From assembly GCF_000308655.1 (NCBI RefSeq), contig NZ_BAGC01000041.1:186001-250000 (forward strand): a stretch of 64,000 bases of DNA, in the 5' to 3' direction. The number at the start of each line of letters is the position of its first letter. The first letter of the stretch is position 1. Shown here in pieces: positions 1-64,000 of this stretch. A model generated the notes under the pieces. The model was given only the letters and a program-made list of their open reading frames with translations. It had not been told where the DNA came from and made no database searches. The translations under genes and the position numbers were made by a program. This stretch comes from Nocardia niigatensis NBRC 100131 (GTDB lineage: Bacteria; Actinomycetota; Actinomycetes; Mycobacteriales; Mycobacteriaceae).

Positions 1-684
<684 letters not shown>

Positions 685-733
685 GACGGCGATGGTAGCA
701 GCCTGGACCGACTACCGGGTCTATCGTTCGAGC

Positions 734-1231
734 ATGACCGATCCAGCCCCGGCGGCCACCCTTGCGGCCCTGCCCACGACTTCGCTCGACCGCATCACCG
801 AACGCATCGACGACCTCGCCCGCGTCATCGCCCGGCAGGCCGCCACCATCGAGCGACTAGCCGACGCGTCGAAGCTGAAGACGCGAGAGGAGCGGGCCGA
901 GGCCGACGCCCCGCTCATCCGCGATCTGTTCGCCCTGCACGGTCTGGCCCAGGCCTTCGCCTCCACCACCGAATCCGAGCCGGACCGGCAGGGATTCGAG
1001 ACCATCAGCCGCCGGGTCGAGCGGATGCTGGCCGAGCGAGGCGGCGAGCTGGTGACGCCGTTCCGCGGCACGGACTTCGATCCGGAGACCATGGAGGCCG
1101 CCGAGCTGACCGGCACCGACGATCCGGCCATGGACCGGACCGTGGAGTCGGTCATCCAACCGGGGCTGACGATAGGAGATCGGTCCATCCGGCCCGCGAA
1201 AGTCGTTGTGCGCCGGTATCGCAGGCCGTAG
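734..1231 (+). CDS. GrpE-like nucleotide exchange factor
   Basis: This 165-residue protein starts at ATG 734 (MTDPAPAATLAAL). It has an N-terminal helical stretch (about residues 15-50, ITERIDDLARVIARQAATIE), as expected for the GrpE coiled coil. It ends in a beta-type tail, VIQPGLTIGDRSIRPAKVVV, that resembles the GrpE C-terminal domain. GrpE releases ADP from Hsp70. The gene is divergent from the Hsp70-like gene, so they probably share a promoter region. An in-frame upstream start at 692 would overlap the Hsp70 promoter and lacks support. GrpE-like is an inference from the shape of the C-terminus and the neighbour; sequence conservation is weak. Confidence 0.68.
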   Translation: MTDPAPAATLAALPTTSLDRITERIDDLARVIARQAATIERLADASKLKTREERAEADAPLIRDLFALHGLAQAFASTTESEPDRQGFETISRRVERMLAERGGELVTPFRGTDFDPETMEAAELTGTDDPAMDRTVESVIQPGLTIGDRSIRPAKVVVRRYRRP

Positions 1232-1252
1232 CCCGCCCCCGCGGCCCGAAGC

Positions 1253-1266
1253 TGACACTTGTTCTA
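1253..1266 (+). promoter_or_regulatory. KstR-like half-degenerate operator
   Basis: TGACACTTGTTCTA fits the KstR core pattern TnnAACnnGTTnnA with one mismatch, C for A at the fourth base. KstR represses cholesterol-ring genes including kshA in mycolate actinobacteria. The site abuts the palindrome at 1267-1284, upstream of an SDR-kshA pair. Confidence 0.4.
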
Positions 1267-1284
1267 TTAAGCACAAGTGCTTAA
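1267..1284 (+). promoter_or_regulatory. Perfect 18-bp palindrome upstream of the SDR-kshA operon
   Basis: TTAAGCACAAGTGCTTAA has two perfect 8-bp arms around AA and ends 10 bases before the SDR start codon. The size and position suit a TetR-family operator that would block initiation of the operon. The cognate regulator is not in the window. Confidence 0.6.
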
Positions 1285-1294
1285 CCTCGGGCTC

Positions 1295-2083
1295 ATGACC
1301 TATTCCGCCGCCACCGCGATCGTCACGGGTGCCGCCTCGGGCATGGGCAGAGCGCTCGTGACCCGGCTGCTGCAGCGCGGCGCGTGCGTCTACGCCGTCG
1401 ATCGCGTGGTGACGGGCCTGGACACCCTGGCCGCGAGCAGCGCCGGCGACCTCACCACCATGGTCGCCGACGTGACCCACCGCGACGCCCTCGCCGACGT
1501 GGTCGAGCGCGCCGTCGCCGAGCACGGGCGGCTCGACTTCATGTTCAACAATGCCGGCATCGTGGTCGGCGGCGACTTCGCCAAGATGACCGACACCACC
1601 TGGCACCAGATCGTCGACGTCAACTTCTGGGGCGTCGTGCACGGCACCCAGCTCGCCTACGCCCACATGCTCGCCCAGGGCGGCGGGCACATCGTCAATA
1701 CCGCCAGCAGCGCGGGCGTCATGCCGGTGGCGCGATCGGTCGCCTACACCGCTACCAAGCACGCCGTGGTCGGGCTGAGCACCGCGCTGCGCGCCGAGGC
1801 CGCCGACCACGGCATCAAGGTCAGCGTCGTGCTGCCCGGCGTGGTCGACACCGGCATCTTCGACAATGCCGTGAACCTGCCCGGGTACGACTACCGCGCC
1901 TCCATCGACAAACTGCCCTTCGCCAAGGTGACGCCGCTCGCCGCCGCCGACGCCATCCTCGAGGGTGTCGCGAAGAACAAGCAGTACATCAGCTTTCCCG
2001 CCTACAACCGCCTCATCATCGGCCTCAATCGGCTCCTGCCCGATGTGATGGCCCCGATCATCAATCGCGGAGGACGCACATGA
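1295..2083 (+). CDS. Short-chain dehydrogenase/reductase, steroid-type context
   Basis: This 262-residue classical SDR has the cofactor motif TGAASGMG at residues 11-18, NNAG in the middle, and the catalytic YTATK segment around residue 150. The fold binds NAD(P) and oxidises or reduces an alcohol/ketone. I chose ATG 1295; the upstream GTG at 1277 lies inside the palindrome. The stop overlaps an ATG (ATGA) and kshA follows 20 bases later, so the two are almost certainly co-transcribed. A hydroxysteroid or related ring alcohol is the likely substrate, inferred only from the kshA partner and the KstR-like site. The C-terminal segment beyond residue 220 is hydrophobic. Confidence 0.85.
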   Translation: MTYSAATAIVTGAASGMGRALVTRLLQRGACVYAVDRVVTGLDTLAASSAGDLTTMVADVTHRDALADVVERAVAEHGRLDFMFNNAGIVVGGDFAKMTDTTWHQIVDVNFWGVVHGTQLAYAHMLAQGGGHIVNTASSAGVMPVARSVAYTATKHAVVGLSTALRAEAADHGIKVSVVLPGVVDTGIFDNAVNLPGYDYRASIDKLPFAKVTPLAAADAILEGVAKNKQYISFPAYNRLIIGLNRLLPDVMAPIINRGGRT

Positions 2084-2108
2084 AGGCAAGCGGAGGACGC
2101 ACATGAAG
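2068..2108 (+). repeat. Tandem duplication of the kshA translation start region
   Basis: The 18-base unit CGGAGGACGCACATGAAG occurs at 2068-2085 and again at 2091-2108, 23 bases apart. Each copy carries a Shine-Dalgarno GGAGG and an ATG. The first ATG (2080) opens only the 8-codon frame MKASGGRT, whose stop overlaps the true kshA start at 2103 as ATGA. Confidence 0.9.
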
Positions 2109-3248
2109 CAGCACTATCGCAGCATCGATGTCGGCGAGCCGATGACCCGATTCGCCCGGGGCTGGCACTGTCTCGGGCTGGCCGAGAGCTTCCGGGACGG
2201 AAAACCCCACTCGGTCAACGCCTTCGGCACCAAACTGGTGATCTGGTCCGACAGCGCGGGCGAACTGCACGCCCTCGACGGCTACTGCCGGCACATGGGC
2301 GCGGACCTCGCCTACGGCAGCGTCAAGGACGACAATATCGCCTGCCCCTTCCACGATTGGCGCTGGCGCGGCGACGGCAAATGCGCCGCCATCCCCTACG
2401 CCCGCCGCGTTCCGCCCTTGGCGCGCACCAGATCCTGGACCACGTGCGAGGAGAACGGGCAGTTCTTCGTCTGGCACGACCCCGAGGGCAATCCGCCGCC
2501 GCCCGAGGTCGCCATCCCGCACATCGAGGGCATCGGCACCGACGAGTGGAGCGACTGGGACTGGAACACCCTGCTCATCGAGGGCTCGCACTGCCGCGAG
2601 ATCATCGACAACAACGTCGATATGGCGCACTTCTTCTACATCCACTACGCGTACCCGGTGTACTTCAAGAATGTGTTCGAAGGGCACGTCGCGACACAGT
2701 TCCTGCACTCCAAGGGCCGGCCGGACGTGCACGCGAAGTCGAACTACTCGCAGGAGATGTCGCTACTACGTTCGGAGGCTTCGTATTACGGGCCGTCCTA
2801 CATGATCAATACGCTGCACAACGACTTCGGTGACAACACCGTCGAAGTGGTGCTCATCAACTGCCACTACCCGGTCACGCACAATTCGTTCGTGCTGCAG
2901 TGGGGTGTGAGCGTGCAGCGCATCAAGGGACTGCCGCCGGAGAAGTCCGAGAAGCTGGCGAAGGCGTTCGGCAAGAGCTTCGGCGTCGGATTCCTGCAGG
3001 ACGTCGAGATCTGGAAACACAAGACCCGCATAGACAATCCGCTGCTGACGCAGGAGGACGGGCCGGTTTACCAGCATCGGCGGTGGTACGAGCAGTTCTA
3101 TGTCGACGTCGCCGACGTGAAGCCGGAGATGACCGACCGCTTCGAATACGAGGTCGACACCACCCACGCCAATGAGAACTGGCAGGCCGAGGTCGCGGAG
3201 AATCTCGAAAGGCAGGCCGCCGCACAGGCGAACGGTTCCACCGACTGA
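2103..3248 (+). CDS. kshA: 3-ketosteroid 9-alpha-hydroxylase oxygenase subunit (KshA-like Rieske oxygenase)
   Basis: KshA opens the steroid nucleus by 9-alpha-hydroxylation together with the reductase KshB. The 381-residue length is normal for the family. The Rieske [2Fe-2S] ligands are visible as CRH (C62, H64) and CPFH (C81, H84). The mononuclear iron site appears as NNVDMAHFFYIH (H176, H181) with D300 in FLQDVEIW. It is preceded by a good GGAGG site and follows an SDR gene in the same operon. No kshB is in the window. The N-terminal Rieske and C-terminal catalytic halves are complete. The family call is firm. The exact substrate (androstadienedione, its CoA thioester, or another steroid) cannot be read from sequence, and actinobacteria often carry several paralogues. 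Confidence 0.9.
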   Translation: MKQHYRSIDVGEPMTRFARGWHCLGLAESFRDGKPHSVNAFGTKLVIWSDSAGELHALDGYCRHMGADLAYGSVKDDNIACPFHDWRWRGDGKCAAIPYARRVPPLARTRSWTTCEENGQFFVWHDPEGNPPPPEVAIPHIEGIGTDEWSDWDWNTLLIEGSHCREIIDNNVDMAHFFYIHYAYPVYFKNVFEGHVATQFLHSKGRPDVHAKSNYSQEMSLLRSEASYYGPSYMINTLHNDFGDNTVEVVLINCHYPVTHNSFVLQWGVSVQRIKGLPPEKSEKLAKAFGKSFGVGFLQDVEIWKHKTRIDNPLLTQEDGPVYQHRRWYEQFYVDVADVKPEMTDRFEYEVDTTHANENWQAEVAENLERQAAAQANGSTD

Positions 3249-3259
3249 GCCGACGGGGC

Positions 3260-3287
3260 CCGGGGCGGATCACATCCACCGCCCCGG
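3260..3287 (+). terminator. Hairpin terminator after kshA
   Basis: CCGGGGCGG and CCGCCCCGG form a perfect 9-bp stem around a 10-base loop, between the convergent ends of kshA and the MATE gene. It could serve both strands. There is no U tract, as is common in actinobacteria. Confidence 0.6.
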
Positions 3288-3303
3288 ATCCACCGGCCGA
3301 CGC

Positions 3304-4722
3304 CTACGCTGCCGCGCGTGGCACCTCGGCCCCCACCCGCGCCCAGCGGCCCGACAGGGCGCGCCAGCTGACCGCGATCAGGCGCAACAGCATGAAAGCG
3401 ACCAGCCCTGTCCAGATTCCGCCGATCCCCCAGTCGCAGGCCAGCGACAGCCAGATCATCGGCAGGAATCCCAGCAGCGCCGAGCCGAGCGTCGTATTGC
3501 GCAGGAACGCGGCATCACCCGCGCCGAGCAGCACGCCATCGAGCGCGAACACCACACCCGCCGCCGGGATCATGGCGACGAAGAACCACCACACCACGTG
3601 CGTGCGATCCAGTACGGACGGGTCGTCGGTGAACAGCTGCGGGATCACCGAGTATCCGGCCGCGAAGACAGCCGCCAGCGCCACCGAGAACACGGTCGAC
3701 CACCCCGTGATCCGGCGCGCCAAACCCTGTGCGCCGCGCGCGTTTCCGGCCCCGAGCGCCGCGCCCACCAGCGTCTGCGCCGCGATGGCCAGCGAATCCA
3801 GTGTCAGCGCGAGGAAATTCCAGATCTGCAGCACCAGCTGATGCGCCGCCACCGACGCCGCCCCGAACCGCGAGGCCACCGCGGCCGCCGACACGAACGA
3901 CGCCTGGAACGCCAGACTCCGCACGATCAGATCCCGACCCAGCACCAACTGTGCCTTCATGATCGCGACATGCGGCGCGAGCGGCACCCTCGCCCGCCAC
4001 AGCGCACTCACGAACAGCGCCCCGGAAATCGACTGCCCCACCAGATTCGCGACCGCCGACCCCTCCAGCTCCATCCGCGGCGCCCCCGCCAGCCCGTGCA
4101 CCAGCGTCGGGCACAACACGCCCGAAACCACCAGGCCCGCAACCACATACAGCAACGGCCGCCGAGTCTGCTGCACCCCGCGCATCCACCCGTTCCCCGC
4201 CATCGACACCAGGATCAAGGGCACCCCGAACAACGCGATGCGCACCCACGACTCCGCCGCCCGCGCAATATCGTCCCCGCCCGCGATGGCCCGCGTGATC
4301 GGCCCCGCGAACACCTGCGCCACCAGCACGATCGCGAAACCCAGCCCCACCGCGATCCAACTGGCCTGCACCCCCTCGATCACCGCGCCGCGCTCATCCC
4401 CCGCCCCGTGCCGCCGCGACGCGCGCGCCGTCGTCCCGTAGCTCGAGAACGTCAACTGCGAACTGACCTGTGCCAGAATCAAACCGCCAACGGCCAACCC
4501 CGCCAGCGCCAGCGCCCCCAGCCGACCCACCACGGCCATATCGAACAGCAGATAGATCGGCTCGGCGATCAGCACCCCCAGCGTCGGAACCGCGATCCCG
4601 AGAATCCGCCGCGGCCCGGCCGCCGCGGCCTCGGCGCCCCGCACCGCCGCCACGTCCTCCGCGGACGCGGCCACGAAGGCAGGGTCCTCCCCGCCACCAT
4701 CCACCACGCCGGCACTGCTCAT
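3304..4722 (-). CDS. MATE family efflux transporter (DinF-like)
   Basis: This is a polytopic membrane protein of 472 residues with about 12 hydrophobic segments, the size and pattern of MATE exporters. These expel cationic or other drugs and metabolites in exchange for H+ or Na+. The first membrane segment has LGIAVPTLGVLIAEPIYLLF followed by DMAVVGRLG, typical of the DinF/actinobacterial subgroup. I preferred ATG 4722 over GTG 4743 because of the GGTGGGCGG just before it. In related genomes a DinF-like MATE often follows rbfA and the DHH phosphoesterase; here that neighbourhood is split by the genes at 4.8-6.8 kb. Substrate unknown. Confidence 0.88.
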   Translation of the reverse strand: MSSAGVVDGGGEDPAFVAASAEDVAAVRGAEAAAAGPRRILGIAVPTLGVLIAEPIYLLFDMAVVGRLGALALAGLAVGGLILAQVSSQLTFSSYGTTARASRRHGAGDERGAVIEGVQASWIAVGLGFAIVLVAQVFAGPITRAIAGGDDIARAAESWVRIALFGVPLILVSMAGNGWMRGVQQTRRPLLYVVAGLVVSGVLCPTLVHGLAGAPRMELEGSAVANLVGQSISGALFVSALWRARVPLAPHVAIMKAQLVLGRDLIVRSLAFQASFVSAAAVASRFGAASVAAHQLVLQIWNFLALTLDSLAIAAQTLVGAALGAGNARGAQGLARRITGWSTVFSVALAAVFAAGYSVIPQLFTDDPSVLDRTHVVWWFFVAMIPAAGVVFALDGVLLGAGDAAFLRNTTLGSALLGFLPMIWLSLACDWGIGGIWTGLVAFMLLRLIAVSWRALSGRWARVGAEVPRAAA

Positions 4723-4770
4723 CCGCCCACCATCCCACACCACCCTGCCCCCCTACCCGGCCGTAGGGCC

Positions 4771-5049
4771 TCATCGCCTCACCCTCGAGCCCGCCGATCC
4801 GCCTGTCACTGCCGCAGGCGCTTTGTGATCGAAGATCGCGGCGGTCGGCAGGGGCAGACCGGTGAAGGCGTGCAGCGCGATCCGCAACTCCATGGCCGCC
4901 AGTGCGTCGAACCCGACCTCGAGGAAGTCCCGCTCGGGGTCGAGCGCGTCGGTGCTCTCGTGCCCGAGCAGTCGGGCGGCTTCTCGCCAGCGCCTGTCCA
5001 GATCCCGCAAGCAGCGAGACCGCGCGGCCGGCCGCCGATCGAAATCCAT
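4771..5049 (-). CDS. Carrier-protein-like domain protein lacking the phosphopantetheine serine
   Basis: This 92-residue stand-alone protein is shaped like a polyketide or fatty-acyl carrier protein. The segment DPERDFLEVGFDALAAMELR is followed by a helix and TGLPLPTAAIFDHKAP, matching the carrier pattern up to the FDHPTP-like motif. The residue that should be the serine of GxDSL is alanine (GFDAL, codon GCA where TCA would be Ser). It therefore cannot be phosphopantetheinylated at that position and is either inactive or has a structural or regulatory role. ATG 5049 was chosen; longer frames upstream have no carrier features. It ends 48 bases before the MATE start on the same strand and is divergent from the DUF4139 gene. 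No synthase gene is nearby. Confidence 0.68.
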   Translation of the reverse strand: MDFDRRPAARSRCLRDLDRRWREAARLLGHESTDALDPERDFLEVGFDALAAMELRIALHAFTGLPLPTAAIFDHKAPAAVTGGSAGSRVRR

Positions 5050-5277
5050 AGTCGAGCAAATATATGTCCGTGTCCGCATCCGACTGACCAGTTCTCGCCG
5101 GCCGCTTCGGCCGATCCAGCAGGCCGGGTTCGCGACCTTCCTCGGCCACCCCGGACAACTCGCACCTGCGAATTCCGCTCCAGCAGAGAGCCATTCGCGG
5201 TGTCCTCCCCCGACACGGTCATATCGCCGCGCGTATTCCCGTCGACTCGCAACGGCTACTCGGGCAGGCTGGGCGGC

Positions 5278-6837
5278 ATGGTCGATCTCGAGACAACAAT
5301 CGCGGCGGTAACGATCTATCCGGATCGGGCCCGGGTCACCCGGTCCGGCAAAGCGACGCTGGACGCGGGCGAACACCGCATTCGCGTGTCACCCCTGCCG
5401 CTGGAACTGGTGCGCGACTCGATTCGGGTGGCAGGCCGCGGCGACGTGACGGTCCTCGGCGTGGACATCGTCACCGAACGGCAGCCCGAATCCGACGACG
5501 AACAGATCGCGGAACTCACCGGCCGTGTACGCGAGCTGGACGCCGCGCTGGTCGAGCTCGCCGACGCCGACCGGGCCGCGGACGCACGCGTGGAATTCCT
5601 GCAGCGCCTGGTCCGCAAGTCCGCCGATCAGCTGGCCAAGACCACCGAGGAGCGGGTCATCGCCTTCGGCGACAGTCTCGAGGAGCAGTACGGGGTCATC
5701 CACGCCGGACGCCGCGAGCGAGAGCGGCTGCGGCAGGAACACATTCGGGACAAGCACGCGATCGAGCGGCGCCTGGCGGACCTGGGCCGCAAGAACCGCC
5801 CCGACATCCGGGCCGCGATCATCACCATCGACGCCGCCCAACCGGCCACCGCCGAACTCGAACTGTCCTATATCGTGCCCGGCGCGCGCTGGACCAGCAC
5901 CTACGATTTGCGCGTCGACGACAGGGGGCTGACGCTGCGCTGGTTCGGGCTGGTGTGCCAGCAGACCGGCGAGGATTGGCCCGAATGCCGCCTCGAATTG
6001 TCGACCGCCCGCCCTGCGGTCGCCCTCGATGTGCCCGAACTGGACCCCTGGTACATCAGCACCACGCCGCCCGAGCCGAAACTCTTCGCCAAGCGCTCTT
6101 CCCGGGCCCCGAGCGGCCCGATCCCGCTGCCGCCGGCGGCCGCGGCCGCGCCCGCCGGTGCGTTCCCGCCGGTGCCACCGCCCGCGGTCCGGGAAGCGGT
6201 CACGACCGTCGAACACGGGGCCACCGCCGCGACCTATTCACCACCACGCCCGGTCGCGATCGCCTCCGACGGCAGCGAACACCGCACGCTCATCACCGCG
6301 CTCGACCTCGAGGCCGAGCTCGATCATGTGACCGCGCCGATCCGCTCCCCCGAGGCGATCCTGCGCGCCACCGCCCGCAACACCTCCGAGCACACCCTGC
6401 CCAAGGGCCGCGCCGCGCTGTTCAACGACACCGAATACGTCGGCGCCACCGATCTCGGCATCTGGGCTCCGGGCGAGGAGCGCGAACTCGCCCTCGGCGT
6501 GGACGACCGCATCCGGGTCGAGCGAGAACTGGTGCGCCGCAATGCCTCCAAGGCGACGCTCGGCTCGGCCCGCCGCGTCGAGATGGAGTACACGATCACC
6601 GTCGCCAACCACGGCACGCGCCGCACCACCGTGACCGTCCTGGATCGGCTGCCGGTCGCCCGCGACACCACTGTCACCGTCCGCGACACGGTCCTGAAAC
6701 CGCCGCCGGCCAACCGCGACGACCTCGGCATCCTCACCTGGAAACTCGACCTCGCCCCGCAGGCCGAGACCACCGTCAACCTCGGCTACCGAGTCGAGGC
6801 TCCCAAGGGCGTCACCATCTTCGGTCTGCCGGACTGA
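5278..6837 (+). CDS. DUF4139 domain protein (mucoidy inhibitor MuiA-like)
   Basis: This 519-residue protein has an N-terminal beta domain (VTIYPDRARVTRSG, DUF4140-like) and a long charged coiled-coil region at about residues 65-180. A beta-rich C-terminal DUF4139 part contains LELSYIVPGARWTSTYDLR and ends in a conserved-looking LGYRVEAPKGVTIFGLPD. A Pro/Ala-rich linker sits near residues 275-310. Family function is not established; the name comes from a distant mucoidy inhibitor. The reading frame is open far upstream, but ATG 5278 gives the family N-terminus. No signal peptide is visible. Its role beside the MATE and carrier-like genes is unknown. Confidence 0.85.
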   Translation: MVDLETTIAAVTIYPDRARVTRSGKATLDAGEHRIRVSPLPLELVRDSIRVAGRGDVTVLGVDIVTERQPESDDEQIAELTGRVRELDAALVELADADRAADARVEFLQRLVRKSADQLAKTTEERVIAFGDSLEEQYGVIHAGRRERERLRQEHIRDKHAIERRLADLGRKNRPDIRAAIITIDAAQPATAELELSYIVPGARWTSTYDLRVDDRGLTLRWFGLVCQQTGEDWPECRLELSTARPAVALDVPELDPWYISTTPPEPKLFAKRSSRAPSGPIPLPPAAAAAPAGAFPPVPPPAVREAVTTVEHGATAATYSPPRPVAIASDGSEHRTLITALDLEAELDHVTAPIRSPEAILRATARNTSEHTLPKGRAALFNDTEYVGATDLGIWAPGEERELALGVDDRIRVERELVRRNASKATLGSARRVEMEYTITVANHGTRRTTVTVLDRLPVARDTTVTVRDTVLKPPPANRDDLGILTWKLDLAPQAETTVNLGYRVEAPKGVTIFGLPD

Positions 6838-6997
6838 CCCGGCCTCACCCGCGGAGTCCTTGCCGACGGCCCGCAACGGGCCATGTGGGCGGGCGTCGCC
6901 GTCATGGGGGCTTTGTTCGCCTACATCACCCTGCGCGGTATCGGCGGGTGGCCACCGACGTGGTGACGAATTGAACTGAGGGCCACCGGGACCCGGG
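6838..6997. other. Short gap with a possible hydrophobic micropeptide
   Basis: ATG 6883 opens a 27-codon frame (MWAGVAVMGALFAYITLRGI, then GGWPPTW, TGA at 6964) that reads as one membrane-spanning segment. It could be a remnant of a longer membrane protein. No ribosome site is convincing. Confidence 0.15.
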
Positions 6998-7984
6998 TCA
7001 GCCGAGTTCGCGGAGGAGGTTCGCCAGCAGCTCCGGGGCCGAGCCGTCGGTGGAATAGCCTGCGGCGTAGCGATGTCCGCCGCCGCCGAGGGCGGTGGCG
7101 ACACGGGCGACGTCCACGCCGGGTGAGCCGTCAGCGGCGTCGTGGGAGCGCAGGGAGACCGTCCAATGGTCCTGTTCGGTGCGGGATTCCTTGAAGACCG
7201 CGGCGACCTGCGCTTCGGCGGTGGTGCGGATCAGGTCGATGATGCTCTCGACCTCTTCGGTTCGAACGGATTCGGTGTCCGCGCGGCGCACCACCGCGTA
7301 GACCAGACCCGCGCCGGCGGCGGCATCGGGAATCAGCTGGGCCGAGGAGAGAACCGTCGAGAGCATGGGCAGCCACGCGAACGGGTGGGTGTCCATGAGG
7401 GTGCGAGTGATGGTCGCGCCGTCGATGCCGGTGGCCAGGAGCCGTTCGGCCAGGGCATGCGAGCCGGGCCGCGCCCATTTGAACGAGCCTGTGTCGGTGA
7501 CCAATCCGGCGTAGAGGCAGTGCGCGATATCCCGATCGATGGGTTCACCCCAGCCATCGAGAATGCGGGCGATGACGCCCGCGGTCGAGTCGGCGGCCTC
7601 GTCGACCACGTTCACCGCGCCGAAGCGGGTGTTCGAGCGGTGATGGTCGATCACCAGAGTCGTTGCGGCACCCGGCAATCGGTTCCGCAACCCACCGAGA
7701 CGGCCGACGCTGCCGCAGTCCACCGTCACCAGCACATCCACCGTCCGCGGCACCCGATCGGCCGACACCAGCAGATCGGTGGCGGGCAGCGACCGCATGG
7801 AGACCGGCAGCTCGGCCGGTTCGGCGAAGGCGACGACAACCGGGACCCCGCGCCGGCGCAGCACCTGCGCCAGCGCCAGCCCGCTGCCGACAGTATCGGC
7901 ATCGGGCTGGACGTGGCACAGGATCGTCACGGATTTCGCGGAATCGAGAACCTCGACGGCGGGAGTGACATCGACGGGGGTCAC
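6998..7984 (-). CDS. DHH/DHHA1 phosphoesterase, NrnA-like oligoribonuclease/pAp phosphatase
   Basis: The family cleaves short RNA or DNA oligonucleotides, cyclic dinucleotides or pAp using Mn2+. Visible motifs are HVQPDADTVGS (metal site), VTVDCGS, VIDHHRSN (the DHH motif), a DTGSF segment, and GGGGHRYAAG near the end (DHHA1 domain). The start is ambiguous. GTG 8044 would overlap rbfA by 53 bases with a purely Lys/Thr/Arg extension. GTG 7984, 7 bases after the rbfA stop, gives a 328-residue protein beginning MTPVDVTPAVEV, which I prefer. The position immediately after rbfA is conserved in actinobacteria and suggests co-expression with ribosome maturation. Confidence 0.9.
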   Translation of the reverse strand: MTPVDVTPAVEVLDSAKSVTILCHVQPDADTVGSGLALAQVLRRRGVPVVVAFAEPAELPVSMRSLPATDLLVSADRVPRTVDVLVTVDCGSVGRLGGLRNRLPGAATTLVIDHHRSNTRFGAVNVVDEAADSTAGVIARILDGWGEPIDRDIAHCLYAGLVTDTGSFKWARPGSHALAERLLATGIDGATITRTLMDTHPFAWLPMLSTVLSSAQLIPDAAAGAGLVYAVVRRADTESVRTEEVESIIDLIRTTAEAQVAAVFKESRTEQDHWTVSLRSHDAADGSPGVDVARVATALGGGGHRYAAGYSTDGSAPELLANLLRELG

Positions 7985-7991
7985 GGCGGAG

Positions 7992-8444
7992 TCAGGCTTC
8001 GTCGTCTTCTTCGTCCTCGTCCGACTTGTAGGGGTCCGCTTCACCGGCGTAGTTCGCGCCGACCGCCACCTGGGCGACGCGCGCGTCGGAGGCGCGGGCC
8101 TTGGCCAGCAGCTCCTCCATCTCGCGGGCCGCGTCCGGCACGGTGTCGAGCTTGAACGCCAGCGTCGGGGTGAACTTCACCCCGGTACCGGCCCCGACCT
8201 TGGACCGCAGGATCCCGGCGGCCTTGTTCAGGCCGGCGGCGGCTTCCGCGTAATCGGGTTCGGCATCGATGGTTTCACCCATGACGGTGTAGTAGATGGT
8301 CGCCTCGCGCAGGTCACCGGTCACCTTGGCGTCGGTGATGGTGACGAACCGCAGTCGCGGATCCTTGATCTCGTATTCGATCGCCGTGGCGACGATGGAC
8401 GAGATTCGCTTCGCGAGTCGGCGTGCTCGAGCCTGATCAGCCAT
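7992..8444 (-). CDS. rbfA: 30S ribosome-binding factor RbfA
   Basis: RbfA binds the 30S subunit and helps mature the 5' end of 16S rRNA. This 150-residue protein has the KH-type fold signatures [19 protein letters not shown] and [20 protein letters not shown], then [19 protein letters not shown]. The C-terminus carries an acidic tail (DEDEEDDEA) typical of actinobacterial members. The ATG at 8444 lies 20 bases after the DUF503 stop, and the DHH gene follows within 7 bases, so this is one translationally linked operon. Confidence 0.96.
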
Positions 8445-8464
8445 GCCGAGCCCTCCTCACTTCT

Positions 8465-8767
8465 TCAGTCTTCGGGTCCGAAGACGCGACGGCGTACCGC
8501 CAGCAACTGTAACTCCGGACGATTGGCGACGTGCCGTTCACACTTGTCCAGCACCTCGGTCAGATGATTCATGCCGTAGCTGACCATTGCCACACCGAGC
8601 AATGCCCGGCGATACCGGTCATGATCTCCGCCCTCCGTGACACTCACCTCGAACCGCTTCAGGTCGGCGAGGATGGGGCGGATGACGGAGCGCTTCTCTT
8701 TCAGTGAATGCACATCACCGAGCAAGATATCGAACTCGAGCGCTCCGAAGAACATCTTTTCAGTCAT
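8465..8767 (-). CDS. DUF503 (YlxP-like) protein
   Basis: This 100-residue protein has the family opening FFGALEFDILLGDVHSLKEK, followed by KRSVIRPILADLKRFEVSV. It is of normal length for DUF503, whose genes commonly sit between infB and rbfA. The molecular role is not well defined; the position suggests ribosome or RNA metabolism. It overlaps nothing and lies downstream of a hairpin that may attenuate infB read-through. Confidence 0.92.
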   Translation of the reverse strand: MTEKMFFGALEFDILLGDVHSLKEKRSVIRPILADLKRFEVSVTEGGDHDRYRRALLGVAMVSYGMNHLTEVLDKCERHVANRPELQLLAVRRRVFGPED

Positions 8768-8823
8768 ATGAACGCGCCCCGGGGAATGCGCGCACGGTTA
8801 CCCGGAAAGGGAAGGGGCACAAC

Positions 8824-8850
8824 CCCGCCGGACCCGGAGGGCCCGGCGGG
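8824..8850 (-). terminator. Hairpin between infB and the DUF503 gene
   Basis: CCCGCCGG and CCGGCGGG pair (8 bp) around a GC-rich 11-base loop, just past the infB stop. It may be an intra-operon attenuator rather than a full terminator, since the genes beyond are usually co-transcribed. Confidence 0.5.
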
Positions 8851-8865
8851 ATCGTGTACTGCTTC

Positions 8866-11800
8866 CTAGTCGCGCGGCTTCTCCCGCAGCTCGTAGGCCT
8901 CGATGATGTCGCCATCCTTGATGTCGTTGAAGCCCACGGTCATACCGCACTCGTAGCCTTCGCGAACCTCGGTGACGTCGTCCTTCTCGCGGCGCAGCGA
9001 CTGGATGGTGGTCTCGGCGACCACCACGTTGTCGCGGATCAGGCGCGCCTTGGCGTTGCGCTTGACCGAACCCGAGAGCACCCAGCAACCCGCGATATTG
9101 CCGAACTTGGAGGAGCGGAAGATCTGGCGGATCTCCGCCCGGCCCAGCTCGTGCTCCTCGTAGATCGGCTTGAGCAGACCCTTGAGGGCCTTCTCGATCT
9201 CGTCGATCGCCTGGTAGATGACCGAGTAGTAGCGAATGTCCACGCCTTCGCGGTTCGCCAGCTCGGTCGCCTTGCCCTCGGCCCGGACGTTGAACCCGAT
9301 GATGATCGCGTTCGACGCCGACGCCAGGTTGACGTTGGTCTCGGTGACGCCACCGACACCGCGGTCGATGACGCGCAGCCGCACCTCGTCGCCGACATCG
9401 ATACCGAGCAGCGCCTCTTCGAGGGCCTCGACGGTACCGGAGTTGTCGCCCTTGAGGATCAGGTTCAGCTCCGAGGTCTCCTTCAGAGCGGCATCCAGAT
9501 CTTCCAGGGAGATCCGCTTGCGGCTGCGCGCGGCCAGGGCGTTGCGCTTGCGAGCATTGCGGCGGTCGGCGATCTGACGCGCGATGCGGTCTTCCTCGAC
9601 CACGAGCAGGTTGTCGCCTGCGCCCGGCACCGAGGTGAAACCGATGACCTGGACGGGCCGCGACGGCATGGCCGCCTCGACGTCGTCGCCGTGCTCGTCG
9701 ACCATGCGGCGGACGCGACCGTAGGCGTCACCCGCCACGATCGAGTCGCCGACCCGCAGCGTGCCGCGCTGGATGAGCACGGTCGCCACCGGGCCACGGC
9801 CGCGGTCGAGGTGAGCCTCGATGGCCACACCCTGCGCGTCCATGTCCGGGTTGGCCCGCAGGTCCAGGGCGGCGTCCGCGGTCAGGACCACGGCCTCGAG
9901 CAACGACTCGATGTTGGTGCCCTGCTTCGCCGAGATGTCCACGAACATGGTCTCGCCACCGTATTCCTCGGCGACCAGACCGTATTCGGTCAGCTGCTGG
10001 CGAATCTTCTGCGGGTTCGCGCCTTCCTTGTCGATCTTGTTGACTGCCACCACGATCGGCACGTCCGCGGCCTGCGCGTGGTTGATGGCCTCCACCGTCT
10101 GCGGCATGACGCCGTCGTCGGCCGCGACCACGAGGATCGCGATGTCGGTGGCCTTCGCACCACGGGCACGCATGGCGGTGAACGCCTCGTGACCGGGGGT
10201 GTCGATGAAGGTGATGAGGCGATCCTCGCCGTTGACCTCCGCCTCGACCTGGTAGGCGCCGATGTGCTGGGTGATGCCGCCGGCCTCGCCCTCGCGGACG
10301 TTGGCCTTACGGATGGTGTCCAGCAGTCGGGTCTTACCGTGGTCGACGTGACCCATGACGGTCACGACCGGCGGACGGACCTGCAGGTCCTCCTCGCCGC
10401 CCTCGTCCTCGCCGTAGGTGAGGTCGAAGTTGGCCAGCAGCTCGCGGTCCTCGTCCTCCGGGGAGACCACGTGCACGACGTAGTTCATCTCCGAACCCAG
10501 CAGCTCGAGGGTCTCCTCGTTCACCGACTGGGTAGCGGTGACCATCTCACCGAGGTTGAACAACGCCTGCACCAGCGAGGCCGGGTTGGCGCCGATCTTC
10601 TCGGCGAAGTCGGACAGCGACGCGCCACGGGCGAGGCGAACGATCTCGCCGTTGCCGCGCGGCAGGCGCACGCCACCGGCGATGGGCGCCTGCTGGTTCT
10701 CGTACTCGGCGCGCTTCGCCCGCTTCGACTTACGACCCTTGCGGGGCGCGCCACCCGGACGCCCGAAGGCACCCGCGGCACCGCCGCGACCACCACCGGA
10801 ACCGGGACGGCCACCGCCGCCACCACCGGGACGACCCCGGAAACCACCGGGAGCGCCACCGGTACCGGCGCCTGCGCCCGCACCCTGACCGCCGCCGGGA
10901 GCACCGCCGCCACGGTAGCCACCGCCACCGCCGCCACCGGGACGACCGCCGCCGGCGCCCGGACCACCCGGACGCGCCGGACGGCCTGCGCCACCCGGAC
11001 CGGCCGGACGCTGAGCGCGCGCGGGCATGGCACCCGGGTTGGGCCGAGGCGGCATCGAGCCGGGGCTCGGACGCGGGCCACCGGGACGGGGACCACCCTG
11101 ACCGGCAGCGGCCGGACGCGGACCACCCTGACCCGGACCCGGGCGCGGACCGCCCTGACCGGGACCCGGACGCGGGCCACCCTGGCCCGGACCCGGACGG
11201 GGACCGCCCTGCGGGCCGGGACGCGGGCCACCCTGGGCCGGACCCGGGCGCGGACCGCCCTGCTGCTGACCCGGACGCGGGCCACCACCCTGCTGCTGAC
11301 CCGGGCGGGGAGCCGGACGCGGCGCCGGACGCTCGGGAGCCGAGGAGAACGGGTTGTTACCGACCCGCGGCGGCTTCGGACCCGGCTTGGGCCCGGCCGG
11401 ACGCGGAGCGCCGCCCTGCTGAGCCGGGGCGCTGCCCTGCTGCTGACCCGGACGCGGAGCCGGAGCACCCGGACGCGGCGCGCCCGGACGCGGGGCCTGC
11501 GGGGCCGGAGCGGACGGGGTAGCCGACGCGGAAGCTGCTGCGGGAGCAGCGTTTTCGCGCGTGCCGGGCTTGACGGCCGCGGCCTCTCCGGGCCTGCCGG
11601 GAGCCGTCGGACGGGCGGCCGGGGCCTCGGTCGACTCGGCGCGGGCGGCCGGAGCCACCTGCGGAGCCGGGGCCGGAGCCTGCGGCGCGGGGGCCGGAGC
11701 CTGCGGCGCCGGGCGCGGGCCCGGACGGGGACCGGCACCGGGGGCGGCCGGCTTGGCGGCCGGACGCGGGGTGCCGTCACCACTGGGCTTGGGGGTTGCC

Positions 11801-11991
11801 GACTTCGCGGCGCCATTGGACGGGGCGCTCTTGGGTGCGAGCGACTCCCGCAGCCGGCGCGCGACGGGTGCTTCCACCGTCGAGCTCGCCGACTTCACGA
11901 ACTCGCCCTGCTCCTTGAGCCGCGCGAGTAGTTCTTTGCTCGTGACACCGAGTTCTTTGGCCAACTCGTGCACGCGGGCCTTGCCTGCCAC
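8866..11991 (-). CDS. infB: Translation initiation factor IF-2
   Basis: IF-2 is the GTPase that places initiator tRNA on the 30S subunit. The 1041-residue length is within the range for GC-rich actinobacteria. The N-terminal IF2_N motif ([20 protein letters not shown]) is followed by a very long Pro/Gly/Ala/Arg-rich stretch (about residues 50-430) that includes tandem GGPRPGPGQ-type repeats. A second IF2_N-like part follows. The G domain has GHVDHGKT near residue 545, [10 protein letters not shown] and VAVNKIDK near 650, and then domains II-IV. GTG 11991 (MAGKARV) is preceded by GAGGAG at good spacing and matches relatives better than GTG 12003. It sits downstream of ylxR in the nusA operon. 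Confidence 0.97.
11090..11290 (-). repeat. Tandem GGPRPGPGQ-type coding repeats in infB
   Basis: Within the low-complexity part of IF-2 the DNA carries tandem near-identical units of about 27-33 bases encoding GGPRPGPGQ and variants GGPRPGQQQ. Such arrays vary in copy number between strains and are assembly-error prone. Confidence 0.75.
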
Positions 11992-12099
11992 TGCTCTCCT
12001 CACTCAGAGGTCGAGCGCAGCAGCCCGTTTCACGACGGGACGCCCGCACGACCTCGACTAATTTCGAAGGCCGATCATTTCTGGGACTTCACGGTTTGC

Positions 12100-12453
12100 T
12101 CATGAGTGCTCGTGCCTGTTCTCTACGTAATGCTCCAGGGCTGAGATATCCAGATGTCCGGACACTCGTAGTGCTCTGCCGAATGCTCGGCGCCGAACTG
12201 CCTGGCTCAGACAAGCCGAAGCGGGGTGCATCCAGGCACCCCTTCCGGGAAGTCTGTGCCGCGGATCCGGAATGACCACAATGTCCTGCCCGGAGGCAGA
12301 CCCTTGCGCCACGACCCGCATCAGATCGGCGGCCAGCTCGCGTCTTCGACATCCGATGCAGGTCCGGACGGGTGCCGATCGTGCTGACACCCGCTCGGCG
12401 CGCAGAGAAGCCGAAGACTCGCGCTGAGCCTGCGTCCACTCTACCGCTGTCAC
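12100..12453 (-). CDS. YlxR family (DUF448) RNA-binding protein
   Basis: This small basic protein of 117 residues is encoded between nusA and infB, the conserved YlxR position. The family signature VRTCIGCRRRE, then a GRGAWMHP segment, CLSQAVRRRAFGRALRV and a C-terminal helix are all present. YlxR is reported to bind nucleic acid and to influence RNase P and transcription in some bacteria. GTG 12453 was chosen; a later GTG in the same frame (VSARSAPVRTC) would also keep the domain, so the N-terminus is uncertain. Confidence 0.9.
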   Translation of the reverse strand: MTAVEWTQAQRESSASLRAERVSARSAPVRTCIGCRRRELAADLMRVVAQGSASGQDIVVIPDPRHRLPGRGAWMHPASACLSQAVRRRAFGRALRVSGHLDISALEHYVENRHEHS

Positions 12454-12557
12454 GTCCCGATCTCCGCATCCGTACCCCTTGGAAGTTACCAACCTGTCAT
12501 CCCAGGGGTCTGTTTCACAAATCTCGGGACCGACCGGGCCGGACGGATCCGGCAAGA

Positions 12558-13607
12558 TCAACCCCGATGGGACTCGCCACCGCCGGTCGCCGCCGCGGGC
12601 CGCGCGCCCCCCTGGACCTCGGGCGCCGCGTCGGAGCGAATATCGATGCGCCAGCCGGTGAGCCGGGCCGCCAGGCGGGCGTTCTGGCCCTCCTTGCCGA
12701 TGGCGAGGGAGAGCTGGAAGTCCGGAACCACCACCCGCGCGGCGCGGGCCTCGGGGTCCACGATGGTGACGGAGACAACCTTCGACGGGGACAGCGCATT
12801 CCCGACGAAGGTGGCGGGGTCCTCGGCGTAGTCGATGATGTCGATCTTCTCGCCGGCCAGTTCGCTCATCACATTGCGCACGCGCTGGCCCATCGGGCCG
12901 ATGCAGGCGCCCTTGGCGTTGACGCCGGTGACCGTCGAGCGCACGGCGATCTTGGAGCGGTGCCCGGCCTCGCGGGCCACGGCCACGATCTCGACCGACC
13001 CGTCGGCGATCTCGGGGACCTCCAGCGCGAACAGGCGGCGCACCAGGTTCGGGTGGGTGCGCGAGAGGGTGATCTGCGGGCCGCGGGGACCGCGGGAGAC
13101 GCCGACCACGTAGCACTTGATGCGGTCGCCGTGCTCGTAGGTCTCGCCCGGCACCTGCTCGGCGGGCGGGATGACGCCTTCGGCGCCATGGGCCTCCGAG
13201 CCGATGCGGACCACGACGGTGCCGCGGGCGTTCATGCGGGCGTCGCGCTGCACCACACCGCCGACGATGTCGCCCTCGTGAGTGGAGAACTCCCCGAAGG
13301 ACTTCTCGTTCTCGGCGTCGCGCAGCCGCTGCAGCACAACCTGACGGGCGGTGGTGGCGGCGATGCGGCCGAACCCTTCGGGGGTGTCGTCCCATTCGGA
13401 GATGACGTTGCCGTCGGAGTCGATCTCGCGGGCCATCACGCGCACGACACCGGTCTTCTGGTTGATGTCGATGCGGGCGTTGGGCTGATGGCCCTCGGTG
13501 TGCCGGTATGCGGTGAGCAAGGCGGACTCGATCGCGGAGATCACCGTCTCCATCGAGATCCCCTTGTCGGCGACGATCGCGCGCAGGGCTTCGATTTCGA
13601 TGTTCAT
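12558..13607 (-). CDS. nusA: Transcription termination/antitermination factor NusA
   Basis: NusA binds RNA polymerase and nascent RNA, modulating pausing, termination and rRNA antitermination. This 349-residue protein has the N-terminal domain ([18 protein letters not shown]), then an S1 domain near residues 105-180. KH1 contains a [10 protein letters not shown] loop, and KH2 contains the [20 protein letters not shown] loop. The C-terminal acidic repeats found in some bacteria are absent, as usual in actinobacteria. The ATG overlaps the rimP stop as ATGA (13604-13607), indicating translational coupling. Confidence 0.97.
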
Positions 13608-14221
13608 TCCACGATCCCTTCGGTCAGTGAATCGGATTCTGTTGTTTCGGTTTCGGATACCTCCTGCGCGCCGGGCTGGGGACGGCCCCGCGCTATTCCC
13701 CCTGCGAGCTCCAATTCGGCCGCACCGGGCGGATTGAATTCCACCTGCACGATCGCGGATCGGATATCGGCGAACGGCACCGTCACCCGGTGTGGCTTCC
13801 GCTTGCCGCCGAGGACCAGGGCGACACCGGTTTCGGTGGTGGCGCCGACGCGGGCCTCGAACGTGGATTTGCCCTTCTCCTCCGGTGATTCGGCGCCGGG
13901 AGCCAGGACGATCTTCACCTTGCGACCCTGCGCGCGCTGCCAGTGGCGTGGGGAGGTGAGGGGCCGGTCGATGCCGGGGGTGGTGATCTCCAGCAGATAC
14001 GGGGTCTCGCCGAAGTCGCCGGCGTCGTCCAGGGTCTGCGAGATCTCCGAGCTCAGTTCCGCGACGGCGTCCAGGTCGGGGGATTCGTCGCTGTCGACGG
14101 TGACCTTTACCTTGCTCGCTGGACCGGCAGCCGAAATCGCGACGCCTTCGAGGTCGAATCCTCGGCGTTCGACGAGCTCAGCTACTAGCTGGCTCACCCT
14201 TTCCTCGGTCGGCATCGGCAT
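13604..14221 (-). CDS. rimP: Ribosome maturation factor RimP
   Basis: RimP assists early 30S assembly. This 205-residue protein has the family core [32 protein letters not shown] and [20 protein letters not shown], followed by an actinobacterial C-terminal extension rich in Glu, Ser and Thr ([17 protein letters not shown]). It is the first gene of the nusA operon. The next genes upstream run the other way, so the operon promoter should lie in 14222-14636. Confidence 0.95.
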
Positions 14222-14636
14222 GTGGGGCGGCTCCTGGTTCAGTTGTCACGGGTTGAGTTGTCGGTGTTCGTACTGGTAGGCACGGTCGGCAGACCCGTCT
14301 CCGCCCTCGGGAGGGAGGATTCGGCGAAATGCCGTGCCGAAGGTCTAGCGTAACGCGCGGAAAGAGTGTAAAGGACCAGCCGACTCGCTCGAGTTCGGCA
14401 TGGTCGGCGCTGCAGTGCTGACGGCGAGTCAGCGCGACGCGCCCATGACGGTTCCCCGTCGTTCCAGATCACAGCCTATCCGACCGCCCTCACGCAGCAA
14501 GCTGTCCGCGACGACTGGCACGATGTATGCCGTGCCCAGCAGTCAGAGCGGCCTCACGGCCGATGTCGTCGGTCTCACGGTCCCGCCGGACCGACCCGGC
14601 TCCTCCCCCACCCGGCCCCAGCCTTCCCTCCCCGCC
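14222..14636. other. Divergent promoter region of the rimP operon and lipoprotein gene
   Basis: About 415 bases without a convincing gene. A short hairpin (GCTGAC, GGCGA loop, GTCAGC, 14417-14433) sits in a stretch that vaguely resembles the left end of the dispersed repeat family (TTCGGCATGG then GCTGCAGTG). An in-frame extension of the lipoprotein to 14400 has no signal-peptide logic, so I treat it as non-coding. Confidence 0.4.
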
Positions 14637-15119
14637 GTGAACCGCCGCTCCGCCCTGCGGCTGGCCGGCGGCGGCGCGCTGGCGGTGGCGGCGGTCGGCG
14701 CGCTGGCCGCGTGTACGAAGGACAACACCCCCGCCGCGCCGGATCCGCTGATCGCGCAGGAGACTTCGGCGCGCACGGACGCGGCCGCCGCCACCGCCGC
14801 GATCGCGACCAGCCCCGACAAGGCCGGGGCGCTGCAGACCATCGCCACCCAGCGCACCGCGCACGCCGATGCGCTGCGCACCGAAATCGACCGCGCCATA
14901 GGGGTTTACGGCGACGGCACCACGCCCAGCCGCCGTACCCCGCCGGTCACGCCGGTCACGCCCGTGCCGCCGCCGACCCTGGCCGCGCTGCGCGCCCAGC
15001 TGCAGCAGTCCCAGCGCTCGGCCGCCGACCTGTCGGTGCAGCTCGCCGGCTACCGGGCCGGCCTGCTCTCCTCCATCAGCGCATGCTGCGCCACCCACTC
15101 GGGGGTTCTTCTCGGATGA
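14637..15119 (+). CDS. Tat-type Ala-rich lipoprotein
   Basis: The 160-residue product starts at GTG 14637. It has a twin-arginine stretch NRRSALRLAGG, a hydrophobic core, and a lipobox LAAC, so the mature protein should be lipid-anchored on the outer face of the membrane. The body is Ala/Thr-rich and helical (QTIATQRTAHADALRTEIDR), with a Pro-rich linker and a QLQQSQRSAADLSVQLAGYR helix. Divergent to rimP, this matches the mycobacterial Rv2843-Rv2844 neighbourhood. The stop overlaps the next start (ATGA), so the DUF4439 protein is co-translated. Function unknown. Confidence 0.75.
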   Translation: MNRRSALRLAGGGALAVAAVGALAACTKDNTPAAPDPLIAQETSARTDAAAATAAIATSPDKAGALQTIATQRTAHADALRTEIDRAIGVYGDGTTPSRRTPPVTPVTPVPPPTLAALRAQLQQSQRSAADLSVQLAGYRAGLLSSISACCATHSGVLLG

Positions 15120-15550
15120 CCACGAACGACCAGCAGGCGCTCATCGATGCGTTGAGCGCCGAGTACTCCGCTGTCTACGCCTACGGCGTGATCGCCGCCT
15201 ACGCCAACCACGATCGGGACAAGCTGGTGGCCGAGCACTCCGCGGCCCACCGGGCCCGCCGCGACGCCACCATCGACGCGCTGAAGGCTTCCGGCGCAAC
15301 GGTTCCCGAGCCCGCCGCCGCGTACACCTCGCCGATTCCGGTGAACGATCCGATCCCCGCGGCGAACCTGGCGGTCATCGTCGAGTCGGACACCGCCGCC
15401 GCCTGGCGCTCGGTGGTCGAGCGGGCCGGCACCCCGGAGCTGCGGCGCACCGGCCTCGAGGGGCTCACCGAATCCGCTGTGCGCCTTGCCACTTGGCAGT
15501 CCATCCTCGGCGCCAATCCAGCGACGGTCGCCTTCCCCGGCAAACCCTGA
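15116..15550 (+). CDS. DUF4439 ferritin-like domain protein
   Basis: This 144-residue helical protein has ALSAEYSAVYAYGVIAAYAN near the start and HRARRDATIDAL in the second helix, the pattern of DUF4439 proteins with a ferritin-like four-helix bundle. No iron or other ligand has been established for the family. It lacks a signal peptide, although its translationally coupled partner is a lipoprotein. The start ATG 15116 overlaps the lipoprotein stop. Confidence 0.85.
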   Translation: MTTNDQQALIDALSAEYSAVYAYGVIAAYANHDRDKLVAEHSAAHRARRDATIDALKASGATVPEPAAAYTSPIPVNDPIPAANLAVIVESDTAAAWRSVVERAGTPELRRTGLEGLTESAVRLATWQSILGANPATVAFPGKP

Positions 15551-15763
15551 CCCACCGGACGCGGCGATCCGCGGTGCGACCGGGAGGGGCCGCTCAGCTT
15601 CCCCTGGTGAACGAGAGGTCACCAGGAATTCGCCGAAGGCCCACTCGACGTTTGCGTGGGCGATCATGTATGGGCACTCTGGCGGCATAGGGTCCGGTCG
15701 GCGCGGCTCTTTCGCATTTTTCTTGCCGTGCAACGGAATTCGGTGTGAGGTCGAGGAGATGCT

Positions 15764-17206
15764 GTGGCGGTCGATGCTGCTCGGGAAGAGAAGGCACTGC
15801 GGGAGGTGACGAATCGCCTGGTCGAGGACTATGGCGAGGCGCATCCGGCGGAGCGGGTCGAGGCTGTGGTGGGCGCGGTGCGCAAGCGGTTCGAGGGGCA
15901 TTCGGTGCGGGAGTTCGTACCGATTCTCGTCGAGCGGATTGCGCGGCGGGAACTGGATCCGACGCGATCCAAGAATGGGGCCGGACAGGTGGATCCGGCG
16001 AAGACGGTGGTGGCCGTCGAGGGCGAGGAGAACAGCTCGCCGGATGCGAATCCGGCGGAGAACTCGAGCGTATTCGCCGCTGTCGCAGGGCGATTCGTGC
16101 CGGCGCGGCTGGTCGAGAACAAGCGCGCGCTGGGTGTGGTCGCGGCGGGCATCGTCGCTGTGCTGGTGTTCGCGGTGATCATGACCGTGGGGCAACCGGA
16201 TTCGCCGGCCGGCACCACGGCCGCGCCGGCGCTCACCACGGTGCACGGTGTGGTGGGTTCGGAGAAGTCGGCGTTCTTCGACGATCCGAAGGTGGCCGAC
16301 GTGCTGGCCAAACACGGGTTCAAGGTGGATGTGGAGCCGGCCGGGTCGCGGCAGATCGCCACCTCGGTGGATCTCGGCAAGTACGATTTCGCATTCCCGT
16401 CCAGTTCGGCTGCCGCGGAACGGATTCAGCGGCAGCACGGCGTGAGCGCCAAGTACGTGCCGTTCTCCTCCCCCATGGCCATCGCCACCTTCAAGCCGAT
16501 CGCCGCTCTGTTGACGCAGGCCGGCATCGTGCAGCCGGGAGCGACGACGACCTTCGACGTCGACAAGTACCTGGCGCTGGCCGAGAAGGGGGTGCAGTGG
16601 AGCCAGCTGGAGGGCAATTCGACCTATTCGGTGCCCAAGAACGTGCTGGTGTCCACGACCGATCCGCGCACGTCCAATTCGGCGGCCATGTATCTGGCGG
16701 TGACCGCCTATGTCGCGAATGACGACGCCATCGTGCGCGGCAACAAGGCCGAAGACTATGCGGTGTCCCGGGTTTCGCGCTTGTTCACCCGGCAGGGTTT
16801 CACCGAGTCCAGCAGTGACGGCCCGTTCAAGGACTACCTGTCCAACGGCATGGGCACGGTCCCGATGGCGTGGATCTACGAGGCCCAGTACGTCGACGCG
16901 GCCGTGCACGGTCAGCTCAAGCCGGACATGGTCCTGATGTACCCGAAGCCGACCGTCATGTCCCAGCACACGGTGATCCCGCTGACCGACAATGGCGACC
17001 GGCTCGGCAAGCTGCTGACCACCGACCCGGACCTGCAGCGGCTGGCCGCCGAGCACGGCTTCCGCCCCACCGATGTGAGCCTTTTCACGAATATGACCGC
17101 GGCGCACCAGGTTCCGGTCGATGTGAATCTCGTCAACCAGGTCAGCCCGCCCGACTACGACACCCTCGAGCACCTGCTCGACGGCGTCGCCAAGTCCTAC
17201 AACTGA
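15764..17206 (+). CDS. Membrane-anchored solute-binding-like protein with N-terminal helical domain
   Basis: This 480-residue protein starts at GTG 15764 after GAGGAG. Residues 1-60 form a small charged helical domain (VTNRLVEDYGEAHPAERVEA, ERIARREL) of the three-helix-bundle dimerization type seen in Nocardia and Mycobacterium. A Ser/Glu/Asn-rich linker leads to one membrane span (GVVAAGIVAVLVFAVIMTVG, about residue 125). The C-terminal 330 residues resemble a periplasmic binding-protein fold (HGVVGSEKSAFFDDPKVADV, YDFAFPSSSAAAERI). It therefore probably senses or captures an extracellular ligand while the N-terminus faces the cytoplasm. No transporter partners are adjacent. Ligand unknown. 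Confidence 0.7.
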   Translation: MAVDAAREEKALREVTNRLVEDYGEAHPAERVEAVVGAVRKRFEGHSVREFVPILVERIARRELDPTRSKNGAGQVDPAKTVVAVEGEENSSPDANPAENSSVFAAVAGRFVPARLVENKRALGVVAAGIVAVLVFAVIMTVGQPDSPAGTTAAPALTTVHGVVGSEKSAFFDDPKVADVLAKHGFKVDVEPAGSRQIATSVDLGKYDFAFPSSSAAAERIQRQHGVSAKYVPFSSPMAIATFKPIAALLTQAGIVQPGATTTFDVDKYLALAEKGVQWSQLEGNSTYSVPKNVLVSTTDPRTSNSAAMYLAVTAYVANDDAIVRGNKAEDYAVSRVSRLFTRQGFTESSSDGPFKDYLSNGMGTVPMAWIYEAQYVDAAVHGQLKPDMVLMYPKPTVMSQHTVIPLTDNGDRLGKLLTTDPDLQRLAAEHGFRPTDVSLFTNMTAAHQVPVDVNLVNQVSPPDYDTLEHLLDGVAKSYN

Positions 17207-17226
17207 CCGGCCGCACCACCGATCCG

Positions 17227-17264
17227 GGCCGGGCACCGAATGGTGTCCGGCCCCGGGCCGGTTT
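17227..17264 (+). terminator. Hairpin terminator after the solute-binding-like gene
   Basis: GGCCGGGCACC and GGTGTCCGGCC form an 11-bp stem (one G-T) around GAAT. A second GC-rich segment and GGTTTTATC follow, giving a short T run. Confidence 0.7.
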
Positions 17265-17357
17265 TATCGAATTGTGCCTGCTGAGCGCGATTACACAGCC
17301 TATTCTCAACGGCGGATCGTCCCTCAAATCAAGCTGTCAGCGCGAAAGGGGATCGTC

Positions 17358-17642
17358 ATGGTCGTGGCCGTCATCATCGAATTCGAGGGTACGACGCTCG
17401 AGGATTACGACGCGATCAACGGGGAATTGGGATTGAGTCCGGGCGGGCCGATGCCGGCCGGCGGTTTGTTCCATTGGGTGTGCGCCACCGACTCGGGAAT
17501 CCGGGTCACCGATGTCTGGCAGTCGTCGGAGTCCTTCCAGAAATTCGCGGCCGGGCGACTCATGCCCGCCGCGCAGCGAGCAGGAGTCCCGGAACCGCGA
17601 GTCACGTTCACCGACGTCCACAACTACCTGACCGCCGGCTGA
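17358..17642 (+). CDS. Small protein with dimeric alpha-beta barrel look
   Basis: This 94-residue protein has MVVAVIIEFEGTTLEDYDAI at the start and a VTDVWQSSESFQKFAAGRL middle. The pattern is like antibiotic-biosynthesis-monooxygenase/dabb-type barrels that are common small proteins in actinobacteria. ATG 17358 is preceded by AAAGGGG at good distance; an upstream in-frame start at 17274 would lack the barrel start. Catalytic role unknown. Confidence 0.7.
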   Translation: MVVAVIIEFEGTTLEDYDAINGELGLSPGGPMPAGGLFHWVCATDSGIRVTDVWQSSESFQKFAAGRLMPAAQRAGVPEPRVTFTDVHNYLTAG

Positions 17643-17730
17643 AGCCGCGTCTTCATCAAGACCTCCCGGCATACCGCGTTGATCGGTTCGGTCGACGGGG
17701 TATGCGGATATTCGCCGGGGACCAACGTTG

Positions 17731-18033
17731 TCAGTGAATCGATCGGGACATCGGATTTGCCGTGGATTCGGTGACTTCTACTGTGGGAGAACGGAAACGG
17801 GCTCCCGCCACGATGACGCCGATCACGGCGGCGACAGCGATGGCGGCGTATTCGCCGTGCACTCCGTGCAGGAAATCGGTTCGGGAGCCCACCGGGACCG
17901 TGGAGACGGCGGCCATGTTCGCCACGACCAGTCCGCGTTTTCTCAGCAGGGAGCGGCCACTGCGACCCGGCCGACCGTCGATCGGGCCGACACGGCAGCC
18001 GAAGGTGAAATGATCCGGCCCAGGGTTGCTCAT
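17731..18033 (-). CDS. Possible small membrane protein
   Basis: This 100-codon frame (MSNPGPDHFTFGC start) has one clear hydrophobic segment, YAAIAVAAVIGVIVAGARF, near its end. The other frames here are Arg/Pro-rich shadows. It overlaps the downstream end of the TetR remnant, so it could itself be a remnant. No family recognised. Confidence 0.3.
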   Translation of the reverse strand: MSNPGPDHFTFGCRVGPIDGRPGRSGRSLLRKRGLVVANMAAVSTVPVGSRTDFLHGVHGEYAAIAVAAVIGVIVAGARFRSPTVEVTESTANPMSRSIH

Positions 18034-18400
18034 ACGAAAGCGTGCCTGGGCCATGCGTTGTCGTGAATTGTCGTCTGCCCGAGGCTATTTCGACTGAGCA
18101 GAGGGCGAGGGTGTGGTCGATACAGCGGGTGATGAATGGGGCGTCGAGCGGGTGGTCGCCTATTAGTAAGCGGAAATATAAAGGGGCAGCACGGGTTTCC
18201 AGGATTTTGCGCGGGTCCGCGTGGTCGGGCAGTTCGCCGCGCTGGATCGCACGGCGAATCACCTGAATTCAGCAACTGGCTGATCGCGGCAGCGCCTTCG
18301 CTGTGAAGCAGATCCTGGATGCTGCGAATACACCGGGAGTCACCGGCGAGCAGAGCGATGTACTCGATGCCGGACCTGCCGAGTCGCGCCCTCCTTCCGC
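18028..18400 (-). pseudogene. TetR-family regulator remnant (C-terminal domain, frameshifted)
   Basis: One frame reads IEYIALLAGDSRCIRSIQDL and LHSEGAAAISQLL, then the signal moves to another frame with VIRRAIQRGELPDHADPRKI and APLYFRLLIGDHPLDAPFI. Together these are the ligand-binding half of a TetR/AcrR protein. The frame change is near 18265. No helix-turn-helix is found upstream, where the SnoaL gene begins. It is most likely a decayed regulator. Confidence 0.65.
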
Positions 18401-18474
18401 ACCCGGCCCGGGTAGCCCGAGGACCGCGGCAACGGCCTGACAGCCTCGATGGGCCGCGTGAACGATGGCGGACG

Positions 18475-18798
18475 CTATGCCTGGCCGGTCTCGAAGCGGC
18501 TGATCTTGCCGCCGTCGACGGTGAAGCGCCAGGCGGTGCACATCGCACCCCAGGTGTCATTGCGGTAGTTGGCGATGAGGCCGAGTCCGTCAGCCGTTTG
18601 CGTCACGACGTCCATGTGGCCGGCGGACGAGAAGATCTCCCGCTCGGACCAATCGAAGATGTCACGGTCGGAGCCGTCGTCGGACATCGTCGCCCCTGGC
18701 GTGAGGGTCGCGGTGAAGGCGTTGCGGTCGCCCGCGTTGAGCGCGGTGACGAAGGCACGGACTGCCGGGTCGGCCAGCTGATCGAGGGCGATGCTCAT
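18475..18798 (-). CDS. SnoaL-like / NTF2-fold protein
   Basis: This 107-residue protein has the small alpha+beta pattern of SnoaL-like domains (VRAFVTALNAGDRNAFTATL, then FTVDGGKISRFETGQ). Members are enzymes or binding proteins for small lipophilic molecules. ATG 18798 has AGAGGAG 7 bases upstream. It lies divergent from the MFS gene and next to the TetR remnant. Substrate unknown. Confidence 0.8.
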   Translation of the reverse strand: MSIALDQLADPAVRAFVTALNAGDRNAFTATLTPGATMSDDGSDRDIFDWSEREIFSSAGHMDVVTQTADGLGLIANYRNDTWGAMCTAWRFTVDGGKISRFETGQA

Positions 18799-18969
18799 GT
18801 TCACTCCTCTTTCCTCGGACACCTCTCCGATTGCCGGATTGTTCGCAAGCCTAGTGCCGAGCGAGCCTGCACGGCGGCGGCCGGTGGCCGCGGTGTGGTC
18901 ACAGCCCACACCGATCCGCTGAGTCACCCATCGAGACCATCGACGCCGGTTGCCCGGTAGCGTGCACTG

Positions 18970-20196
18970 ATGGCAACAACCGCTCGCCGCCCTCCAGCCT
19001 GGCTGACACCGAATCTGCGGGTCCTCAGCGGGGTCAGTTTCCTCGCCGACACCGCCAGCGAGCTGGTGTATCCGATCCTGCCAATCTTCCTCACCGCCAC
19101 GCTCGGCGCACCCGCGGCCGTGGTCGGGGCGGTGGAGGGCGCGGCCGAGGCCGTTGCCTCGCTGACGAAGATCGCCGCCGGACGTCTCGGGGACCGCTCT
19201 CGTAAACGCCCGCTGATCGCGGCCGGGTACGCCCTTGCCGCACTAGGCAAGATCATCGTCGCGGCCGCGTTCGTCTGGCCGCTCGTGCTCGCCGGTCGCT
19301 GTGTCGATCGGCTCGGCAAAGGAGTGCGCGGCGCGCCGCGCGACGCCCTGCTCTTGGTCGGCGCCGACCCCGCCGCGAAGGGCCGCATCTTCGGTGTTCA
19401 CCGCGCGATGGACACCGCCGGAGCCGTCGCCGGACCCGCCCTCGGCCTGGCTCTCTACGAGATGCTCGACCATCGCATCCGGCCGCTGCTGCTCATCGCC
19501 GTCGTCCCTGCTCTCGGCGCTGTCGCGCTGATCGCGGCGGTTCGCGAAAACTCCCCCCGGACAGCGGTTTCCGCCACCGAGTCCAGTCCTGGCACCGATC
19601 CGGCCGCCCGGTTCCCGGCCCGGTTGAAGACGCTCATCGGTGTGCTGACGGTGTTCTCACTGGTGAACTTTCCTGACTCACTGCTGTTGTTGCGCGCCCA
19701 CCAGCTCGGATTGTCGGTGGCCGGGGTGATCGGCGCCTACATCGCCTACAACGCCGCGTACGCGCTGCTGGCGTATCCGGCGGGCGCGTTGTCGGACAGA
19801 CTGCCGCGGCACCTCGTCTTCACGGCCGGGCTGGTGTGCTTCGCCATCGGATACCTCGGCCTCGGCGTCGCCGACTCGCCCGGCTGGGTATTCGTGGTCC
19901 TGCCCCTCTACGGCGGGTTCGCCGCCGCGACCGACGGGGTCGGCAAAGCCTGGATCGCCGACCTCGCCCCTGCCACCGGCCAATCCACTGCCCAGGGCGT
20001 CTATCAGGGGCTCACCGGCGGCGCGATTCTCGCCGCTGGTCTCTGGGCCGGACTGGCCTGGCACGCCGACGGCCGCCTGCCACTGTTCGTTTCCGGCACC
20101 CTGGCACTCGCGCTCGCCGTCGGCCTCGCCCTGACGGGCCACCACTTCACCCGGATCCCCGACACGGTGTCCACTCGACCGGAAGCCGGTCCGTAG
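18970..20196 (+). CDS. MFS transporter
   Basis: This 408-residue protein has 11-12 hydrophobic segments. GRLGDRSRKRP sits between segments 2 and 3, the MFS loop motif. LAGRCVDRLGKGVRGAPRDA follows, and a second-half ALSDRLPRHLVF loop marks the internal repeat. The GKGVRGAPRDA motif is typical of a widespread MFS subgroup of unknown substrate. The start ATG 18970 begins MATTARRPPAWL. The neighbours (SnoaL, small protein) give no clear pathway. Confidence 0.9.
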   Translation: MATTARRPPAWLTPNLRVLSGVSFLADTASELVYPILPIFLTATLGAPAAVVGAVEGAAEAVASLTKIAAGRLGDRSRKRPLIAAGYALAALGKIIVAAAFVWPLVLAGRCVDRLGKGVRGAPRDALLLVGADPAAKGRIFGVHRAMDTAGAVAGPALGLALYEMLDHRIRPLLLIAVVPALGAVALIAAVRENSPRTAVSATESSPGTDPAARFPARLKTLIGVLTVFSLVNFPDSLLLLRAHQLGLSVAGVIGAYIAYNAAYALLAYPAGALSDRLPRHLVFTAGLVCFAIGYLGLGVADSPGWVFVVLPLYGGFAAATDGVGKAWIADLAPATGQSTAQGVYQGLTGGAILAAGLWAGLAWHADGRLPLFVSGTLALALAVGLALTGHHFTRIPDTVSTRPEAGP

Positions 20197-20240
20197 CAAG
20201 GGAATCCCGCGGGCCGGTCAGGGTTGCGCAGCGCCCCACC

Positions 20241-20480
20241 TCACCACTGGGCAGTGAACTCGACCGGCGGCAATCCCTCCTCGCGGCGCAGCCGGTCAGC
20301 GACCGCGGCGAGTTCGGCAAGTGCGGTATCCGACAAACCTGGCGCTACACGGCTCATCAGGTGCACGGCACGGCTGCGCTCACCGCGCGCGCTCTCTGCG
20401 GCCGCGACCACCTGGCTGTCGATCTCGACCAGGTAGGAGCCATTTCCGTTCTGTAAAGCGGACTCTCGCATGTGGGGCAC
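20241..20480 (-). CDS. Small conserved-looking protein of unknown function
   Basis: This 79-residue protein starts at GTG 20480, with GGAGG 8 bases upstream. It is helical and charged (LSDTALAELAAVADRLRREE) and ends VEFTAQW. No membrane segment or signal. Coding support comes from the ribosome site and amino-acid composition, compared with the Arg/Pro-rich alternative frames. Confidence 0.55.
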   Translation of the reverse strand: MPHMRESALQNGNGSYLVEIDSQVVAAAESARGERSRAVHLMSRVAPGLSDTALAELAAVADRLRREEGLPPVEFTAQW

Positions 20481-20760
20481 AGTTGGTTCCTCCAGCTAGA
20501 AGCGCGTGAACATGGACTGCCCGAACAAGTACCGGTTTCGGTCATGGCAATCTGAAAGCAATCGATACCCCAGGCGAGGCAACACCAAACCAGCAAACCT
20601 CCGGCACGCCGAATTCGTCACGGACGTGGCCCTTGTCGCTACTTCAAGATCGCGGCGACTGCCGCCGAGCCCCCGCCGCCCGACGCCTGCGACCCGCGCC
20701 CTGCATCGGACATTCCCGCTCCTACTCGGCGGGTTCCTCCCACGCTCAGGATCGAGCGCT
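20481..20760. other. Region with no supported gene
   Basis: Open frames here are short and of shadow composition. I see no hairpin of note. Confidence 0.4.
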
Positions 20761-20939
20761 TCAGCGGTGGTCGCCGCCGCTGCGCTCGCCTTCGTCGTGG
20801 CCGTTGCCCAAGTCGTCCGCGTTGTTGTGATCGTCTTGGAAATTGGTGCAGTACGGGTTGTTCACTTCGGGATTTGGGCACATCCGAGAATTGGGGTCCG
20901 TACCGGAATCGCCGGAATCGTCCGGCTGCGCAGGTGACA

Positions 20940-20940
<1 letters not shown>
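20761..20940 (-). CDS. Small acidic Asn/Asp/Gly protein with two cysteines
   Basis: A 59-codon frame whose ATG (20940) shares its A with the TGA of the upstream monooxygenase remnant (TGATG). It reads SPAQPDDSGDSGTDPN, MCPNPEVNNPYCTN, then FQDDHNNADDLGNGHDEG. The style resembles the C-terminus of the secreted protein at 58515-58907 (CDTGNCDDNGGDDN). It has no signal peptide and may be the tail of a secreted protein that lost its start. Confidence 0.35.
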
Positions 20941-22574
<1,634 letters not shown>

Positions 22575-22616
22575 CGACGGCCCGAGAGGAACTCGGGCCG
22601 TCGGTGTTCGGGACGG
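22575..22616 (+). repeat. Dispersed repeat, hairpin-A copy / terminator
   Basis: CGACGGCCCGAG and CTCGGGCCGTCG form a perfect 12-bp stem around AGGAA. A GTGTTCGGG tail follows where other copies have GTTGATCTTCGG. It lies just past the minus-strand sulfatase remnant and could act as a terminator. Confidence 0.65.
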
Positions 22617-22621
22617 CTCGC

Positions 22622-22850
22622 CTAGTTTCGTTCGAGTGCTGCGGCGGCTTCCTTATGGAGATCGGCGAAGGATTCCTTGCCGGTGTCGATGGTGACGTTC
22701 TCGATGGTGCCGCCGGTGAAGGCGCCCGGGGTTCGGTATTGCAGGGACACGCTGTCGCCGCTGTCGTAGCCGAAGCTGAGGCCGTCACCGGCGAAGGTGA
22801 ACTTGCCGGTTTGCGCGCGCATGGGGCCCTTGTCGACCGGAAACGGTTGA
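22622..22850 (-). pseudogene. C-terminal remnant of a sulfatase
   Basis: The frame reads TGKFTFAGDGLSFGYDSGDS, VSLQYRTPGAFTGGTIENVT and IDTGKESFADLHKEAAAALE. This resembles the C-terminal domain of type I arylsulfatases. The catalytic Cys/Ser motif and alkaline-phosphatase-like core are absent. Upstream residues are shadow-like, so the gene is truncated. Confidence 0.6.
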
Positions 22851-23208
22851 CGTGATGGTTGCGGCCGGTCACCATGCAGGATCGGGTGGGTGAGCACAGG
22901 GCCACTGGTCGAACCTTCGGATGTCATGGAGGGAGTCGGGCCGGTCAACTCGTGGACGAGCTCGCGACCGCTCTCGACCTGCCTACCGACCACCGCGGGT
23001 GAATTGGCCATGGCCGCTTACATCCTGCGTTCAGGAGTTGAAGCCGGGTGGGCGGCCAGGCGTCACACCATCGGTGCGACTTCGACCAGGTTGGCATAGA
23101 TGCCTTGGGCGACAAGCGGTTTGGCGTAGTTGCCCGGGGCCGTCCTCCGAGATCATCGGCCCGCCGGGGATGCGGCGGTCGTGGTGGCGGCATGGGTGCG
23201 CTACGGGT

Positions 23209-24102
23209 TCACCAGAGCTTTTCGGCGGTCACGTAGTGCGCCAGCTGCATGAGGTCGAGCAGTTCGGCGGGCATGTCGGTGACCGGGTGGGCGTAGACGG
23301 CGGCGAGGTCGACAGGGCTGGTGCGTTGGACCGACCAGCCGTGCCGGGACAGCCAGCCGCCGGGTTCGGCGCGGGCGTCGACGTACCAGAGGTCGCCCAC
23401 GTCCAGATTGCCGAAGGGGTTGCTGCCGAAGAACTTCTCCTCCGTATCGGCGAAGTGGTGCGGGTCCAGCCCGCGGCCGAAATCGTCGGTGGCCACCCTG
23501 CTGCCGGGCGCGGACAGGGCGTCGATGCGTGCGAACAACGCGTCGTGGGCCCGCCCCGGCAGGAACGGCAACAGACCCTCGGCCGACCACGCCGCCGGCC
23601 GCCCCGAATCGAATCCCGCGGCGGTGAGCGCGGCGGGCCAGTCGTCACGCAGATCGACCGGTACCACGCGCCGATCGGCCTTGGCCACAGCACCGTGCTC
23701 GGTGAGAACCCGGTCCTTGAATTCCAGCACCCGGGGCTGATCGATCTCGAAGACGACCGCGCCCGCGGGCCAATCCAGCCGATACGCCCGCGCATCCAGA
23801 CCGGATGCCAGGATCACCGCCTGCCGCACGTCCTGCTGCCACGCGGCGGTGAAGAACTCATCGAAGAATCTCGTCCGCACACCCATGAACCGCCCGAACC
23901 GCTCTGCCTTGCCCACGGAAGCCGGGTCGGCCAGCATCTCGACAAAATGCGGTTCACCCGCTGCCTCGACGAACCACGCCGCGTAGTCGTCACGGATCAT
24001 CGGCTCGCGATCGTTCGTCTCCAGTGCGCGAAACGCGGCGACGCCCAAGGCGGTCAGCCCCACGCTCGTCACGATGTCCCAGCTGTCCCCGTCCGTTCGC
24101 AT
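23209..24102 (-). CDS. Class I SAM-dependent methyltransferase (leucine carboxyl methyltransferase-like family)
   Basis: This 297-residue protein belongs to the large mycolate-actinobacterial putative methyltransferase family. It opens MRTDGDSWDIVTSVGLTALG and has RTRFFDEFFTAA. QAVILASGLDARAYRLDWP is the SAM-binding motif I, and VFEIDQPRVLEFK carries the acidic motif II residue. VPVDLRDDWPAAL and WSAEGLLPFLP follow. These enzymes transfer methyl groups to carboxylates or oxygen atoms; the substrate is unknown. ATG 24102 is the family start; longer upstream frames look non-coding. It is isolated among remnants. Confidence 0.92.
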   Translation of the reverse strand: MRTDGDSWDIVTSVGLTALGVAAFRALETNDREPMIRDDYAAWFVEAAGEPHFVEMLADPASVGKAERFGRFMGVRTRFFDEFFTAAWQQDVRQAVILASGLDARAYRLDWPAGAVVFEIDQPRVLEFKDRVLTEHGAVAKADRRVVPVDLRDDWPAALTAAGFDSGRPAAWSAEGLLPFLPGRAHDALFARIDALSAPGSRVATDDFGRGLDPHHFADTEEKFFGSNPFGNLDVGDLWYVDARAEPGGWLSRHGWSVQRTSPVDLAAVYAHPVTDMPAELLDLMQLAHYVTAEKLW

Positions 24103-24263
24103 CAAGATCACCCCATTGGTGTCAGCGATCGTCTGAGTAATCCCGGGTGGAGCCAACGCCCCGCATCCACCCCGTCGATTCTGCTCCCATACCGAACCCA
24201 CGGCAACTGGCTGGCTATCGCGCCAGACGGGGACGCTGTCACCGCTGCGGTCGGCCTGTTCCG

Positions 24264-24443
24264 GCATTTACCCGAGGCCGGCGAAAGCGTTGCCAACCTT
24301 GTTGTCGGTCTCCAGTGCGCGGTGCAGCGCGCTCTCCACAGCCGGCGCAAGCTTGTTGAGGACGGTCAGTGAGTGATCGAACTCGTCGTCCCACTTCTTC
24401 GGGGCCCTCGACGTGACTGTGCCGCGGGCACTGCTCGGGATTG
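24264..24443 (-). pseudogene. Short remnant with protein-like composition
   Basis: The frame SRAPKKWDDEFDHSLTVLNK, LAPAVESALHRALETDNKVG, NAFAGLG then TAA looks like a helical C-terminus. It has no start codon before an upstream stop. Not recognised. Confidence 0.3.
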
Positions 24444-24528
24444 CCTACATCGGTGCCAGGGCCGGCCGGAGGGCTGTACTCGCCCAGTTGAAAGCGGCAA
24501 CCGAAACCCGCCTTGAACGGTCGCGGAG

Positions 24529-24770
24529 CTAGTGCCCCACGCTTGGATCCAGGCCCCAAGGAATTCCATCCCGAACAAGCTTCCACTCAGCCAGAGGCTG
24601 CATAGCGATCGAGCGCAACACCTCTCGGACAGCAACGGGAACGGCCGACACATTCTGCGCGTTCGCCCAACCATCGACTCGCGCCGGAGTCCGTCGGCGA
24701 CCACACGATCGACCACCGCGGCAACCTCATTCGCGGGATCAGATCCCGTTGCCGAATTTTCGAAAGTCAT
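24529..24770 (-). pseudogene. Small gene with a one-base frameshift
   Basis: The ATG 24770 frame begins MTFENSATGSDPANEVAAVV and DRVVADGLRRESMV, then loses protein character. The adjacent frame continues with WANAQNVSAVPVAVREVLRS and IAMQPLAEWKLVRDGIPWGL to a TAG. The join is near 24668-24675. Reading both parts together gives about 80 residues of a single helical protein. It is either a genuine pseudogene or a sequencing slip. Family not recognised. Confidence 0.45.
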
Positions 24771-24857
24771 TGTCCTGCAATCTAACAAGTCCAGATGCGG
24801 AGCGATCCACAGAGCGAGCCTCGACGGTCGAACCCGGCACCTGCGCAATCAACTCGG

Positions 24858-24920
24858 CATATCAGAGCATTCGGTGGGCCGAGATGATCTCGGCCCGTTG
24901 ATCTTCCGCTGCGTCGGCCG
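24858..24920 (+). repeat. Dispersed repeat copy: left end, hairpin A, linker
   Basis: The left end reads CGGCATATCAGAGCATTCGG. Hairpin A (24876-24896) is a perfect 9-bp stem GGGCCGAGA / TCTCGGCCC with loop TGA. The linker GTTGATCTTCCGCTGCG follows. Confidence 0.8.
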
Positions 24921-24949
24921 CCCGCCTCGCTCGGCAGTAGTGGACGTGC

Positions 24950-25045
24950 TGCCGGCCTCGGATCCATACGGCCCGTTGATCTTTGCCCGTCCGGCGATGG
25001 CCGGTCCGGTCTGCGCGGCATGCGGCATTACCACGCACTCGCGGC
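24950..25045 (+). repeat. Dispersed repeat copy: linker, hairpin B, right end
   Basis: GGCCCGTTGATCTTTGCC is followed by a degraded hairpin B (GCGATGGCC, GGTCC loop, GGTCTGCGC) and the right end GGCATGCGGCATTACCACGC. It lies 30 bases past the previous copy, giving a tandem arrangement. Confidence 0.75.
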
Positions 25046-25145
25046 GACTGAAGCCAGCTCGGGAGTTCGGCATTGCGGGCCCAGCAGCCCAATCAGCAAC
25101 GACCTAGACCATACGTCCATGGATAGCGTGGCCAGCTGGGCGAAC

Positions 25146-25631
25146 TCAGTCCCGGCCATGATCGTGTGCAAGCGGATTCGGCTCTGGTTCATTCGCCACG
25201 ATCCAGCGACCGGTTGACGGGACCGCGCACAGGACGAGAATCAGCAGGCTCACGATGATCGGAATGAACAAGAAGGTGAAACCTCTGTTGAAGAGCTGTG
25301 CAACGCTCACGATCAGTGCCAACCCTGATGCGAGGATCAACAGGAAACGACCCGCTTTCATGTACGCCAGCAGAAGGGATCCGCCGATGCACCAGGTCAG
25401 CCCGATGACGACGGCGACGATCCCCATGACGATCGGGTCCGTGGACCGGCCGATCTCGACTGACGATTCGCGGGCTTGATCTTCGATTGCGACGGCCATG
25501 TAGAGAACCCACATGATTCCGGCGATTCCGGTGAGCGGACCGAAGATCAGCGCGGTGATGGCCGCAGTGACGGCGGTCGCGCCGTGTGGGGCCGGCGTCG
25601 GTAACTCCGGCTGATCGTGCGGATCTTTCAC
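25146..25631 (-). CDS. Four-span membrane protein of unknown function
   Basis: This 161-residue protein has a short soluble N-terminus (KDPHDQPELPTPAPHGA) and four hydrophobic segments. They include TAVTAAITALIFGPLTGIAG, IVMGIVAVVIGLTWCIGGSL, FLLILASGLALIVSVAQLF and FLFIPIIVSLLILVLCAVPS. GTG 25631 has GAGGGG upstream. No family recognised beyond actinobacterial small integral membrane proteins. Confidence 0.65.
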   Translation of the reverse strand: MKDPHDQPELPTPAPHGATAVTAAITALIFGPLTGIAGIMWVLYMAVAIEDQARESSVEIGRSTDPIVMGIVAVVIGLTWCIGGSLLLAYMKAGRFLLILASGLALIVSVAQLFNRGFTFLFIPIIVSLLILVLCAVPSTGRWIVANEPEPNPLAHDHGRD

Positions 25632-25879
25632 ACCCGTTCCCCTCGTCGTTTCGCGCGAAACTACCTCGCCGTGCCGGGAGCTGGCGATGCAGTGTTTCAG
25701 GCGTCTTGACCAGCACGACGACATGGCCGTTCGTGTCGGTCGAACCGGCGCCGTTCTCGGGATGGTGAAAGACGCTGCAGCGCGATTGCGCAGTGTCGGC
25801 AGCAGCCCACACGGAACCCGTTCATCAGCGGGTACCAACCGTGTGGTGTGCCGCCGGGGCGAGCCGAGGACCAGAGACG

Positions 25880-25956
25880 GCCTCGGCGAGTTGATCTTCC
25901 GCTGCCTGCGTTCGCCACTCCGACCCGCGCGGATCGCGGCATGTGCGGACGTTCGA
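25880..25956 (+). repeat. Degenerate dispersed repeat copy
   Basis: CGAGTTGATCTTCCGCTGCC (linker) is followed by a weak hairpin-B equivalent and the right end CGCGGCATGTGCGGACGTTC. Confidence 0.6.
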
Positions 25957-26083
25957 TGCTCCGGCGGTGGGAAAACCGACATCACGCGTCCAACAAATCG
26001 ATGACTTCCGTTGGGCAGCGCGGGATTCCAGCTAGGGTGAAGGCTCGAGGCGAGCGTCTCGAAGATCAATCTCGGGGGGATCC

Positions 26084-26542
26084 ATGACCAGTGATAAGAG
26101 TATTCAAGAACGCCATTTCCCGACCACCACCTGTTTCGGATGCGGACCGGCCAACCCCTCCGGCATGCACGTTCGCAGCTACCGGGCAGACGACGACACC
26201 GTGGTGGGATCATTCACCCCCGGCCCGGACCACGGCAACGGACTCGGCTTCGTCCACGGCGGGGTCATCTCCACGGTCCTGGACTGCCATTCGGGCGCGG
26301 TCGTGTTCCAGACCGCCATCGATCGCGGCTGGTTCAGCGAACACAGCATGGCGGCCCCGTTCGTCACCGCCGGGTTCGACGTCAGCTTCCTGCGCCCCAC
26401 TCCGCTGGGCCCCAGCCTCGATCTTTGGGCGCAAGTCGAACAGCTGACCGAGCAGCAGGCCATCATCAATGCTGAACTGCGCTTTGACAATAAGACGAGA
26501 GTCTCGATGCACTCCATCTGGAAACGGCTCAACCCTCGCTGA
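26084..26542 (+). CDS. PaaI-type hotdog thioesterase
   Basis: This 152-residue protein has the opening TTCFGCGPANPSGMHVRSYR, found in a common subgroup of PaaI-like thioesterases. FVHGGVISTVLDCHSG is the catalytic hotdog helix region. VSFLRPTPLGPSLDLWAQV follows. It should hydrolyse acyl-CoA or related thioesters; the substrate is unknown. ATG 26084 follows a GGGGGG stretch. It stands alone between a membrane gene on the other strand and a repeat. Confidence 0.85.
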   Translation: MTSDKSIQERHFPTTTCFGCGPANPSGMHVRSYRADDDTVVGSFTPGPDHGNGLGFVHGGVISTVLDCHSGAVVFQTAIDRGWFSEHSMAAPFVTAGFDVSFLRPTPLGPSLDLWAQVEQLTEQQAIINAELRFDNKTRVSMHSIWKRLNPR

Positions 26543-26713
26543 GAATCATTTGCTTGGTCGCTCAGGCCAACCTCGACACGACCGAGCAGTTGGGAGCCAT
26601 TCCACTGCCGAGTCTGTCGTCCACCGTCCGCGAGGCCTAGCCACAATCGTGAGGTTGGGGACGCTATCTCTCAGCCGAGCCGACTTGCTCACGCACCAAT
26701 GCCGCTCGCACTC
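26543..26713. other. Non-coding spacer
   Basis: Nothing gene-like seen between the thioesterase and the next repeat copy. Confidence 0.4.
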
Positions 26714-26880
26714 AACGCGGCATGTCATCGCGTCCGGCCGGCAGTCGTACGGCACTCTGCCCGTTGATCTTCCGCTGCGCCGCGCTGGCCGGTTCGGTCC
26801 GCGAGGGTCGCGGCAGTAGCGTGCGTTGTCGGCTGGCGCCCGCGGCCGGCTGATCTTTGCCCACCTTGCTCTGGTCGATC
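26714..26880 (+). repeat. Dispersed repeat, near-full copy plus partial second linker
   Basis: The left end GCGGCATGTCATCGCGTCC is followed by CCCGTTGATCTTCCGCTGCG (linker) and GCCGCGCTGGCCGGTTCGGT (hairpin B, right arm degraded). The right end CGGCAGTAGCGTGCGTTGTC follows. A second linker-like CCGGCTGATCTTTGCCCACC comes 20 bases later. Confidence 0.8.
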
Positions 26881-27028
26881 CCGCTGGCAACCCACGCCCA
26901 CCGTCGTGGATCAGCATATTGCCCAAGAAAGTCGGGGCATACCCATCTACTGAAATCGATATGTTTCATTTCTTCCGGACGGTAGCGTTCCTCGACCCCG
27001 GCACCTCGGGGATCGAACCAGGAGGACG

Positions 27029-27513
27029 ATGACTACGCACACTCGCCTCGGCCACCGAATTGGCTGGGCATAACAGGACTGGCTGCCACCATGGCCGTTG
27101 TCACGGGCGGCGCGCCCACCGCATCCGCCGACGTCCAGGGATTTGGGATCTACCCTGCGGGTCAAGCCTATTACGCCGGAACCGGTTACAGGATGTTTGC
27201 GACGACCGCGGACGGCGCCGGGATGCGCTGGGTGAGCTTCTATGACAACAGCCAGTGCATCGGAAGCAGTCGCACGTACGTCGTTCCGGACGCCCTCGTC
27301 GATGTACCGACCGCCCAAATGTACTGAGTCCCGTCAACGGCGGGCCGCCACGTCCTCACCGCCGATGATGGCCAGACCACGAAGACGATCACGGTGGACG
27401 TCCAGCCCACACCCACCGGCAGTACGCCGTCCAACCCGGGACCCCAGCCCTCCGGCTGTAGCGCACTGGACCGGCTGTTCAATGCGGGCAGTTCCAATCT
27501 CCTAGGGTCCTGA
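27029..27513 (+). pseudogene. Secreted Ig-like/extracellular protein, frameshifted and stop-interrupted
   Basis: ATG 27029 has a GGAGGA site but its frame stops at once. The coding frame from about 27070 reads ITGLAATMAVVTGGAPTASA (signal peptide core and cleavage region). It continues DVQGFGIYPAGQAYYAGTGY, WVSFYDNSQCIGSSRTYVVP and VPTAQMY, then a TGA. The same frame resumes with VPSTAGRHVLTADDGQTTKT, ITVDVQPTPTG, a Pro/Ser linker and SGCSALDRLFNAGSSN to TGA 27511. A tryptophan (TGG) is the natural residue at the internal TGA. The protein resembles small secreted actinobacterial proteins with a beta-sandwich domain. Two lesions argue for a pseudogene. Confidence 0.75.
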
Positions 27514-27682
27514 CTCACACGGATCTCGGCGGCCGGGCGCGGGACACATTCGGCCGCCGAGGCGCCACAGCCCGGATCGGTCCGGAGCGGATCCTCGGTG
27601 ATCCCACAGTCCGCGACCGAATGCTGTCTGCGAACAGCACGGACCGATCGCCTGCCGGCCAGAATCAACCGCGGTGAGTACT

Positions 27683-27752
27683 GCATTCCGCATGATGGTG
27701 CGTTGCAGAGGTTGAGATGGTCTCGGCGTGTCGATCTTCGGGCACACTTGCC
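27683..27752 (+). repeat. Degenerate dispersed repeat copy
   Basis: The left end CCGCATGATGGTGCGTTGC is followed by a decayed hairpin A (GAGATGGTCTC) and the linker GTCGATCTTCGGGC. It lies just upstream of the SDR gene. Confidence 0.65.
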
Positions 27753-27808
27753 TCCACTGACCGAAAGCGACTCGACTGCACAGCGATTCGGCGGCAAGAT
27801 CGACAATT

Positions 27809-28489
27809 ATGAGCGATATCGCGCTGGTCACCGGCGGCAACCGCGGGATCGGGCGGGAAGTCTGCAGACAGCTGGCCGATCGTGGTTTCACCGTGCTGCT
27901 GACGGCCCGGTCCGAGGACTCCGGGATCGCCGCCGCCGCAGAGGTGGGGGCGCACCCTGTGCGGCTGGACGTCACCGACAACGCGAGTGTCGGCGCGGCA
28001 GCCGAGGAAGTGGAGCGCTTGCACGGTCGGCTCGATGTGCTGATCAACAGTGCCGCAATCACTTACGACACCTGGCAGCGTGCGGCCAGCGCGGACTTGG
28101 CCGTCGTGCGCGAAGCCGCGGAAACCAACCTCTACGGACCCTGGCGCATGGTCCAGGCCTTCCTGCCTTTGCTGCGCAAGAGCTCTCACCCCCGCATCGT
28201 GAACGTCTCCAGTGAAGCCGCGTCCCTGGCCGGCATGGGTGGCGGCACCCCGGCCTACAACACCACCAAGGTGGCTCTCAACGCCCTCACCCGCATGCTG
28301 GCCGCCGAACTGCACTCCGACCGCATTCTGGTCAACTCCGTCTGCCCTGGTTGGGTGGCCACCGATATGGGCGGCCCCGGCGGTCGGCCGGTCGCTGAGG
28401 GTGCGGCCGGAATCGTCTGGGCTGCGACCCTTCCCGACTCCGGCCCCACCGGAGGCTTCTTCCGCGACGGCCGCCCCCTGCCCTGGTGA
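27809..28489 (+). CDS. SDR family oxidoreductase (carbonyl-reductase-like)
   Basis: This 226-residue protein has VTGGNRGIGREV (NADP-binding) near residues 7-18, VLINSAAIT, and the catalytic TPAYNTTKVALN. It ends SGPTGGFFRDGRPLPW, a tail shared with the SDR at 38280-39005. The subgroup resembles plant/animal carbonyl reductases that reduce quinones and aldehydes with NADPH. The ribosome site is weak. It is followed 26 bases later by an NAD(P)-binding NmrA-like gene, a likely operon for redox detoxification. Confidence 0.88.
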   Translation: MSDIALVTGGNRGIGREVCRQLADRGFTVLLTARSEDSGIAAAAEVGAHPVRLDVTDNASVGAAAEEVERLHGRLDVLINSAAITYDTWQRAASADLAVVREAAETNLYGPWRMVQAFLPLLRKSSHPRIVNVSSEAASLAGMGGGTPAYNTTKVALNALTRMLAAELHSDRILVNSVCPGWVATDMGGPGGRPVAEGAAGIVWAATLPDSGPTGGFFRDGRPLPW

Positions 28490-28515
28490 CAGGGTTCCGC
28501 AACAGAGGAGTTCGT

Positions 28516-29130
28516 ATGAAGTATCTGGTCATCGGAGGCACGGGCCGTACCGGTCGGCGGGCTGTCGACCTGCTACGCCACCTCGGTCACGAGGTGCTGG
28601 TAGGCACCCGGCGCCCCCGCGAGGAGCAGAGCGTCGCGGTAGACCTGGCGAACCCGCTCGATCCCCTTTTGCCGGCCGGGATCGACGGCATCATCGTCTC
28701 GGTCGAACCGCCGGTGGATGACGCGGCCGCCGACGCGGTGATGAGCACCGGAATCGGACGGCTCGCCGAACTCGCCGCCGCGGAGAAGATCCCCGTCGTT
28801 CTGATCTCCCAGATCTACATCACCCGCGCCGCCGAACATCCCGATATGGCGGGCATCATCCGTGCCCGCGGCGCCGGTGAACAAGCACTGCGAAACAGCG
28901 GCGCACCGTATGTCATCGTCCGCCCCAGCTGGCTCACGGACGCGTCCCCCACCGGTGCGCATCTCGAACAAGGCGACCGTGGCGACGGTCGAGTCAGCCG
29001 CGACACCGTTGCCCAGGCGGCGGTAGCTGCCCTATTGCATCCCGAATCCCACGGCAAAACCTTCGAACTCTATGACGGCCCTAATCCAGTGGACTGGCCT
29101 TCGGCCTTCACCGCCTTGACCGCCGACTGA
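28516..29130 (+). CDS. NAD(P)H-binding (NmrA/atypical SDR) protein
   Basis: This 204-residue protein starts MKYLVIGGTGRTGRRAVDLL, with the GGTGxxG dinucleotide-binding loop, and has VVLISQIYITRAAEHPDM and APYVIVRPSWLTD. That is the pattern of atypical SDRs used as quinone reductases, redox sensors or isomerases. AGAGGAG precedes ATG 28516 at good spacing. It lies downstream of the SDR and is closed by a strong hairpin at 29159. Confidence 0.85.
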   Translation: MKYLVIGGTGRTGRRAVDLLRHLGHEVLVGTRRPREEQSVAVDLANPLDPLLPAGIDGIIVSVEPPVDDAAADAVMSTGIGRLAELAAAEKIPVVLISQIYITRAAEHPDMAGIIRARGAGEQALRNSGAPYVIVRPSWLTDASPTGAHLEQGDRGDGRVSRDTVAQAAVAALLHPESHGKTFELYDGPNPVDWPSAFTALTAD

Positions 29131-29158
29131 CTCCGCGCACAGCAGTTTCGGCAGTTCA

Positions 29159-29195
29159 GGCGCAGCGCATTCGGTGATAGCGGATGCGCTGCGCC
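29159..29195 (+). terminator. Strong hairpin terminator after the SDR/NmrA operon
   Basis: GGCGCAGCGCAT and ATGCGCTGCGCC form a perfect 12-bp stem around a 13-base loop, 28 bases past the NmrA-like stop. Confidence 0.75.
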
Positions 29196-29207
29196 GCAAA
29201 GGGTTTC

Positions 29208-29262
29208 GGTCACAGGCCGCTCCGCGCCGACCGGTTCGGTCAGCGCGGTATGCGGGCTGTAC
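29208..29262 (+). repeat. Dispersed repeat copy: hairpin B and right end
   Basis: CCGCGCCGACC, GGTTC, GGTCAGCGCGG forms hairpin B, followed by TATGCGGGCTGT as the right end. The linker part is missing. Confidence 0.75.
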
Positions 29263-29368
29263 TTCGTATCCGATGCTCATGACCCGCAGCCGACAGCCGG
29301 AGCAGTCAGATCACCATTCGCTGGAGGCAACCAGCCGAACACCGGTCATGGTTCGTGCTCGTGGTGGA

Positions 29369-29599
29369 TCAGTCGGCAATCTGGCGCATCGCCCGATCCG
29401 GCAGGATCCCGGCCTGGACGAGTTCCGTGTAGATCCGCTGCTGTTCATCGTCGAGATTCGAGTACAGCATGTCGTACGCCAGCTCTTCCTCGGCGAGCAC
29501 CGCGACCGGATCCCAGTCGTCACCGAGTGCCGCGACTACGGCGCTGCGCCGTCGTGCCTCGTCCAGCGTGAGGTCGTAAGCAAAATCGTGGTCGGCCAT
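29369..29599 (-). CDS. Small actinobacterial protein (DUF6400-like)
   Basis: This 76-residue protein starts MADHDFAYDLTLDEARRRSA and continues VVAALGDDWDPVAVLAEEEL and NLDDEQQRIYTELVQAGILP. It resembles a small soluble acidic family found in Streptomyces and Nocardia; the family name is from memory and uncertain. No function is known. The start is supported by the clean N-terminal pattern. Confidence 0.65.
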   Translation of the reverse strand: MADHDFAYDLTLDEARRRSAVVAALGDDWDPVAVLAEEELAYDMLYSNLDDEQQRIYTELVQAGILPDRAMRQIAD

Positions 29600-29774
29600 A
29601 CAGGCATCTCCAACAAGGGTCTTTCCAAAATCGAATTGCCGACGATGCCCAACGACGCCTTCTCGGGCAATGATCTGCATCACGTTCCACGCTTGGACTT
29701 CGTCACATTTGATGCCCGTGTGCGGACTGGAGCGTTCGTGGCGATCACGCCGACGCTGCCGGGTGCGACGCTGA

Positions 29775-30269
29775 TCGGCAGGTATTTCGGCGGCTTGCGC
29801 AGTCGTCATCGACCGGGTCGCTACCGTGGCCGGTACCACGCGCACCGCGCTGTCCGGTCGCTTCCCGGGACGCGTCGCCCTGATCGCCAATGCCCTGGCC
29901 GGGCATTTCGGCGCCGATCCAGCACCCGACACCGGCAACCTGCGCGACGACATGATCGCGCTGCAACGCCTACAGGTCGAGTTCTTCCAGACCCCGGTCA
30001 TCGCAGCGGGCATCGCCGGCCTGCTCGGCGATCTCAGCAGCGACCCACAGTGGAGCGCAGTGTTCCATGAGGGCTTCATGGAACCCCGCCGCGCCGTCGA
30101 CCGCGGCGAGATACCGCCGGTCACCCGCCCCACCCTCGTCTCCGACATCTTGACCGGCCCGCTGCTGCACGCGATGCTCCCCGCCACCGGACCCCTCGAC
30201 GACACCCTCGTCGCCGCCACCGCCGACGCAGCCCTGCACATACTCGAGGCCGGCATTCGCGACGTGTAA
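29775..30269 (+). pseudogene. 5'-truncated TetR-family regulator
   Basis: The frame reads VVIDRVATVAGTTRTALSGR and FPGRVALIANALAGHFG, the second half of a TetR helix-turn-helix. A complete-looking ligand-binding domain follows (FFQTPVIAAGIAGLLGDLSS, DILTGPLLHAMLPATG, ADAALHILEAGIRDV). The first 20 or so residues of the HTH and any start codon are missing, because a TGA lies directly upstream in frame. A shorter start at GTG inside the HTH would give a non-binding protein. I call it a remnant. Confidence 0.65.
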
Positions 30270-30514
30270 TCCGCTACGCGGCAAAGCATTCGGTCCTCGC
30301 AGCGCCGCGTCGGGTAGGCCGCCATTTCCTCGGAACGCTCGGGCACGGTCTTCGTCCAGGCCGGCGACTGCCACCAGTGCCGTCGGCGGGCGCCGCCAAC
30401 GCCGAGAGCAGGTCCGCGGCGGGCTCCTGCGCCTTCGCGCGCACCAACCCACTATTCGAACCGACTCGACGCTGCCTGCGACTGTCCGGCTGATGACGGC
30501 GTCGGCGTATCTCC

Positions 30515-30683
30515 TTGCCGGGCAAGCCGATACCGCGTATCCGGCGGCGGTGAAGCACTCGGCGAAGGCGGGCGGGCCCATGGCGCGGATCGCGCCGACC
30601 CCGTGCACCATGACGACCACCGGCGGCCTGGACCCGGGGCTGTGCGTGGCCCGCATGCGATGCGACAGGTCGAGACCAACCAC
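30515..30683 (-). pseudogene. Alpha/beta hydrolase N-terminal remnant
   Basis: SRPPVVVMVHGVGAIRAMGP and PAFAECFTAAGYAVSA give the first strands and oxyanion HG region of an alpha/beta hydrolase. The frame then degenerates into Arg-rich sequence. No nucleophile elbow is seen. Confidence 0.5.
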
Positions 30684-30794
30684 ACGACAATCGGCAAGTG
30701 GCGCGTTCGGTGACCTCGGATGGGCACGGCCAGTTGGACTTTGCCTGCCCTGCGCCGGCCGCGGCGAGTGCGGTTTGCCTCCGGTTGCCGCCGC

Positions 30795-31763
30795 CTAGCT
30801 GATCCCATCGGCATCGGGCTGCGCGAAGCGGGCGATGGCGCGGGCGAGTGCCTCGCCCATCGCGGGGCTGCCGGTGTGGCCGGCGTCGTCGATGACGTGC
30901 AGGCGAGCGTCCGGCCAGACTTTCGCGAGTTCCCACGCGGTTTCGAGCGGGGCGCTGAGATCGAGGCGGCCGTGGATCAGTTCGCCGGGGATCCCGGCCA
31001 GCCGCCCGGCCTCACGCAGCAGCACGCCTTCGTCGAGCCACGCCGCATGCGCGAAGTAGTGCGTGCAGATCCGGACGAAAGCGAGCATGGCGGTGTCCGG
31101 CTCGGCGCTGTACTGCCCGGGGCTGCCCAGGGATTCGTGCGCGATCACCGCGTCCTCCCAGCGACACCACTCGATGGCGGCACTGCGGCGCACCTCCGGA
31201 TCCGGATGCTCCAGCAGCTGCCGGTAGCCCTCGACCAGGTCACCGTCGCCGGGCAGCGCGGCCCGGAACCGTTCCCACTCGGCGGGCAGCAGCCGTGCGA
31301 CTCCCCGGTACAGCCAGTCGATCTCGCGGCGACGGGTGCTGGTGACACCGACCAGCACGATGCCGGTGACCCGCTGCGGGTACCGCTCGGCGTAGGCGAG
31401 AATGAGCGTCGAACCCCAGGACCCGCCGTAGAGCAGCCAGCGTTCGATGCCGAGGTGGGTGCGCAGCCGCTCCATATCGGCGATCAGGTGCTCGGTGGTG
31501 TTCACCGCCATGTCGGTACCCGGATCGGCGGCGCTGGGAATGCTGCGTCCACAACCGCGCTGATCGAACTGCACGATCCGGAAGACGTTCGGATCGAACG
31601 ACTTCCGCGGCCACGGGCTGCTCCCACTGCCCGGACCGCCGTGCACCACCAGCGCCGGTCGGCCCGCGGGGTTGCCGCTGGCGCACCAGTACACCTGGTT
31701 TCCGTCGCCGACCTCGAGCAGACCGTCGGCGTACGGGTCGATCGGGGGAAAGGACGTCGGCAC
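30795..31763 (-). CDS. pip: Prolyl aminopeptidase (proline iminopeptidase)
   Basis: This alpha/beta hydrolase removes N-terminal proline from peptides in the cytoplasm. The product of about 322 residues has LVVHGGPGSGSSP (oxyanion loop), FDQRGCGRS and the nucleophile elbow LYGGSWGSTLILAYAERYP, which is diagnostic for the family. IHGRLDLSAPLETAWELAK (acid) and DDAGHTGS (catalytic His) follow. GTG 31763 (MPTSFPPIDPYADGLLEVGD) fits the family start better than the upstream frame beginning at 31814. Confidence 0.93.
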   Translation of the reverse strand: MPTSFPPIDPYADGLLEVGDGNQVYWCASGNPAGRPALVVHGGPGSGSSPWPRKSFDPNVFRIVQFDQRGCGRSIPSAADPGTDMAVNTTEHLIADMERLRTHLGIERWLLYGGSWGSTLILAYAERYPQRVTGIVLVGVTSTRRREIDWLYRGVARLLPAEWERFRAALPGDGDLVEGYRQLLEHPDPEVRRSAAIEWCRWEDAVIAHESLGSPGQYSAEPDTAMLAFVRICTHYFAHAAWLDEGVLLREAGRLAGIPGELIHGRLDLSAPLETAWELAKVWPDARLHVIDDAGHTGSPAMGEALARAIARFAQPDADGIS

Positions 31764-32236
31764 AGTCGCCGAGGTTAACGCAGACCTCCGCCTGCCTCGG
31801 ATCAGCACGGCCATACCGCCACTACTTCATTCTGCTGGCTGATCCTGATCATGCTGCGCTGCAAGCGATTATGGACGGCGCACTGATCACGACCGATCTC
31901 GTATATCGTCACCCGGCACCTGAAATAGGATGAACAGTCCACCTCCTTTCGTTCATGCGTTGTCAGTGCACATGGAAGGGTCGGACTGTTGCCGCACCAA
32001 CGAGATCTGCGAATGACGGGTACCGCTTGATGTACACAACAGAAGCCTGCATCGAAGACACGAGCAACATCTTGGTCGCGCATGCGGATTGCATGACAAC
32101 GACTTGATCAGGGACTTCTTCGGCGGCGCGAGAACCACGAAACGGACTTCGCCTACCCCCCGCTGAGTTACACCCTCAGCGAGAGCGACCTGATGCCACC
32201 CGTCTGACCTCGAGTGCTTCTGATGATGCGGCCTGA
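31764..32236. other. Gene-free region with an orphan ribosome-binding motif
   Basis: No supportable gene. On the minus strand AAAGGAGGTGG (31941-31951 region) is an ideal Shine-Dalgarno sequence, but no start codon with a meaningful frame follows it. It may be a leftover of a deleted gene. Confidence 0.4.
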
Positions 32237-32505
32237 CTGGTGCGGCAGGGTGTGCGCGAGCACCGGGGCTGGGCGTGGATCGGTGCGGACGTCATCGTGC
32301 TCGGGCTCTACGGGTTCGTTGCCACCCTGCAACCCGATGCCGAGTTCGGTCGCATCCTCGCCGCCTACGGTGGGGTCTTTGTCGCCGGGTCATGCTGTGG
32401 GCCATGGTCCTTGATGGTTTCCTCCCCGACCGGTGAGACGTGACCGGCGCACTCATCCGCCCCGTCGGTGTCGCGGTGATCGTGTACGCGCCCCGGCCTC
32501 ATTGA
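32237..32505 (+). pseudogene. YnfA (UPF0060) membrane protein remnant
   Basis: One frame reads [38 protein letters not shown] and [13 protein letters not shown]. The next frame then carries [14 protein letters not shown], a TGA where the family has Trp (RWD), and [20 protein letters not shown]. This is the YnfA small-drug-resistance-like membrane protein. It lacks the N-terminus, has one frameshift near 32391 and one Trp-to-stop change. Confidence 0.8.
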
Positions 32506-32552
32506 GCAATCCATCCTGGAATCGGCGGTTCCGGACGTTCCACGCGGACGCC

Positions 32553-32595
32553 AACGGCCCGAGATGACCTCGGGCCGTTGATCTTCGGGCTGTCG
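32553..32595 (+). repeat. Dispersed repeat copy: hairpin A and linker
   Basis: AACGGCCCGAG and CTCGGGCCGTT pair as a perfect 11-bp stem around ATGAC, with GATCTTCGGGCTG behind. It can double as a terminator between the YnfA remnant and the convergent DUF4870 gene. Confidence 0.8.
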
Positions 32596-32668
32596 CAAAT
32601 CTGGCCGATGCAGGGATGCCGACAGCGTCATCGATTACGAAAATCCAGCTGCGACTTCGGATACGCCG

Positions 32669-33067
32669 CTACTTGACCGAGTTGGCCAACTGATCGGCAT
32701 AAGGGGCGGTGAACTTTCCGACAATGGGAAGCGCCGCGCGGACACCGCCGGTGTTGTTCGCCTGGACCATGGCCATGATCCAGATGACGACCGCGAAGAC
32801 CGCGACTGCGAGTCCAGCGAGGCTGAAGATGATCCCCAGGACCCCGAGGAGCGAGCCGACGATGCTCAGAACAATATTGACCACCGAGACCGCCCCGAAG
32901 AAGACGATCGATTGCGCGGCATGGAATTTCACATCAGGATCGTTCTTTCCCACAAATAGGAAGATGATTCCGGTGAGCCACCCCAGCGCGTAGGACAGGA
33001 TCGCGCTGGTCTTTTTGTCCAAGCCGGCGGACTGCGGTTGGTTCGCGGGAGGTTGAGAAGATGTCAT
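32669..33067 (-). CDS. DUF4870-type membrane protein
   Basis: This 132-residue protein has a Pro/Gln-rich N-terminus (TSSQPPANQPQSAGLD), then AILSYALGWLTGIIFLFVGK and FHAAQSIVFFGAVSVVNIVL. The HAAQS segment between membrane spans is typical of DUF4870/Tic20-like small membrane proteins. Two more hydrophobic segments follow. Function unknown. Confidence 0.82.
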   Translation of the reverse strand: MTSSQPPANQPQSAGLDKKTSAILSYALGWLTGIIFLFVGKNDPDVKFHAAQSIVFFGAVSVVNIVLSIVGSLLGVLGIIFSLAGLAVAVFAVVIWIMAMVQANNTGGVRAALPIVGKFTAPYADQLANSVK

Positions 33068-33417
33068 GGGGTAAGTAGACACCGTGCGCGCCACCTACCG
33101 ATCCCAACTTTCGGCACGAACCCACAGGTCGCGGGCCAGCCGGCGACCGGGATCCCGCACATGGTTCTCGCGACCAGATGACTGCCAACGAGCTCGAAAT
33201 GCCTGGGCGAGGGCTCATTACACAATCGAGCACCGAAAGGCCGCAGGGTAGCCGAGTTGGTCTCCGAGCGCGGACCGCCCCAGCGGCCGGCAAGCGCGTT
33301 CGCTGCCGAATCTCGCTCGACAGGATCAAGATTCTCCGGGCGGTCCGTCGTAGGACTGGCGGCCGGTGCGCTCGATGAGCAGGTGCGACAGCTGGGCGGC
33401 CTGGCGGGATGGGCTGG
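33068..33417. other. Spacer without a supported gene
   Basis: About 350 bases. Frames are short and Arg/Ala/Pro-rich, and I find no hairpin with long arms. Confidence 0.4.
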
Positions 33418-34362
33418 TCATTGCAGCGGCTCCGGCTGGTCATCGGGAAGGCTCGGGGCGTCGACGTCGGCGGCGCAGCGGCGGAGGGCGTGGACGAGGG
33501 CTCGAGTCGACGCCGTGGTGGGGCCGGGCAGGCGAACCACACTGACGCGGCGTCGTTCCTCTGGGAGGTCGTCGATGCTGATGAGGCGGACGCCGGGCGG
33601 CATCGCGGACAGCAACGTCGCGGGAACGGTGGTGATGCCTGCTCCGGCTGCGACCAGGTGCAGTTTGGTCAACCAGTCTCGGGCGGCGTGATGGACGCGG
33701 GGTCGTCCGGGCAAGCCCGGCCAGACGCCCAGCAGAGGCTCGTCGATGCCGGCTGAGCTGGCAATCCACGTCTCGCCGACCAAATGCTGAGCGGTGACGC
33801 TGGCGTGGTCGGCGAACCGGCCGCTCGCCGGCACCGCCAGGACCAGACGCTCGTCCAGCAACGGTTCTACCCGCAGGGAGGGATCGTCGGTGTCGGGTGA
33901 ACGGTGTGGTGGCCGCGAGGAAAGCACGGCGAGGTCGAGGGTGCCGGCGCGCAGTGCGCGCACCAGCGATGGGGTCGTGCCCTCCCGGGTGGTGACCTGG
34001 ATGTGGGGGCGTTGCCGACGCAGAGTTGCCAGGGCGCGAGCTACGAGCACCGGTCCCGCGGCCGGGAAGAAGCCGAGCCGTACCGTACCGGTGTCGTCCT
34101 CGGCACCGCGCAGCTCCCGATCGGCCGCATCCAACGCGTCCAGCGCTGTCACGGCGTGTCGGAGCAAAGCGCGGCCCGCCGAGGTCAGCCGCACACCGCC
34201 GGGGTAGCGGTCGAACAGCCGAACGCCGGTGGCCTGCTCCATCGCCGCCACCTGCCGGGAGACGGCCGACTGCGTGTATCCCAGTGTCTGGGCAGCGGCC
34301 GTGAAGGTGCCCCGTTCGGCCACCTCACGCAGTACTCGCAGCCCAATCACCGTGACGTCCAT
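33418..34362 (-). CDS. LysR family transcriptional regulator
   Basis: This 314-residue regulator has the N-terminal helix-turn-helix (LRVLREVAERGTFTAAAQTL, GYTQSAVSRQVAAMEQATGV). A linker helix and substrate-binding domain follow (VRLGFFPAAGPVLVARALAT, LDLAVLSSRPP). It is divergent from the CMD and tautomerase genes, with 62 bases between starts that hold two palindromes, so it most likely controls them in response to a small aromatic or related ligand. Confidence 0.92.
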   Translation of the reverse strand: MDVTVIGLRVLREVAERGTFTAAAQTLGYTQSAVSRQVAAMEQATGVRLFDRYPGGVRLTSAGRALLRHAVTALDALDAADRELRGAEDDTGTVRLGFFPAAGPVLVARALATLRRQRPHIQVTTREGTTPSLVRALRAGTLDLAVLSSRPPHRSPDTDDPSLRVEPLLDERLVLAVPASGRFADHASVTAQHLVGETWIASSAGIDEPLLGVWPGLPGRPRVHHAARDWLTKLHLVAAGAGITTVPATLLSAMPPGVRLISIDDLPEERRRVSVVRLPGPTTASTRALVHALRRCAADVDAPSLPDDQPEPLQ

Positions 34363-34371
34363 GAGCGATCA

Positions 34372-34397
34372 GCATATCCAGTATGCGAAGCATTCGC
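34372..34397 (+). promoter_or_regulatory. Overlapping palindromes in the LysR/CMD intergenic region
   Basis: GCATA-TCCAG-TATGC (34372-34386) and GCGAA-GCA-TTCGC (34385-34397) are adjoining perfect inverted repeats in the short divergent promoter. They are plausible LysR sites; one could be autoregulatory. Confidence 0.55.
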
Positions 34398-34424
34398 TTT
34401 CAGAATGGGGGTGTGGTTCCTAGC

Positions 34425-35047
34425 GTGAAAGGCGTGAACGAGCAATCCACCACCGGAGCCTCCGGACTGGGCGGGCGGTTGCCCCTCCTTGTTCCCACTG
34501 CCCTCGATCGGGCGCAGCGCGATATCTACACCAGGCTGCAAACCACGCGCCTGCGCAGCGCGGAAGGGGCCGGCTACCTGGCCGTGCTGCCCGACGGGCG
34601 GCTGATCGGCCCGTTCAACGCCATGCTGCGCAACCCGCGCATCGCTCAGCCCCTGCTGGAGTGGGCCCAGGCGATCACCCGAGCCGACATCGCGGCCGAT
34701 GTCCGTGAGGTGGTCATCCTCACCGTGGCCGCCCAGTGGCGGGCCGAGTACGCGCTCTACGCCCACACCACGGGCGCCAGGTGTGCCGGCGTGCCCGAGG
34801 CCGCGATCGCAGCCCTGCGGCACGGTGACACACCCGGGGTCTGCGCGCCGAGGCCGACGTCGCCCACCGCCTGGCCGCCGCCCTGGTCCGCGACCACCAA
34901 GTTCCAGAGGACCTCTATGCCGACGCGGTGGCCGCGTTCGGCACGGATGGGCTCGTCGCCCTGGTCAACCTCGTCGGCCAGTACCTCAACACCAGCGCGC
35001 TGCTGGCCTGCTTCCAGGTCCCCGCCCCCACCCAGCCCACCGCCTGA
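34425..35047 (+). pseudogene. Carboxymuconolactone decarboxylase-like (CMD/AhpD) protein with frameshift
   Basis: The first frame gives GYLAVLPDGRLIGPFNAMLR, ITRADIAADVREVVILTVAA and a HTTGARCAGVPEAAIAALRH segment of the CMD fold. Near 34840 the signal moves to the next frame: LRAEADVAHRLAAALVRDHQ, LVALVNLVGQYLNTSALLAC and a TGA at 35045. The two halves together make a normal-length protein of about 207 codons. CMD proteins are decarboxylases or peroxidases; the usual CxxC pair of AhpD is not seen. It is either a fresh pseudogene or a sequencing error. Confidence 0.7.
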
Positions 35048-35080
35048 CACGCCACACAACGCACCAGAAAGGGAACGACA

Positions 35081-35512
35081 ATGCCACTGATCAACATCTA
35101 CCTGCGCCAGGGCACTACACCCGAGTACCGCCGCAAGGTCTCCGCCGCCCTCCACAAGGCCATGGTCGACGTCTTGAAGATCCCCCAGGACGACCAGTTT
35201 CATGTCTTCCTAGAGGTCACGCCAGACAACTTCCACATGCAGCCGGTGGTGTTCGGCCTGCCGCGCAGCGAGCGCACCATGTTCATCCAGCTGTCCTTCA
35301 ACCAGCGCACAGCCGAGCAGAAGAACGAACTGTTCCAGGAGATTGTCAGCAACCTACGGCTCTTCGCCGACGTCCCGGAAGAAGACATCATGATGGTGGT
35401 CTTCGAGACAGCCCGCGAGAACTGGTGGGCCGCCGGCCGCGTCGTCAATCCCGAAACCGGCTACGACGTGCGCATGACCGACGTCCCCGCCGAAAACGCT
35501 GCCACGCAATGA
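35081..35512 (+). CDS. Tautomerase family protein
   Basis: This 143-residue protein begins Met-Pro (MPLINIYLRQGTTPEYRRKV), so Pro2 becomes the catalytic N-terminal proline of the tautomerase superfamily. RSERTMFIQLSFNQRTAEQK gives the conserved Arg and beta strand. Such enzymes catalyse keto-enol tautomerisation or hydrolytic dehalogenation. It follows the CMD gene by 33 bases behind an AAAGGGAAC site and should be under the divergent LysR regulator. Confidence 0.87.
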   Translation: MPLINIYLRQGTTPEYRRKVSAALHKAMVDVLKIPQDDQFHVFLEVTPDNFHMQPVVFGLPRSERTMFIQLSFNQRTAEQKNELFQEIVSNLRLFADVPEEDIMMVVFETARENWWAAGRVVNPETGYDVRMTDVPAENAATQ

Positions 35513-35602
35513 CCCGCACTACTGTCCGGCCCCCGAGATCGCGGGCACTCCTTACCTCGACCTTTCGCGAACTCTTCAGCGCCCTGTTGTGAATCACACG
35601 AA

Positions 35603-35623
35603 ATGCGTTGCAGTACAACGCAT
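35603..35623 (+). promoter_or_regulatory. Orphan operator-like palindrome
   Basis: ATGCGTTG-CAGTA-CAACGCAT has perfect 8-bp arms. No gene starts close by on either strand, so the target may have been lost. Confidence 0.45.
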
Positions 35624-35769
35624 CATGTGCTGATAGAGACTCTTCACGACGCTGGACCCCTTCAGCGGGCACGAGGGGGCTCAGCTTCCGCGCGTGGCGG
35701 AGGTTTCCCTGGCCTTGCGATCGAGATCGCCGAAAGAGCACGTTCGGCAAAAGCGTCGGGCAGCCCGCC

Positions 35770-35835
35770 CAGAACGCACGAAACTCGGCTGAGCGCCGGC
35801 CCGAAGCGGCCAGCGCGGGAAGTCGCCAGCGGAAA
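35770..35835 (-). repeat. Dispersed repeat copy in reverse orientation, degraded
   Basis: Read on the plus strand, AGAACGCAC, then CCGAAGCGGCCAGCGCGGGA and CAGCGGAA match the reverse complement of the right end, hairpin B and linker. It is the only inverted copy I recognised. Confidence 0.45.
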
Positions 35836-35858
35836 CGGCTGCGGATCGGTGGCAGGCG

Positions 35859-36437
35859 CTACTGTTCCCGAGTGCTCGCGAGTGTCAACTGTTTTCGGTG
35901 GTGGTCGTAGTGCTGCCCTGGATACCGGTAGAGCTCAGCAAGGCTCATGTAGTCCTGAAAGTACGGATCCCACCGATTCGGATACCGCATACCGCGGGCG
36001 AAATCCTCGTCGGTCTGCCTGGACAGGGACCGCTGCAACGAGGCGATCACGCGGTCCATCTTCGCGCCCATCCTGCGCCGGTTGTACACACGGGTCGCCA
36101 GGCGGGAACCGTAAAAGTTGATCACGTCGAACGGCTTGGTCACCGCGTTGAGAAACCGCGAGTTCGCGCGGCTGGCGCCAGCGGGCAGCCGGCCGAACAG
36201 GCGCAACAGGACAAGGAGTTTCTGAACGATCATGTAGCCGAACACCATGTGGAACAACAGCTCTTCGTTGGTCCAGCGAGTTCCGTTCGTCGGTGCACTC
36301 CACTCGCCGGCGTCCGTAGTGTCCAGCAGGTGGTGAAAGTCGGCTCGGGCCCGCTCCAGGTCCGCCGCCAAGTCGTCTCGATCGACTGCCGGTTGTGCCA
36401 CCACTCCACCTCGATCCGAGCGTTGCGACACGCTCAT
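35859..36437 (-). CDS. DinB-like four-helix protein
   Basis: This 192-residue protein reads ARADFHHLLDTTDAGEWSAP, TRWTNEELLFHMVFGYMIVQ and, at the end, YRYPGQHYDHHRKQLTLAST. The three histidine positions (one in the first helix, LFH, and the late HYDHH) suit the metal site of DinB/YfiT proteins, which include thiol-dependent transferases such as mycothiol S-transferases. A hydrophobic, basic middle region is unusual. ATG 36437 was chosen over the upstream GTG. Confidence 0.75.
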   Translation of the reverse strand: MSVSQRSDRGGVVAQPAVDRDDLAADLERARADFHHLLDTTDAGEWSAPTNGTRWTNEELLFHMVFGYMIVQKLLVLLRLFGRLPAGASRANSRFLNAVTKPFDVINFYGSRLATRVYNRRRMGAKMDRVIASLQRSLSRQTDEDFARGMRYPNRWDPYFQDYMSLAELYRYPGQHYDHHRKQLTLASTREQ

Positions 36438-36483
36438 AAGACGATGGTGGCGCTCGGACACCCAAAGTCAAGATGCGTCCCGC

Positions 36484-36612
36484 ACTCGGCATGATCGTGC
36501 GCTGTCGGCGGTTGGTCAGCCGCCCGGGATGCCCGCGGCCCGTTGATCTTCCGAGGTGCCGCGCCGGCCGGTTCGGTCAGCGCGACATGCGGCATACAGC
36601 GCGCACGTATGA
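36484..36612 (+). repeat. Dispersed repeat, full copy
   Basis: Left end CTCGGCATGATCGTGCGCTG. Hairpin A is decayed. The linker is CGGCCCGTTGATCTTCCGAG and hairpin B is CCGCGCCGGCC-GGTTC-GGTCAGCGCG. The right end is ACATGCGGCATACAGCGCGC. It is one of the best complete copies. Confidence 0.85.
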
Positions 36613-36805
36613 CGGCGCGGCAGCAAGTGAGTCCCCTCCATGCCGCGTTGCCGAATTTGCCTATAAGGACTCGAGAGCGGCGGCGCTTCGCGCCGCTGCC
36701 ACGCTACGCCGCACCCCGCCGCGCTCCCGCGCTCCCGCGCTGCGGGAGCGTCGGCGCGGCGGCGGCACACGCTCCGCCGCGAAACCCGTTGAAGGACAAC
36801 AAACG
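36613..36805. other. GC-rich spacer with short hairpins
   Basis: AGCGGCG/CGCCGCT and CGCTCCCGC-GCT-GCGGGAGCG stems occur just before the next gene. They could be a terminator or leader structure. Confidence 0.4.
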
Positions 36806-37150
36806 ATGCCTGACAGTAACGAACCCGCAGTGCGCTACTTCGCATTGATCGATGACGAGAGAGGCTACCCCGATAGCTCGCGCGCGCGTCGGATTACCGG
36901 GCTTGTGCGCCGGACCGCCACGCGACCAGTGCCGACCGACGAAGCGCTCGGCAGGGACTTCAAGTGGGGTCCTACCGAGTATCTCCGACGCTACAAGCCC
37001 GGAACGGACGAGCCTCACGAGGAGATCTCCGCTGAGTCGGCCGAGCGATTGATAGAGAGTTGGCGCGCCACAACGGCGAGCCGCGAGGCCGAGCGGGCCG
37101 AACGCGCATGCCCGGAGTCGAACCCACCCATCGACGATGCACAAACCTGA
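36806..37150 (+). CDS. Hypothetical soluble protein
   Basis: This 114-residue protein starts MPDSNEPAVRYFALIDDERG. It has GLVRRTATRPVPTDEALGRD, WGPTEYLRRYKPGTDEPHEE and ISAESAERLIESWRATTASR. Composition and periodicity are protein-like, while the other frames are shadow-like. GAAGGA lies 13 bases before ATG 36806. No family is recognised. Confidence 0.6.
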   Translation: MPDSNEPAVRYFALIDDERGYPDSSRARRITGLVRRTATRPVPTDEALGRDFKWGPTEYLRRYKPGTDEPHEEISAESAERLIESWRATTASREAERAERACPESNPPIDDAQT

Positions 37151-37334
37151 TCGGATCGGGGCGCGGACAAACCGGCCGGGCATGGGAGCCGTTCCCGACT
37201 CAGCTGGCCCGAGTCCCGTCGACCGATCGGCCGGCACCCACCTCACCACGGAACTCCACGCCGTACCCGGTCCATGTCCCAGTTCTCGCAGTGGCAAGAG
37301 CCGCCCGATCAGCGGCATGTGCGGATGTTATCGG

Positions 37335-38174
37335 CTAGAGGCGTATCGCCGTACGGACGAGGTCGGCGATGGCTTTGGATCTGCTGTGTGGTGGCCAGGC
37401 GATGACGGTCGTGACGGCCGGTGCGTCCGAAACCGGCACGATGGCGTGATCGTCGCGTAGTTGGGCTCGGAGCGACTCGGGCATGACTGCACAGGTCCGG
37501 CCGAGCGCGATCAGCTGAATCAACTGGGTGTGGTCGCGAACCTGCGGGCCGGGGCCGTCCGGATAACCTCCATCCGGTCGAGGCCAGCGCGGCAGGGGCA
37601 GGTCCGTCAGGGCGTTGACCTCGGCCATCGACATGTGGGGCCGGTTGGCGAGGGGGTGCCCGGCGGGCAGGACCACGACCTGCTGTTCGGTGTGCAGGTC
37701 CTCGGTGTCGAATCCGGCCGTCATGTCGTAGGGCCTCAGGAGCAGAGCAACGTCGGCACGCCCGTTGCGTAGCAGGGTTTCCGGTTCGCCTGGCCCGCAC
37801 AGCACCACCTCGACTGCGACAGCGCCTGGTTCGGCGGCGTAGGCGTCCAGCAGCTTCGACAACAGTTCCCTGGACGCTCCGGCCTTGGTGGCCAGCACCA
37901 CGCCGGGGTTGTCGGCAGCGGCGCGGCGGGTGCGGCGGTCGGCGGCTTCGACCGCTTCGAGGGCGAGGCGGGCCTCCCGCAGCAGCACCGACCCGGCCTT
38001 GGTCAACGTGATCGTGCGGGAATTGCGTTGCAGCAGAACGACTCCGAGCCGCCGTTCCAGCTGCTGGATCGCCCGCGACAGCGGTGGTTGCGCCATCGAG
38101 AGCCGTTGTGCCGCCCGCCCGAAGTGCAACTCCTCGGCGACGGCGACGAAGTATCGCAACTCCCGTGTCTCCAC
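37335..38174 (-). CDS. LysR family transcriptional regulator
   Basis: This 279-residue regulator starts at GTG 38174, METRELRYFVAVAEELHFGR. The helix-turn-helix AAQRLSMAQPPLSRAIQQLE and RRLGVVLLQRNSRTITLTKA are textbook LysR sequence. The ligand domain follows (ADVALLLRPYDMTAGFDTED). It is divergent from the SDR at 38280 with about 105 bases between, so SDR and quinone reductase are its likely targets. Confidence 0.93.
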   Translation of the reverse strand: METRELRYFVAVAEELHFGRAAQRLSMAQPPLSRAIQQLERRLGVVLLQRNSRTITLTKAGSVLLREARLALEAVEAADRRTRRAAADNPGVVLATKAGASRELLSKLLDAYAAEPGAVAVEVVLCGPGEPETLLRNGRADVALLLRPYDMTAGFDTEDLHTEQQVVVLPAGHPLANRPHMSMAEVNALTDLPLPRWPRPDGGYPDGPGPQVRDHTQLIQLIALGRTCAVMPESLRAQLRDDHAIVPVSDAPAVTTVIAWPPHSRSKAIADLVRTAIRL

Positions 38175-38279
38175 CGTGTCATCGTATCCGGCGCTCACCA
38201 CGACCAATACCCGTGCGGTATCGCCGCCCACCCGACCGGTCTTGGACGCCCCACCCGAGTCCGCAACATGATCGACGGC

Positions 38280-39005
38280 ATGAGTGAACCGACGATCGCG
38301 CTGGTGACCGGCGCGAACAAAGGAATCGGATACGAGATCGCCGCGGGCCTGGGCGCGCTCGGCTGGCGAATCGGGGTGGGCGCGCGGGATCGAGAACGCC
38401 GCGAGAGTGCGGTGGCGAAGCTGCGCGCGGCCGGGACCGATGCGTTCGGCGTGCCGCTCGACGTGACCGACGACGCGAGTGTGGCAGCGGCGGCCGAGTT
38501 GATCGCCGACCATGCCGGAGGGCTCGATGTTCTGGTCAACAACGCCGCGATCACCGGTGGTTCGCCGCAGACACCCACCACGGTCGATCCCGCGACGGTG
38601 CGAGCTGTCGTGGAAACCAACGTGATCGGCGTCATCCGGGTCACCAACGCGATGCTGCCGCTGCTGCGCGCCTCGGCCTCACCGCGAATCGTCAACATGT
38701 CCAGCAGCGTCGGCTCGCTCGCCCTGCACACCACGCCCGGCATCGACATGGGCCCGGTTCCCACTGCGTACTTGGCCTCGAAGACCTTCCTCAACGCCCT
38801 CACCATCCAATACGGCAAGGAACTGAGCGGCACCAACATCCTGATCAATTCCGGCTGCCCCGGTTTCACCGCCACCGATCTCAACGGCTTCCAAGGCGTC
38901 CGCACACCACAGCAGGGGGCGGCGATCGCGATTCACCTCGCGACCCTGCCCGACGACGGACCGACCGGCGGATTCTTCGACGACGCCGGAACAGTGCCCT
39001 GGTGA
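38280..39005 (+). CDS. SDR family oxidoreductase (carbonyl-reductase-like)
   Basis: This 241-residue protein has VTGANKGIGYEIAAGLG (cofactor), LDVLVNNAAITGG and the catalytic TAYLASKTFLN. It ends DGPTGGFFDDAGTVPW, the same tail as the SDR at 27809. It belongs to the SDR subgroup of NADPH-dependent carbonyl reductases. It is followed 73 bases later by a quinone oxidoreductase gene and is divergent from a LysR regulator. Confidence 0.9.
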   Translation: MSEPTIALVTGANKGIGYEIAAGLGALGWRIGVGARDRERRESAVAKLRAAGTDAFGVPLDVTDDASVAAAAELIADHAGGLDVLVNNAAITGGSPQTPTTVDPATVRAVVETNVIGVIRVTNAMLPLLRASASPRIVNMSSSVGSLALHTTPGIDMGPVPTAYLASKTFLNALTIQYGKELSGTNILINSGCPGFTATDLNGFQGVRTPQQGAAIAIHLATLPDDGPTGGFFDDAGTVPW

Positions 39006-39078
39006 CGGGCACACCGGTGCGAACCATTCCCGTTCTCGAAGTCAGCCGCGCATGGCGCTCCAGAGGAGAAGCAAGACA

Positions 39079-40002
39079 ATGACAAAGGCAGTCAGGTACG
39101 ACGAATTCGGTGGAATCGACGTCCTGCGGATCGAGGAGGTCGACCGTCCCGTGCCCGGGGAAGGGCAGGTCCTCGTGCAGGTGAGAGCAGCAGGCATCAA
39201 CCCCGGTGAGGCGGCATTACGCACCGGCGCGATGACGGACATCTTTCCCTCCGTCTTTCCCTCCGGGCAGGGCAGCGATCTCGCCGGAGTCGTCGTCGAG
39301 ATCGGTGCCGGAGCCGGCCGATTCGCGCCCGGTGACGAGGTGATCGGATTCTCCGAGCGGCGAAGCGCCCAGGCCGAGCTGGTCCTCGTCGACGTCGACA
39401 ACCTCACCCCCAAACCGAAGAACGTCCCATGGGAGGTGGCGGGCGGCCTATACATTGCCGGCGTGACCGCATGGGGGGCAGTGCATTCCGTACAGCTCGA
39501 GCAGGGCGAGAGCGTCGTCGTCTCCGGAGCCGCCGGAGGAGTCGGCTCACTCGCCGTTCAGCTCGCACGTCGTGCCGGAGCCACGGTCATCGGTCTGGCG
39601 AGCGAGCGCAACCACGAGTGGCTGCAAAGCCACGGCGTAATCCCCGTCGCATACGGTGACGGCGTCATGGACCGGATCAAGGCCGCCGCACCGGGCGGCA
39701 TCCATGCCTTCATCGACACCTACGGCGACGGGTACGTCGAACTGGCCCTCGCTCTCGGCGTCGCAATCGAGCGGATCGACACCATCATCGATTTCCCAGC
39801 AGCCGCAAAGTATGGGGTCAAAACCGAACCCGGGCCCAACGGCAGGCCGGGCGCCGAGGTCCTCGCCGAACTGGCCGGCCTGATCGCCGACGGACACCTC
39901 GAAGTCCCGATCGCCAACGTCTACCCGCTGACCCAGGTTCGTCAGGCCTACACCGAACTCGAACGCAGACACACCCACGGCAAAATCGTGCTGAGGCCCT
40001 AG
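39079..40002 (+). CDS. NADP-dependent quinone oxidoreductase (zeta-crystallin-like)
   Basis: This 307-residue medium-chain dehydrogenase/reductase lacks the structural zinc cysteines. AVRYDEFGGIDVLRIEEVDR opens the GroES-like domain and GQGSDLAGVVVEIGAGAGRF follows. SVVVSGAAGGVGSLAVQLAR is the NADP-binding GxGGVG loop, and a final THGKIVLRP closes the protein. Such enzymes reduce quinones or enones. ATG 39079 was selected (AGAGGAGAAG upstream). It is probably co-regulated with the SDR by the adjacent LysR protein. Confidence 0.92.
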   Translation: MTKAVRYDEFGGIDVLRIEEVDRPVPGEGQVLVQVRAAGINPGEAALRTGAMTDIFPSVFPSGQGSDLAGVVVEIGAGAGRFAPGDEVIGFSERRSAQAELVLVDVDNLTPKPKNVPWEVAGGLYIAGVTAWGAVHSVQLEQGESVVVSGAAGGVGSLAVQLARRAGATVIGLASERNHEWLQSHGVIPVAYGDGVMDRIKAAAPGGIHAFIDTYGDGYVELALALGVAIERIDTIIDFPAAAKYGVKTEPGPNGRPGAEVLAELAGLIADGHLEVPIANVYPLTQVRQAYTELERRHTHGKIVLRP

Positions 40003-40388
40003 CCGGCGCCACACAGTGCGGCGCGCTCTCAGGGGACTGCTCGACCGCGGGGGCTGATTCCCGTCAGCACGGTTGTCTGCCACCCCACGACCACGACACC
40101 GCTCTGTACGCGACTCGCCGATCCAACCGCCGCCGGCACCGCCTCGAGGGTCTGGGGCCAACGAGTCCATCGACTGCCCGGACCAGCCACCGCAATTCAG
40201 ATAGCGCAGGGCCTCCTCGGCGACACCGGCGAACCCCAGGGAGTGAGCGCGACCACCCCCCAAGGGTGTCCCGGGGGCCCTGTTCCCGATTCATGGGTGG
40301 CTGGAGGCGCTGCTAGAGTCTCGGTCCGCGGATCTTCCCGACACAGCGTCGGGAAAAAGCTCTCCGCAGAGAGATGAAGGCACCGACA
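40003..40388. other. Intergenic region with a hairpin
   Basis: No gene seen. TTCCCGAC-ACAGC-GTCGGGAA (40335-40355) is a perfect 8-bp inverted repeat followed by AAA, located 34 bases before the DUF420 start. It may be an operator or leader hairpin. Confidence 0.45.
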
Positions 40389-40877
40389 ATGAATGACTTC
40401 CCCGGAGTCGACGGCTTCCTCGGCACGAGGGCGTCGTGGGCGATGGACACCATGGTGCTTGTGATGGCGGTCGTGGTCGCCGTCTTGGCGTGGAGCGTCT
40501 ATCAGGCCAAAGTGAATCGAAAGTTTAAGCTGCACAAGGGAATTCAGATCCTGCTCGCGGTCGGACTACTCGCCGCGGTGGTCCTGTTCGAAATGGATGT
40601 GCGCTTCAACGGGTGGCAGGATCGTGCCGCCGGCGTCGTCGGCGGCACGGCATCCACCACGGTCTGGACCGCGCTCGTCATCCACCTGACCTTCGCCGTG
40701 TTCTCGGTGGTGCTCTGGCCCGTGGTGATCATCCGGGCGGCGCGCAACTTCGATTCACCCCCGCGTCCGGGTGCGCACAGCACCTGGCACCGCCGGTGGG
40801 CGCCGATCGCGGCGATCGGCATGACCCTCACGGCGGTGACCAGCTGGGTGTTCTACGGGTTGGCGTTCGTCGCCTGA
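40389..40877 (+). CDS. DUF420 family membrane protein
   Basis: This protein of about 162 residues has four hydrophobic segments (DTMVLVMAVVVAVLAWSVYQ, IQILLAVGLLAAVVLFEMDV, LVIHLTFAVFSVVLWPVVII, GMTLTAVTSWVFYGLAFVA). Histidines lie at the membrane edges (KLHKG, VIHLT, STWHRRW), as in DUF420 proteins related to heme-copper oxidase assembly or electron transfer. The ATG at 40374 is also possible; 40389 begins MNDFPGVDGFLG with AAGG upstream. Function unproven. Confidence 0.78.
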   Translation: MNDFPGVDGFLGTRASWAMDTMVLVMAVVVAVLAWSVYQAKVNRKFKLHKGIQILLAVGLLAAVVLFEMDVRFNGWQDRAAGVVGGTASTTVWTALVIHLTFAVFSVVLWPVVIIRAARNFDSPPRPGAHSTWHRRWAPIAAIGMTLTAVTSWVFYGLAFVA

Positions 40878-40980
40878 ACCGGCGACCGTGGCACTCGAGT
40901 CCTCGAGTGAAGGCTCGGAGAAAGCGCTGTCCCCCACTCGGTATGACGTGGTTGCGCCCATACGTCGGGCGCGGGATCGC

Positions 40981-41358
40981 CTATGCGAGTAGAGGATTTC
41001 GAGTGCTGATCGTTGGAGGGCTCCGCGTGGCCCGGTTGAACATGGTATTGGCCAGCACGGCTCCAGCGACCGCGCCGCCAACGTGGGCCGCCGTGTAGGC
41101 CACAGTCCAGACTCCGGTCAGGTCTGCGCTGCCGCGTCGTCCCGGCGAGTCAATCAGTCAGGGAAACAGCGGGGTGAAGTGCGCGCCGGAGACCGGCCCG
41201 AACAGCCAGATCAGGATGGCCAGGCCGAAGACTGTGGCGTTGGAGTTCCCAAGCAGCTGCAGCTGATTTCCGGCCCCGCACACCGGCTCTTCGGAAAGCC
41301 ACAACCCGGACTCACCATCACGCAGACCAGCCCTGCCCTCCAAACCACGCCTTGACAC
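40981..41358 (-). pseudogene. Aquaporin/MIP-family channel remnant
   Basis: The frame reads NQLQLLGNSNATVFGLAILI, WLFGPVSGAHFTPLFP, then TGA. It continues in the same frame with LIDSPGRRGSADLTGVWTVA, YTAAHVGGAVAGAVLANTMF to TAG 40981. The first NPA box (HFNPAVS in the family) has become HFTPLFP-stop, so the channel cannot form. The N-terminal part and the second half of the protein are missing. Confidence 0.75.
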
Positions 41359-41414
41359 GAGAGGGGAGCCACTGCCATGCGCTGCCAGCGGTCGGTCGGT
41401 TGCCTGAGAACTCC

Positions 41415-41485
41415 CGCCTGTTGATTTTCCGAGGTGCCGCGCTGGCCGGATCGGTCAGCACGGTATGCGCCATGTGCAGACGTTG
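41415..41485 (+). repeat. Dispersed repeat copy: linker, hairpin B, right end
   Basis: CTGTTGATTTTCCGAGGTGC, then CCGCGCTGGCC-GGATC-GGTCAGCACGG, and the right end TATGCGCCATGTGCAGACGT. Confidence 0.8.
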
Positions 41486-41701
41486 TCCGTGTTCAGGTGC
41501 TGCGAGAGGTCGGTCGGGGTAGACGTCCGTGGCGCCCCGAGAGCTACCGCCTGCATTCGCCATGAGCGCGCACTCGAGTTCAACGGGCGCTGGATACCCG
41601 TGCGAAGCTGACACCGGATCTGGTCGTGGTCGGCCCGTCACCAGCCGACATGCAACCGGCTCAGCTGTGTCATGCGCTGAGGGCGCGCAGGGGTGCACTC
41701 G
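41486..41701. other. Spacer without a gene
   Basis: Nothing supportable before the TetR gene. Confidence 0.4.
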
Positions 41702-42289
41702 CTAACGATGTCCGGTGGGGCTTTCCCGCGCGGTGAGTGTGTGCATCTCGTCGGCTGTCTCGCCGATGAACCGGGACAGTTCACGGTCGCCGTCCTGGCG
41801 GGTCCATCGCCCGAAGGCGGTGTGCAGCACCGCTATTCCGGCCTGACCGGCCAGCTCCGCCGCGGTGTCGGCCACGCCTCGGTCCCGCAGTGCGCCCGCG
41901 ATGGCCGCGGCCATGGTGGCGCTCTTGATCAATTCCCGTTCCCGCAGTTCGGGATTGGCATCAACGACGACCTGCCGTTGCAGCACCAGCGGCCGTCTCG
42001 GTTCGAAGACCTCGGCCGCGATCTCCTCGAGCGCGTACACCACCGCAGCCCAGGGCGTGGCATCGGCGGGAGCGGCGCCGACCTTGGAGATAAGCAGGTC
42101 TCGCAGTAGCTGCGAGCCGCCGAACAGCACCTCGCGCTTATCGGCGAAGTGGCGGAAGAAGGTGCGCTCGGTCAGTCCGGCGCGGGCGGCAATCTCGGTG
42201 ACCGTGGTGCTGTCGAACCCGTGCTCACGAAACAGCTCCAGGGCCGCCGCCTCCAGGCGGCCGCGCGCATTGGGTTCCCACCGGCTCAC
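41702..42289 (-). CDS. TetR family transcriptional regulator
   Basis: This complete 195-residue repressor starts at GTG 42289. The N-terminal HTH is ALELFREHGFDSTTVTEIAA then RAGLTERTFFRHFADKREVL, and a ligand domain follows. It is divergent from the NAD-dependent epimerase-like gene, with two palindromic operators between them, so it very likely represses both itself and that gene. Confidence 0.93.
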   Translation of the reverse strand: MSRWEPNARGRLEAAALELFREHGFDSTTVTEIAARAGLTERTFFRHFADKREVLFGGSQLLRDLLISKVGAAPADATPWAAVVYALEEIAAEVFEPRRPLVLQRQVVVDANPELRERELIKSATMAAAIAGALRDRGVADTAAELAGQAGIAVLHTAFGRWTRQDGDRELSRFIGETADEMHTLTARESPTGHR

Positions 42290-42309
42290 GACTCGATGTT
42301 ACACGAGGT

Positions 42310-42358
42310 GATGACAGGCGCTGACATGAAGGGTAACGTGATGTCAGGAGCTGACATC
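42310..42358 (+). promoter_or_regulatory. Paired TetR-type operators
   Basis: GATGTCAGGAGCTGACATC (42340-42358) is a perfect 8-3-8 inverted repeat. ATGACAGGCGCTGACAT (42311-42327) is a second copy with one arm mismatch. Their centres are 30 bp apart, about three helical turns, between the divergent TetR and SDR starts. Confidence 0.8.
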
Positions 42359-42394
42359 ATCGGCTCATCTTCCCTTCTACCTGGAGTGATTCCC

Positions 42395-43306
42395 ATGCGT
42401 GTATTCGTCACCGGTGCGTCCGGCCATCTCGGATCCGCCGTCGTCCCCGCGCTGCGAGCCGCCGGTCACCAGATCGTCGGTCTCGCCCGTTCCGACGCTG
42501 CCGCCGCTGCGCTGCAAGCCCGCGGTGTCGAGGTCGTCCGCGGCAGCCTGACCGATCTCGAGCTTCTGGCCGCGGCCGCCGCGGCCGCCGACGGCGTGGT
42601 GCACCTGGCCTACGACCATGAGGCCATGGTCTCCGGCGATATCACGGGCGCGGCGGCGACGGATTTGCGCGTCGCAGAGGCCATCGGGGACGCGCTGGCC
42701 GGCAGCGGCAAGCCATTCACGGCTGCCTCCGGGACGCTGCTGCTGGCCTCTCTGGGACTGAACAGGCCCGGGTTGGAAACCGATGTGGCAGCAGAGAGTT
42801 CGCCGCGTGTGGCGACCGAGAACCTGATCATCGGACTGGCCGGGCGGGGCGTCCGGTCGTCGATGGTGCGGCTGCCGCCGATCGTGCACAGTCACCTCGA
42901 CCACCACGGCTTCGCCCATGTCCTCATCGGCATCGCTCGCCGCACGGGCGTGGCCGGGTATCTTGGCGACGGCGCGAACCGCTGGCCTGCCTGCCATACC
43001 CTGGACGCGGCCGAATTGTTCCGTCTGGCCGTCGAATCCGCACCCGCGGGCACTCGCCTGCATGCTGTCGGCGACGAAGGCATCCCGTTCCGGGAGATCG
43101 CCGAGACTATCGGCCGCCGCCTCGGGCTCCCCGCTGCCCCTATCGAGCCGGACCAGGCCGCTGAGCACTTCGGCTTCCTGAGTTTCATCGCAGGCGCGGA
43201 CAATCCGACCGACAACTCTCTTACCCGGGAGGCTATGAGCTGGAAACCCACCCATCCCGGTCTCCTCGAAGATCTGGAGGAGGGCCACTACTTCGACGTG
43301 GCCTGA
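42395..43306 (+). CDS. NAD-dependent epimerase/dehydratase-like extended SDR
   Basis: This 303-residue protein starts MRVFVTGASGHLGSAVVPAL with the GxxGxxG loop of extended or atypical SDRs. It continues VVRGSLTDLELLAAAAAAAD, VVHLAYDHEAM and a GTLLLASLGLNRPG region. A YxxxK pair is not evident, which suggests an atypical member. It ends TNDNSLTREAMSW-like sequence (NSLTREAMSWKPTHPGLLED), typical of the group. It is controlled by the divergent TetR via the operators at 42310-42358. Confidence 0.88.
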   Translation: MRVFVTGASGHLGSAVVPALRAAGHQIVGLARSDAAAAALQARGVEVVRGSLTDLELLAAAAAAADGVVHLAYDHEAMVSGDITGAAATDLRVAEAIGDALAGSGKPFTAASGTLLLASLGLNRPGLETDVAAESSPRVATENLIIGLAGRGVRSSMVRLPPIVHSHLDHHGFAHVLIGIARRTGVAGYLGDGANRWPACHTLDAAELFRLAVESAPAGTRLHAVGDEGIPFREIAETIGRRLGLPAAPIEPDQAAEHFGFLSFIAGADNPTDNSLTREAMSWKPTHPGLLEDLEEGHYFDVA

Positions 43307-43424
43307 ATGTTCGAGGGCTATTCGGCGATTAACACGTTTCGACGCTTCCTACGGTCCACTCCGAAGACGTGAGATTTGCGTGGTGAGCCTACGCAACCGG
43401 CAGTTCTGCAAACCACACTGAAAT

Positions 43425-43490
43425 CGGCCATCTCAGTGCGTTCCGCGGGCCGAGATGACCTCGGCCCGTTGATCTTCGGCTGCATCGTGT
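43425..43490 (+). repeat. Dispersed repeat copy: left end, hairpin A, linker
   Basis: Left end CGGCCATCTCAGTGCGTTCC. Hairpin A CGGGCCGAG-ATGAC-CTCGGCCCG (43446-43468) is perfect. The linker TTGATCTTCGGCTGC follows. Confidence 0.85.
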
Positions 43491-43639
43491 CGACGACTGC
43501 GAACCGCCCGCACGCGGCAGGAGAGTGCGCTGCCACGCGGACATGAACAGCCAACCCACCTGTTCTAAACGTTCACTACAGCTGAGGAATTGGCGCGAAA
43601 TTGCCTTTCTACAGCGGATTATGCGGGATTTGACCAGTC

Positions 43640-43761
43640 GCGCGGCATTCGGCAATAGCGTGCACTGCTGGCGGCTGTATGGCGCTCTGCCCGTTGATCT
43701 TCCGATGCCCCGCGCTGGCCGTTTCGGTCAGCGCGGTATGCGGCAGAACAGTGCGTTCGGT
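43640..43761 (+). repeat. Dispersed repeat, full copy
   Basis: Left end CGGCATTCGGCAATAGCGTG, linker GCCCGTTGATCTTCCGATGC, hairpin B CCGCGCTGGCC-GTTTC-GGTCAGCGCGG, right end TATGCGGCAGAACAGTGCGT. Confidence 0.85.
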
Positions 43762-44250
43762 TAGATACGTTTGCTCGATCCGATGATCTAATGCGCTATG
43801 GATACGGGCGGTTCTGGCAGCGCCAGATCCATGAAGAGGAAGGCGAATTGGCCTACCGTGCGGTCTATTCAGCGTATCGCCTGGCTGTGAGTGGGGACGA
43901 ACAGACTGGATCCAGTGCGCGGAGCAGGCGTCGCTCCGATGGTGTCTTCGGGATTCACGCCGGTCGCGAATCCATCACCCTTGTCAACGACTCGGAACGG
44001 GAAGTCTCGCGCAGTTCATCGCTCGCCGTTATTGCAGCAACGACTTTCCGGCCATGGACAAGTGGCAGCGGTAGCAAGACGATGCTTGGGTAGACCGCCA
44101 TCACTTCTGGGGGTATCGATGAACCCGAGGACTGGCACTCGCCGTGGAGACCCTGGAAAGACCTCGAATGGTGGTTGAGAGACAAGTGGATCGAGCTCGG
44201 ATGGTGGTGGGCGCCGGTCACCAGTGGACGCCGTTCGAAGTAGTTGCGGT

Positions 44251-44330
44251 CATCGGCAATATGGTGCGTTTGCAGACCGGTTCCGTGGCCGGTTCGAACC
44301 GCGCGGGTCGCGACATAGCGTGCGTCAGGC
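44251..44330 (+). repeat. Degenerate dispersed repeat copy
   Basis: Left end CGGCAATATGGTGCGTTTGC, a short CCGGTTCCGTGGCCGGTTCG core, and right end GTCGCGACATAGCGTGCGTC. Confidence 0.6.
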
Positions 44331-44513
44331 ATTTCAGCGAGTCTCCACGTGGAAGACGAGAAGCTCGTCCAAGCTCCAGTCGTGCAGTGTCGAACCCACG
44401 ACTCTTGCCCGGCCCGAGCTGTGACGCCTGAGCCCACGCCATGGGGGTACTGAGAGGGGCGAAGTTACCTTCGGCCCTGGGCCGGGCCGCGGGGCTGTGC
44501 CGATGATGGATCT

Positions 44514-45104
44514 ATGACGATGGGATCCGGTGTCGGCCCGATGTTGATCGAGTCCGCGGTGCCGACCTTCGACGCCGGCCTCGTAGAGCATCTGGTGGTG
44601 CGTGCTGATCCGCATGCAACCTATGAGGCTGCACGGGGTCTGGATTTCCTGAGCGTGCGTACACCGCTGGTGACGGTTGCGATGTGGATTCGGGGCCTGC
44701 CCGCCCGCTGGACCGGCCGGGCTATCGCCACGCCGCCGCGGCTGGTGTTGGGTGAGGGGGTCGGGCTGCCGGGCTGGCTGCTGCTAGGGGAGATACCAGG
44801 ACGTGAGATCGCGTTCGGTGCGGTCGGCAAGTTCTGGCAGCCGAATATCGAATGGCGCGACATACCGAAGGCGGACTTCGCCGGCTTCGCCGAGCCGGGA
44901 TGGGGCAAGATCGCGGCGAACTTCACCGTTGTCCGCTATGGCGAGCATGCCAGCCTGGTCAGTTACGAGGTTCGCACCGTCACCACCGATCCGCTGTCGC
45001 GGCAGCGGTTTCTGCGGTACTGGTGGTTGATCCGCCCGTTCGTCGCGCACATCATGCGGGCTACTTTGCGCACCATCGCTGCGGATGCGAAAGCGCGGGG
45101 ATGA
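44514..45104 (+). CDS. SRPBCC-like lipid-binding fold protein
   Basis: This 196-residue protein opens SAVPTFDAGLVEHLVVRADP and HATYEAARGLDFLSVRTPLV. GREIAFGAVGKFWQPNIEWR, FAEPGWGKIAANFTVVRYGE and RYWWLIRPFVAHIMRATLRT follow. The strand pattern and the YEVRTVTTDP segment resemble SRPBCC-type proteins found in mycolate actinobacteria. No catalytic residues can be assigned. The start may be ATG 44514 or 44520. Confidence 0.72.
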   Translation: MTMGSGVGPMLIESAVPTFDAGLVEHLVVRADPHATYEAARGLDFLSVRTPLVTVAMWIRGLPARWTGRAIATPPRLVLGEGVGLPGWLLLGEIPGREIAFGAVGKFWQPNIEWRDIPKADFAGFAEPGWGKIAANFTVVRYGEHASLVSYEVRTVTTDPLSRQRFLRYWWLIRPFVAHIMRATLRTIAADAKARG

Positions 45105-45214
45105 AGGGACACCGACCGGCAGTCGTTGCGAACCAGCCGATTCCGATTACACGCTGACAGTTGGCACCGGGCCGGATCCCACGAGCGGAGTCGGCGGACC
45201 TGACGGGGCACCGG

Positions 45215-45290
45215 ATGCGCGCGACCAGTTGATCTTCCGCCGCGTCGCGCTGGCCGGTTCTGTCAGCGCGGCATGCGCCATGTGAGTGAG
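45215..45290 (+). repeat. Dispersed repeat copy: linker, hairpin B, right end
   Basis: ACCAGTTGATCTTCCGCCGC, then CGTCGCGCTGGCCGGTTC and TGTCAGCGCGGCATGCGCC. The right end is short (ATGTGAGTGAGTTC). Confidence 0.8.
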
Positions 45291-45380
45291 TTCGGCCGAC
45301 TGATCCAAGCAACGTGGGAAACCTGGTGTTTCGGTACCGCTGGTAGCGTCAACCAGGATTTGCGCCGACGGGCAGGGACG

Positions 45381-46182
45381 ATGGCCAGCGAACCTGTGAC
45401 CACACTGTATGACTTCCAATTGTCGATGCTTCGCCCGATGTGCCGGAGCGCCCCGGCGCAGGCTGGGGAACTGCTCGATCGGATCGGTGCGACGCACGCC
45501 GACACCGCGATCGCTGAGGCACGGTGGTGGTTCGGTGACGCGACGAACAACTTCACGACGATCGCCGAACACATAACTGTCTGGGGCGCACCGGATTCGG
45601 AACACGTCGAACGCTGCGGCGACATGGAGGTTCGATCGGCTCGGTGGGATCTGCCGTTCTGGCCGGACCTGCAGTTCGAGTTCAGAGCGATGGGACGTCA
45701 TCGGCGCCTCTTCCACCGACTGCTCCGAAGGTCGGGAGTGCCTGTTAGATTCGGTCGGGACCTTGACTCCGTGGTCGTGCACGCAGGAGGAGTTTCTGGA
45801 CTCCGGCCTGGGCCCGTTCGAGCAAGACATCAACCTCGGGTTGATCGGGAACGTAATCGACTTCGAGGCTGTCGACCCAGAGTCCGGGCGCCGGCGTCCC
45901 TACCGAGCATATTTCGATTGGGGCCTGCTGCAATCCGTCGAGCCGGTGCTCGTACGGCTCAACAAAACGACTTCCGTACCGATAGCCCGCGACGAAACAC
46001 CGATCGACGAACTCATCTTGGCCGGGCAGATGGGCCGGGCTGTTCTGAGGATCCATGCCGAGATCGAAGGAAACGTCTATGACGCGATTGCGGAGTACCG
46101 GTACCGCTACGCGCGCTTGGAGCGCGAGAGACCGAACGATTTCACCCCTCACGAGTCGGCAGACCGATCACCGCAAAGATAG
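45381..46182 (+). pseudogene. Hypothetical gene with an apparent frameshift (or two adjoining genes)
   Basis: From ATG 45381 the frame reads TTLYDFQLSMLRPMCRSAPA, ATHADTAIAEARWWFGDATN and WDLPFWPDLQFEFRAMG. Protein character then shifts frame near 45690-45765 and continues TPWSCTQEEFLDSGLGPFEQ, DINLGLIGNVIDFEAVDPES, YFDWGLLQSVEPVLVRLNKT and IEGNVYDAIAEYRYRYARLE to TAG 46180. The second part could also be a separate gene from TTG 45763. No family is recognised in either half. Confidence 0.5.
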
Positions 46183-46598
46183 TGACGGACATGACGATCA
46201 GCCTGCGTGCCTGGACCGGGGATTTTCACGATGTTCCGTGGACGGAAGTCGCGGACCGGCTTCGGACGATGTCGCGGCGCTCTCCCAACTTCCAGTATCT
46301 GACCGACATCGTGGACAGCGTCCTGCTGTCCGGCTGTGACCACAAGCTGGCCGCGCAGACGACGATGCACGACCTGATAGTCACGATGCGCCCGATACCG
46401 AAAGCCCCGATCGAGGAAGTCGTTGTTCGAGCACCCAGTTCGCTCGTGCCGGTACCCGAGGGCACCGTGGTAATCGACTGCTTGTCGGACAGCGGGAACG
46501 CCGATCGGGTCGTCGCGCCAGTCGGCGAGGCTGTGACACTGTTCTGGAGACTCATCGCCGTTAGTTTCGGCGTCACTCCCACACTGCCAATCGAGTAG
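46182..46598 (+). CDS. Hypothetical protein
   Basis: This 138-residue product starts at GTG 46182, overlapping the preceding TAG by one base; ATG 46191 is an alternative. It reads ISLRAWTGDFHDVPWTEVAD, FQYLTDIVDSVLLSGCDHKL and VPVPEGTVVIDCLSDSGNAD. The overlap suggests operon-mate status with the preceding gene. Not recognised. Confidence 0.6.
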   Translation: MTDMTISLRAWTGDFHDVPWTEVADRLRTMSRRSPNFQYLTDIVDSVLLSGCDHKLAAQTTMHDLIVTMRPIPKAPIEEVVVRAPSSLVPVPEGTVVIDCLSDSGNADRVVAPVGEAVTLFWRLIAVSFGVTPTLPIE

Positions 46599-46636
46599 AC
46601 CGACCGAAGACACTGCGAGAACACGCAACTCGCCGG

Positions 46637-46735
46637 TGGCGGACATTGTGCGCTCCAGTCACTCTCGCGGTTGGCTGCCCACGCTGGCCGGTTCGGTCAG
46701 CGCGATATGCGGCATTACAGGACGTTGGCGGTTCG
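46637..46735 (+). repeat. Dispersed repeat copy: left end, hairpin B, right end
   Basis: Left end GCGGACATTGTGCGCTCCAG, hairpin B CGCTGGCC-GGTTC-GGTCAGCG, right end ATATGCGGCATTACAGGACG. The TTGATCTTCC linker has been lost or replaced. Confidence 0.8.
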
Positions 46736-46804
46736 CCACCCAGCAGCTATCGCTGCTGAGTGGGCCCACTCGACGAGTTGAAAACTTCCTCCGAGCTTGT
46801 CGGT

Positions 46805-47695
46805 TCATGCGGGTGTGCGTTGTACTAGGTCCAGGATGAAGGCGGTTACGTCCGTTGGCTTTTCCTCGGCCATGAAGTGGCCGGCGTCGATCGGCTGGTA
46901 GGTGGCGGTCGGAGCCCATTGCCGCCAGAGAGCGGCTGCGTCGAATCCGAGACGTGCCCCCCAGTCCTGGGAGATCACTGCAACAGGCATGGCCAACTGA
47001 GCACCTGCCTTGCGGTCGGCTCGGTCCATCGCCAAGTCGATTCCGGCGGTGGCCCGGTAGTCGGCGACGATGGATGGCACAGCGCGCATGGAGCTGTCGA
47101 TGTAGTGTCGGCGGACCTCGGGTGGGAAGGTGGTTCCGCTGGGGTCCCAGGCGTCGAGGAACGAGCTGAAGAAGTCTTCGGCGACGGCTTCGATCATCCG
47201 CTCGGGCAAGCCCTTTGGTTGTGCCATCAGATATAGGTGCCAAGCGACGGCGGCATCGACACCGTGCAGCACGTCCCAGGTATCCATGGTCGGCAACACA
47301 TCCAGAATCCCCAAGTGGGTGATCATGTCCGGGTGGTCGAGCGCTGCTCGGACCCCGACCAGTGCTCCGCGGTCATGGCCGATGAGGCTGAACTGTTCGT
47401 AGCCGAGTTCGCGCACGACACTGACGATGTCGAGCGCCATGGTCCGCTTCGAATAGGTGTCCGGCGTCGCCTCTTCGGGTTTGTCGCTCGCACCGTAGCC
47501 ACGCAGATCAGGCACGATCACCCGGTGGCGGTCTGCCAGTTCACGGGCAACATGCCGCCACATGAGGTGAGTCTGCGGAAAGCCGTGCAACAGGACGATG
47601 GGGTGGCCGTCACCGCCGACGGCGACATTCAGATGGACGCTGTCCGCCCCCAGGACATGGCGGTATTCGAAGTCGTTGATTGTCGTGCCCGACAT
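46805..47695 (-). CDS. Alpha/beta hydrolase, haloacetate dehalogenase/epoxide hydrolase type
   Basis: This 296-residue protein has HPIVLLHGFPQTHLMWRHVA (oxyanion region), PDLRGYGASDKP, and the nucleophile elbow LIGHDRGALVGVR, where Asp is the nucleophile, as in haloalkane or haloacetate dehalogenases and epoxide hydrolases. The catalytic His lies in DAGHFMAEE. The RGYGASDKP and FPQTHLMW motifs favour the fluoroacetate-dehalogenase-like subgroup. It follows a TetR gene on the same strand by 36 bases and is probably repressed by it. Confidence 0.88.
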   Translation of the reverse strand: MSGTTINDFEYRHVLGADSVHLNVAVGGDGHPIVLLHGFPQTHLMWRHVARELADRHRVIVPDLRGYGASDKPEEATPDTYSKRTMALDIVSVVRELGYEQFSLIGHDRGALVGVRAALDHPDMITHLGILDVLPTMDTWDVLHGVDAAVAWHLYLMAQPKGLPERMIEAVAEDFFSSFLDAWDPSGTTFPPEVRRHYIDSSMRAVPSIVADYRATAGIDLAMDRADRKAGAQLAMPVAVISQDWGARLGFDAAALWRQWAPTATYQPIDAGHFMAEEKPTDVTAFILDLVQRTPA

Positions 47696-47731
47696 GGGCG
47701 CGCACCTTTCGTCGATCGGTTGGACGTGTCG

Positions 47732-48388
47732 TCAGGAGAAAATGGCGGGTAGCGGAGGTTCTGCACTCGCGCTTGCTCGCAGAGCCGGGACAAGAATCGT
47801 GTCGACCAGATGTGCCAGATACTCGGCTCCGGCGGGAAGCCCGTTCAGCCTGCGTAGAAGCAGCACTGACCCGGTGATTTCCTCGAAAGGGAATGGTTGA
47901 GCACCGGCTGGTAGCTCACCCCGGGTGATGGCAGCCGATATCACCGAGGCTGGCAACTTGGCGCCGGTGGGCCCGCTCGCTTCTTCGATGTGGCGACACA
48001 GGTCGGGATCCTCCAGACCCGCATGCAGCAGCATCAAGCTCATCGTCGGGTCGGCAGCATCCATCGTGGTGGCGAGCCGTTCGCACAAGGCAATCAGGTC
48101 TCCGCGCAGGGAACCGGTATCGACCGGGTCTGCGGAAGTGTCGGCTGCGGGACCGGCCTTGACCGCGGCAACCACCATGTCCCGCTTGGTCTCCCAGCGC
48201 CGGTACAGCGTCGCCTTCGACGCCCGAGCACGACGCGCGACCGCCTCGAACGTCAAAGCGTCATAACCGACCTCACCCACCAGCTCCAGCACACACGCGA
48301 GGATCTCGACCTCACGCGCCGCATCACGGGGCCTTCCTGAGCGCACTTCAGGTACCGGATCCGTGGTGCGACTATTACGAAACGACAC
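47732..48388 (-). CDS. TetR family transcriptional regulator
   Basis: This 218-residue repressor starts at GTG 48388 (MSFRNSRTTDPVPEVRSGRP). The HTH reads VLELVGEVGYDALTFEAVAR and RARASKATLYRRWETKRDMV. The C-terminal domain is of the TetR_C_16-like type (SLMLLHAGLEDPDLCRHIEE, ISAAITRGELPAGAQPF). It is upstream of and co-directional with the alpha/beta hydrolase. Confidence 0.9.
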   Translation of the reverse strand: MSFRNSRTTDPVPEVRSGRPRDAAREVEILACVLELVGEVGYDALTFEAVARRARASKATLYRRWETKRDMVVAAVKAGPAADTSADPVDTGSLRGDLIALCERLATTMDAADPTMSLMLLHAGLEDPDLCRHIEEASGPTGAKLPASVISAAITRGELPAGAQPFPFEEITGSVLLLRRLNGLPAGAEYLAHLVDTILVPALRASASAEPPLPAIFS

Positions 48389-48671
48389 GTTCTGTACCGT
48401 ATGTGGAATTCGGCTGGTTGTCCACCGATCGGTCCGGTCATCCCGAAAGCCGAATGGCGCTGAACAACTGCCCGGCATTTCGACATCCGTACATCGGCCT
48501 GATGGTGGGTCCACTTGCAGACGCCGTGGCTGCTCCCAACCGCCCGGGTCGCGGCATTACAGGATGCCTCGAACTCCAGCAGGTCTCATCCGCGGACCGG
48601 ATCGTGGCTGTCGATGAAGTTCAAGAAGCGCGGAATGACCTGGTCCGGATTGGCCCAAGGCGCGGTCGCGG
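48389..48671. other. Spacer with a partial repeat end
   Basis: GGGTCGCGGCATTACAGGATG at about 48549-48569 matches only the right end of the dispersed repeat. No gene. Confidence 0.45.
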
Positions 48672-49121
48672 CTACGCCGTGATCGCGGCGACTGGGTCGT
48701 GGAGTTGGGCGATCAACTCCAGCACGACGGGCGGCGCGGCTATGAGATCGCCGTCGATTCGAAGTTTGCCGCTGGCTGTCGCGAGTTGGCGCTGGTGTTG
48801 AGAGGCGGCGATGGCTTCGGGGTTGCCTGCCCATATGCGCCGCGAAAGCTCGTGGTGCGTCGCATAATCGGCGACGACGCGAATGTTGGCGTCGTCGACG
48901 GATCCTCTGTGGACCTCGAGGTTGTTGCCGCGGATGCGGAGGTACCAGCTGAGTGTGCCGGCGGGTGTGTTGGCCCGGCCGGGTGGTGGGCTCGCGAGGT
49001 CCTCGCAGATGACGTAGTCGAGAGAGCCGAGGTCCTGGTCTTGCAGCAGGTCGGTGACGATCAACTTCACGGCGTCGAGCCATTCGGGGCTCACATATTC
49101 GTACACGTCTATGGATTCCAC
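48672..49121 (-). CDS. SCP2-like hypothetical protein
   Basis: This 149-residue protein starts at GTG 49121 (MESIDVYEYVSPEWLDAVKL). It reads LDYVICEDLASPPPGRANTP, LRIRGNNLEVHRGSVDDANI, RVVADYATHHELSRRIWAGN and LATASGKLRIDGDLIAAPPV. The last part resembles the lipid-binding SCP2 sterol-carrier pattern (hydrophobic strand, then GKLRIDGD). The assignment is tentative. Confidence 0.6.
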   Translation of the reverse strand: MESIDVYEYVSPEWLDAVKLIVTDLLQDQDLGSLDYVICEDLASPPPGRANTPAGTLSWYLRIRGNNLEVHRGSVDDANIRVVADYATHHELSRRIWAGNPEAIAASQHQRQLATASGKLRIDGDLIAAPPVVLELIAQLHDPVAAITA

Positions 49122-49264
49122 CTAACGGATGGTTCCACGGGTTGGTGGGCTGATCTTGCGGTGGTTTGTGAAGGCGTCGGGCATCGTTTGTGAAGTCAGT
49201 TTGGTTGGGGCGGCTCAATTTCCATCACAGCGTGGACGGGGTCGCATGTCCAACGAAGATGACC

Positions 49265-49320
49265 GGACGGTCGCGCTGGCCGGTTCGGTCAGCGCGGTAT
49301 GCGGCAAAGTAGTGCGTTGA
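49265..49320 (+). repeat. Dispersed repeat copy: hairpin B and right end
   Basis: CGCGCTGGCC-GGTTC-GGTCAGCGCG hairpin, followed by GTATGCGGCAAAGTAGTGCG. The linker is absent. Confidence 0.85.
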
Positions 49321-49432
49321 AGCTGGAGGGTTGTCGGCGTTCCGGGTTGGCTGGATCACGCACGTTGCCAACGGAATTGGTCAGGATTCGCCGATTCGGA
49401 AGGGGTTGTGCGAGATAGGGCCAACCACTCGG

Positions 49433-49472
49433 ATCTCGGCATGATGGTGCGTTCAGCTGACCGCGGCCCAGC
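49433..49472 (+). repeat. Dispersed repeat, isolated left end
   Basis: TCTCGGCATGATGGTGCGTT and CAGCTGACCGCGG match the left end of full copies, with no hairpin A or linker after it. Confidence 0.5.
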
Positions 49473-49572
49473 CGGTGCGGATCGCCCTGTAGGGGCGCAT
49501 CATCGGACGTTCGATATGGGTCGATCCCGAGCAGCCAGCCGGGCGATAGCCTTGACTGGTCCGAATGGTTCG

Positions 49573-50121
49573 TCAGCGTGTGCGGCGCAACACCAGGTGG
49601 CAGCCAACCGCAGTCGAGATGGCGTCGAGCCGGTCGACCGCGCCCGCGTCGATGAAGCACAGTTCATACGAGTCCGCAGCATCCGCAGACTCGAATTCGG
49701 TCACCTGGACCAGGGCGGCACCAGCTTGAAGGCCGCGATCACCGATCTCGTCGACGAGCTTCTCGGCGATTTCGCCAGTACTCCAACCGACCTCGCGCAG
49801 GCGTGCCACGAACCCTGGAAACCACTCCCAGCCCAGCGATTCCGGATGCGAGCTCACCGCCTGCAGTTGATAGCGAAACTCCTCGGCGTCACTGCGCGCG
49901 CCGAGAACCGCCATCAGGGCGGGGCCATCGTCGATCGGAACGGGCTCCGACAGCCAGTGATTCAGCTCGTAGCGAGCCAACTCTTCCCATTCCGAAGTGG
50001 GAATCTCGAGATCTTCCCCCGGCAGGCCCGCCGCTGCTCGGCGCACCGAATCGATCAGATCGGGCCGCCCGGCAAACAGCACCTCGGCAGCGGCAACAAT
50101 TTCCTCCAGAGCCAGCCCCAT
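49573..50121 (-). CDS. Hypothetical soluble protein
   Basis: This 182-residue protein reads MGLALEEIVAAAEVLFAGRP, EDLEIPTSEWEELARYELNH, WLSEPVPIDDGPALMAVLGA and CFIDAGAVDRLDAISTAVGC. It is acidic and balanced in composition, unlike the shadow frames. GGGAGGTGCCGGC precedes ATG 50121. It loosely resembles cytosolic DUF6630-like proteins, but I am not sure. Confidence 0.65.
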   Translation of the reverse strand: MGLALEEIVAAAEVLFAGRPDLIDSVRRAAAGLPGEDLEIPTSEWEELARYELNHWLSEPVPIDDGPALMAVLGARSDAEEFRYQLQAVSSHPESLGWEWFPGFVARLREVGWSTGEIAEKLVDEIGDRGLQAGAALVQVTEFESADAADSYELCFIDAGAVDRLDAISTAVGCHLVLRRTR

Positions 50122-50286
50122 GCCGGCACCTCCCGCAACTGATAACGATCGAACGCCCGCTCAGCAGGCGTGTACGTGCATTGGCCGGACGCGGGTCGCC
50201 ACGGCAAGGTGGCATTCATCTGCCTCGCTGGCGGGTTCTGCCAGCACGCAGATAAGAATGCAAGCCGCGACACCGCGTTCGGGTAA

Positions 50287-50733
50287 TCAGGGTCCGTGGC
50301 TGGCGTCTATTCCATGCTGCAACGTCCAGCCGGCGAGGAGCAATCCGACGCCGAAGACGATTGCGCCGCTCACCAAAGCCGGTGCCGAGCCGAAACGGCG
50401 GTTCTTCACGGCGGCAGGCAGCCCGATTACCCAGGCGATCACCCCTGCGATGAACCAGAAGCCCCACACGCAACACAGCGGCACAAGACCATTGGACAAG
50501 ATGCCGTCCGTCGAGCAGGAGGTTTCGAAACCGCAATGTGTAGGCTCGTCCAGCGCCAGCCACACGATCAGTGACGCGAACCCCGCCGGTAACACCCCGA
50601 GCATGCCCATCGTGCTCCACGTGACGAAGAAACGTCGGATCCTGGTCGAATCGCCATGCGCCATAAGGTCCATGCTCTGGTTCGCGGGTGCCGGCCCTGC
50701 TTGGTCGTATTCCATTGTTTCGTCCGGTCCCAC
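50287..50733 (-). CDS. Small integral membrane protein
   Basis: This 148-residue product starts at GTG 50733, with AGGGAG six bases upstream. The N-terminus is soluble (DETMEYDQAGPAPANQSMDL). Three to four hydrophobic segments follow (MGMLGVLPAGFASLIVWLAL, LCCVWGFWFIAGVIAWVIGL, ALVSGAIVFGVGLLLAGWTL). The C-rich loop HCGFETSC may form a disulfide outside. Not recognised. Confidence 0.65.
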   Translation of the reverse strand: MGPDETMEYDQAGPAPANQSMDLMAHGDSTRIRRFFVTWSTMGMLGVLPAGFASLIVWLALDEPTHCGFETSCSTDGILSNGLVPLCCVWGFWFIAGVIAWVIGLPAAVKNRRFGSAPALVSGAIVFGVGLLLAGWTLQHGIDASHGP

Positions 50734-50908
50734 CTGAATCTCCCTGCGCTCAAGCAACATCGGCGACGCTACAGACAGCGACCGACACCATCCGTGTCCG
50801 GGATCCACCAGCGGTATCGAGAGCCCGAGCGAAGTCAACGCCGAGCTTGTCGACCGTGCAGGAAAGATCGATAAGGACCCTCGCGAACTCGCCACTCAAC
50901 ACTCTGTC

Positions 50909-51022
50909 CTCGGCATTACCGTGCGTTACTCCGGCCTCGGATGGCAACGGCCGGTTGAACTTCCGCTGTCCCGCGCTGGCCCGATCGGTGAGCGCGGGAA
51001 GAGGCATTACATGGCATTCGCT
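50909..51022 (+). repeat. Dispersed repeat, full diverged copy
   Basis: Left end CTCGGCATTACCGTGCGTTA, decayed hairpin A, linker GGCCGGTTGAACTTCCGCTG, hairpin B CCCGCGCTGGCC-CGATC-GGTGAGCGCGGG, right end GAGGCATTACATGGCATTCG. Both ends carry the GGCATTAC core, showing the direct-repeat-like framing. Confidence 0.8.
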
Positions 51023-51174
51023 GAACACTCCCAAGTAACCGGGCACGCTCGCCGATGACGGCAGGGTTCGCTGATAATCGCGGGCAGGATTCACAAGACG
51101 CGGTCTGGCGCGTGAGATAGCGTCGCGGTCGGCGGCCGACGATGCCGGGGGCTGGAATTAAGCGGGGAGAGATC

Positions 51175-52323
51175 ATGTTCGGTCGGTTGGTTGCGGTGAC
51201 TGCCGCGGTGGCGGTATCGGTGTTGCAGGCCGGAGGTGCGCAGGCCGCACCCGGTTCGAGCATGCTGTCGGCACCGGGCGGGCCCATGCCGGTCGGTACC
51301 ACGACCATGCATCTGGTGCAGCACGACCGGCCCGATCCGTTCACGCCGGGCAGTGATCGCGAACTGATGGTGTCGGTGTTCTATCCGGCTGCCGATGTCA
51401 CGAATCTGCCTCGCGCACATGCGGTGTCCGCGGTCGTGCTGCCCTCGTTGGAGCGACAGCTGGGCATGTCGCTTCCGGTGTTGCTGTCGAACTCCTACCA
51501 GGATGCCCCAGTCGCGGCGGGCTCGTATCCGGTTGTGCTGTATTCGCCCGGGCAGAGCATCCCGAGATTGCTGGGTACCGGTACCGCAGAGGAACTGGCC
51601 AGCCGGGGGTACGTCGTCGTCACTGTCGACCACACCGGCGATTCCCCGGTGGTCGAGTTCCCGGGTGGCCGGATTGCCGGGGCCGCAACGGAATTCACCG
51701 CACTGCCGGGTGGACAGCGGCGCGACATTCAGGTCGCCGATGTGGAATTCGTGCTGGACGCGTTGACCGCACTACATGCCGGTGCTGACCCGGATGCCGA
51801 GAATCGGCCGCTGCCTATGGGTTTGGGAGCGGCACTGGACCTCACCCGGGTCGGAACCTTCGGGCATTCGCTGGGCGGCACCACTGCCGTCGAGGTGGCG
51901 GCCCGGGACCCGCGCATCGATGCTGTCCTCGACATGGACGGCGCCATTTCGGACAGCGACGACTGGGGCAAGACCGGCACCGACGGTGTGCGTCAGCCCC
52001 TGTTGGTGCTGCGCAGCGCGCAGACCGTCGACAACGGCTCCGGACACGAAGCGTTCGCAGCGATGCTTGATCACGCCCAGACCTGGAAGGCGGAGCTGGA
52101 ACTGGCGAACTCCGCCCACGACGACCTCACCGACCTGAACCGGCTGATCCCCAGCCCGATGTCGATGGGCGGCGGCATGCTCGTCGGCCCGATCGCTCCC
52201 GCGCGTGCCGACGCCGCCCTGCGCACGATGGTGACGAGCTTCTTCGACAAATTCTTGCGTGGCAACGGATCTACCGTCCTGGAGCACCCGGAGACCATTC
52301 CGGATATCACCGTCATGCGCTGA
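51175..52323 (+). CDS. Secreted alpha/beta hydrolase (PAF-acetylhydrolase/lipase-like)
   Basis: This 382-residue protein has a signal peptide (MFGRLVAVTAAVAVSVLQAG, cleavage near AQAAPG). ELMVSVFYPAADV, YPVVLYSPGQSIPR, YVVVTVDHTGDSPVVEFPGG and the nucleophile elbow VGTFGHSLGGTTAVEVA (Ser in GHSLG) follow. VLDMDGAISDSDDW comes next, as in platelet-activating-factor acetylhydrolase-like esterases. The late His of the triad is likely in NSAHDDLTDL. It should act outside the cytoplasm on lipid esters. Confidence 0.88.
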   Translation: MFGRLVAVTAAVAVSVLQAGGAQAAPGSSMLSAPGGPMPVGTTTMHLVQHDRPDPFTPGSDRELMVSVFYPAADVTNLPRAHAVSAVVLPSLERQLGMSLPVLLSNSYQDAPVAAGSYPVVLYSPGQSIPRLLGTGTAEELASRGYVVVTVDHTGDSPVVEFPGGRIAGAATEFTALPGGQRRDIQVADVEFVLDALTALHAGADPDAENRPLPMGLGAALDLTRVGTFGHSLGGTTAVEVAARDPRIDAVLDMDGAISDSDDWGKTGTDGVRQPLLVLRSAQTVDNGSGHEAFAAMLDHAQTWKAELELANSAHDDLTDLNRLIPSPMSMGGGMLVGPIAPARADAALRTMVTSFFDKFLRGNGSTVLEHPETIPDITVMR

Positions 52324-52704
52324 GGCCGGTCGACCTTCGAGCCTTCTTCGACCCCGCCAACAGGATTGGTCTCGATGGCACCGTGGCGCACCGCGATTGC
52401 CATCACCGCCTCACGGATGATCGGCCCGCGGATTCCTCAACAGCTGCCGCTGAAGAAGACGGACAGCGCTGAGGTGGAGTGGATTGGCGTCGTTGTGTTT
52501 GCTGCCGACAGCACGAACGAGGCCAGTGACAGCAGGGCGGTGACGGCCATAGCGCGGCCAGGAATGATGCTCGCGGATCGTGTCAGAGCGGCGGAACTGG
52601 CTAGGGAGGTTCTTTCGTACTCGGGTCCGACAACGCTTCCCATTCTGTGTGCGATCCGGCGGCCCCGCTACGGCCACTCGGGTGGAGATCCGGCCAGACG
52701 GCGA

Positions 52705-52760
52705 ACGTGGGCACGCACGGGCGGCCCGGGATGATCTCGGGCCGTCGATCTTCGGGTGGG
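52705..52760 (+). repeat. Dispersed repeat copy: hairpin A and linker
   Basis: CGGCCCGGG-ATGAT-CTCGGGCCG (52722-52744) pairs with one G-T, followed by TCGATCTTCGGGTGGG. Confidence 0.8.
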
Positions 52761-52829
52761 TCTAGCCCGGCCGGAACGGGCATGTGCAGCTTGCTGATTC
52801 GAGCGCGGTCCCACGGTAGCGATCGAAAA

Positions 52830-52893
52830 TCTAGCAACGCTAGACAAGCTGGCGGACGAGTGTTACTGTCGCTCCAGTTCCTAGCGGTGCTAG
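52830..52893 (+). promoter_or_regulatory. Paired CTAGC-N3-GCTAG operators
   Basis: TCTAGCAACGCTAGA (52830-52844) and CTAGCGGTGCTAG (52881-52893) are perfect inverted repeats of the same type with centres 50 bp apart, 108-170 bases upstream of the PPOX-type gene. A dimeric repressor or activator binding both is likely. Confidence 0.7.
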
Positions 52894-53001
52894 AACAGCG
52901 GGAAGCGCGACAGGCAACAGCTTGCACTTCCCGCAACCCACGAACTTCCGGCTGATCGCCGGGAGCACACCTGATATCGCATTCACCGAGGAGTAAGTGA
53001 C

Positions 53002-53400
53002 ATGACCTTCACCAGCAATGAACAGCAGTTCCTCGCGGAGGCCGGGATCGGCCGGCTGGCCACGGTGTCGCCCGACGGCGTTGTGCAGAACAACCCGACC
53101 AGCTATCGGGTGAACGCCGACGGCACGATCGACATCGGGGGCATGCGGATGCGTGGCAGTCGAAAGTTCCGCAATGTCGAGGCGGGCAGCCGGGTGTCGT
53201 TCGTCATCGACCAACAGGTTTCCTTGGAGCCCTATGTGATTCGCGGGATCGAGGTGCGCGGCACGGCCGAGGCGCTCGATGACGAGGAGCCGCCGTTTCC
53301 TCCCCAGGAGCGCGCGGTCATCCGAATTCACCCCGAACGGATCATCTCCTGGGGCATCGACGGCGGATCCTTCGACTTCACCAGTCGCGGCGCCGAGTAG
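53002..53400 (+). CDS. PPOX-class F420/FMN-dependent oxidoreductase
   Basis: This 132-residue split-barrel protein opens FTSNEQQFLAEAGIGRLATV then SPDGVVQNNPTSYRVNADGT, the pattern of PPOX-class F420-dependent family proteins in actinobacteria. It ends IHPERIISWGIDGG, the usual C-terminal motif. It binds FMN or F420 and reduces small substrates. GAGGAG precedes ATG 53002. Likely controlled through the two CTAGC palindromes upstream. Confidence 0.88.
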   Translation: MTFTSNEQQFLAEAGIGRLATVSPDGVVQNNPTSYRVNADGTIDIGGMRMRGSRKFRNVEAGSRVSFVIDQQVSLEPYVIRGIEVRGTAEALDDEEPPFPPQERAVIRIHPERIISWGIDGGSFDFTSRGAE

Positions 53401-53585
53401 TCAGTGGTCCGCGCCACCGCAGAAGGGGGCCGACCTGCGCAATAGCAGGCATCCAAGATCGTCGCTACCTCACAGGTCGCGGGCCCAGCGGTGGCCGACC
53501 TCATTGTCATCGCCTCGTTCTGGACTTCGTTGTCCGCGAACGGGTCCCACCGCCGTACCCACGACGGACTCGATCACAGCGATGT

Positions 53586-54053
53586 CTACGGAAGGCGTCT
53601 GCGTGCAGCGGGTCGGCGCATGCCGAACCTCATCGAGCCCAGCCCCATCGAGCCCAGCCCGAGCAGCAGGACGACCGCACCGGCCGCTACGTTGCTCCAG
53701 ATCGTCGCGGTATGGGCGACATCGCCGCTGACAACCCAGGGGGCGATGATCATCCACACCCCGATCACCGGAGCGGTCCAACCGATGCCGTGGATCCGTC
53801 CATACATCGAGGCGAACCCCAGCGCGAGCACCGCCAGGGCGATCCCGACGACGAGGTTGTTGACGGTCAAGGTCGGGAACCGTGTGAATCCGACGACCCA
53901 CGCGGAGATCGCGATGTAGAGCCCGGTCAGGAACATCAGGCCGGTCACAGCTTGAGCGGCCGGTTCCATCGCGGCGAGCTCATACTTCTCATGCTTGGCC
54001 CGCAACTCCACGATGTCGGGATGCAGGCTCATGTTCATGGCCTCAGTAGCCAT
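53586..54053 (-). CDS. SPW-repeat membrane protein
   Basis: This 155-residue protein has a soluble N-terminus (MSLHPDIVELRAKHEKYELA) and four membrane segments arranged as two SPW-like repeats. AISAWVVGF follows one and IIAPWVVSG the other, the signature of the SPW family. The role is unknown; some are stress linked. It is divergent from a MarR gene with a central palindrome, so it is probably its target. Confidence 0.88.
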   Translation of the reverse strand: MATEAMNMSLHPDIVELRAKHEKYELAAMEPAAQAVTGLMFLTGLYIAISAWVVGFTRFPTLTVNNLVVGIALAVLALGFASMYGRIHGIGWTAPVIGVWMIIAPWVVSGDVAHTATIWSNVAAGAVVLLLGLGSMGLGSMRFGMRRPAARRRLP

Positions 54054-54166
54054 GTCTTTCACCACCTTTCGGACACACAGTGAAGGCACTGGCGCCGGGG
54101 TGGCTGCGATCGGTCATGAAGAGGGTGCGGAACCGATCCGTGTCACCGTCGGCCCATATGTCATGT

Positions 54167-54181
54167 CGTGATATTATCACG
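54167..54181 (+). promoter_or_regulatory. MarR operator overlapping a leaderless start
   Basis: CGTGATATTATCACG is a perfect palindrome (7-bp arms) that contains TATTAT, a good -10 hexamer, and ends three bases before ATG 54184. Binding would block the marR promoter, and the transcript would be leaderless. Confidence 0.7.
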
Positions 54182-54183
54182 TT

Positions 54184-54633
54184 ATGACACATGAGTCGAT
54201 GGCGGCGCCCGAGCCCCTCACCGACCAGGAGTACTCGAGACTGCTGGCGTTCCGCGCCGGACTACGCCGGTTCCTGCGTTGGAGTGAGCGGCGGGCGGCC
54301 GACGTGGGACTCACCGGCGCTCAGCATCAACTGCTGCTGGCGATCCGGGGCCATCGCGACCCGAGCGGGCCCAGCGTCGGAGAAATCGCGGAATATTTGA
54401 GCGCCCGCCACCACAGCGTGGTGCAGCTGATCGATCGCACCGAGCAACTCGGGCTCGTCGCCCGCAAGCGGGAGGAGGGCAAGGATCGCCGCGTCGTCCG
54501 CCTCACCCTGACCGAGACCGGCCACCAAACCCTCGCCCTGCTCAGCACTACCCATCTGGAAGAGCTTCAGCGACTGACCCATCTCGTCGACGCGATACCG
54601 GACCCGAGCGCCGCCCCTCCGCAGGGACGGTAG
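54184..54633 (+). CDS. MarR family transcriptional regulator
   Basis: This 149-residue winged-helix protein reads RFLRWSERRAADVGLTGAQH, VGEIAEYLSARHHSVVQLID (recognition helix) and RKREEGKDRRVVRLTLTETG (wing). ATG 54184 lies immediately behind the palindrome, leaving no room for a Shine-Dalgarno site, so either leaderless translation or a start at ATG 54199 applies. It is divergent from the SPW gene. Confidence 0.92.
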   Translation: MTHESMAAPEPLTDQEYSRLLAFRAGLRRFLRWSERRAADVGLTGAQHQLLLAIRGHRDPSGPSVGEIAEYLSARHHSVVQLIDRTEQLGLVARKREEGKDRRVVRLTLTETGHQTLALLSTTHLEELQRLTHLVDAIPDPSAAPPQGR

Positions 54634-54863
54634 CCCCGTTCCATTCCCGCGTATCCCACCGAAATGCGCTGGCCAGCAACTCTTTCCGCTCGAACAGCAC
54701 CCGTGCGACGAACCCCGGGGCCGACCCGGCCGAGACCGTCGCAGCCCTCACCCGTTCCAGCGGGCGCGACCGGACCGGGATAAGATCGAGCCATTCGTCC
54801 CGTTTCAGTGCTCCACACTTCACGATTGCAGTTCCCGCAACGAATCGAACGGTGGTCCACCTC

Positions 54864-54905
54864 ATGCGTATCGGGAAACTCGCCGTCACCGCGGTCGCCG
54901 CATGA
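54864..54905 (+). CDS. Possible 13-codon leader peptide or gene-start remnant
   Basis: ATG 54864 encodes MRIGKLAVTAVAA with its stop overlapping the acyltransferase start as ATGA. It may couple translation, or be the remnant 5' end of a lost upstream gene. Confidence 0.25.
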   Translation: MRIGKLAVTAVAA

Positions 54906-55768
54906 CCCTCGGCGGTCTGGTGGCAGACAATCTCGCCGCGGGCGTGCACGGCGCGGTCGATTTCGCTCGTCGCCGCCTCACCGGGGACTACAGGTGCGAC
55001 GAGTTCGGCCTCGACGAGCACCTGCTGGATTCGTTGATCCTGCCGGTGCTGCGGCCGCTGTCGCAGCTGTGGTTCCGGGTGCAGGTCGCCGGGATCGAGA
55101 ATCTCCCCGAGTCCGGGGGCGCGCTGATCGTGGCCAACCACGCCGGTGTGCTGCCGCTGGACGGGCTGATGCTGCAAGTGGCCGTGCACGACCACCATCC
55201 CCGGCAGCGGGCACTGCGCCTGCTGGCCGCCGACCTCCTCTTCGAGCTGCCGATCGTGAGCGGGCTGGCCCGACGGGCCGGGCACACGCCGGCCTGCCCC
55301 GCCGGCGCTGAGCGGCTGTTGCGCAGCGGCGAGCTGGCGGGCGTGTTCCCCGAGGGATTCAAGGGCGTCGGCAAGCCCTACAGCGCGCGATACAAGCTGC
55401 AGCGGTTCGGGCGCGGCGGCTTCGCCTCGGTGGCCCTCAAGACCGGTGTGCCGCTGATTCCGTGCTCGATCGTCGGCTCGGAGGAGATCTACCCGAAGCT
55501 GGCCGATCTCGCCCCGCTGGCCCGGCTGCTCGGGCTGCCGTACTTTCCGGTGACGCCACTGTTCCCGCACATGGGAGTGCTCGGCGCTGTCCCGCTGCCG
55601 TCGAAGTGGCACATCGAGTTCGGTGAACCGATCCCCACCGACGCGTACGGCCCCGAAACCGCCGACGATCCCGTGACCATGTTCGAGATCACCGACCAGA
55701 TCCGCGAAACGATCCAGCACACGCTGTACAAGCGGCTGATCCAGCGACGCAACCCGTTCATCGGCTAG
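54902..55768 (+). CDS. Lysophospholipid (1-acylglycerol-3-phosphate-type) acyltransferase
   Basis: This 288-residue PlsC-like protein has IVANHAGVLPLDGLML (NHxGxxxxD, a variant of the HxxxxD catalytic motif), then GELAGVFPEGFKGVGKPYSA (FPEG substrate motif) and GVPLIPCSIVGSEEIYPKLA. These enzymes acylate lysophospholipids or related acceptors at the membrane. It resembles the mycobacterial acyltransferase group that includes Rv0502. The N-terminus begins at the membrane-proximal helix. Confidence 0.9.
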   Translation: MTLGGLVADNLAAGVHGAVDFARRRLTGDYRCDEFGLDEHLLDSLILPVLRPLSQLWFRVQVAGIENLPESGGALIVANHAGVLPLDGLMLQVAVHDHHPRQRALRLLAADLLFELPIVSGLARRAGHTPACPAGAERLLRSGELAGVFPEGFKGVGKPYSARYKLQRFGRGGFASVALKTGVPLIPCSIVGSEEIYPKLADLAPLARLLGLPYFPVTPLFPHMGVLGAVPLPSKWHIEFGEPIPTDAYGPETADDPVTMFEITDQIRETIQHTLYKRLIQRRNPFIG

Positions 55769-56161
55769 CGATGTCCGACCCGGGCCCGATGCGGCTGACC
55801 TGGCCAGAGCGTGAGCGAAGGGCCGCGGCGCCGGTAGTTGGACGACAGGCGGAACGGGTCTTACTCGTTCCGCTGGCGTAGTCGCATGGTCATCGGCCGT
55901 CGGGGACCTGCCGCGCTGTGCGGAGCCGGTGAACCGGGCCCGCAACGTCTCCGATATCAGTCCGTGTGGTGTCTGCCTGATCAGCGTGGTGGCCAGGTGG
56001 ACGAGTTCGCGTTCCAGTGGCGCCGGAAGCGCATCGAGCACATCGCGATCATGTTGTGCGGCAGCTTGTTCGGCGGGTGTGGCATCGCGACCGCGGCCCC
56101 GCGGAACTTCGGCGCGAGCTCGGGCGACCGTGCGTCCAGGCCGCTCGCCTCTCACGCTGAG
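55769..56161. other. Region with a possible minus-strand remnant
   Basis: A minus-strand stretch around 55935-56050 reads AAQHDRDVLDALPAPLEREL then VHLATTLIRQTPHGLISETL, which looks protein-like and somewhat like a MarR C-terminal helix pair. The surrounding frame is Arg/Pro-rich, so only a remnant can be suggested. Confidence 0.3.
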
Positions 56162-56584
56162 TCATTCGTCGGTTGAGGTCGCGAACTTGACGGGTACCGC
56201 GCAGGAGGACAGGCCGACTGCGAACGAGACGGCTGTGGGTTCGTGCGGTGCTTGCTCGCTGGCTGCCACCTCGACGGTCAGCTCCGGCTTCGCCGCGGAG
56301 TCGATGATGACGGCCTCGAAGGACAGGACATCCTCGCGAGAGTCGGCGCCGGCGGGATAGGTGGTCCCGTCGTCGATCGTCAACTGGCTGTGTATGAAGG
56401 TCAGGCCCGATTCGGGGCTGACGCCGACGACGACGCGCACGTGTCCGACTCCGGCTTCTCCCGTGGGCGTCACGCGTACACCCACGCGCACCGGCGGCCC
56501 GCCCGGTGTGATGGTCACCTGTTCTGAGCTGGGATCGATGGTGAAGGGAGATCCGATCTCGCCGGTGAGCCCTATCGTGCCCAT
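56162..56584 (-). CDS. Hypothetical beta-rich protein
   Basis: This 140-residue protein starts at ATG 56584 with CAGGAG upstream. It is strand-rich and symmetrical (GSPFTIDPSSEQVTITPGGP, RVGVRVTPTGEAGVGHVRVV, GLTFIHSQLTIDDGTTYPAG, LSFEAVIIDSAAKPELTVEV), like an Ig or beta-sandwich domain. No signal peptide. Not recognised. Confidence 0.65.
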   Translation of the reverse strand: MGTIGLTGEIGSPFTIDPSSEQVTITPGGPPVRVGVRVTPTGEAGVGHVRVVVGVSPESGLTFIHSQLTIDDGTTYPAGADSREDVLSFEAVIIDSAAKPELTVEVAASEQAPHEPTAVSFAVGLSSCAVPVKFATSTDE

Positions 56585-57345
56585 GCTGTTCTCCTGATCT
56601 GAGTCCCTCGGATGTTGTTCGGGAGTTGCCGGTGGGCGTTGCCCGCCCCCGGCGTGCGTGCCAGGAGCGCGCAGGTCCGGACAGGGTGGGCGGGCAACGC
56701 GCTGCATCGGTGTTCTCGGCTTGGATACGCGTGAGCACCGACATCGGTCCTCTACCCGCTGACGAGGTCCGCTAATCACCGGCCCTCGGGCGCACCGTGT
56801 CGCCTGTATCCGGCGCGGGACTGCGGACTTCGACAAGGAGAGCGCGATGGTCAGGCAGCTGACCGCACTCGGTCCGCGTGCTCGGCCGACGCGCGGTGGC
56901 GATGGCCGAGTGGGTCTTCCTGGCGTCTTCGACCAGAGACCGGGACTCGGGCGGGTATCGATGGCTGGTCAGGCGCTCACGGCCACAGCCGGGAACGCGC
57001 CCAGCCGCCCGCGACTCGCTCGTACCGCAGGCGGTTGTGCCGACGCGCCGGGTCGCCTTGCCCCCAATTTCATACGATCTCCTGCCATCTCAACCCTCCC
57101 GGAGCTCGGCTATTGGCAAATGTTCTGCACCGCACCAGGTTCCGGTCCGCCAGCGGCCCCGCGCTGACGAGTCGGAATCGGCGGCGTGGGCGGCGACTCT
57201 CACCGAACGTTCATCACACCGAGCCGACCGGCCCCTCGGAGACCGAGCTCGCCGCGGGGCTCCGCTTCCTCGAGGGGTATCGTGCCCATCAGTTGCCTGT
57301 TTTAGCTGGTCAGTGGAACTATCGCCGCTAGACGAAGATGGAGCC
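56585..57345. other. Gene-poor region upstream of phoU
   Basis: No convincing gene. The plus frame just before phoU ends SETELAAGLRFLEGYRAHQL then PVLAGQWNYRR, protein-like for about 30 residues only, possibly the tail of a lost gene. Confidence 0.35.
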
Positions 57346-58017
57346 ATGCGGACCCAATACCACGCTGATCTCGCCCGTTTGGCCAGACAACTCGTGGCGA
57401 TGTGCTTGCACGACCGCACCGCGATCGCATCCGCGACGAACGCTCTGCTCAATGCCGATCTCGAGCAGGCAGAGCACACGATCGACGTGTGCGCGGAGAT
57501 CGACGCCATGCGTGATAGCTGCGAGCAGGCCGCTGTCGGGCTGTTGGCCCTGCAAGCCCCCGTCGCCAGCGAATTGCGCCAGGTCGTCACCGCCCTGCAT
57601 CTCGTCAGCGATCTCACCCGGATGAGTGCCCTCGCCAGTCACATCGCCAATGTCGCCCGTCGTCGCCATCCGGATCACGCCGTTCCGGACTCGGTCCGCC
57701 CGATTGTCGCCCAGATGGGCGAGGCCGCGATCGCGATAGTCACGAGCGCCGCGCACGTCTTGGATTCCCGCGACCCCGGTGACGCGGCGCGGCTCGATCA
57801 GCAGGACGACGTGATGGACGAGCTGCACCGTGAGCTGTTCGTCACGGTGCTCGGCGCGAACTGGACCGACGGGGTGACCGCCGCCGTCGATCTCACCTTG
57901 CTCGGCCGCTACTACGAGCGTTTCGCCGATCATGCCGTGCAGGTCGGCCGCCGCACCATCTTCCTCGCCACCGGCAAAGACCCGCAGACCTGGCTCGAGG
58001 AGCGGGAATCACTCTGA
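57346..58017 (+). CDS. phoU: Phosphate signalling protein PhoU
   Basis: PhoU is a cytoplasmic regulator linking the Pst transporter with the phosphate two-component system. This 223-residue all-helical protein has two PhoU domains (ADLARLARQLVAMCLHDRTA through ELRQVVTALHLVSDLTRMSA, then DQQDDVMDELHRELFVTVLG and LLGRYYERFADHAVQVGRRT). The metal-cluster motif E/DxxxD (ERFADHAVQVGRR) is present. No pst genes are adjacent, so it may be one of several PhoU copies. It is followed by a strong hairpin. Confidence 0.95.
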   Translation: MRTQYHADLARLARQLVAMCLHDRTAIASATNALLNADLEQAEHTIDVCAEIDAMRDSCEQAAVGLLALQAPVASELRQVVTALHLVSDLTRMSALASHIANVARRRHPDHAVPDSVRPIVAQMGEAAIAIVTSAAHVLDSRDPGDAARLDQQDDVMDELHRELFVTVLGANWTDGVTAAVDLTLLGRYYERFADHAVQVGRRTIFLATGKDPQTWLEERESL

Positions 58018-58111
58018 CCACGCCCATGACGCGGCGCCGAACTCCTGCCCGATATCACGTGCTCGGCTGGTCGGAGACTGGCGTCAGGGTCGGGTCCCCG
58101 GCTGCCGGCAC

Positions 58112-58140
58112 CTCGCGCCGGCCGGTTCGGCCGGCGCGAG
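58112..58140 (+). terminator. Terminator after phoU, with repeat-family loop
   Basis: CTCGCGCCGGCC and GGCCGGCGCGAG form a perfect 12-bp stem around GGTTC. The GGCC-GGTTC-GG centre is the same as in hairpin B of the dispersed repeats. Confidence 0.8.
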
Positions 58141-58198
58141 CAGCGGCGGACCAGGGCGTATGCCAGCCGGTGCTGGGGTCGTACGGTCCAAACGCGCA

Positions 58199-58453
58199 CT
58201 ACCGCTGCGGAATCAGCGGAAGTAAGTCGGGTGATTTGCAGCCAATTGTGCGCGAATACACCGGTTGTCCCGCAATCGGCCAGATCACGTCTTCGCCGAG
58301 GCGAACGCCACGCGCGATCCCCAGATCTCGCAACGCACCGTGGATCGTCCCGGCCGCACACTGGAAATCGACGATGCGAGCGGCGTGGTCGGTGAGCACG
58401 AGGGCCCAGCGGATGCCCTGGGCCGCAGTCGGTTCCGCCTGTTGGATATCCGG
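58199..58453 (-). pseudogene. Unidentified gene remnant
   Basis: The frame reads DIQQAEPTAAQGIRWALVLT, DHAARIVDFQCAAGTIHGAL, RDLGIARGVRLGEDVIWPIA and GQPVYSRTIGCKSPDLLPLI to TAG 58199. The protein character is good, but a TGA lies just upstream in frame and no start codon precedes it. It is the C-terminal end of an unrecognised protein. Confidence 0.4.
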
Positions 58454-58514
58454 AGCGCAGGATCACACGACGGTCATGTTCGCTGAATCGGGCAACAGAG
58501 CGGACGGCGGTGGA

Positions 58515-58907
58515 CTACCTCTCGGTAGTTTGCGGTGTGGCTGTGGTGTGGTGGAGTCCGCGGGCGTCGGTGGCTGCTGGGCCGCCTCCGGTGCCGCCGT
58601 TGTCGTCGGGGTTGGTGCAGCCGTTACCGGTCTGGCTGGGATCGGTGCAGGTGTTGTCGTCTCCGCCGTTGTCGTCGCAGTTTCCGGTGTCGCAGCCGTG
58701 GGGTGGGACCGGCGGGGGTGGGGCAGGTGGGACGGCGTCGTTGACGGGCCGGCTCAGCGGGCGATCGAGTTGCACTATGGCAGGCGCTGGGCTCGACGCG
58801 GCCACGGCCGGTGCGGCTGCCAGCGGGGGAATCGCCATCGCCACCCCGGCCAGCACGGCCGTGGTCAACAGCCGATGCGTGGCGCTTCGGTGAGTTTCGT
58901 TGGTCAT
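58515..58907 (-). CDS. Secreted Pro-rich, Cys/Asp/Gly-rich protein
   Basis: This 130-residue product has a clear signal peptide (THRLLTTAVLAGVAMAIPPL, cleavage near AVAA). A Pro run (PPAPPPPVPPHGC) and a low-complexity acidic segment with four cysteines follow (CDTGNCDDNGGDDNTCTDPS and GNGCTNPDDNGGTGGG). It should be exported; the Asp/Asn/Gly runs could bind Ca2+ (inference). ATG 58907 follows GGAAAGG. It resembles the fragment at 20761-20940. Confidence 0.65.
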   Translation of the reverse strand: MTNETHRSATHRLLTTAVLAGVAMAIPPLAAAPAVAASSPAPAIVQLDRPLSRPVNDAVPPAPPPPVPPHGCDTGNCDDNGGDDNTCTDPSQTGNGCTNPDDNGGTGGGPAATDARGLHHTTATPQTTER

Positions 58908-59088
58908 CAGAATTGCCTTTCCGGAACATTGCCTTTCCGGCTGTGAATTCCGCCTCGGCGGGCAAAATCCGAGCAAACTGAATCCTACCCAGGTAATGAT
59001 CAGCGGAAAACAGTCATTTCCGGCAGCGAGACGGGAGCTGGATACAGCCCGGTGGAACGCCGACTGCACGGCACTCTCGGAGTCGATC

Positions 59089-59155
59089 CTTGTCCGTCGA
59101 TCTTCCACGGACCCGCGACGGCCGGTTCGGGCCGCCAGAGGTTGCGGGCGGCCAC
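59089..59155 (+). repeat. Outlying degenerate copy of the dispersed repeat
   Basis: TGTCCGTCGATCTTCCACGG (linker) is followed by GCGACGGCCGGTTCGGGCCG, a B-like hairpin with the GGTTC loop. It is the right-most recognisable copy. Confidence 0.5.
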
Positions 59156-59239
59156 TGGAGCGAAAACGGCTTGGGTTCAAGCGAATCGGATTAGGATCCG
59201 ACCAGTTTGGAATTTCATCGTTTCAGAGTGGAGAAGACG

Positions 59240-59514
59240 ATGGGTAAGCGGTTCGGGCGGCTGTTGTCGCGGGCGTGGTGATGTCCGGGCCGGCGGTCGG
59301 GGTTACCTCGGCCGCCACTGAGCCGGTTTCGCCGGTGGTGAGGACCGGGAGTTCGGTGCCGCCGGTGGGCGTCGAGAGTTCGGTACTCTACGACTCGGGC
59401 AGTAGTGGGCTACTGCCATTCTTGCCCGCTGTGGCGAATGCCCTGGGGCCCGGGCTGTGCCTCGCGGTGTTCATGGACTTGAATCTGTGCCACGTGGGGC
59501 ACGGCGACCTCTGA
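59240..59514 (+). pseudogene. Small secreted protein with a frameshift in its signal peptide
   Basis: ATG 59240 gives MGKRFGRLLSRAW and stops. The adjacent frame carries VRAAVVAGVVMSGPAVGVTS, then AATEPVSPVVRTGSSVPPVG and SSGLLPFLPAVANALGPGLC, LAVFMDLNLCHVGHGDL. Joining the two frames yields a normal signal peptide and a mature domain of about 65 residues with two cysteines. A frameshift near 59255 or a sequencing slip explains it. Confidence 0.5.
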
Positions 59515-59631
59515 GTTGAGGTCGGCCGGGGAGCGCGGAAAGCGGCTGCCCGCCGATGCCGATGCCCAGGCCGGATGGTGAGCCCCCGCCGGGATCGATT
59601 GCCGGACAGGGGCTTTCGCGGTTCCGGGCTG

Positions 59632-59823
59632 CTAACGCTGCCAGATGCGACTGTCGATGAAGTCCGTCCACACATCGGCGGGGAACGCCAGGATCGGACC
59701 GCGACCGTTGTCCTTCGTATCGCGCACCAGCGTGACAGCTGGGTCGTGCCGAACCTCGACACACTCCTTGCCAGCATCGGAGAAGCTCGACTTGTACCAC
59801 TCGCTCATTGCCGGCTTCTTCAT
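59632..59823 (-). CDS. DUF397 protein
   Basis: This 63-residue protein reads SEWYKSSFSDAGKECVEVRH, VRDTKDNGRGPILAFPADVW and TDFIDSRIW, the classic DUF397 pattern (W.KSS.S...CVEV, then VRDSKDP). These proteins are partners of Scr1-like/DUF5753 regulators. The ATG overlaps the regulator stop (59820-59823), showing translational coupling. Confidence 0.95.
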   Translation of the reverse strand: MKKPAMSEWYKSSFSDAGKECVEVRHDPAVTLVRDTKDNGRGPILAFPADVWTDFIDSRIWQR

Positions 59824-60722
59824 GCCGCGTGCTCCTTTGCGATTCGCACCAGAAAGTCCCGGGTGTCCTGCGCCGTCAACGCTACAGCCCGGAGACCGGC
59901 GATTGCTTCACGATATTCATTGATCTCCTCGTCGTGCTCGTGGAGAACGCTGCCAATAGCGCCTTCGGCGTATACCACTGGCGGCAAAGTCATCCCACTC
60001 GCGCCCTTGGGCAGATGGAGCAGAATGAACTGCTGTATGACCAGCCCCGGATGCGGGCCGATAGCGAAGGGGAGCGCCCGGATCTCGATATTGTCCCGGT
60101 CTCCAACTTCGGCAAGCCACCGCAGTTGCGCTGACATGACCTCCGGCAGTCCGGGCCTGTTCCACAAGACCGCTTCGGATATGAACGCCTCCAACCGAAA
60201 ACCGGTATCGTCCAACCGTTTTTGCCGCTTTTGGGTGAGCTCGACCCGCCGTTCTACATCCACAGCGGACAGGCGTGGCAGGGTGACGCGGACGATTTCC
60301 CGTCGGTAGTCAGGGGTCTGAAGCAAGCCGGGCACGATAACCGGTTGATACGTGATGATCTGATCCGCGACTCCTTCGAGCCGGAGGAGCTTCTCGAAGT
60401 TCGGCGCGACTTGGTCGCTGTACGGCTTCCAGAACCCTTTCGAGTTACCCTGTGCCTTGGCCGCACTGTCCTGTGCTCGAACCTCTTCCAGCAGCCCGAG
60501 TGCCTTGGCCGCGTCTTCATGGGAAGCCTGGTAGTACTCGAGCAGGTCCTTGATCTGCGGCCTGGTGAGCTTGGTCGGCGAACCTTCCTCCATTCGCATC
60601 AAGACGAATCGCGTGACCTCGAGGTGCGCTGCCGCGGCCGACAGAGCCGTTCGAGGGGCCTTGGATCGCACGGACTTCATGAAGTTGCCGAAATCCATGC
60701 GCGAGACAGTCAAACCGGCCAT
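59820..60722 (-). CDS. Helix-turn-helix regulator with DUF5753 (Scr1-like)
   Basis: This 300-residue protein has an N-terminal XRE-type HTH (RTALSAAAAHLEVTRFVLMR, MEEGSPTKLTRPQIKDLLEY). The DUF5753 domain follows (QIITYQPVIVPGLLQTPDYR, QKRQKRLDDTGFRLEAFISE, RALPFAIGPHPGLVIQQFIL). Such proteins pair with small DUF397 partners and control development or secondary metabolism in Streptomyces. ATG 60722 was chosen. It is divergent from three small genes that are probable targets. Confidence 0.93.
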   Translation of the reverse strand: MAGLTVSRMDFGNFMKSVRSKAPRTALSAAAAHLEVTRFVLMRMEEGSPTKLTRPQIKDLLEYYQASHEDAAKALGLLEEVRAQDSAAKAQGNSKGFWKPYSDQVAPNFEKLLRLEGVADQIITYQPVIVPGLLQTPDYRREIVRVTLPRLSAVDVERRVELTQKRQKRLDDTGFRLEAFISEAVLWNRPGLPEVMSAQLRWLAEVGDRDNIEIRALPFAIGPHPGLVIQQFILLHLPKGASGMTLPPVVYAEGAIGSVLHEHDEEINEYREAIAGLRAVALTAQDTRDFLVRIAKEHAA

Positions 60723-60915
60723 TTTGTTAGCCTCGCTATCTGGGAAACGTTCGTTACGCACATGTGCGCGTCGCACTTTCAACTTTATTTCACGCACTGT
60801 TGGGTGCGCACCTAAATCCGATGCTTTTGGGTGCACACTTGACCCATCACACCCAGCGGCTACCACCAGATCGGCTGCCACAGGGAATTCATCCGGAAAG
60901 CCGATAGGAGCTGTA

Positions 60916-61143
60916 ATGCCTTGGGATGCTTGGGCTTTGATGCTCTTCACTCTGGTTGAGGCGTTGGTCTTCATCGCCTGCCTCGCCGGGGATATAAGAA
61001 ATTCCGGTCGGTACGGAAAGAGAAATCGAGGCCGTCATCGACGTGGGCGGAAGGGAATTGGCGAGCGGCGGGAGGTGAATGGGACGTGGATGACTACGAG
61101 CGGCTGGAAAGTTGCGATGTCGGGGAGCGGGAACCGGCGATGA
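60916..61143 (+). CDS. Small membrane-anchored basic protein
   Basis: The 75-residue product has one membrane segment (AWALMLFTLVEALVFIACLA) and a strongly basic tail (YGKRNRGRHRRGRKGIGERR). AGGAG precedes ATG 60916. It overlaps the next gene. Found in front of Scr1-like regulator clusters; function unknown. Confidence 0.6.
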   Translation: MPWDAWALMLFTLVEALVFIACLAGDIRNSGRYGKRNRGRHRRGRKGIGERREVNGTWMTTSGWKVAMSGSGNRR

Positions 61144-61322
61144 CCCCCACCGAAGCGATGGAATCGCTTGTGCTGCACCATGACTGCGTCACGGCGAGGT
61201 GTGAGCGGAAGATGGCGGCGGGGCAGATCGTCAAGATCGAGGCGGAGCGGGTCGAGTCCGCGAAGGTCATTCGGTTTCCGGTCGGCCGAAAGGAGCCGGG
61301 TTGTGGCACGTGCGATCCGTAA
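61086..61322 (+). CDS. Small soluble protein with a Cys pair
   Basis: The 78-residue product starts at GTG 61086 and overlaps the previous gene by 58 bases. It reads DDYERLESCDVGEREPAMTP, TEAMESLVLHHDCVTARCER and ends GRKEPGCGTCDP. The terminal CxxC and the HHDC motif hint at metal binding, an inference. Confidence 0.55.
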   Translation: MDDYERLESCDVGEREPAMTPTEAMESLVLHHDCVTARCERKMAAGQIVKIEAERVESAKVIRFPVGRKEPGCGTCDP

Positions 61323-61509
61323 TCGGCACCGGGCGCCCCATCGGCGGCCCGCCACGCTCGCCGAGGCGAAGAGCGGGCTCGACCGGCATCTGGCGTGCGT
61401 GGACGACTGTGACGCGAAGCAGTACTACCAGGTCGCCATCCGGCAGATGGTTCGCGGGCCCGGCCCGGGCTGGAACATCTGGCGACCGGACACCGACCGA
61501 GCCCGGTAA
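61303..61509 (+). CDS. Small basic protein of unknown function
   Basis: The 68-residue product starts at GTG 61303 with AAAGGAG upstream, inside the end of the preceding gene. It reads PATLAEAKSGLDRHLACVDD, CDAKQYYQVAIRQMVRGPGP and GWNIWRPDTD. It is the last gene of the three-gene cluster before a strong hairpin. Confidence 0.55.
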   Translation: MARAIRNRHRAPHRRPATLAEAKSGLDRHLACVDDCDAKQYYQVAIRQMVRGPGPGWNIWRPDTDRAR

Positions 61510-61515
61510 CGAGAA

Positions 61516-61544
61516 TGGCGCATCACCCGGAAGGTGATGCGCCA
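61516..61544 (+). terminator. Bidirectional hairpin terminator
   Basis: TGGCGCATCACC and GGTGATGCGCCA form a perfect 12-bp stem with loop CGGAA between convergent genes (the small-gene cluster and proS). Confidence 0.85.
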
Positions 61545-61561
61545 CTTCGAATTCGGAAGGA

Positions 61562-63310
61562 TCAGCCGCGGATCTTGGCCGCCACGGTGGCGACGGCGGT
61601 CTCGGCGGGCAGCTCCTCGGCGGTGCCGGCGAAGCGGTCGCGGAGTTCGATCTTGCCCTCGGCCCAGCCGCGGCCGACGACCACGATGAAGGGCATGCCG
61701 AGCAGTTCGGCGTCCTTGAACTTCACGCCCGGGGAGGCGGTGCGGTCGTCGAGGAGCACCTCGAAACCGAGCGAATCGAGTTCGGCGGCAACCTGTTCGG
61801 CGCCGGCGCGGGCGCCCTCGTCCTTGTTGGCGATGACGACATGGACGTCGAACGGCGCCACGCCGCGGGGCCAGCGCAGGCCCTTCTCGTCGTGCATCTG
61901 CTCGGCGAGCACGGCGACCATGCGGGAGACGCCGACGCCGTAGGAGCCCATGGTGAGGCGGACCGGCTTGCCGTTCTCGCCCAGCACGTCGACCTCGAAG
62001 GCGTCGGTGTACTTCTGGCCGAGCTGGAAGATGTGGCCGATCTCGATGCCGCGCGCGGCCTCCAGGACGCCGCGGCCGTCGGGCGACGGGTCACCGTCGC
62101 GAACCTCGGCGGCCTCGATGGTGCCGTCGGCGACGAAGTCACGGCCGGCGACCAGGCCGACGTAGTGCTTGCCGGGCTCGTCGGCGCCGGTGATCCAGCT
62201 GGTGCCGGAGACCACGCGCGGGTCGACCAGGTAGCGAACACCGTTGGCCTGCAGCGCCTTCGGGCCGATGTAGCCCTTCACCAGGAACGGGTTGGCCTTG
62301 AAGTCGGTCTCGTCGAGCAGCTGCACCTCGGCGGGTTCGACGGACGCCTCGAGGCGCTTCTCGTCGACCTCGCGGTCGCCGGGGATGCCGATGCCGAGGA
62401 GCTCGGTCTTGCCGTCGGGGTAGACCAGCTTGACCATGACGTTCTTGAGGGTGTCGGCGGCGGTCGCCTCGCGGCCCAGCACGTTCGCGCTGTTGGCCCA
62501 GTCGACCAGCGTCGCGATGGTCGGCGTGTCCGGGGTGTCGTGGACGACGGCGTCGGCCTGACTCTCCAGCGGGATGGCCGGAGGCGCGGCGGTGACCACG
62601 GCCTCCACGTTCGCGGCGTAACCGGATTCACGGCAGATCACGTAGGTGTCCTCGCCGACGGGACTGTCGGCCAGGAACTCCTCGGAGGCCGAGCCGCCCA
62701 TGGCGCCGGAGGTGGCGGCCACGATGACGTACTTGACGCCGAGGCGGTCGAAGATCTTCTGGTAGGCCTCGCGGTGAGCGTTGTAGCTCTTCTTCAGCCC
62801 GTCCTCGTCGAGGTCGAAGGAGTACGAGTCCTTCATGATGAACTCGCGCCCGCGCAGGATGCCCGCGCGCGGACGGCCTTCGTCGCGATACTTGGTCTGG
62901 ATCTGGTACAGCGTGACCGGCAGATCCTTGTACGAGTTGTACTCGCCCTTCACGGTGAGCGCGAACAGCTCCTCGTGGGTGGGGCCGAGCAGGTAGTCCT
63001 GGCCCTTGCGGTCCTTCAACCGGAACAGGCCGTCGCCGTACTCGGTCCAGCGGTTGGTGGTCTCGTACGGTTCGCGCGGCAGCAGCGCCGGCAGCGAGAT
63101 CTCCTGGGCCCCGATGGCGTTCATTTCCGACCGGACGACATCCTCGACCTTGCGCAGCGTGCGCAGGCCGAGCGGCAGCCACGAGTAGACGCCTGGCGCG
63201 ATACGACGCACGTAACCGGCACGCACCAGCAGCTTGTGGCTGGGCACCTCGGCGTCGGCGGGGTCGTCGCGCAGGGTGCGCAGGAACAGGTGGGAGAGGC
63301 GGGTGATCAC
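61562..63310 (-). CDS. proS: Prolyl-tRNA synthetase, bacterial type
   Basis: This 582-residue class II synthetase charges tRNA-Pro. Motif 1 region [20 protein letters not shown], motif 2 [20 protein letters not shown]-like ([20 protein letters not shown]) and motif 3 [16 protein letters not shown] are visible. The editing (INS) domain separates motifs 2 and 3. A C-terminal anticodon domain begins near [18 protein letters not shown] 63310 was chosen ([20 protein letters not shown]). The length is standard. Confidence 0.97.
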
Positions 63311-63368
63311 GGCTCAACACAGTAGCCGCTGCTCGCGCACAGTTCACAGGGCATTACCGTGTTGGCTC

Positions 63369-64000
63369 GTGCTGGTGCTGCTGCCTCCCTCAGAAACCAA
63401 GTCCGACGGTGGTTCGGGCGGTCCCCTGGACCTGGATTCCCTCGCGATGCCGCAGCTCACAGCGGTGCGGGACAAACTCGTCACCGAGGTGATCGCGCTG
63501 GCCGCCGACCCCGACGCCTCGCGCGCCGCACTCGCGCTGGGCAAGGGGGCTGACGCCGAGATCGCGCGCAACGCCGCACTGCGCACCTCCGCCACGCGTC
63601 CGGCTCTGGACCGCTATACCGGCGTGCTCTACGACGCGCTCGACGCGGCCGGGTTCACCAAGGCCCAGCGCGCCAAGGCCGAAGCCCGGCTGGGGATCGG
63701 GTCGGCGCTGTTCGGGGTCGTCCGGGCGGGCGATCCGATTCCGGCATACCGGCTCTCGGGCGGGTCGAAACTGCCGGGGCTGCCGACGCTGCAATCGCTG
63801 TGGAAGGCGGTGCTGCCGGAGGCGCTGCGGGCGGAGGCGGCCGGTCACCTGGTGGTGGATCTGCGGTCGGGTACGTATCAGAACCTGGGCCGGGTCCCGG
63901 GTGCGGTCACCGCGACCGTGCTGACCGAGCGCCCGGACGGCAAGCGAACCGTGGTGAGCCACTTCAACAAACACCACAAGGGCCTGCTGGCGCGGGCGCT
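63369..64000 (+). CDS. YaaA-like peroxide stress protein, 3' end beyond window
   Basis: GTG 63369 gives MLVLLPPSETKSDGGSGGPL, the standard YaaA (DUF328) opening. ARNAALRTSATRPALDRYTG, VLYDALDAAGF, PIPAYRLSGGSKLPGLP and VVDLRSGTYQNLG follow, ending near VSHFNKHHKGLLAR, the family's C-terminal motif, cut by the window edge. YaaA limits iron-driven DNA damage under peroxide stress in E. coli. It is divergent from proS. Confidence 0.92.
   Translation, partial: MLVLLPPSETKSDGGSGGPLDLDSLAMPQLTAVRDKLVTEVIALAADPDASRAALALGKGADAEIARNAALRTSATRPALDRYTGVLYDALDAAGFTKAQRAKAEARLGIGSALFGVVRAGDPIPAYRLSGGSKLPGLPTLQSLWKAVLPEALRAEAAGHLVVDLRSGTYQNLGRVPGAVTATVLTERPDGKRTVVSHFNKHHKGLLARA

Follow-up and report, generated by a model that had tools for sequence, protein, structure and literature searches.

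Two CTAGC-N3-GCTAG palindromes stand upstream of a PPOX-type gene in the 64-kb stretch of the Nocardia niigatensis genome analysed here (the window), and comparison across genomes makes it very likely that they serve a LodR1-type TetR repressor, encoded in trans, as its outer operators. Sequence comparison shows the arrangement to be widespread, with this pair as one instance. We further propose, with a confidence that falls a little short of even, that these two sites are the recognizable members of a mirror-symmetric array of four dyads (at 0, 18, 32–33 and 50–51 bp) over which several TetR dimers would assemble cooperatively, covering two back-to-back promoters. Such arrays would mark a widespread actinobacterial regulon that joins small membrane proteins (Anthrone_oxy/DUF1772, DUF4267) with redox enzymes (F420-type PPOX, ABM monooxygenase). 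The regulon would probably respond to quinone-like or phenolic compounds.

The motif occurs exactly twice in the window, with the two centres exactly 50 bp apart, as the initial annotation had recorded (Table 1). Outer dyad 1, TCTAGCAACGCTAGA at 52830–52844, is a perfect palindrome, and outer dyad 2, CCTAGCGGTGCTAGA at 52880–52894, has a perfect 13-bp core and one mismatch in its outermost pair. The annotation had also held that CTAG is usually rare in GC-rich actinobacterial DNA and that two such palindromes are unlikely by chance, and both statements stand. The window contains 29 CTAG tetramers where second- and first-order Markov models expect 53–65, and four of the 29 sit within the array at 52830–52894; 100 dinucleotide shuffles gave 0.00 expected copies of CTAGC-N3-GCTAG against the two observed. 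The genome-wide motif search that the annotation had called for found five exact copies in the 8.22-Mb genome, all at three promoters (PPOX, Anthrone_oxy-like and TetR). With any spacer of 0–9 bp allowed, 12 inverted repeats of this kind were counted genome-wide: five with N3, four with N7, two with N5 and one with N2, an excess at N3 (Poisson P of at least five given 7/9, 0.001).

Table 1. Features of the operator array and its target gene, in window coordinates.
Feature	Position	Strand	Basis and remarks
Outer dyad 1, CTAGC-AAC-GCTAG, 10/10	52831..52843	none	Sequence; palindrome extends to 52830–52844
Predicted −35, TAGACA	52841..52846	+	Sequence and consensus; overlaps outer dyad 1
Inner degenerate dyad, CTGGC-GGA-CGAGT, 4/10	52849..52861	none	+18 from outer dyad 1; mean 6.27/10 over 26 genera
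Inner degenerate dyad, TTACT-GTC-GCTCC, 5/10	52863..52875	none	−18 from outer dyad 2; mean 6.85/10, 26 genera
Predicted −10, TACTGT	52864..52869	+	Sequence and consensus TAccGT; 17 bp after −35, overlaps second inner dyad
Outer dyad 2, CTAGC-GGT-GCTAG, 10/10	52881..52893	none	Sequence
Leader, 108 bp	52894..53001	+	Parts align to Anthrone_oxy-like/PPOX intergenic spacer of relatives with the operon
Putative ribosome-binding site, GAGGAG	52988–52993	+	Sequence
Target gene, 132-aa PPOX-fold protein	53002..53400	+	TIGR04023 PPOX_MSMEG_5819, 131.7 bits

The downstream gene is of PPOX type, as annotated: its score against TIGR04023 (PPOX class F420-dependent oxidoreductase; Table 1) exceeds the curated cut-off of 85.6 bits. 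No solved structure related to the protein was found at E≤0.001; the matches were weak, the best being Rv2991 (E 0.011). The putative −35 and −10 elements are embedded in the array, and transcription is predicted to start near 52876. Across arrays the consensus is CTAGCaNcGCTAGACA ... TAccGT ... CTAGCgNtGCTAG. The −35-like TAGACA is kept in the PPOX, Anthrone_oxy-like and LodA-type groups and is absent from the 50-bp DUF4267 group, which reads GCTAGccat there and so does not retain the ACA.

The long leader of the initial annotation is indeed present, and it looks like a leftover operon spacer. It aligns with the Anthrone_oxy-like/PPOX spacer of relatives at 90% over 99 bases (L210), 90% over 84 bases (L201) and 95% over 61 bases (L204), and with spacers in other loci through shorter or weaker matches, down to 79%. 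The simplest reading of these alignments is that the window leader is the spacer of an operon whose first gene was lost between operator and spacer. At another PPOX locus (L206) the full array and the end of an Anthrone_oxy-like gene are still visible, with no intact first gene scored, suggesting a locus partway through losing the first gene of its operon. We found no Rfam family at E≤0.1 over 52300–53200 and so do not favour a structured RNA leader.

The second pair in the genome, also spaced by 50 bp, ends 23 bp ahead of the coding sequence for a 158-aa membrane protein that matches Anthrone_oxy (PF08592) weakly, at 20.9 bits and below the cut-off of 27.3. This array (contig C53; L006:5080–6900) lies between the Anthrone_oxy-like gene and a divergent isocitrate lyase gene; since a similar lyase neighbour is found at two further loci (L029 and L148), the array might also touch lyase expression.

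The fifth copy is on another contig, 9 bp ahead of the start codon (ATG) of a TetR-family gene (C70:44161–44739, minus strand); the 192-aa product of this gene, P0002, is our candidate regulator. P0002 has the length and domains of a LodR1-type protein (TetR_N, 47.9 bits; TetR_C_33, 47.3 bits), and the operator core is present at the promoters of the target genes and at that of the regulator gene itself. Its similarity to the FasR and SACE_7040 TetR families of NCBIfam is weak and mostly confined to the DNA-binding half, with scores of 51.1 bits (cut-off 330) and 52.1 bits (cut-off 250) that fall far below both equivalog cut-offs. Within the DNA-binding part, EYSQPVLYSHF is nearly invariant across 29 aligned TetRs, 28 of which are 43–78% identical to P0002. 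The annotation was right that the regulator is not adjacent. Because regulator and target are on different contigs, their link rests on the motif and on comparison, from which we infer that the Nocardia TetR binds and represses.

The TetR locus of this genome has only one outer dyad, the second being absent. After this lone dyad the sequence resembles, by eye, a membrane transporter gene fragment (L007:8162–9211, contig C70). The regulator gene does not stand beside a DUF1772 or DUF4267 gene in this genome, and no DUF4267 or Anthrone_oxy match was found in the 17 kb around it. The genome's single DUF4267 gene (C71:19910–20227; L229) has no operator copy with up to two mismatches upstream, which places the family outside the regulon here; unlike its relatives beside TetR, this gene seems either to have dropped out of the regulon or to represent another paralogue.

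The closest described system is LodR1 of Streptomyces sp. FXJ1.172. LodR1 is a 192-aa TetR that represses lodA (DUF1772) and lodB (antibiotic biosynthesis monooxygenase) and recognizes the core CTAGCGTTGC. Its footprint at lodA runs from −52 to +38 relative to the start, and none of the four antibiotics tried (lasalocid, ampicillin, apramycin and chloromycetin) released it from DNA; SCO6121 and SVEN_3912 are homologues (PMC10100954). Compared with LodR1–lodA/lodB, the Nocardia system is alike in its 192-aa TetR, in a DUF1772-type membrane gene as target, in a LodR1 core that fits CTAGC-N3-GCTAG and in a protected stretch of ~90 bp that fits the 63–64-bp array, and it is unlike in having its regulator in trans and, in the window, a PPOX gene as target. 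Placed on the predicted start near 52876, the reported LodR1 footprint would run from about 52824 to 52913 and cover the window array.

The same paper names Streptomyces sp. IMTB 2501 as the source of a 97% identical LodR1 homologue (PMC10100954). In this strain (L151) we found a 51-bp pair, a 192-aa TetR with the same TetR_N and TetR_C_33 domains, an Anthrone_oxy gene and an ABM gene. Its TetR is 52% identical to P0002 over 185 residues; judging by strain, length and neighbours, it is probably the 97% homologue. The exact ten bases of CTAGCGTTGC were not found in L151, which has CTAGCGTTGATTC at the inner dyad instead; they are present in 23 of the 41 LodA-type arrays. In what could be seen of the paper, one core sequence and a palindromic structure are described, with no mention of a spaced pair or a four-dyad array (PMC10100954). 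The literature searched, with subscription journals mostly outside it, yielded no other description of the operator or regulon and none joining DUF1772 with PPOX.

Site and regulator co-occur within the genus. We sampled 148 genomes evenly out of a larger group; a TetR match at E≤1e-40 is present in 126 of them (two matches in 2 genomes, one in the rest). Exact sites are found in 133 genomes, comprising 124 of the 126 with TetR vs 9 of the 22 without (Fisher p 3e-11, kinship ignored; 2 of the 22 were identified by elimination). TetR is present with no exact site in two genomes, G028 and G099. Of the 16 single sites in genomes without TetR, 13 were retrieved, and not one of these is near a regulon gene; the sole pair in such genomes is in one that is 78% complete. 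At the 58 genus loci fetched, which are part of all, a regulon-family match (TetR, PPOX, Anthrone_oxy-like or DUF4267) starts within 300 bp at 26 of 26 pairs and at 21 of 32 singles.

A PPOX match (E≤1e-50) is present in 87 of the 148 genomes, and TetR accompanies it in 85 of these, vs 41 of the remaining 61. The best 30 of the 89 genus PPOX loci, the window's included, were compared with one mismatch allowed: all 30 have an exact site upstream and 29 a second site at 50–51 bp, giving 20 exact pairs, nine with one outer dyad mismatched and one single-site locus. PPOX follows an Anthrone_oxy-like gene in an apparent operon at 19 of these best 30 loci and was scored alone at 11. Comparison shows the pair, at 50–51 bp, before Anthrone_oxy-like and PPOX genes elsewhere in Nocardia.

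Beyond the genus, species genomes were scanned for two copies of CTAGC-N3-GCTAG 35–65 bp apart, which returned at least 119 loci. Between neighbouring sites, the spacing at the 119 loci listed is 50 bp in 44, 51 bp in 58 and 52 bp in one, or 103 of 119, and the other 16 are scattered; some of these, among those listed, are repeat tracts in other phyla. Two Amycolatopsis arrays (L094 and L114) fall under other spacings because a third dyad lies in between and only neighbouring sites were paired. Taking any two sites, 105 listed loci have a 50–52-bp pair. A TetR homologue, sought with six family members as queries, lies within 300 bp at 82 of the 103 listed loci spaced by 50–52 bp and at five of the 16 other listed loci, with none at 11. 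In the stretch examined, 21 of the 103 listed loci have no TetR beside the array; in four of these the array lies within 700 bp of the end of that stretch.

The gene neighbouring the array at the 103 listed loci is a LodA-type Anthrone_oxy gene in 43, DUF4267 in 43, a Nocardia Anthrone_oxy-like gene in four and PPOX in three; one of these families is thus found at 93 and none at 10. At 75 of the 105 listed loci with a 50–52-bp pair, the array lies between TetR and a target-family gene. The side-gene table, for which a crude frame caller was used, so that some 'other' genes are not real, left out L076, L093, L153 and L155, whose sites extend over >90 bp. Pfam confirmed PF14087 and PF08592 on the representatives scanned, and beside other arrays it found an ABM monooxygenase (L142), a cupin as second gene (L109), a BBE-type oxidase (L144) and a patatin (L166). 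Comparison shows the same paired arrangement, at 50–51 bp, between TetR and a divergent neighbour gene in many actinobacterial genera; we take all 26 genera sampled for arrays to be actinobacterial. In Occallatibacter savannae (L112), an acidobacterium, a TetR with 44% identity occurs together with DUF4267 and an Anthrone_oxy-like gene, and the two sites are separated by 62 bp.

Two further observations concern the make-up of these loci. In Actinorhabdospora filicis (L155), a TetR homologue is accompanied by three exact dyads spaced by 54 and 54 bp (3 × 18), which may represent an enlarged array. At 13 loci (L035:2186–2398 and 12 others), DUF4267 has a small gene after it; one of these small genes was scanned and is DUF4287, and they may be further members of the regulon.

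Could the palindromes belong to a regulator closer at hand? The window encodes a MarR-family protein (54184–54633) and a TetR (41702–42289), both predicted to bind DNA, and nearby regulators often act locally. But TCTAGCNNNGCTAGA, with up to three mismatches, has no match between 53663 and 55506, a span that includes the MarR promoter, or within 1 kb of this second TetR gene, whereas the motif tracks LodR1-type TetRs across genera. We consider a different regulator of this kind very improbable and set both local candidates aside, as no site lies nearby. Chance, or a mobile or repeated element carrying CTAG palindromes, is less credible still. Unlinked single copies do exist at a low level, since 11 of the 32 single-site genus loci have no regulon-family match, and some loci in other phyla are repeat-rich (L076, L093 and L115). 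Against this reading stand the 0.00 copies expected in the window, the fixed spacing at 103 of the 119 listed loci and the three different genes downstream of the sites in this genome; it is already contradicted by the linkage and spacing data.

The annotated reading of a paired operator upstream of the PPOX gene is thus supported, with the refinement that the array appears to have four dyads and not two. The two degenerate dyads proposed 18 bp inward of the outer pair are new here. Their means over 26 genera (Table 1) compare with a maximum of 3.73 over 2,000 shuffles; the test used one hand-picked array per genus, and the shuffles keep single-base composition only. The 126 arrays left after removal of identical arrays and loci of unknown orientation, as was also done for the consensus, agree at 6.05–6.65. 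In L114, dyads of 10, 10, 9 and 10 of 10 lie at 0, 18, 32 and 50. An overlapping dyad at +9 (CTAGACAAGCTAG-like), which scores 8–9/10 at this genome's three arrays, was set aside for the 18-bp reading; it is disfavoured because it has its left half in common with outer dyad 1, and the two could not be occupied together.

We give somewhat less weight to the reading that only the two outer palindromes bind protein and that the inner sequence is conserved as promoter (−10) and for spacing. The right inner dyad overlaps the predicted −10, and both inner dyads are degenerate in the window. A few further offsets score slightly above the shuffle maximum, and the register 27 bp before outer dyad 2, a possible alternative, reaches almost the same level (6.46/10 over 26 genera, with 5.68 in the 50-bp set and 6.06 in the 51-bp set); most of that comes from its right half, GCTAGC being self-complementary. 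The left inner dyad, however, is not accounted for by a −10, and the two inner dyads are at mirror-image places, 18 bp in from both ends, where their means exceed the shuffle maximum. Full dyads occupy the inner places in the two Amycolatopsis arrays (L114 at +18 and +32; L094, exact, at +33), and the published LodR1 core CTAGCGTTGC coincides with the inner right dyad in 18 of the 41 LodA-type arrays.

On the four-dyad reading, TetR dimers would bind the two outer dyads and, more weakly, the two degenerate inner ones. Bound dimers would cover the −35 (outer dyad 1), the −10 (inner dyad) and the start, outer dyad 2 beginning ~5 bp after it, so that RNA polymerase could not start. On binding a small ligand, which may be a quinone or a phenolic compound, the repressor would let go of the DNA and the redox and membrane genes would be turned on together; we infer this type of ligand from the company kept by Anthrone_oxy, ABM and PPOX enzymes. 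TetR probably represses its own gene too, since one operator lies at its own start codon. QacR- and CprB-type TetR proteins place two dimers on one promoter; by comparison, up to four non-overlapping, mirror-symmetric dyads (0, 18, 32–33 and 50–51) would be used here.

An orphan motif thereby gains a likely regulator, and DUF1772, DUF4267 and the MSMEG_5819-type PPOX, all of poorly known function, would be tied into one regulon. Besides the inner dyads, the reading of the leader as the spacer of an operon without its first gene and the Nocardia regulon are new here. Two CTAGC-N3-GCTAG copies 50–51 bp apart provide a signature for finding members in actinobacterial genomes, the shared regulon members narrow the search for the LodR1 ligand, and the proposed four-dyad layout would be a directly testable case of multi-dimer TetR assembly.
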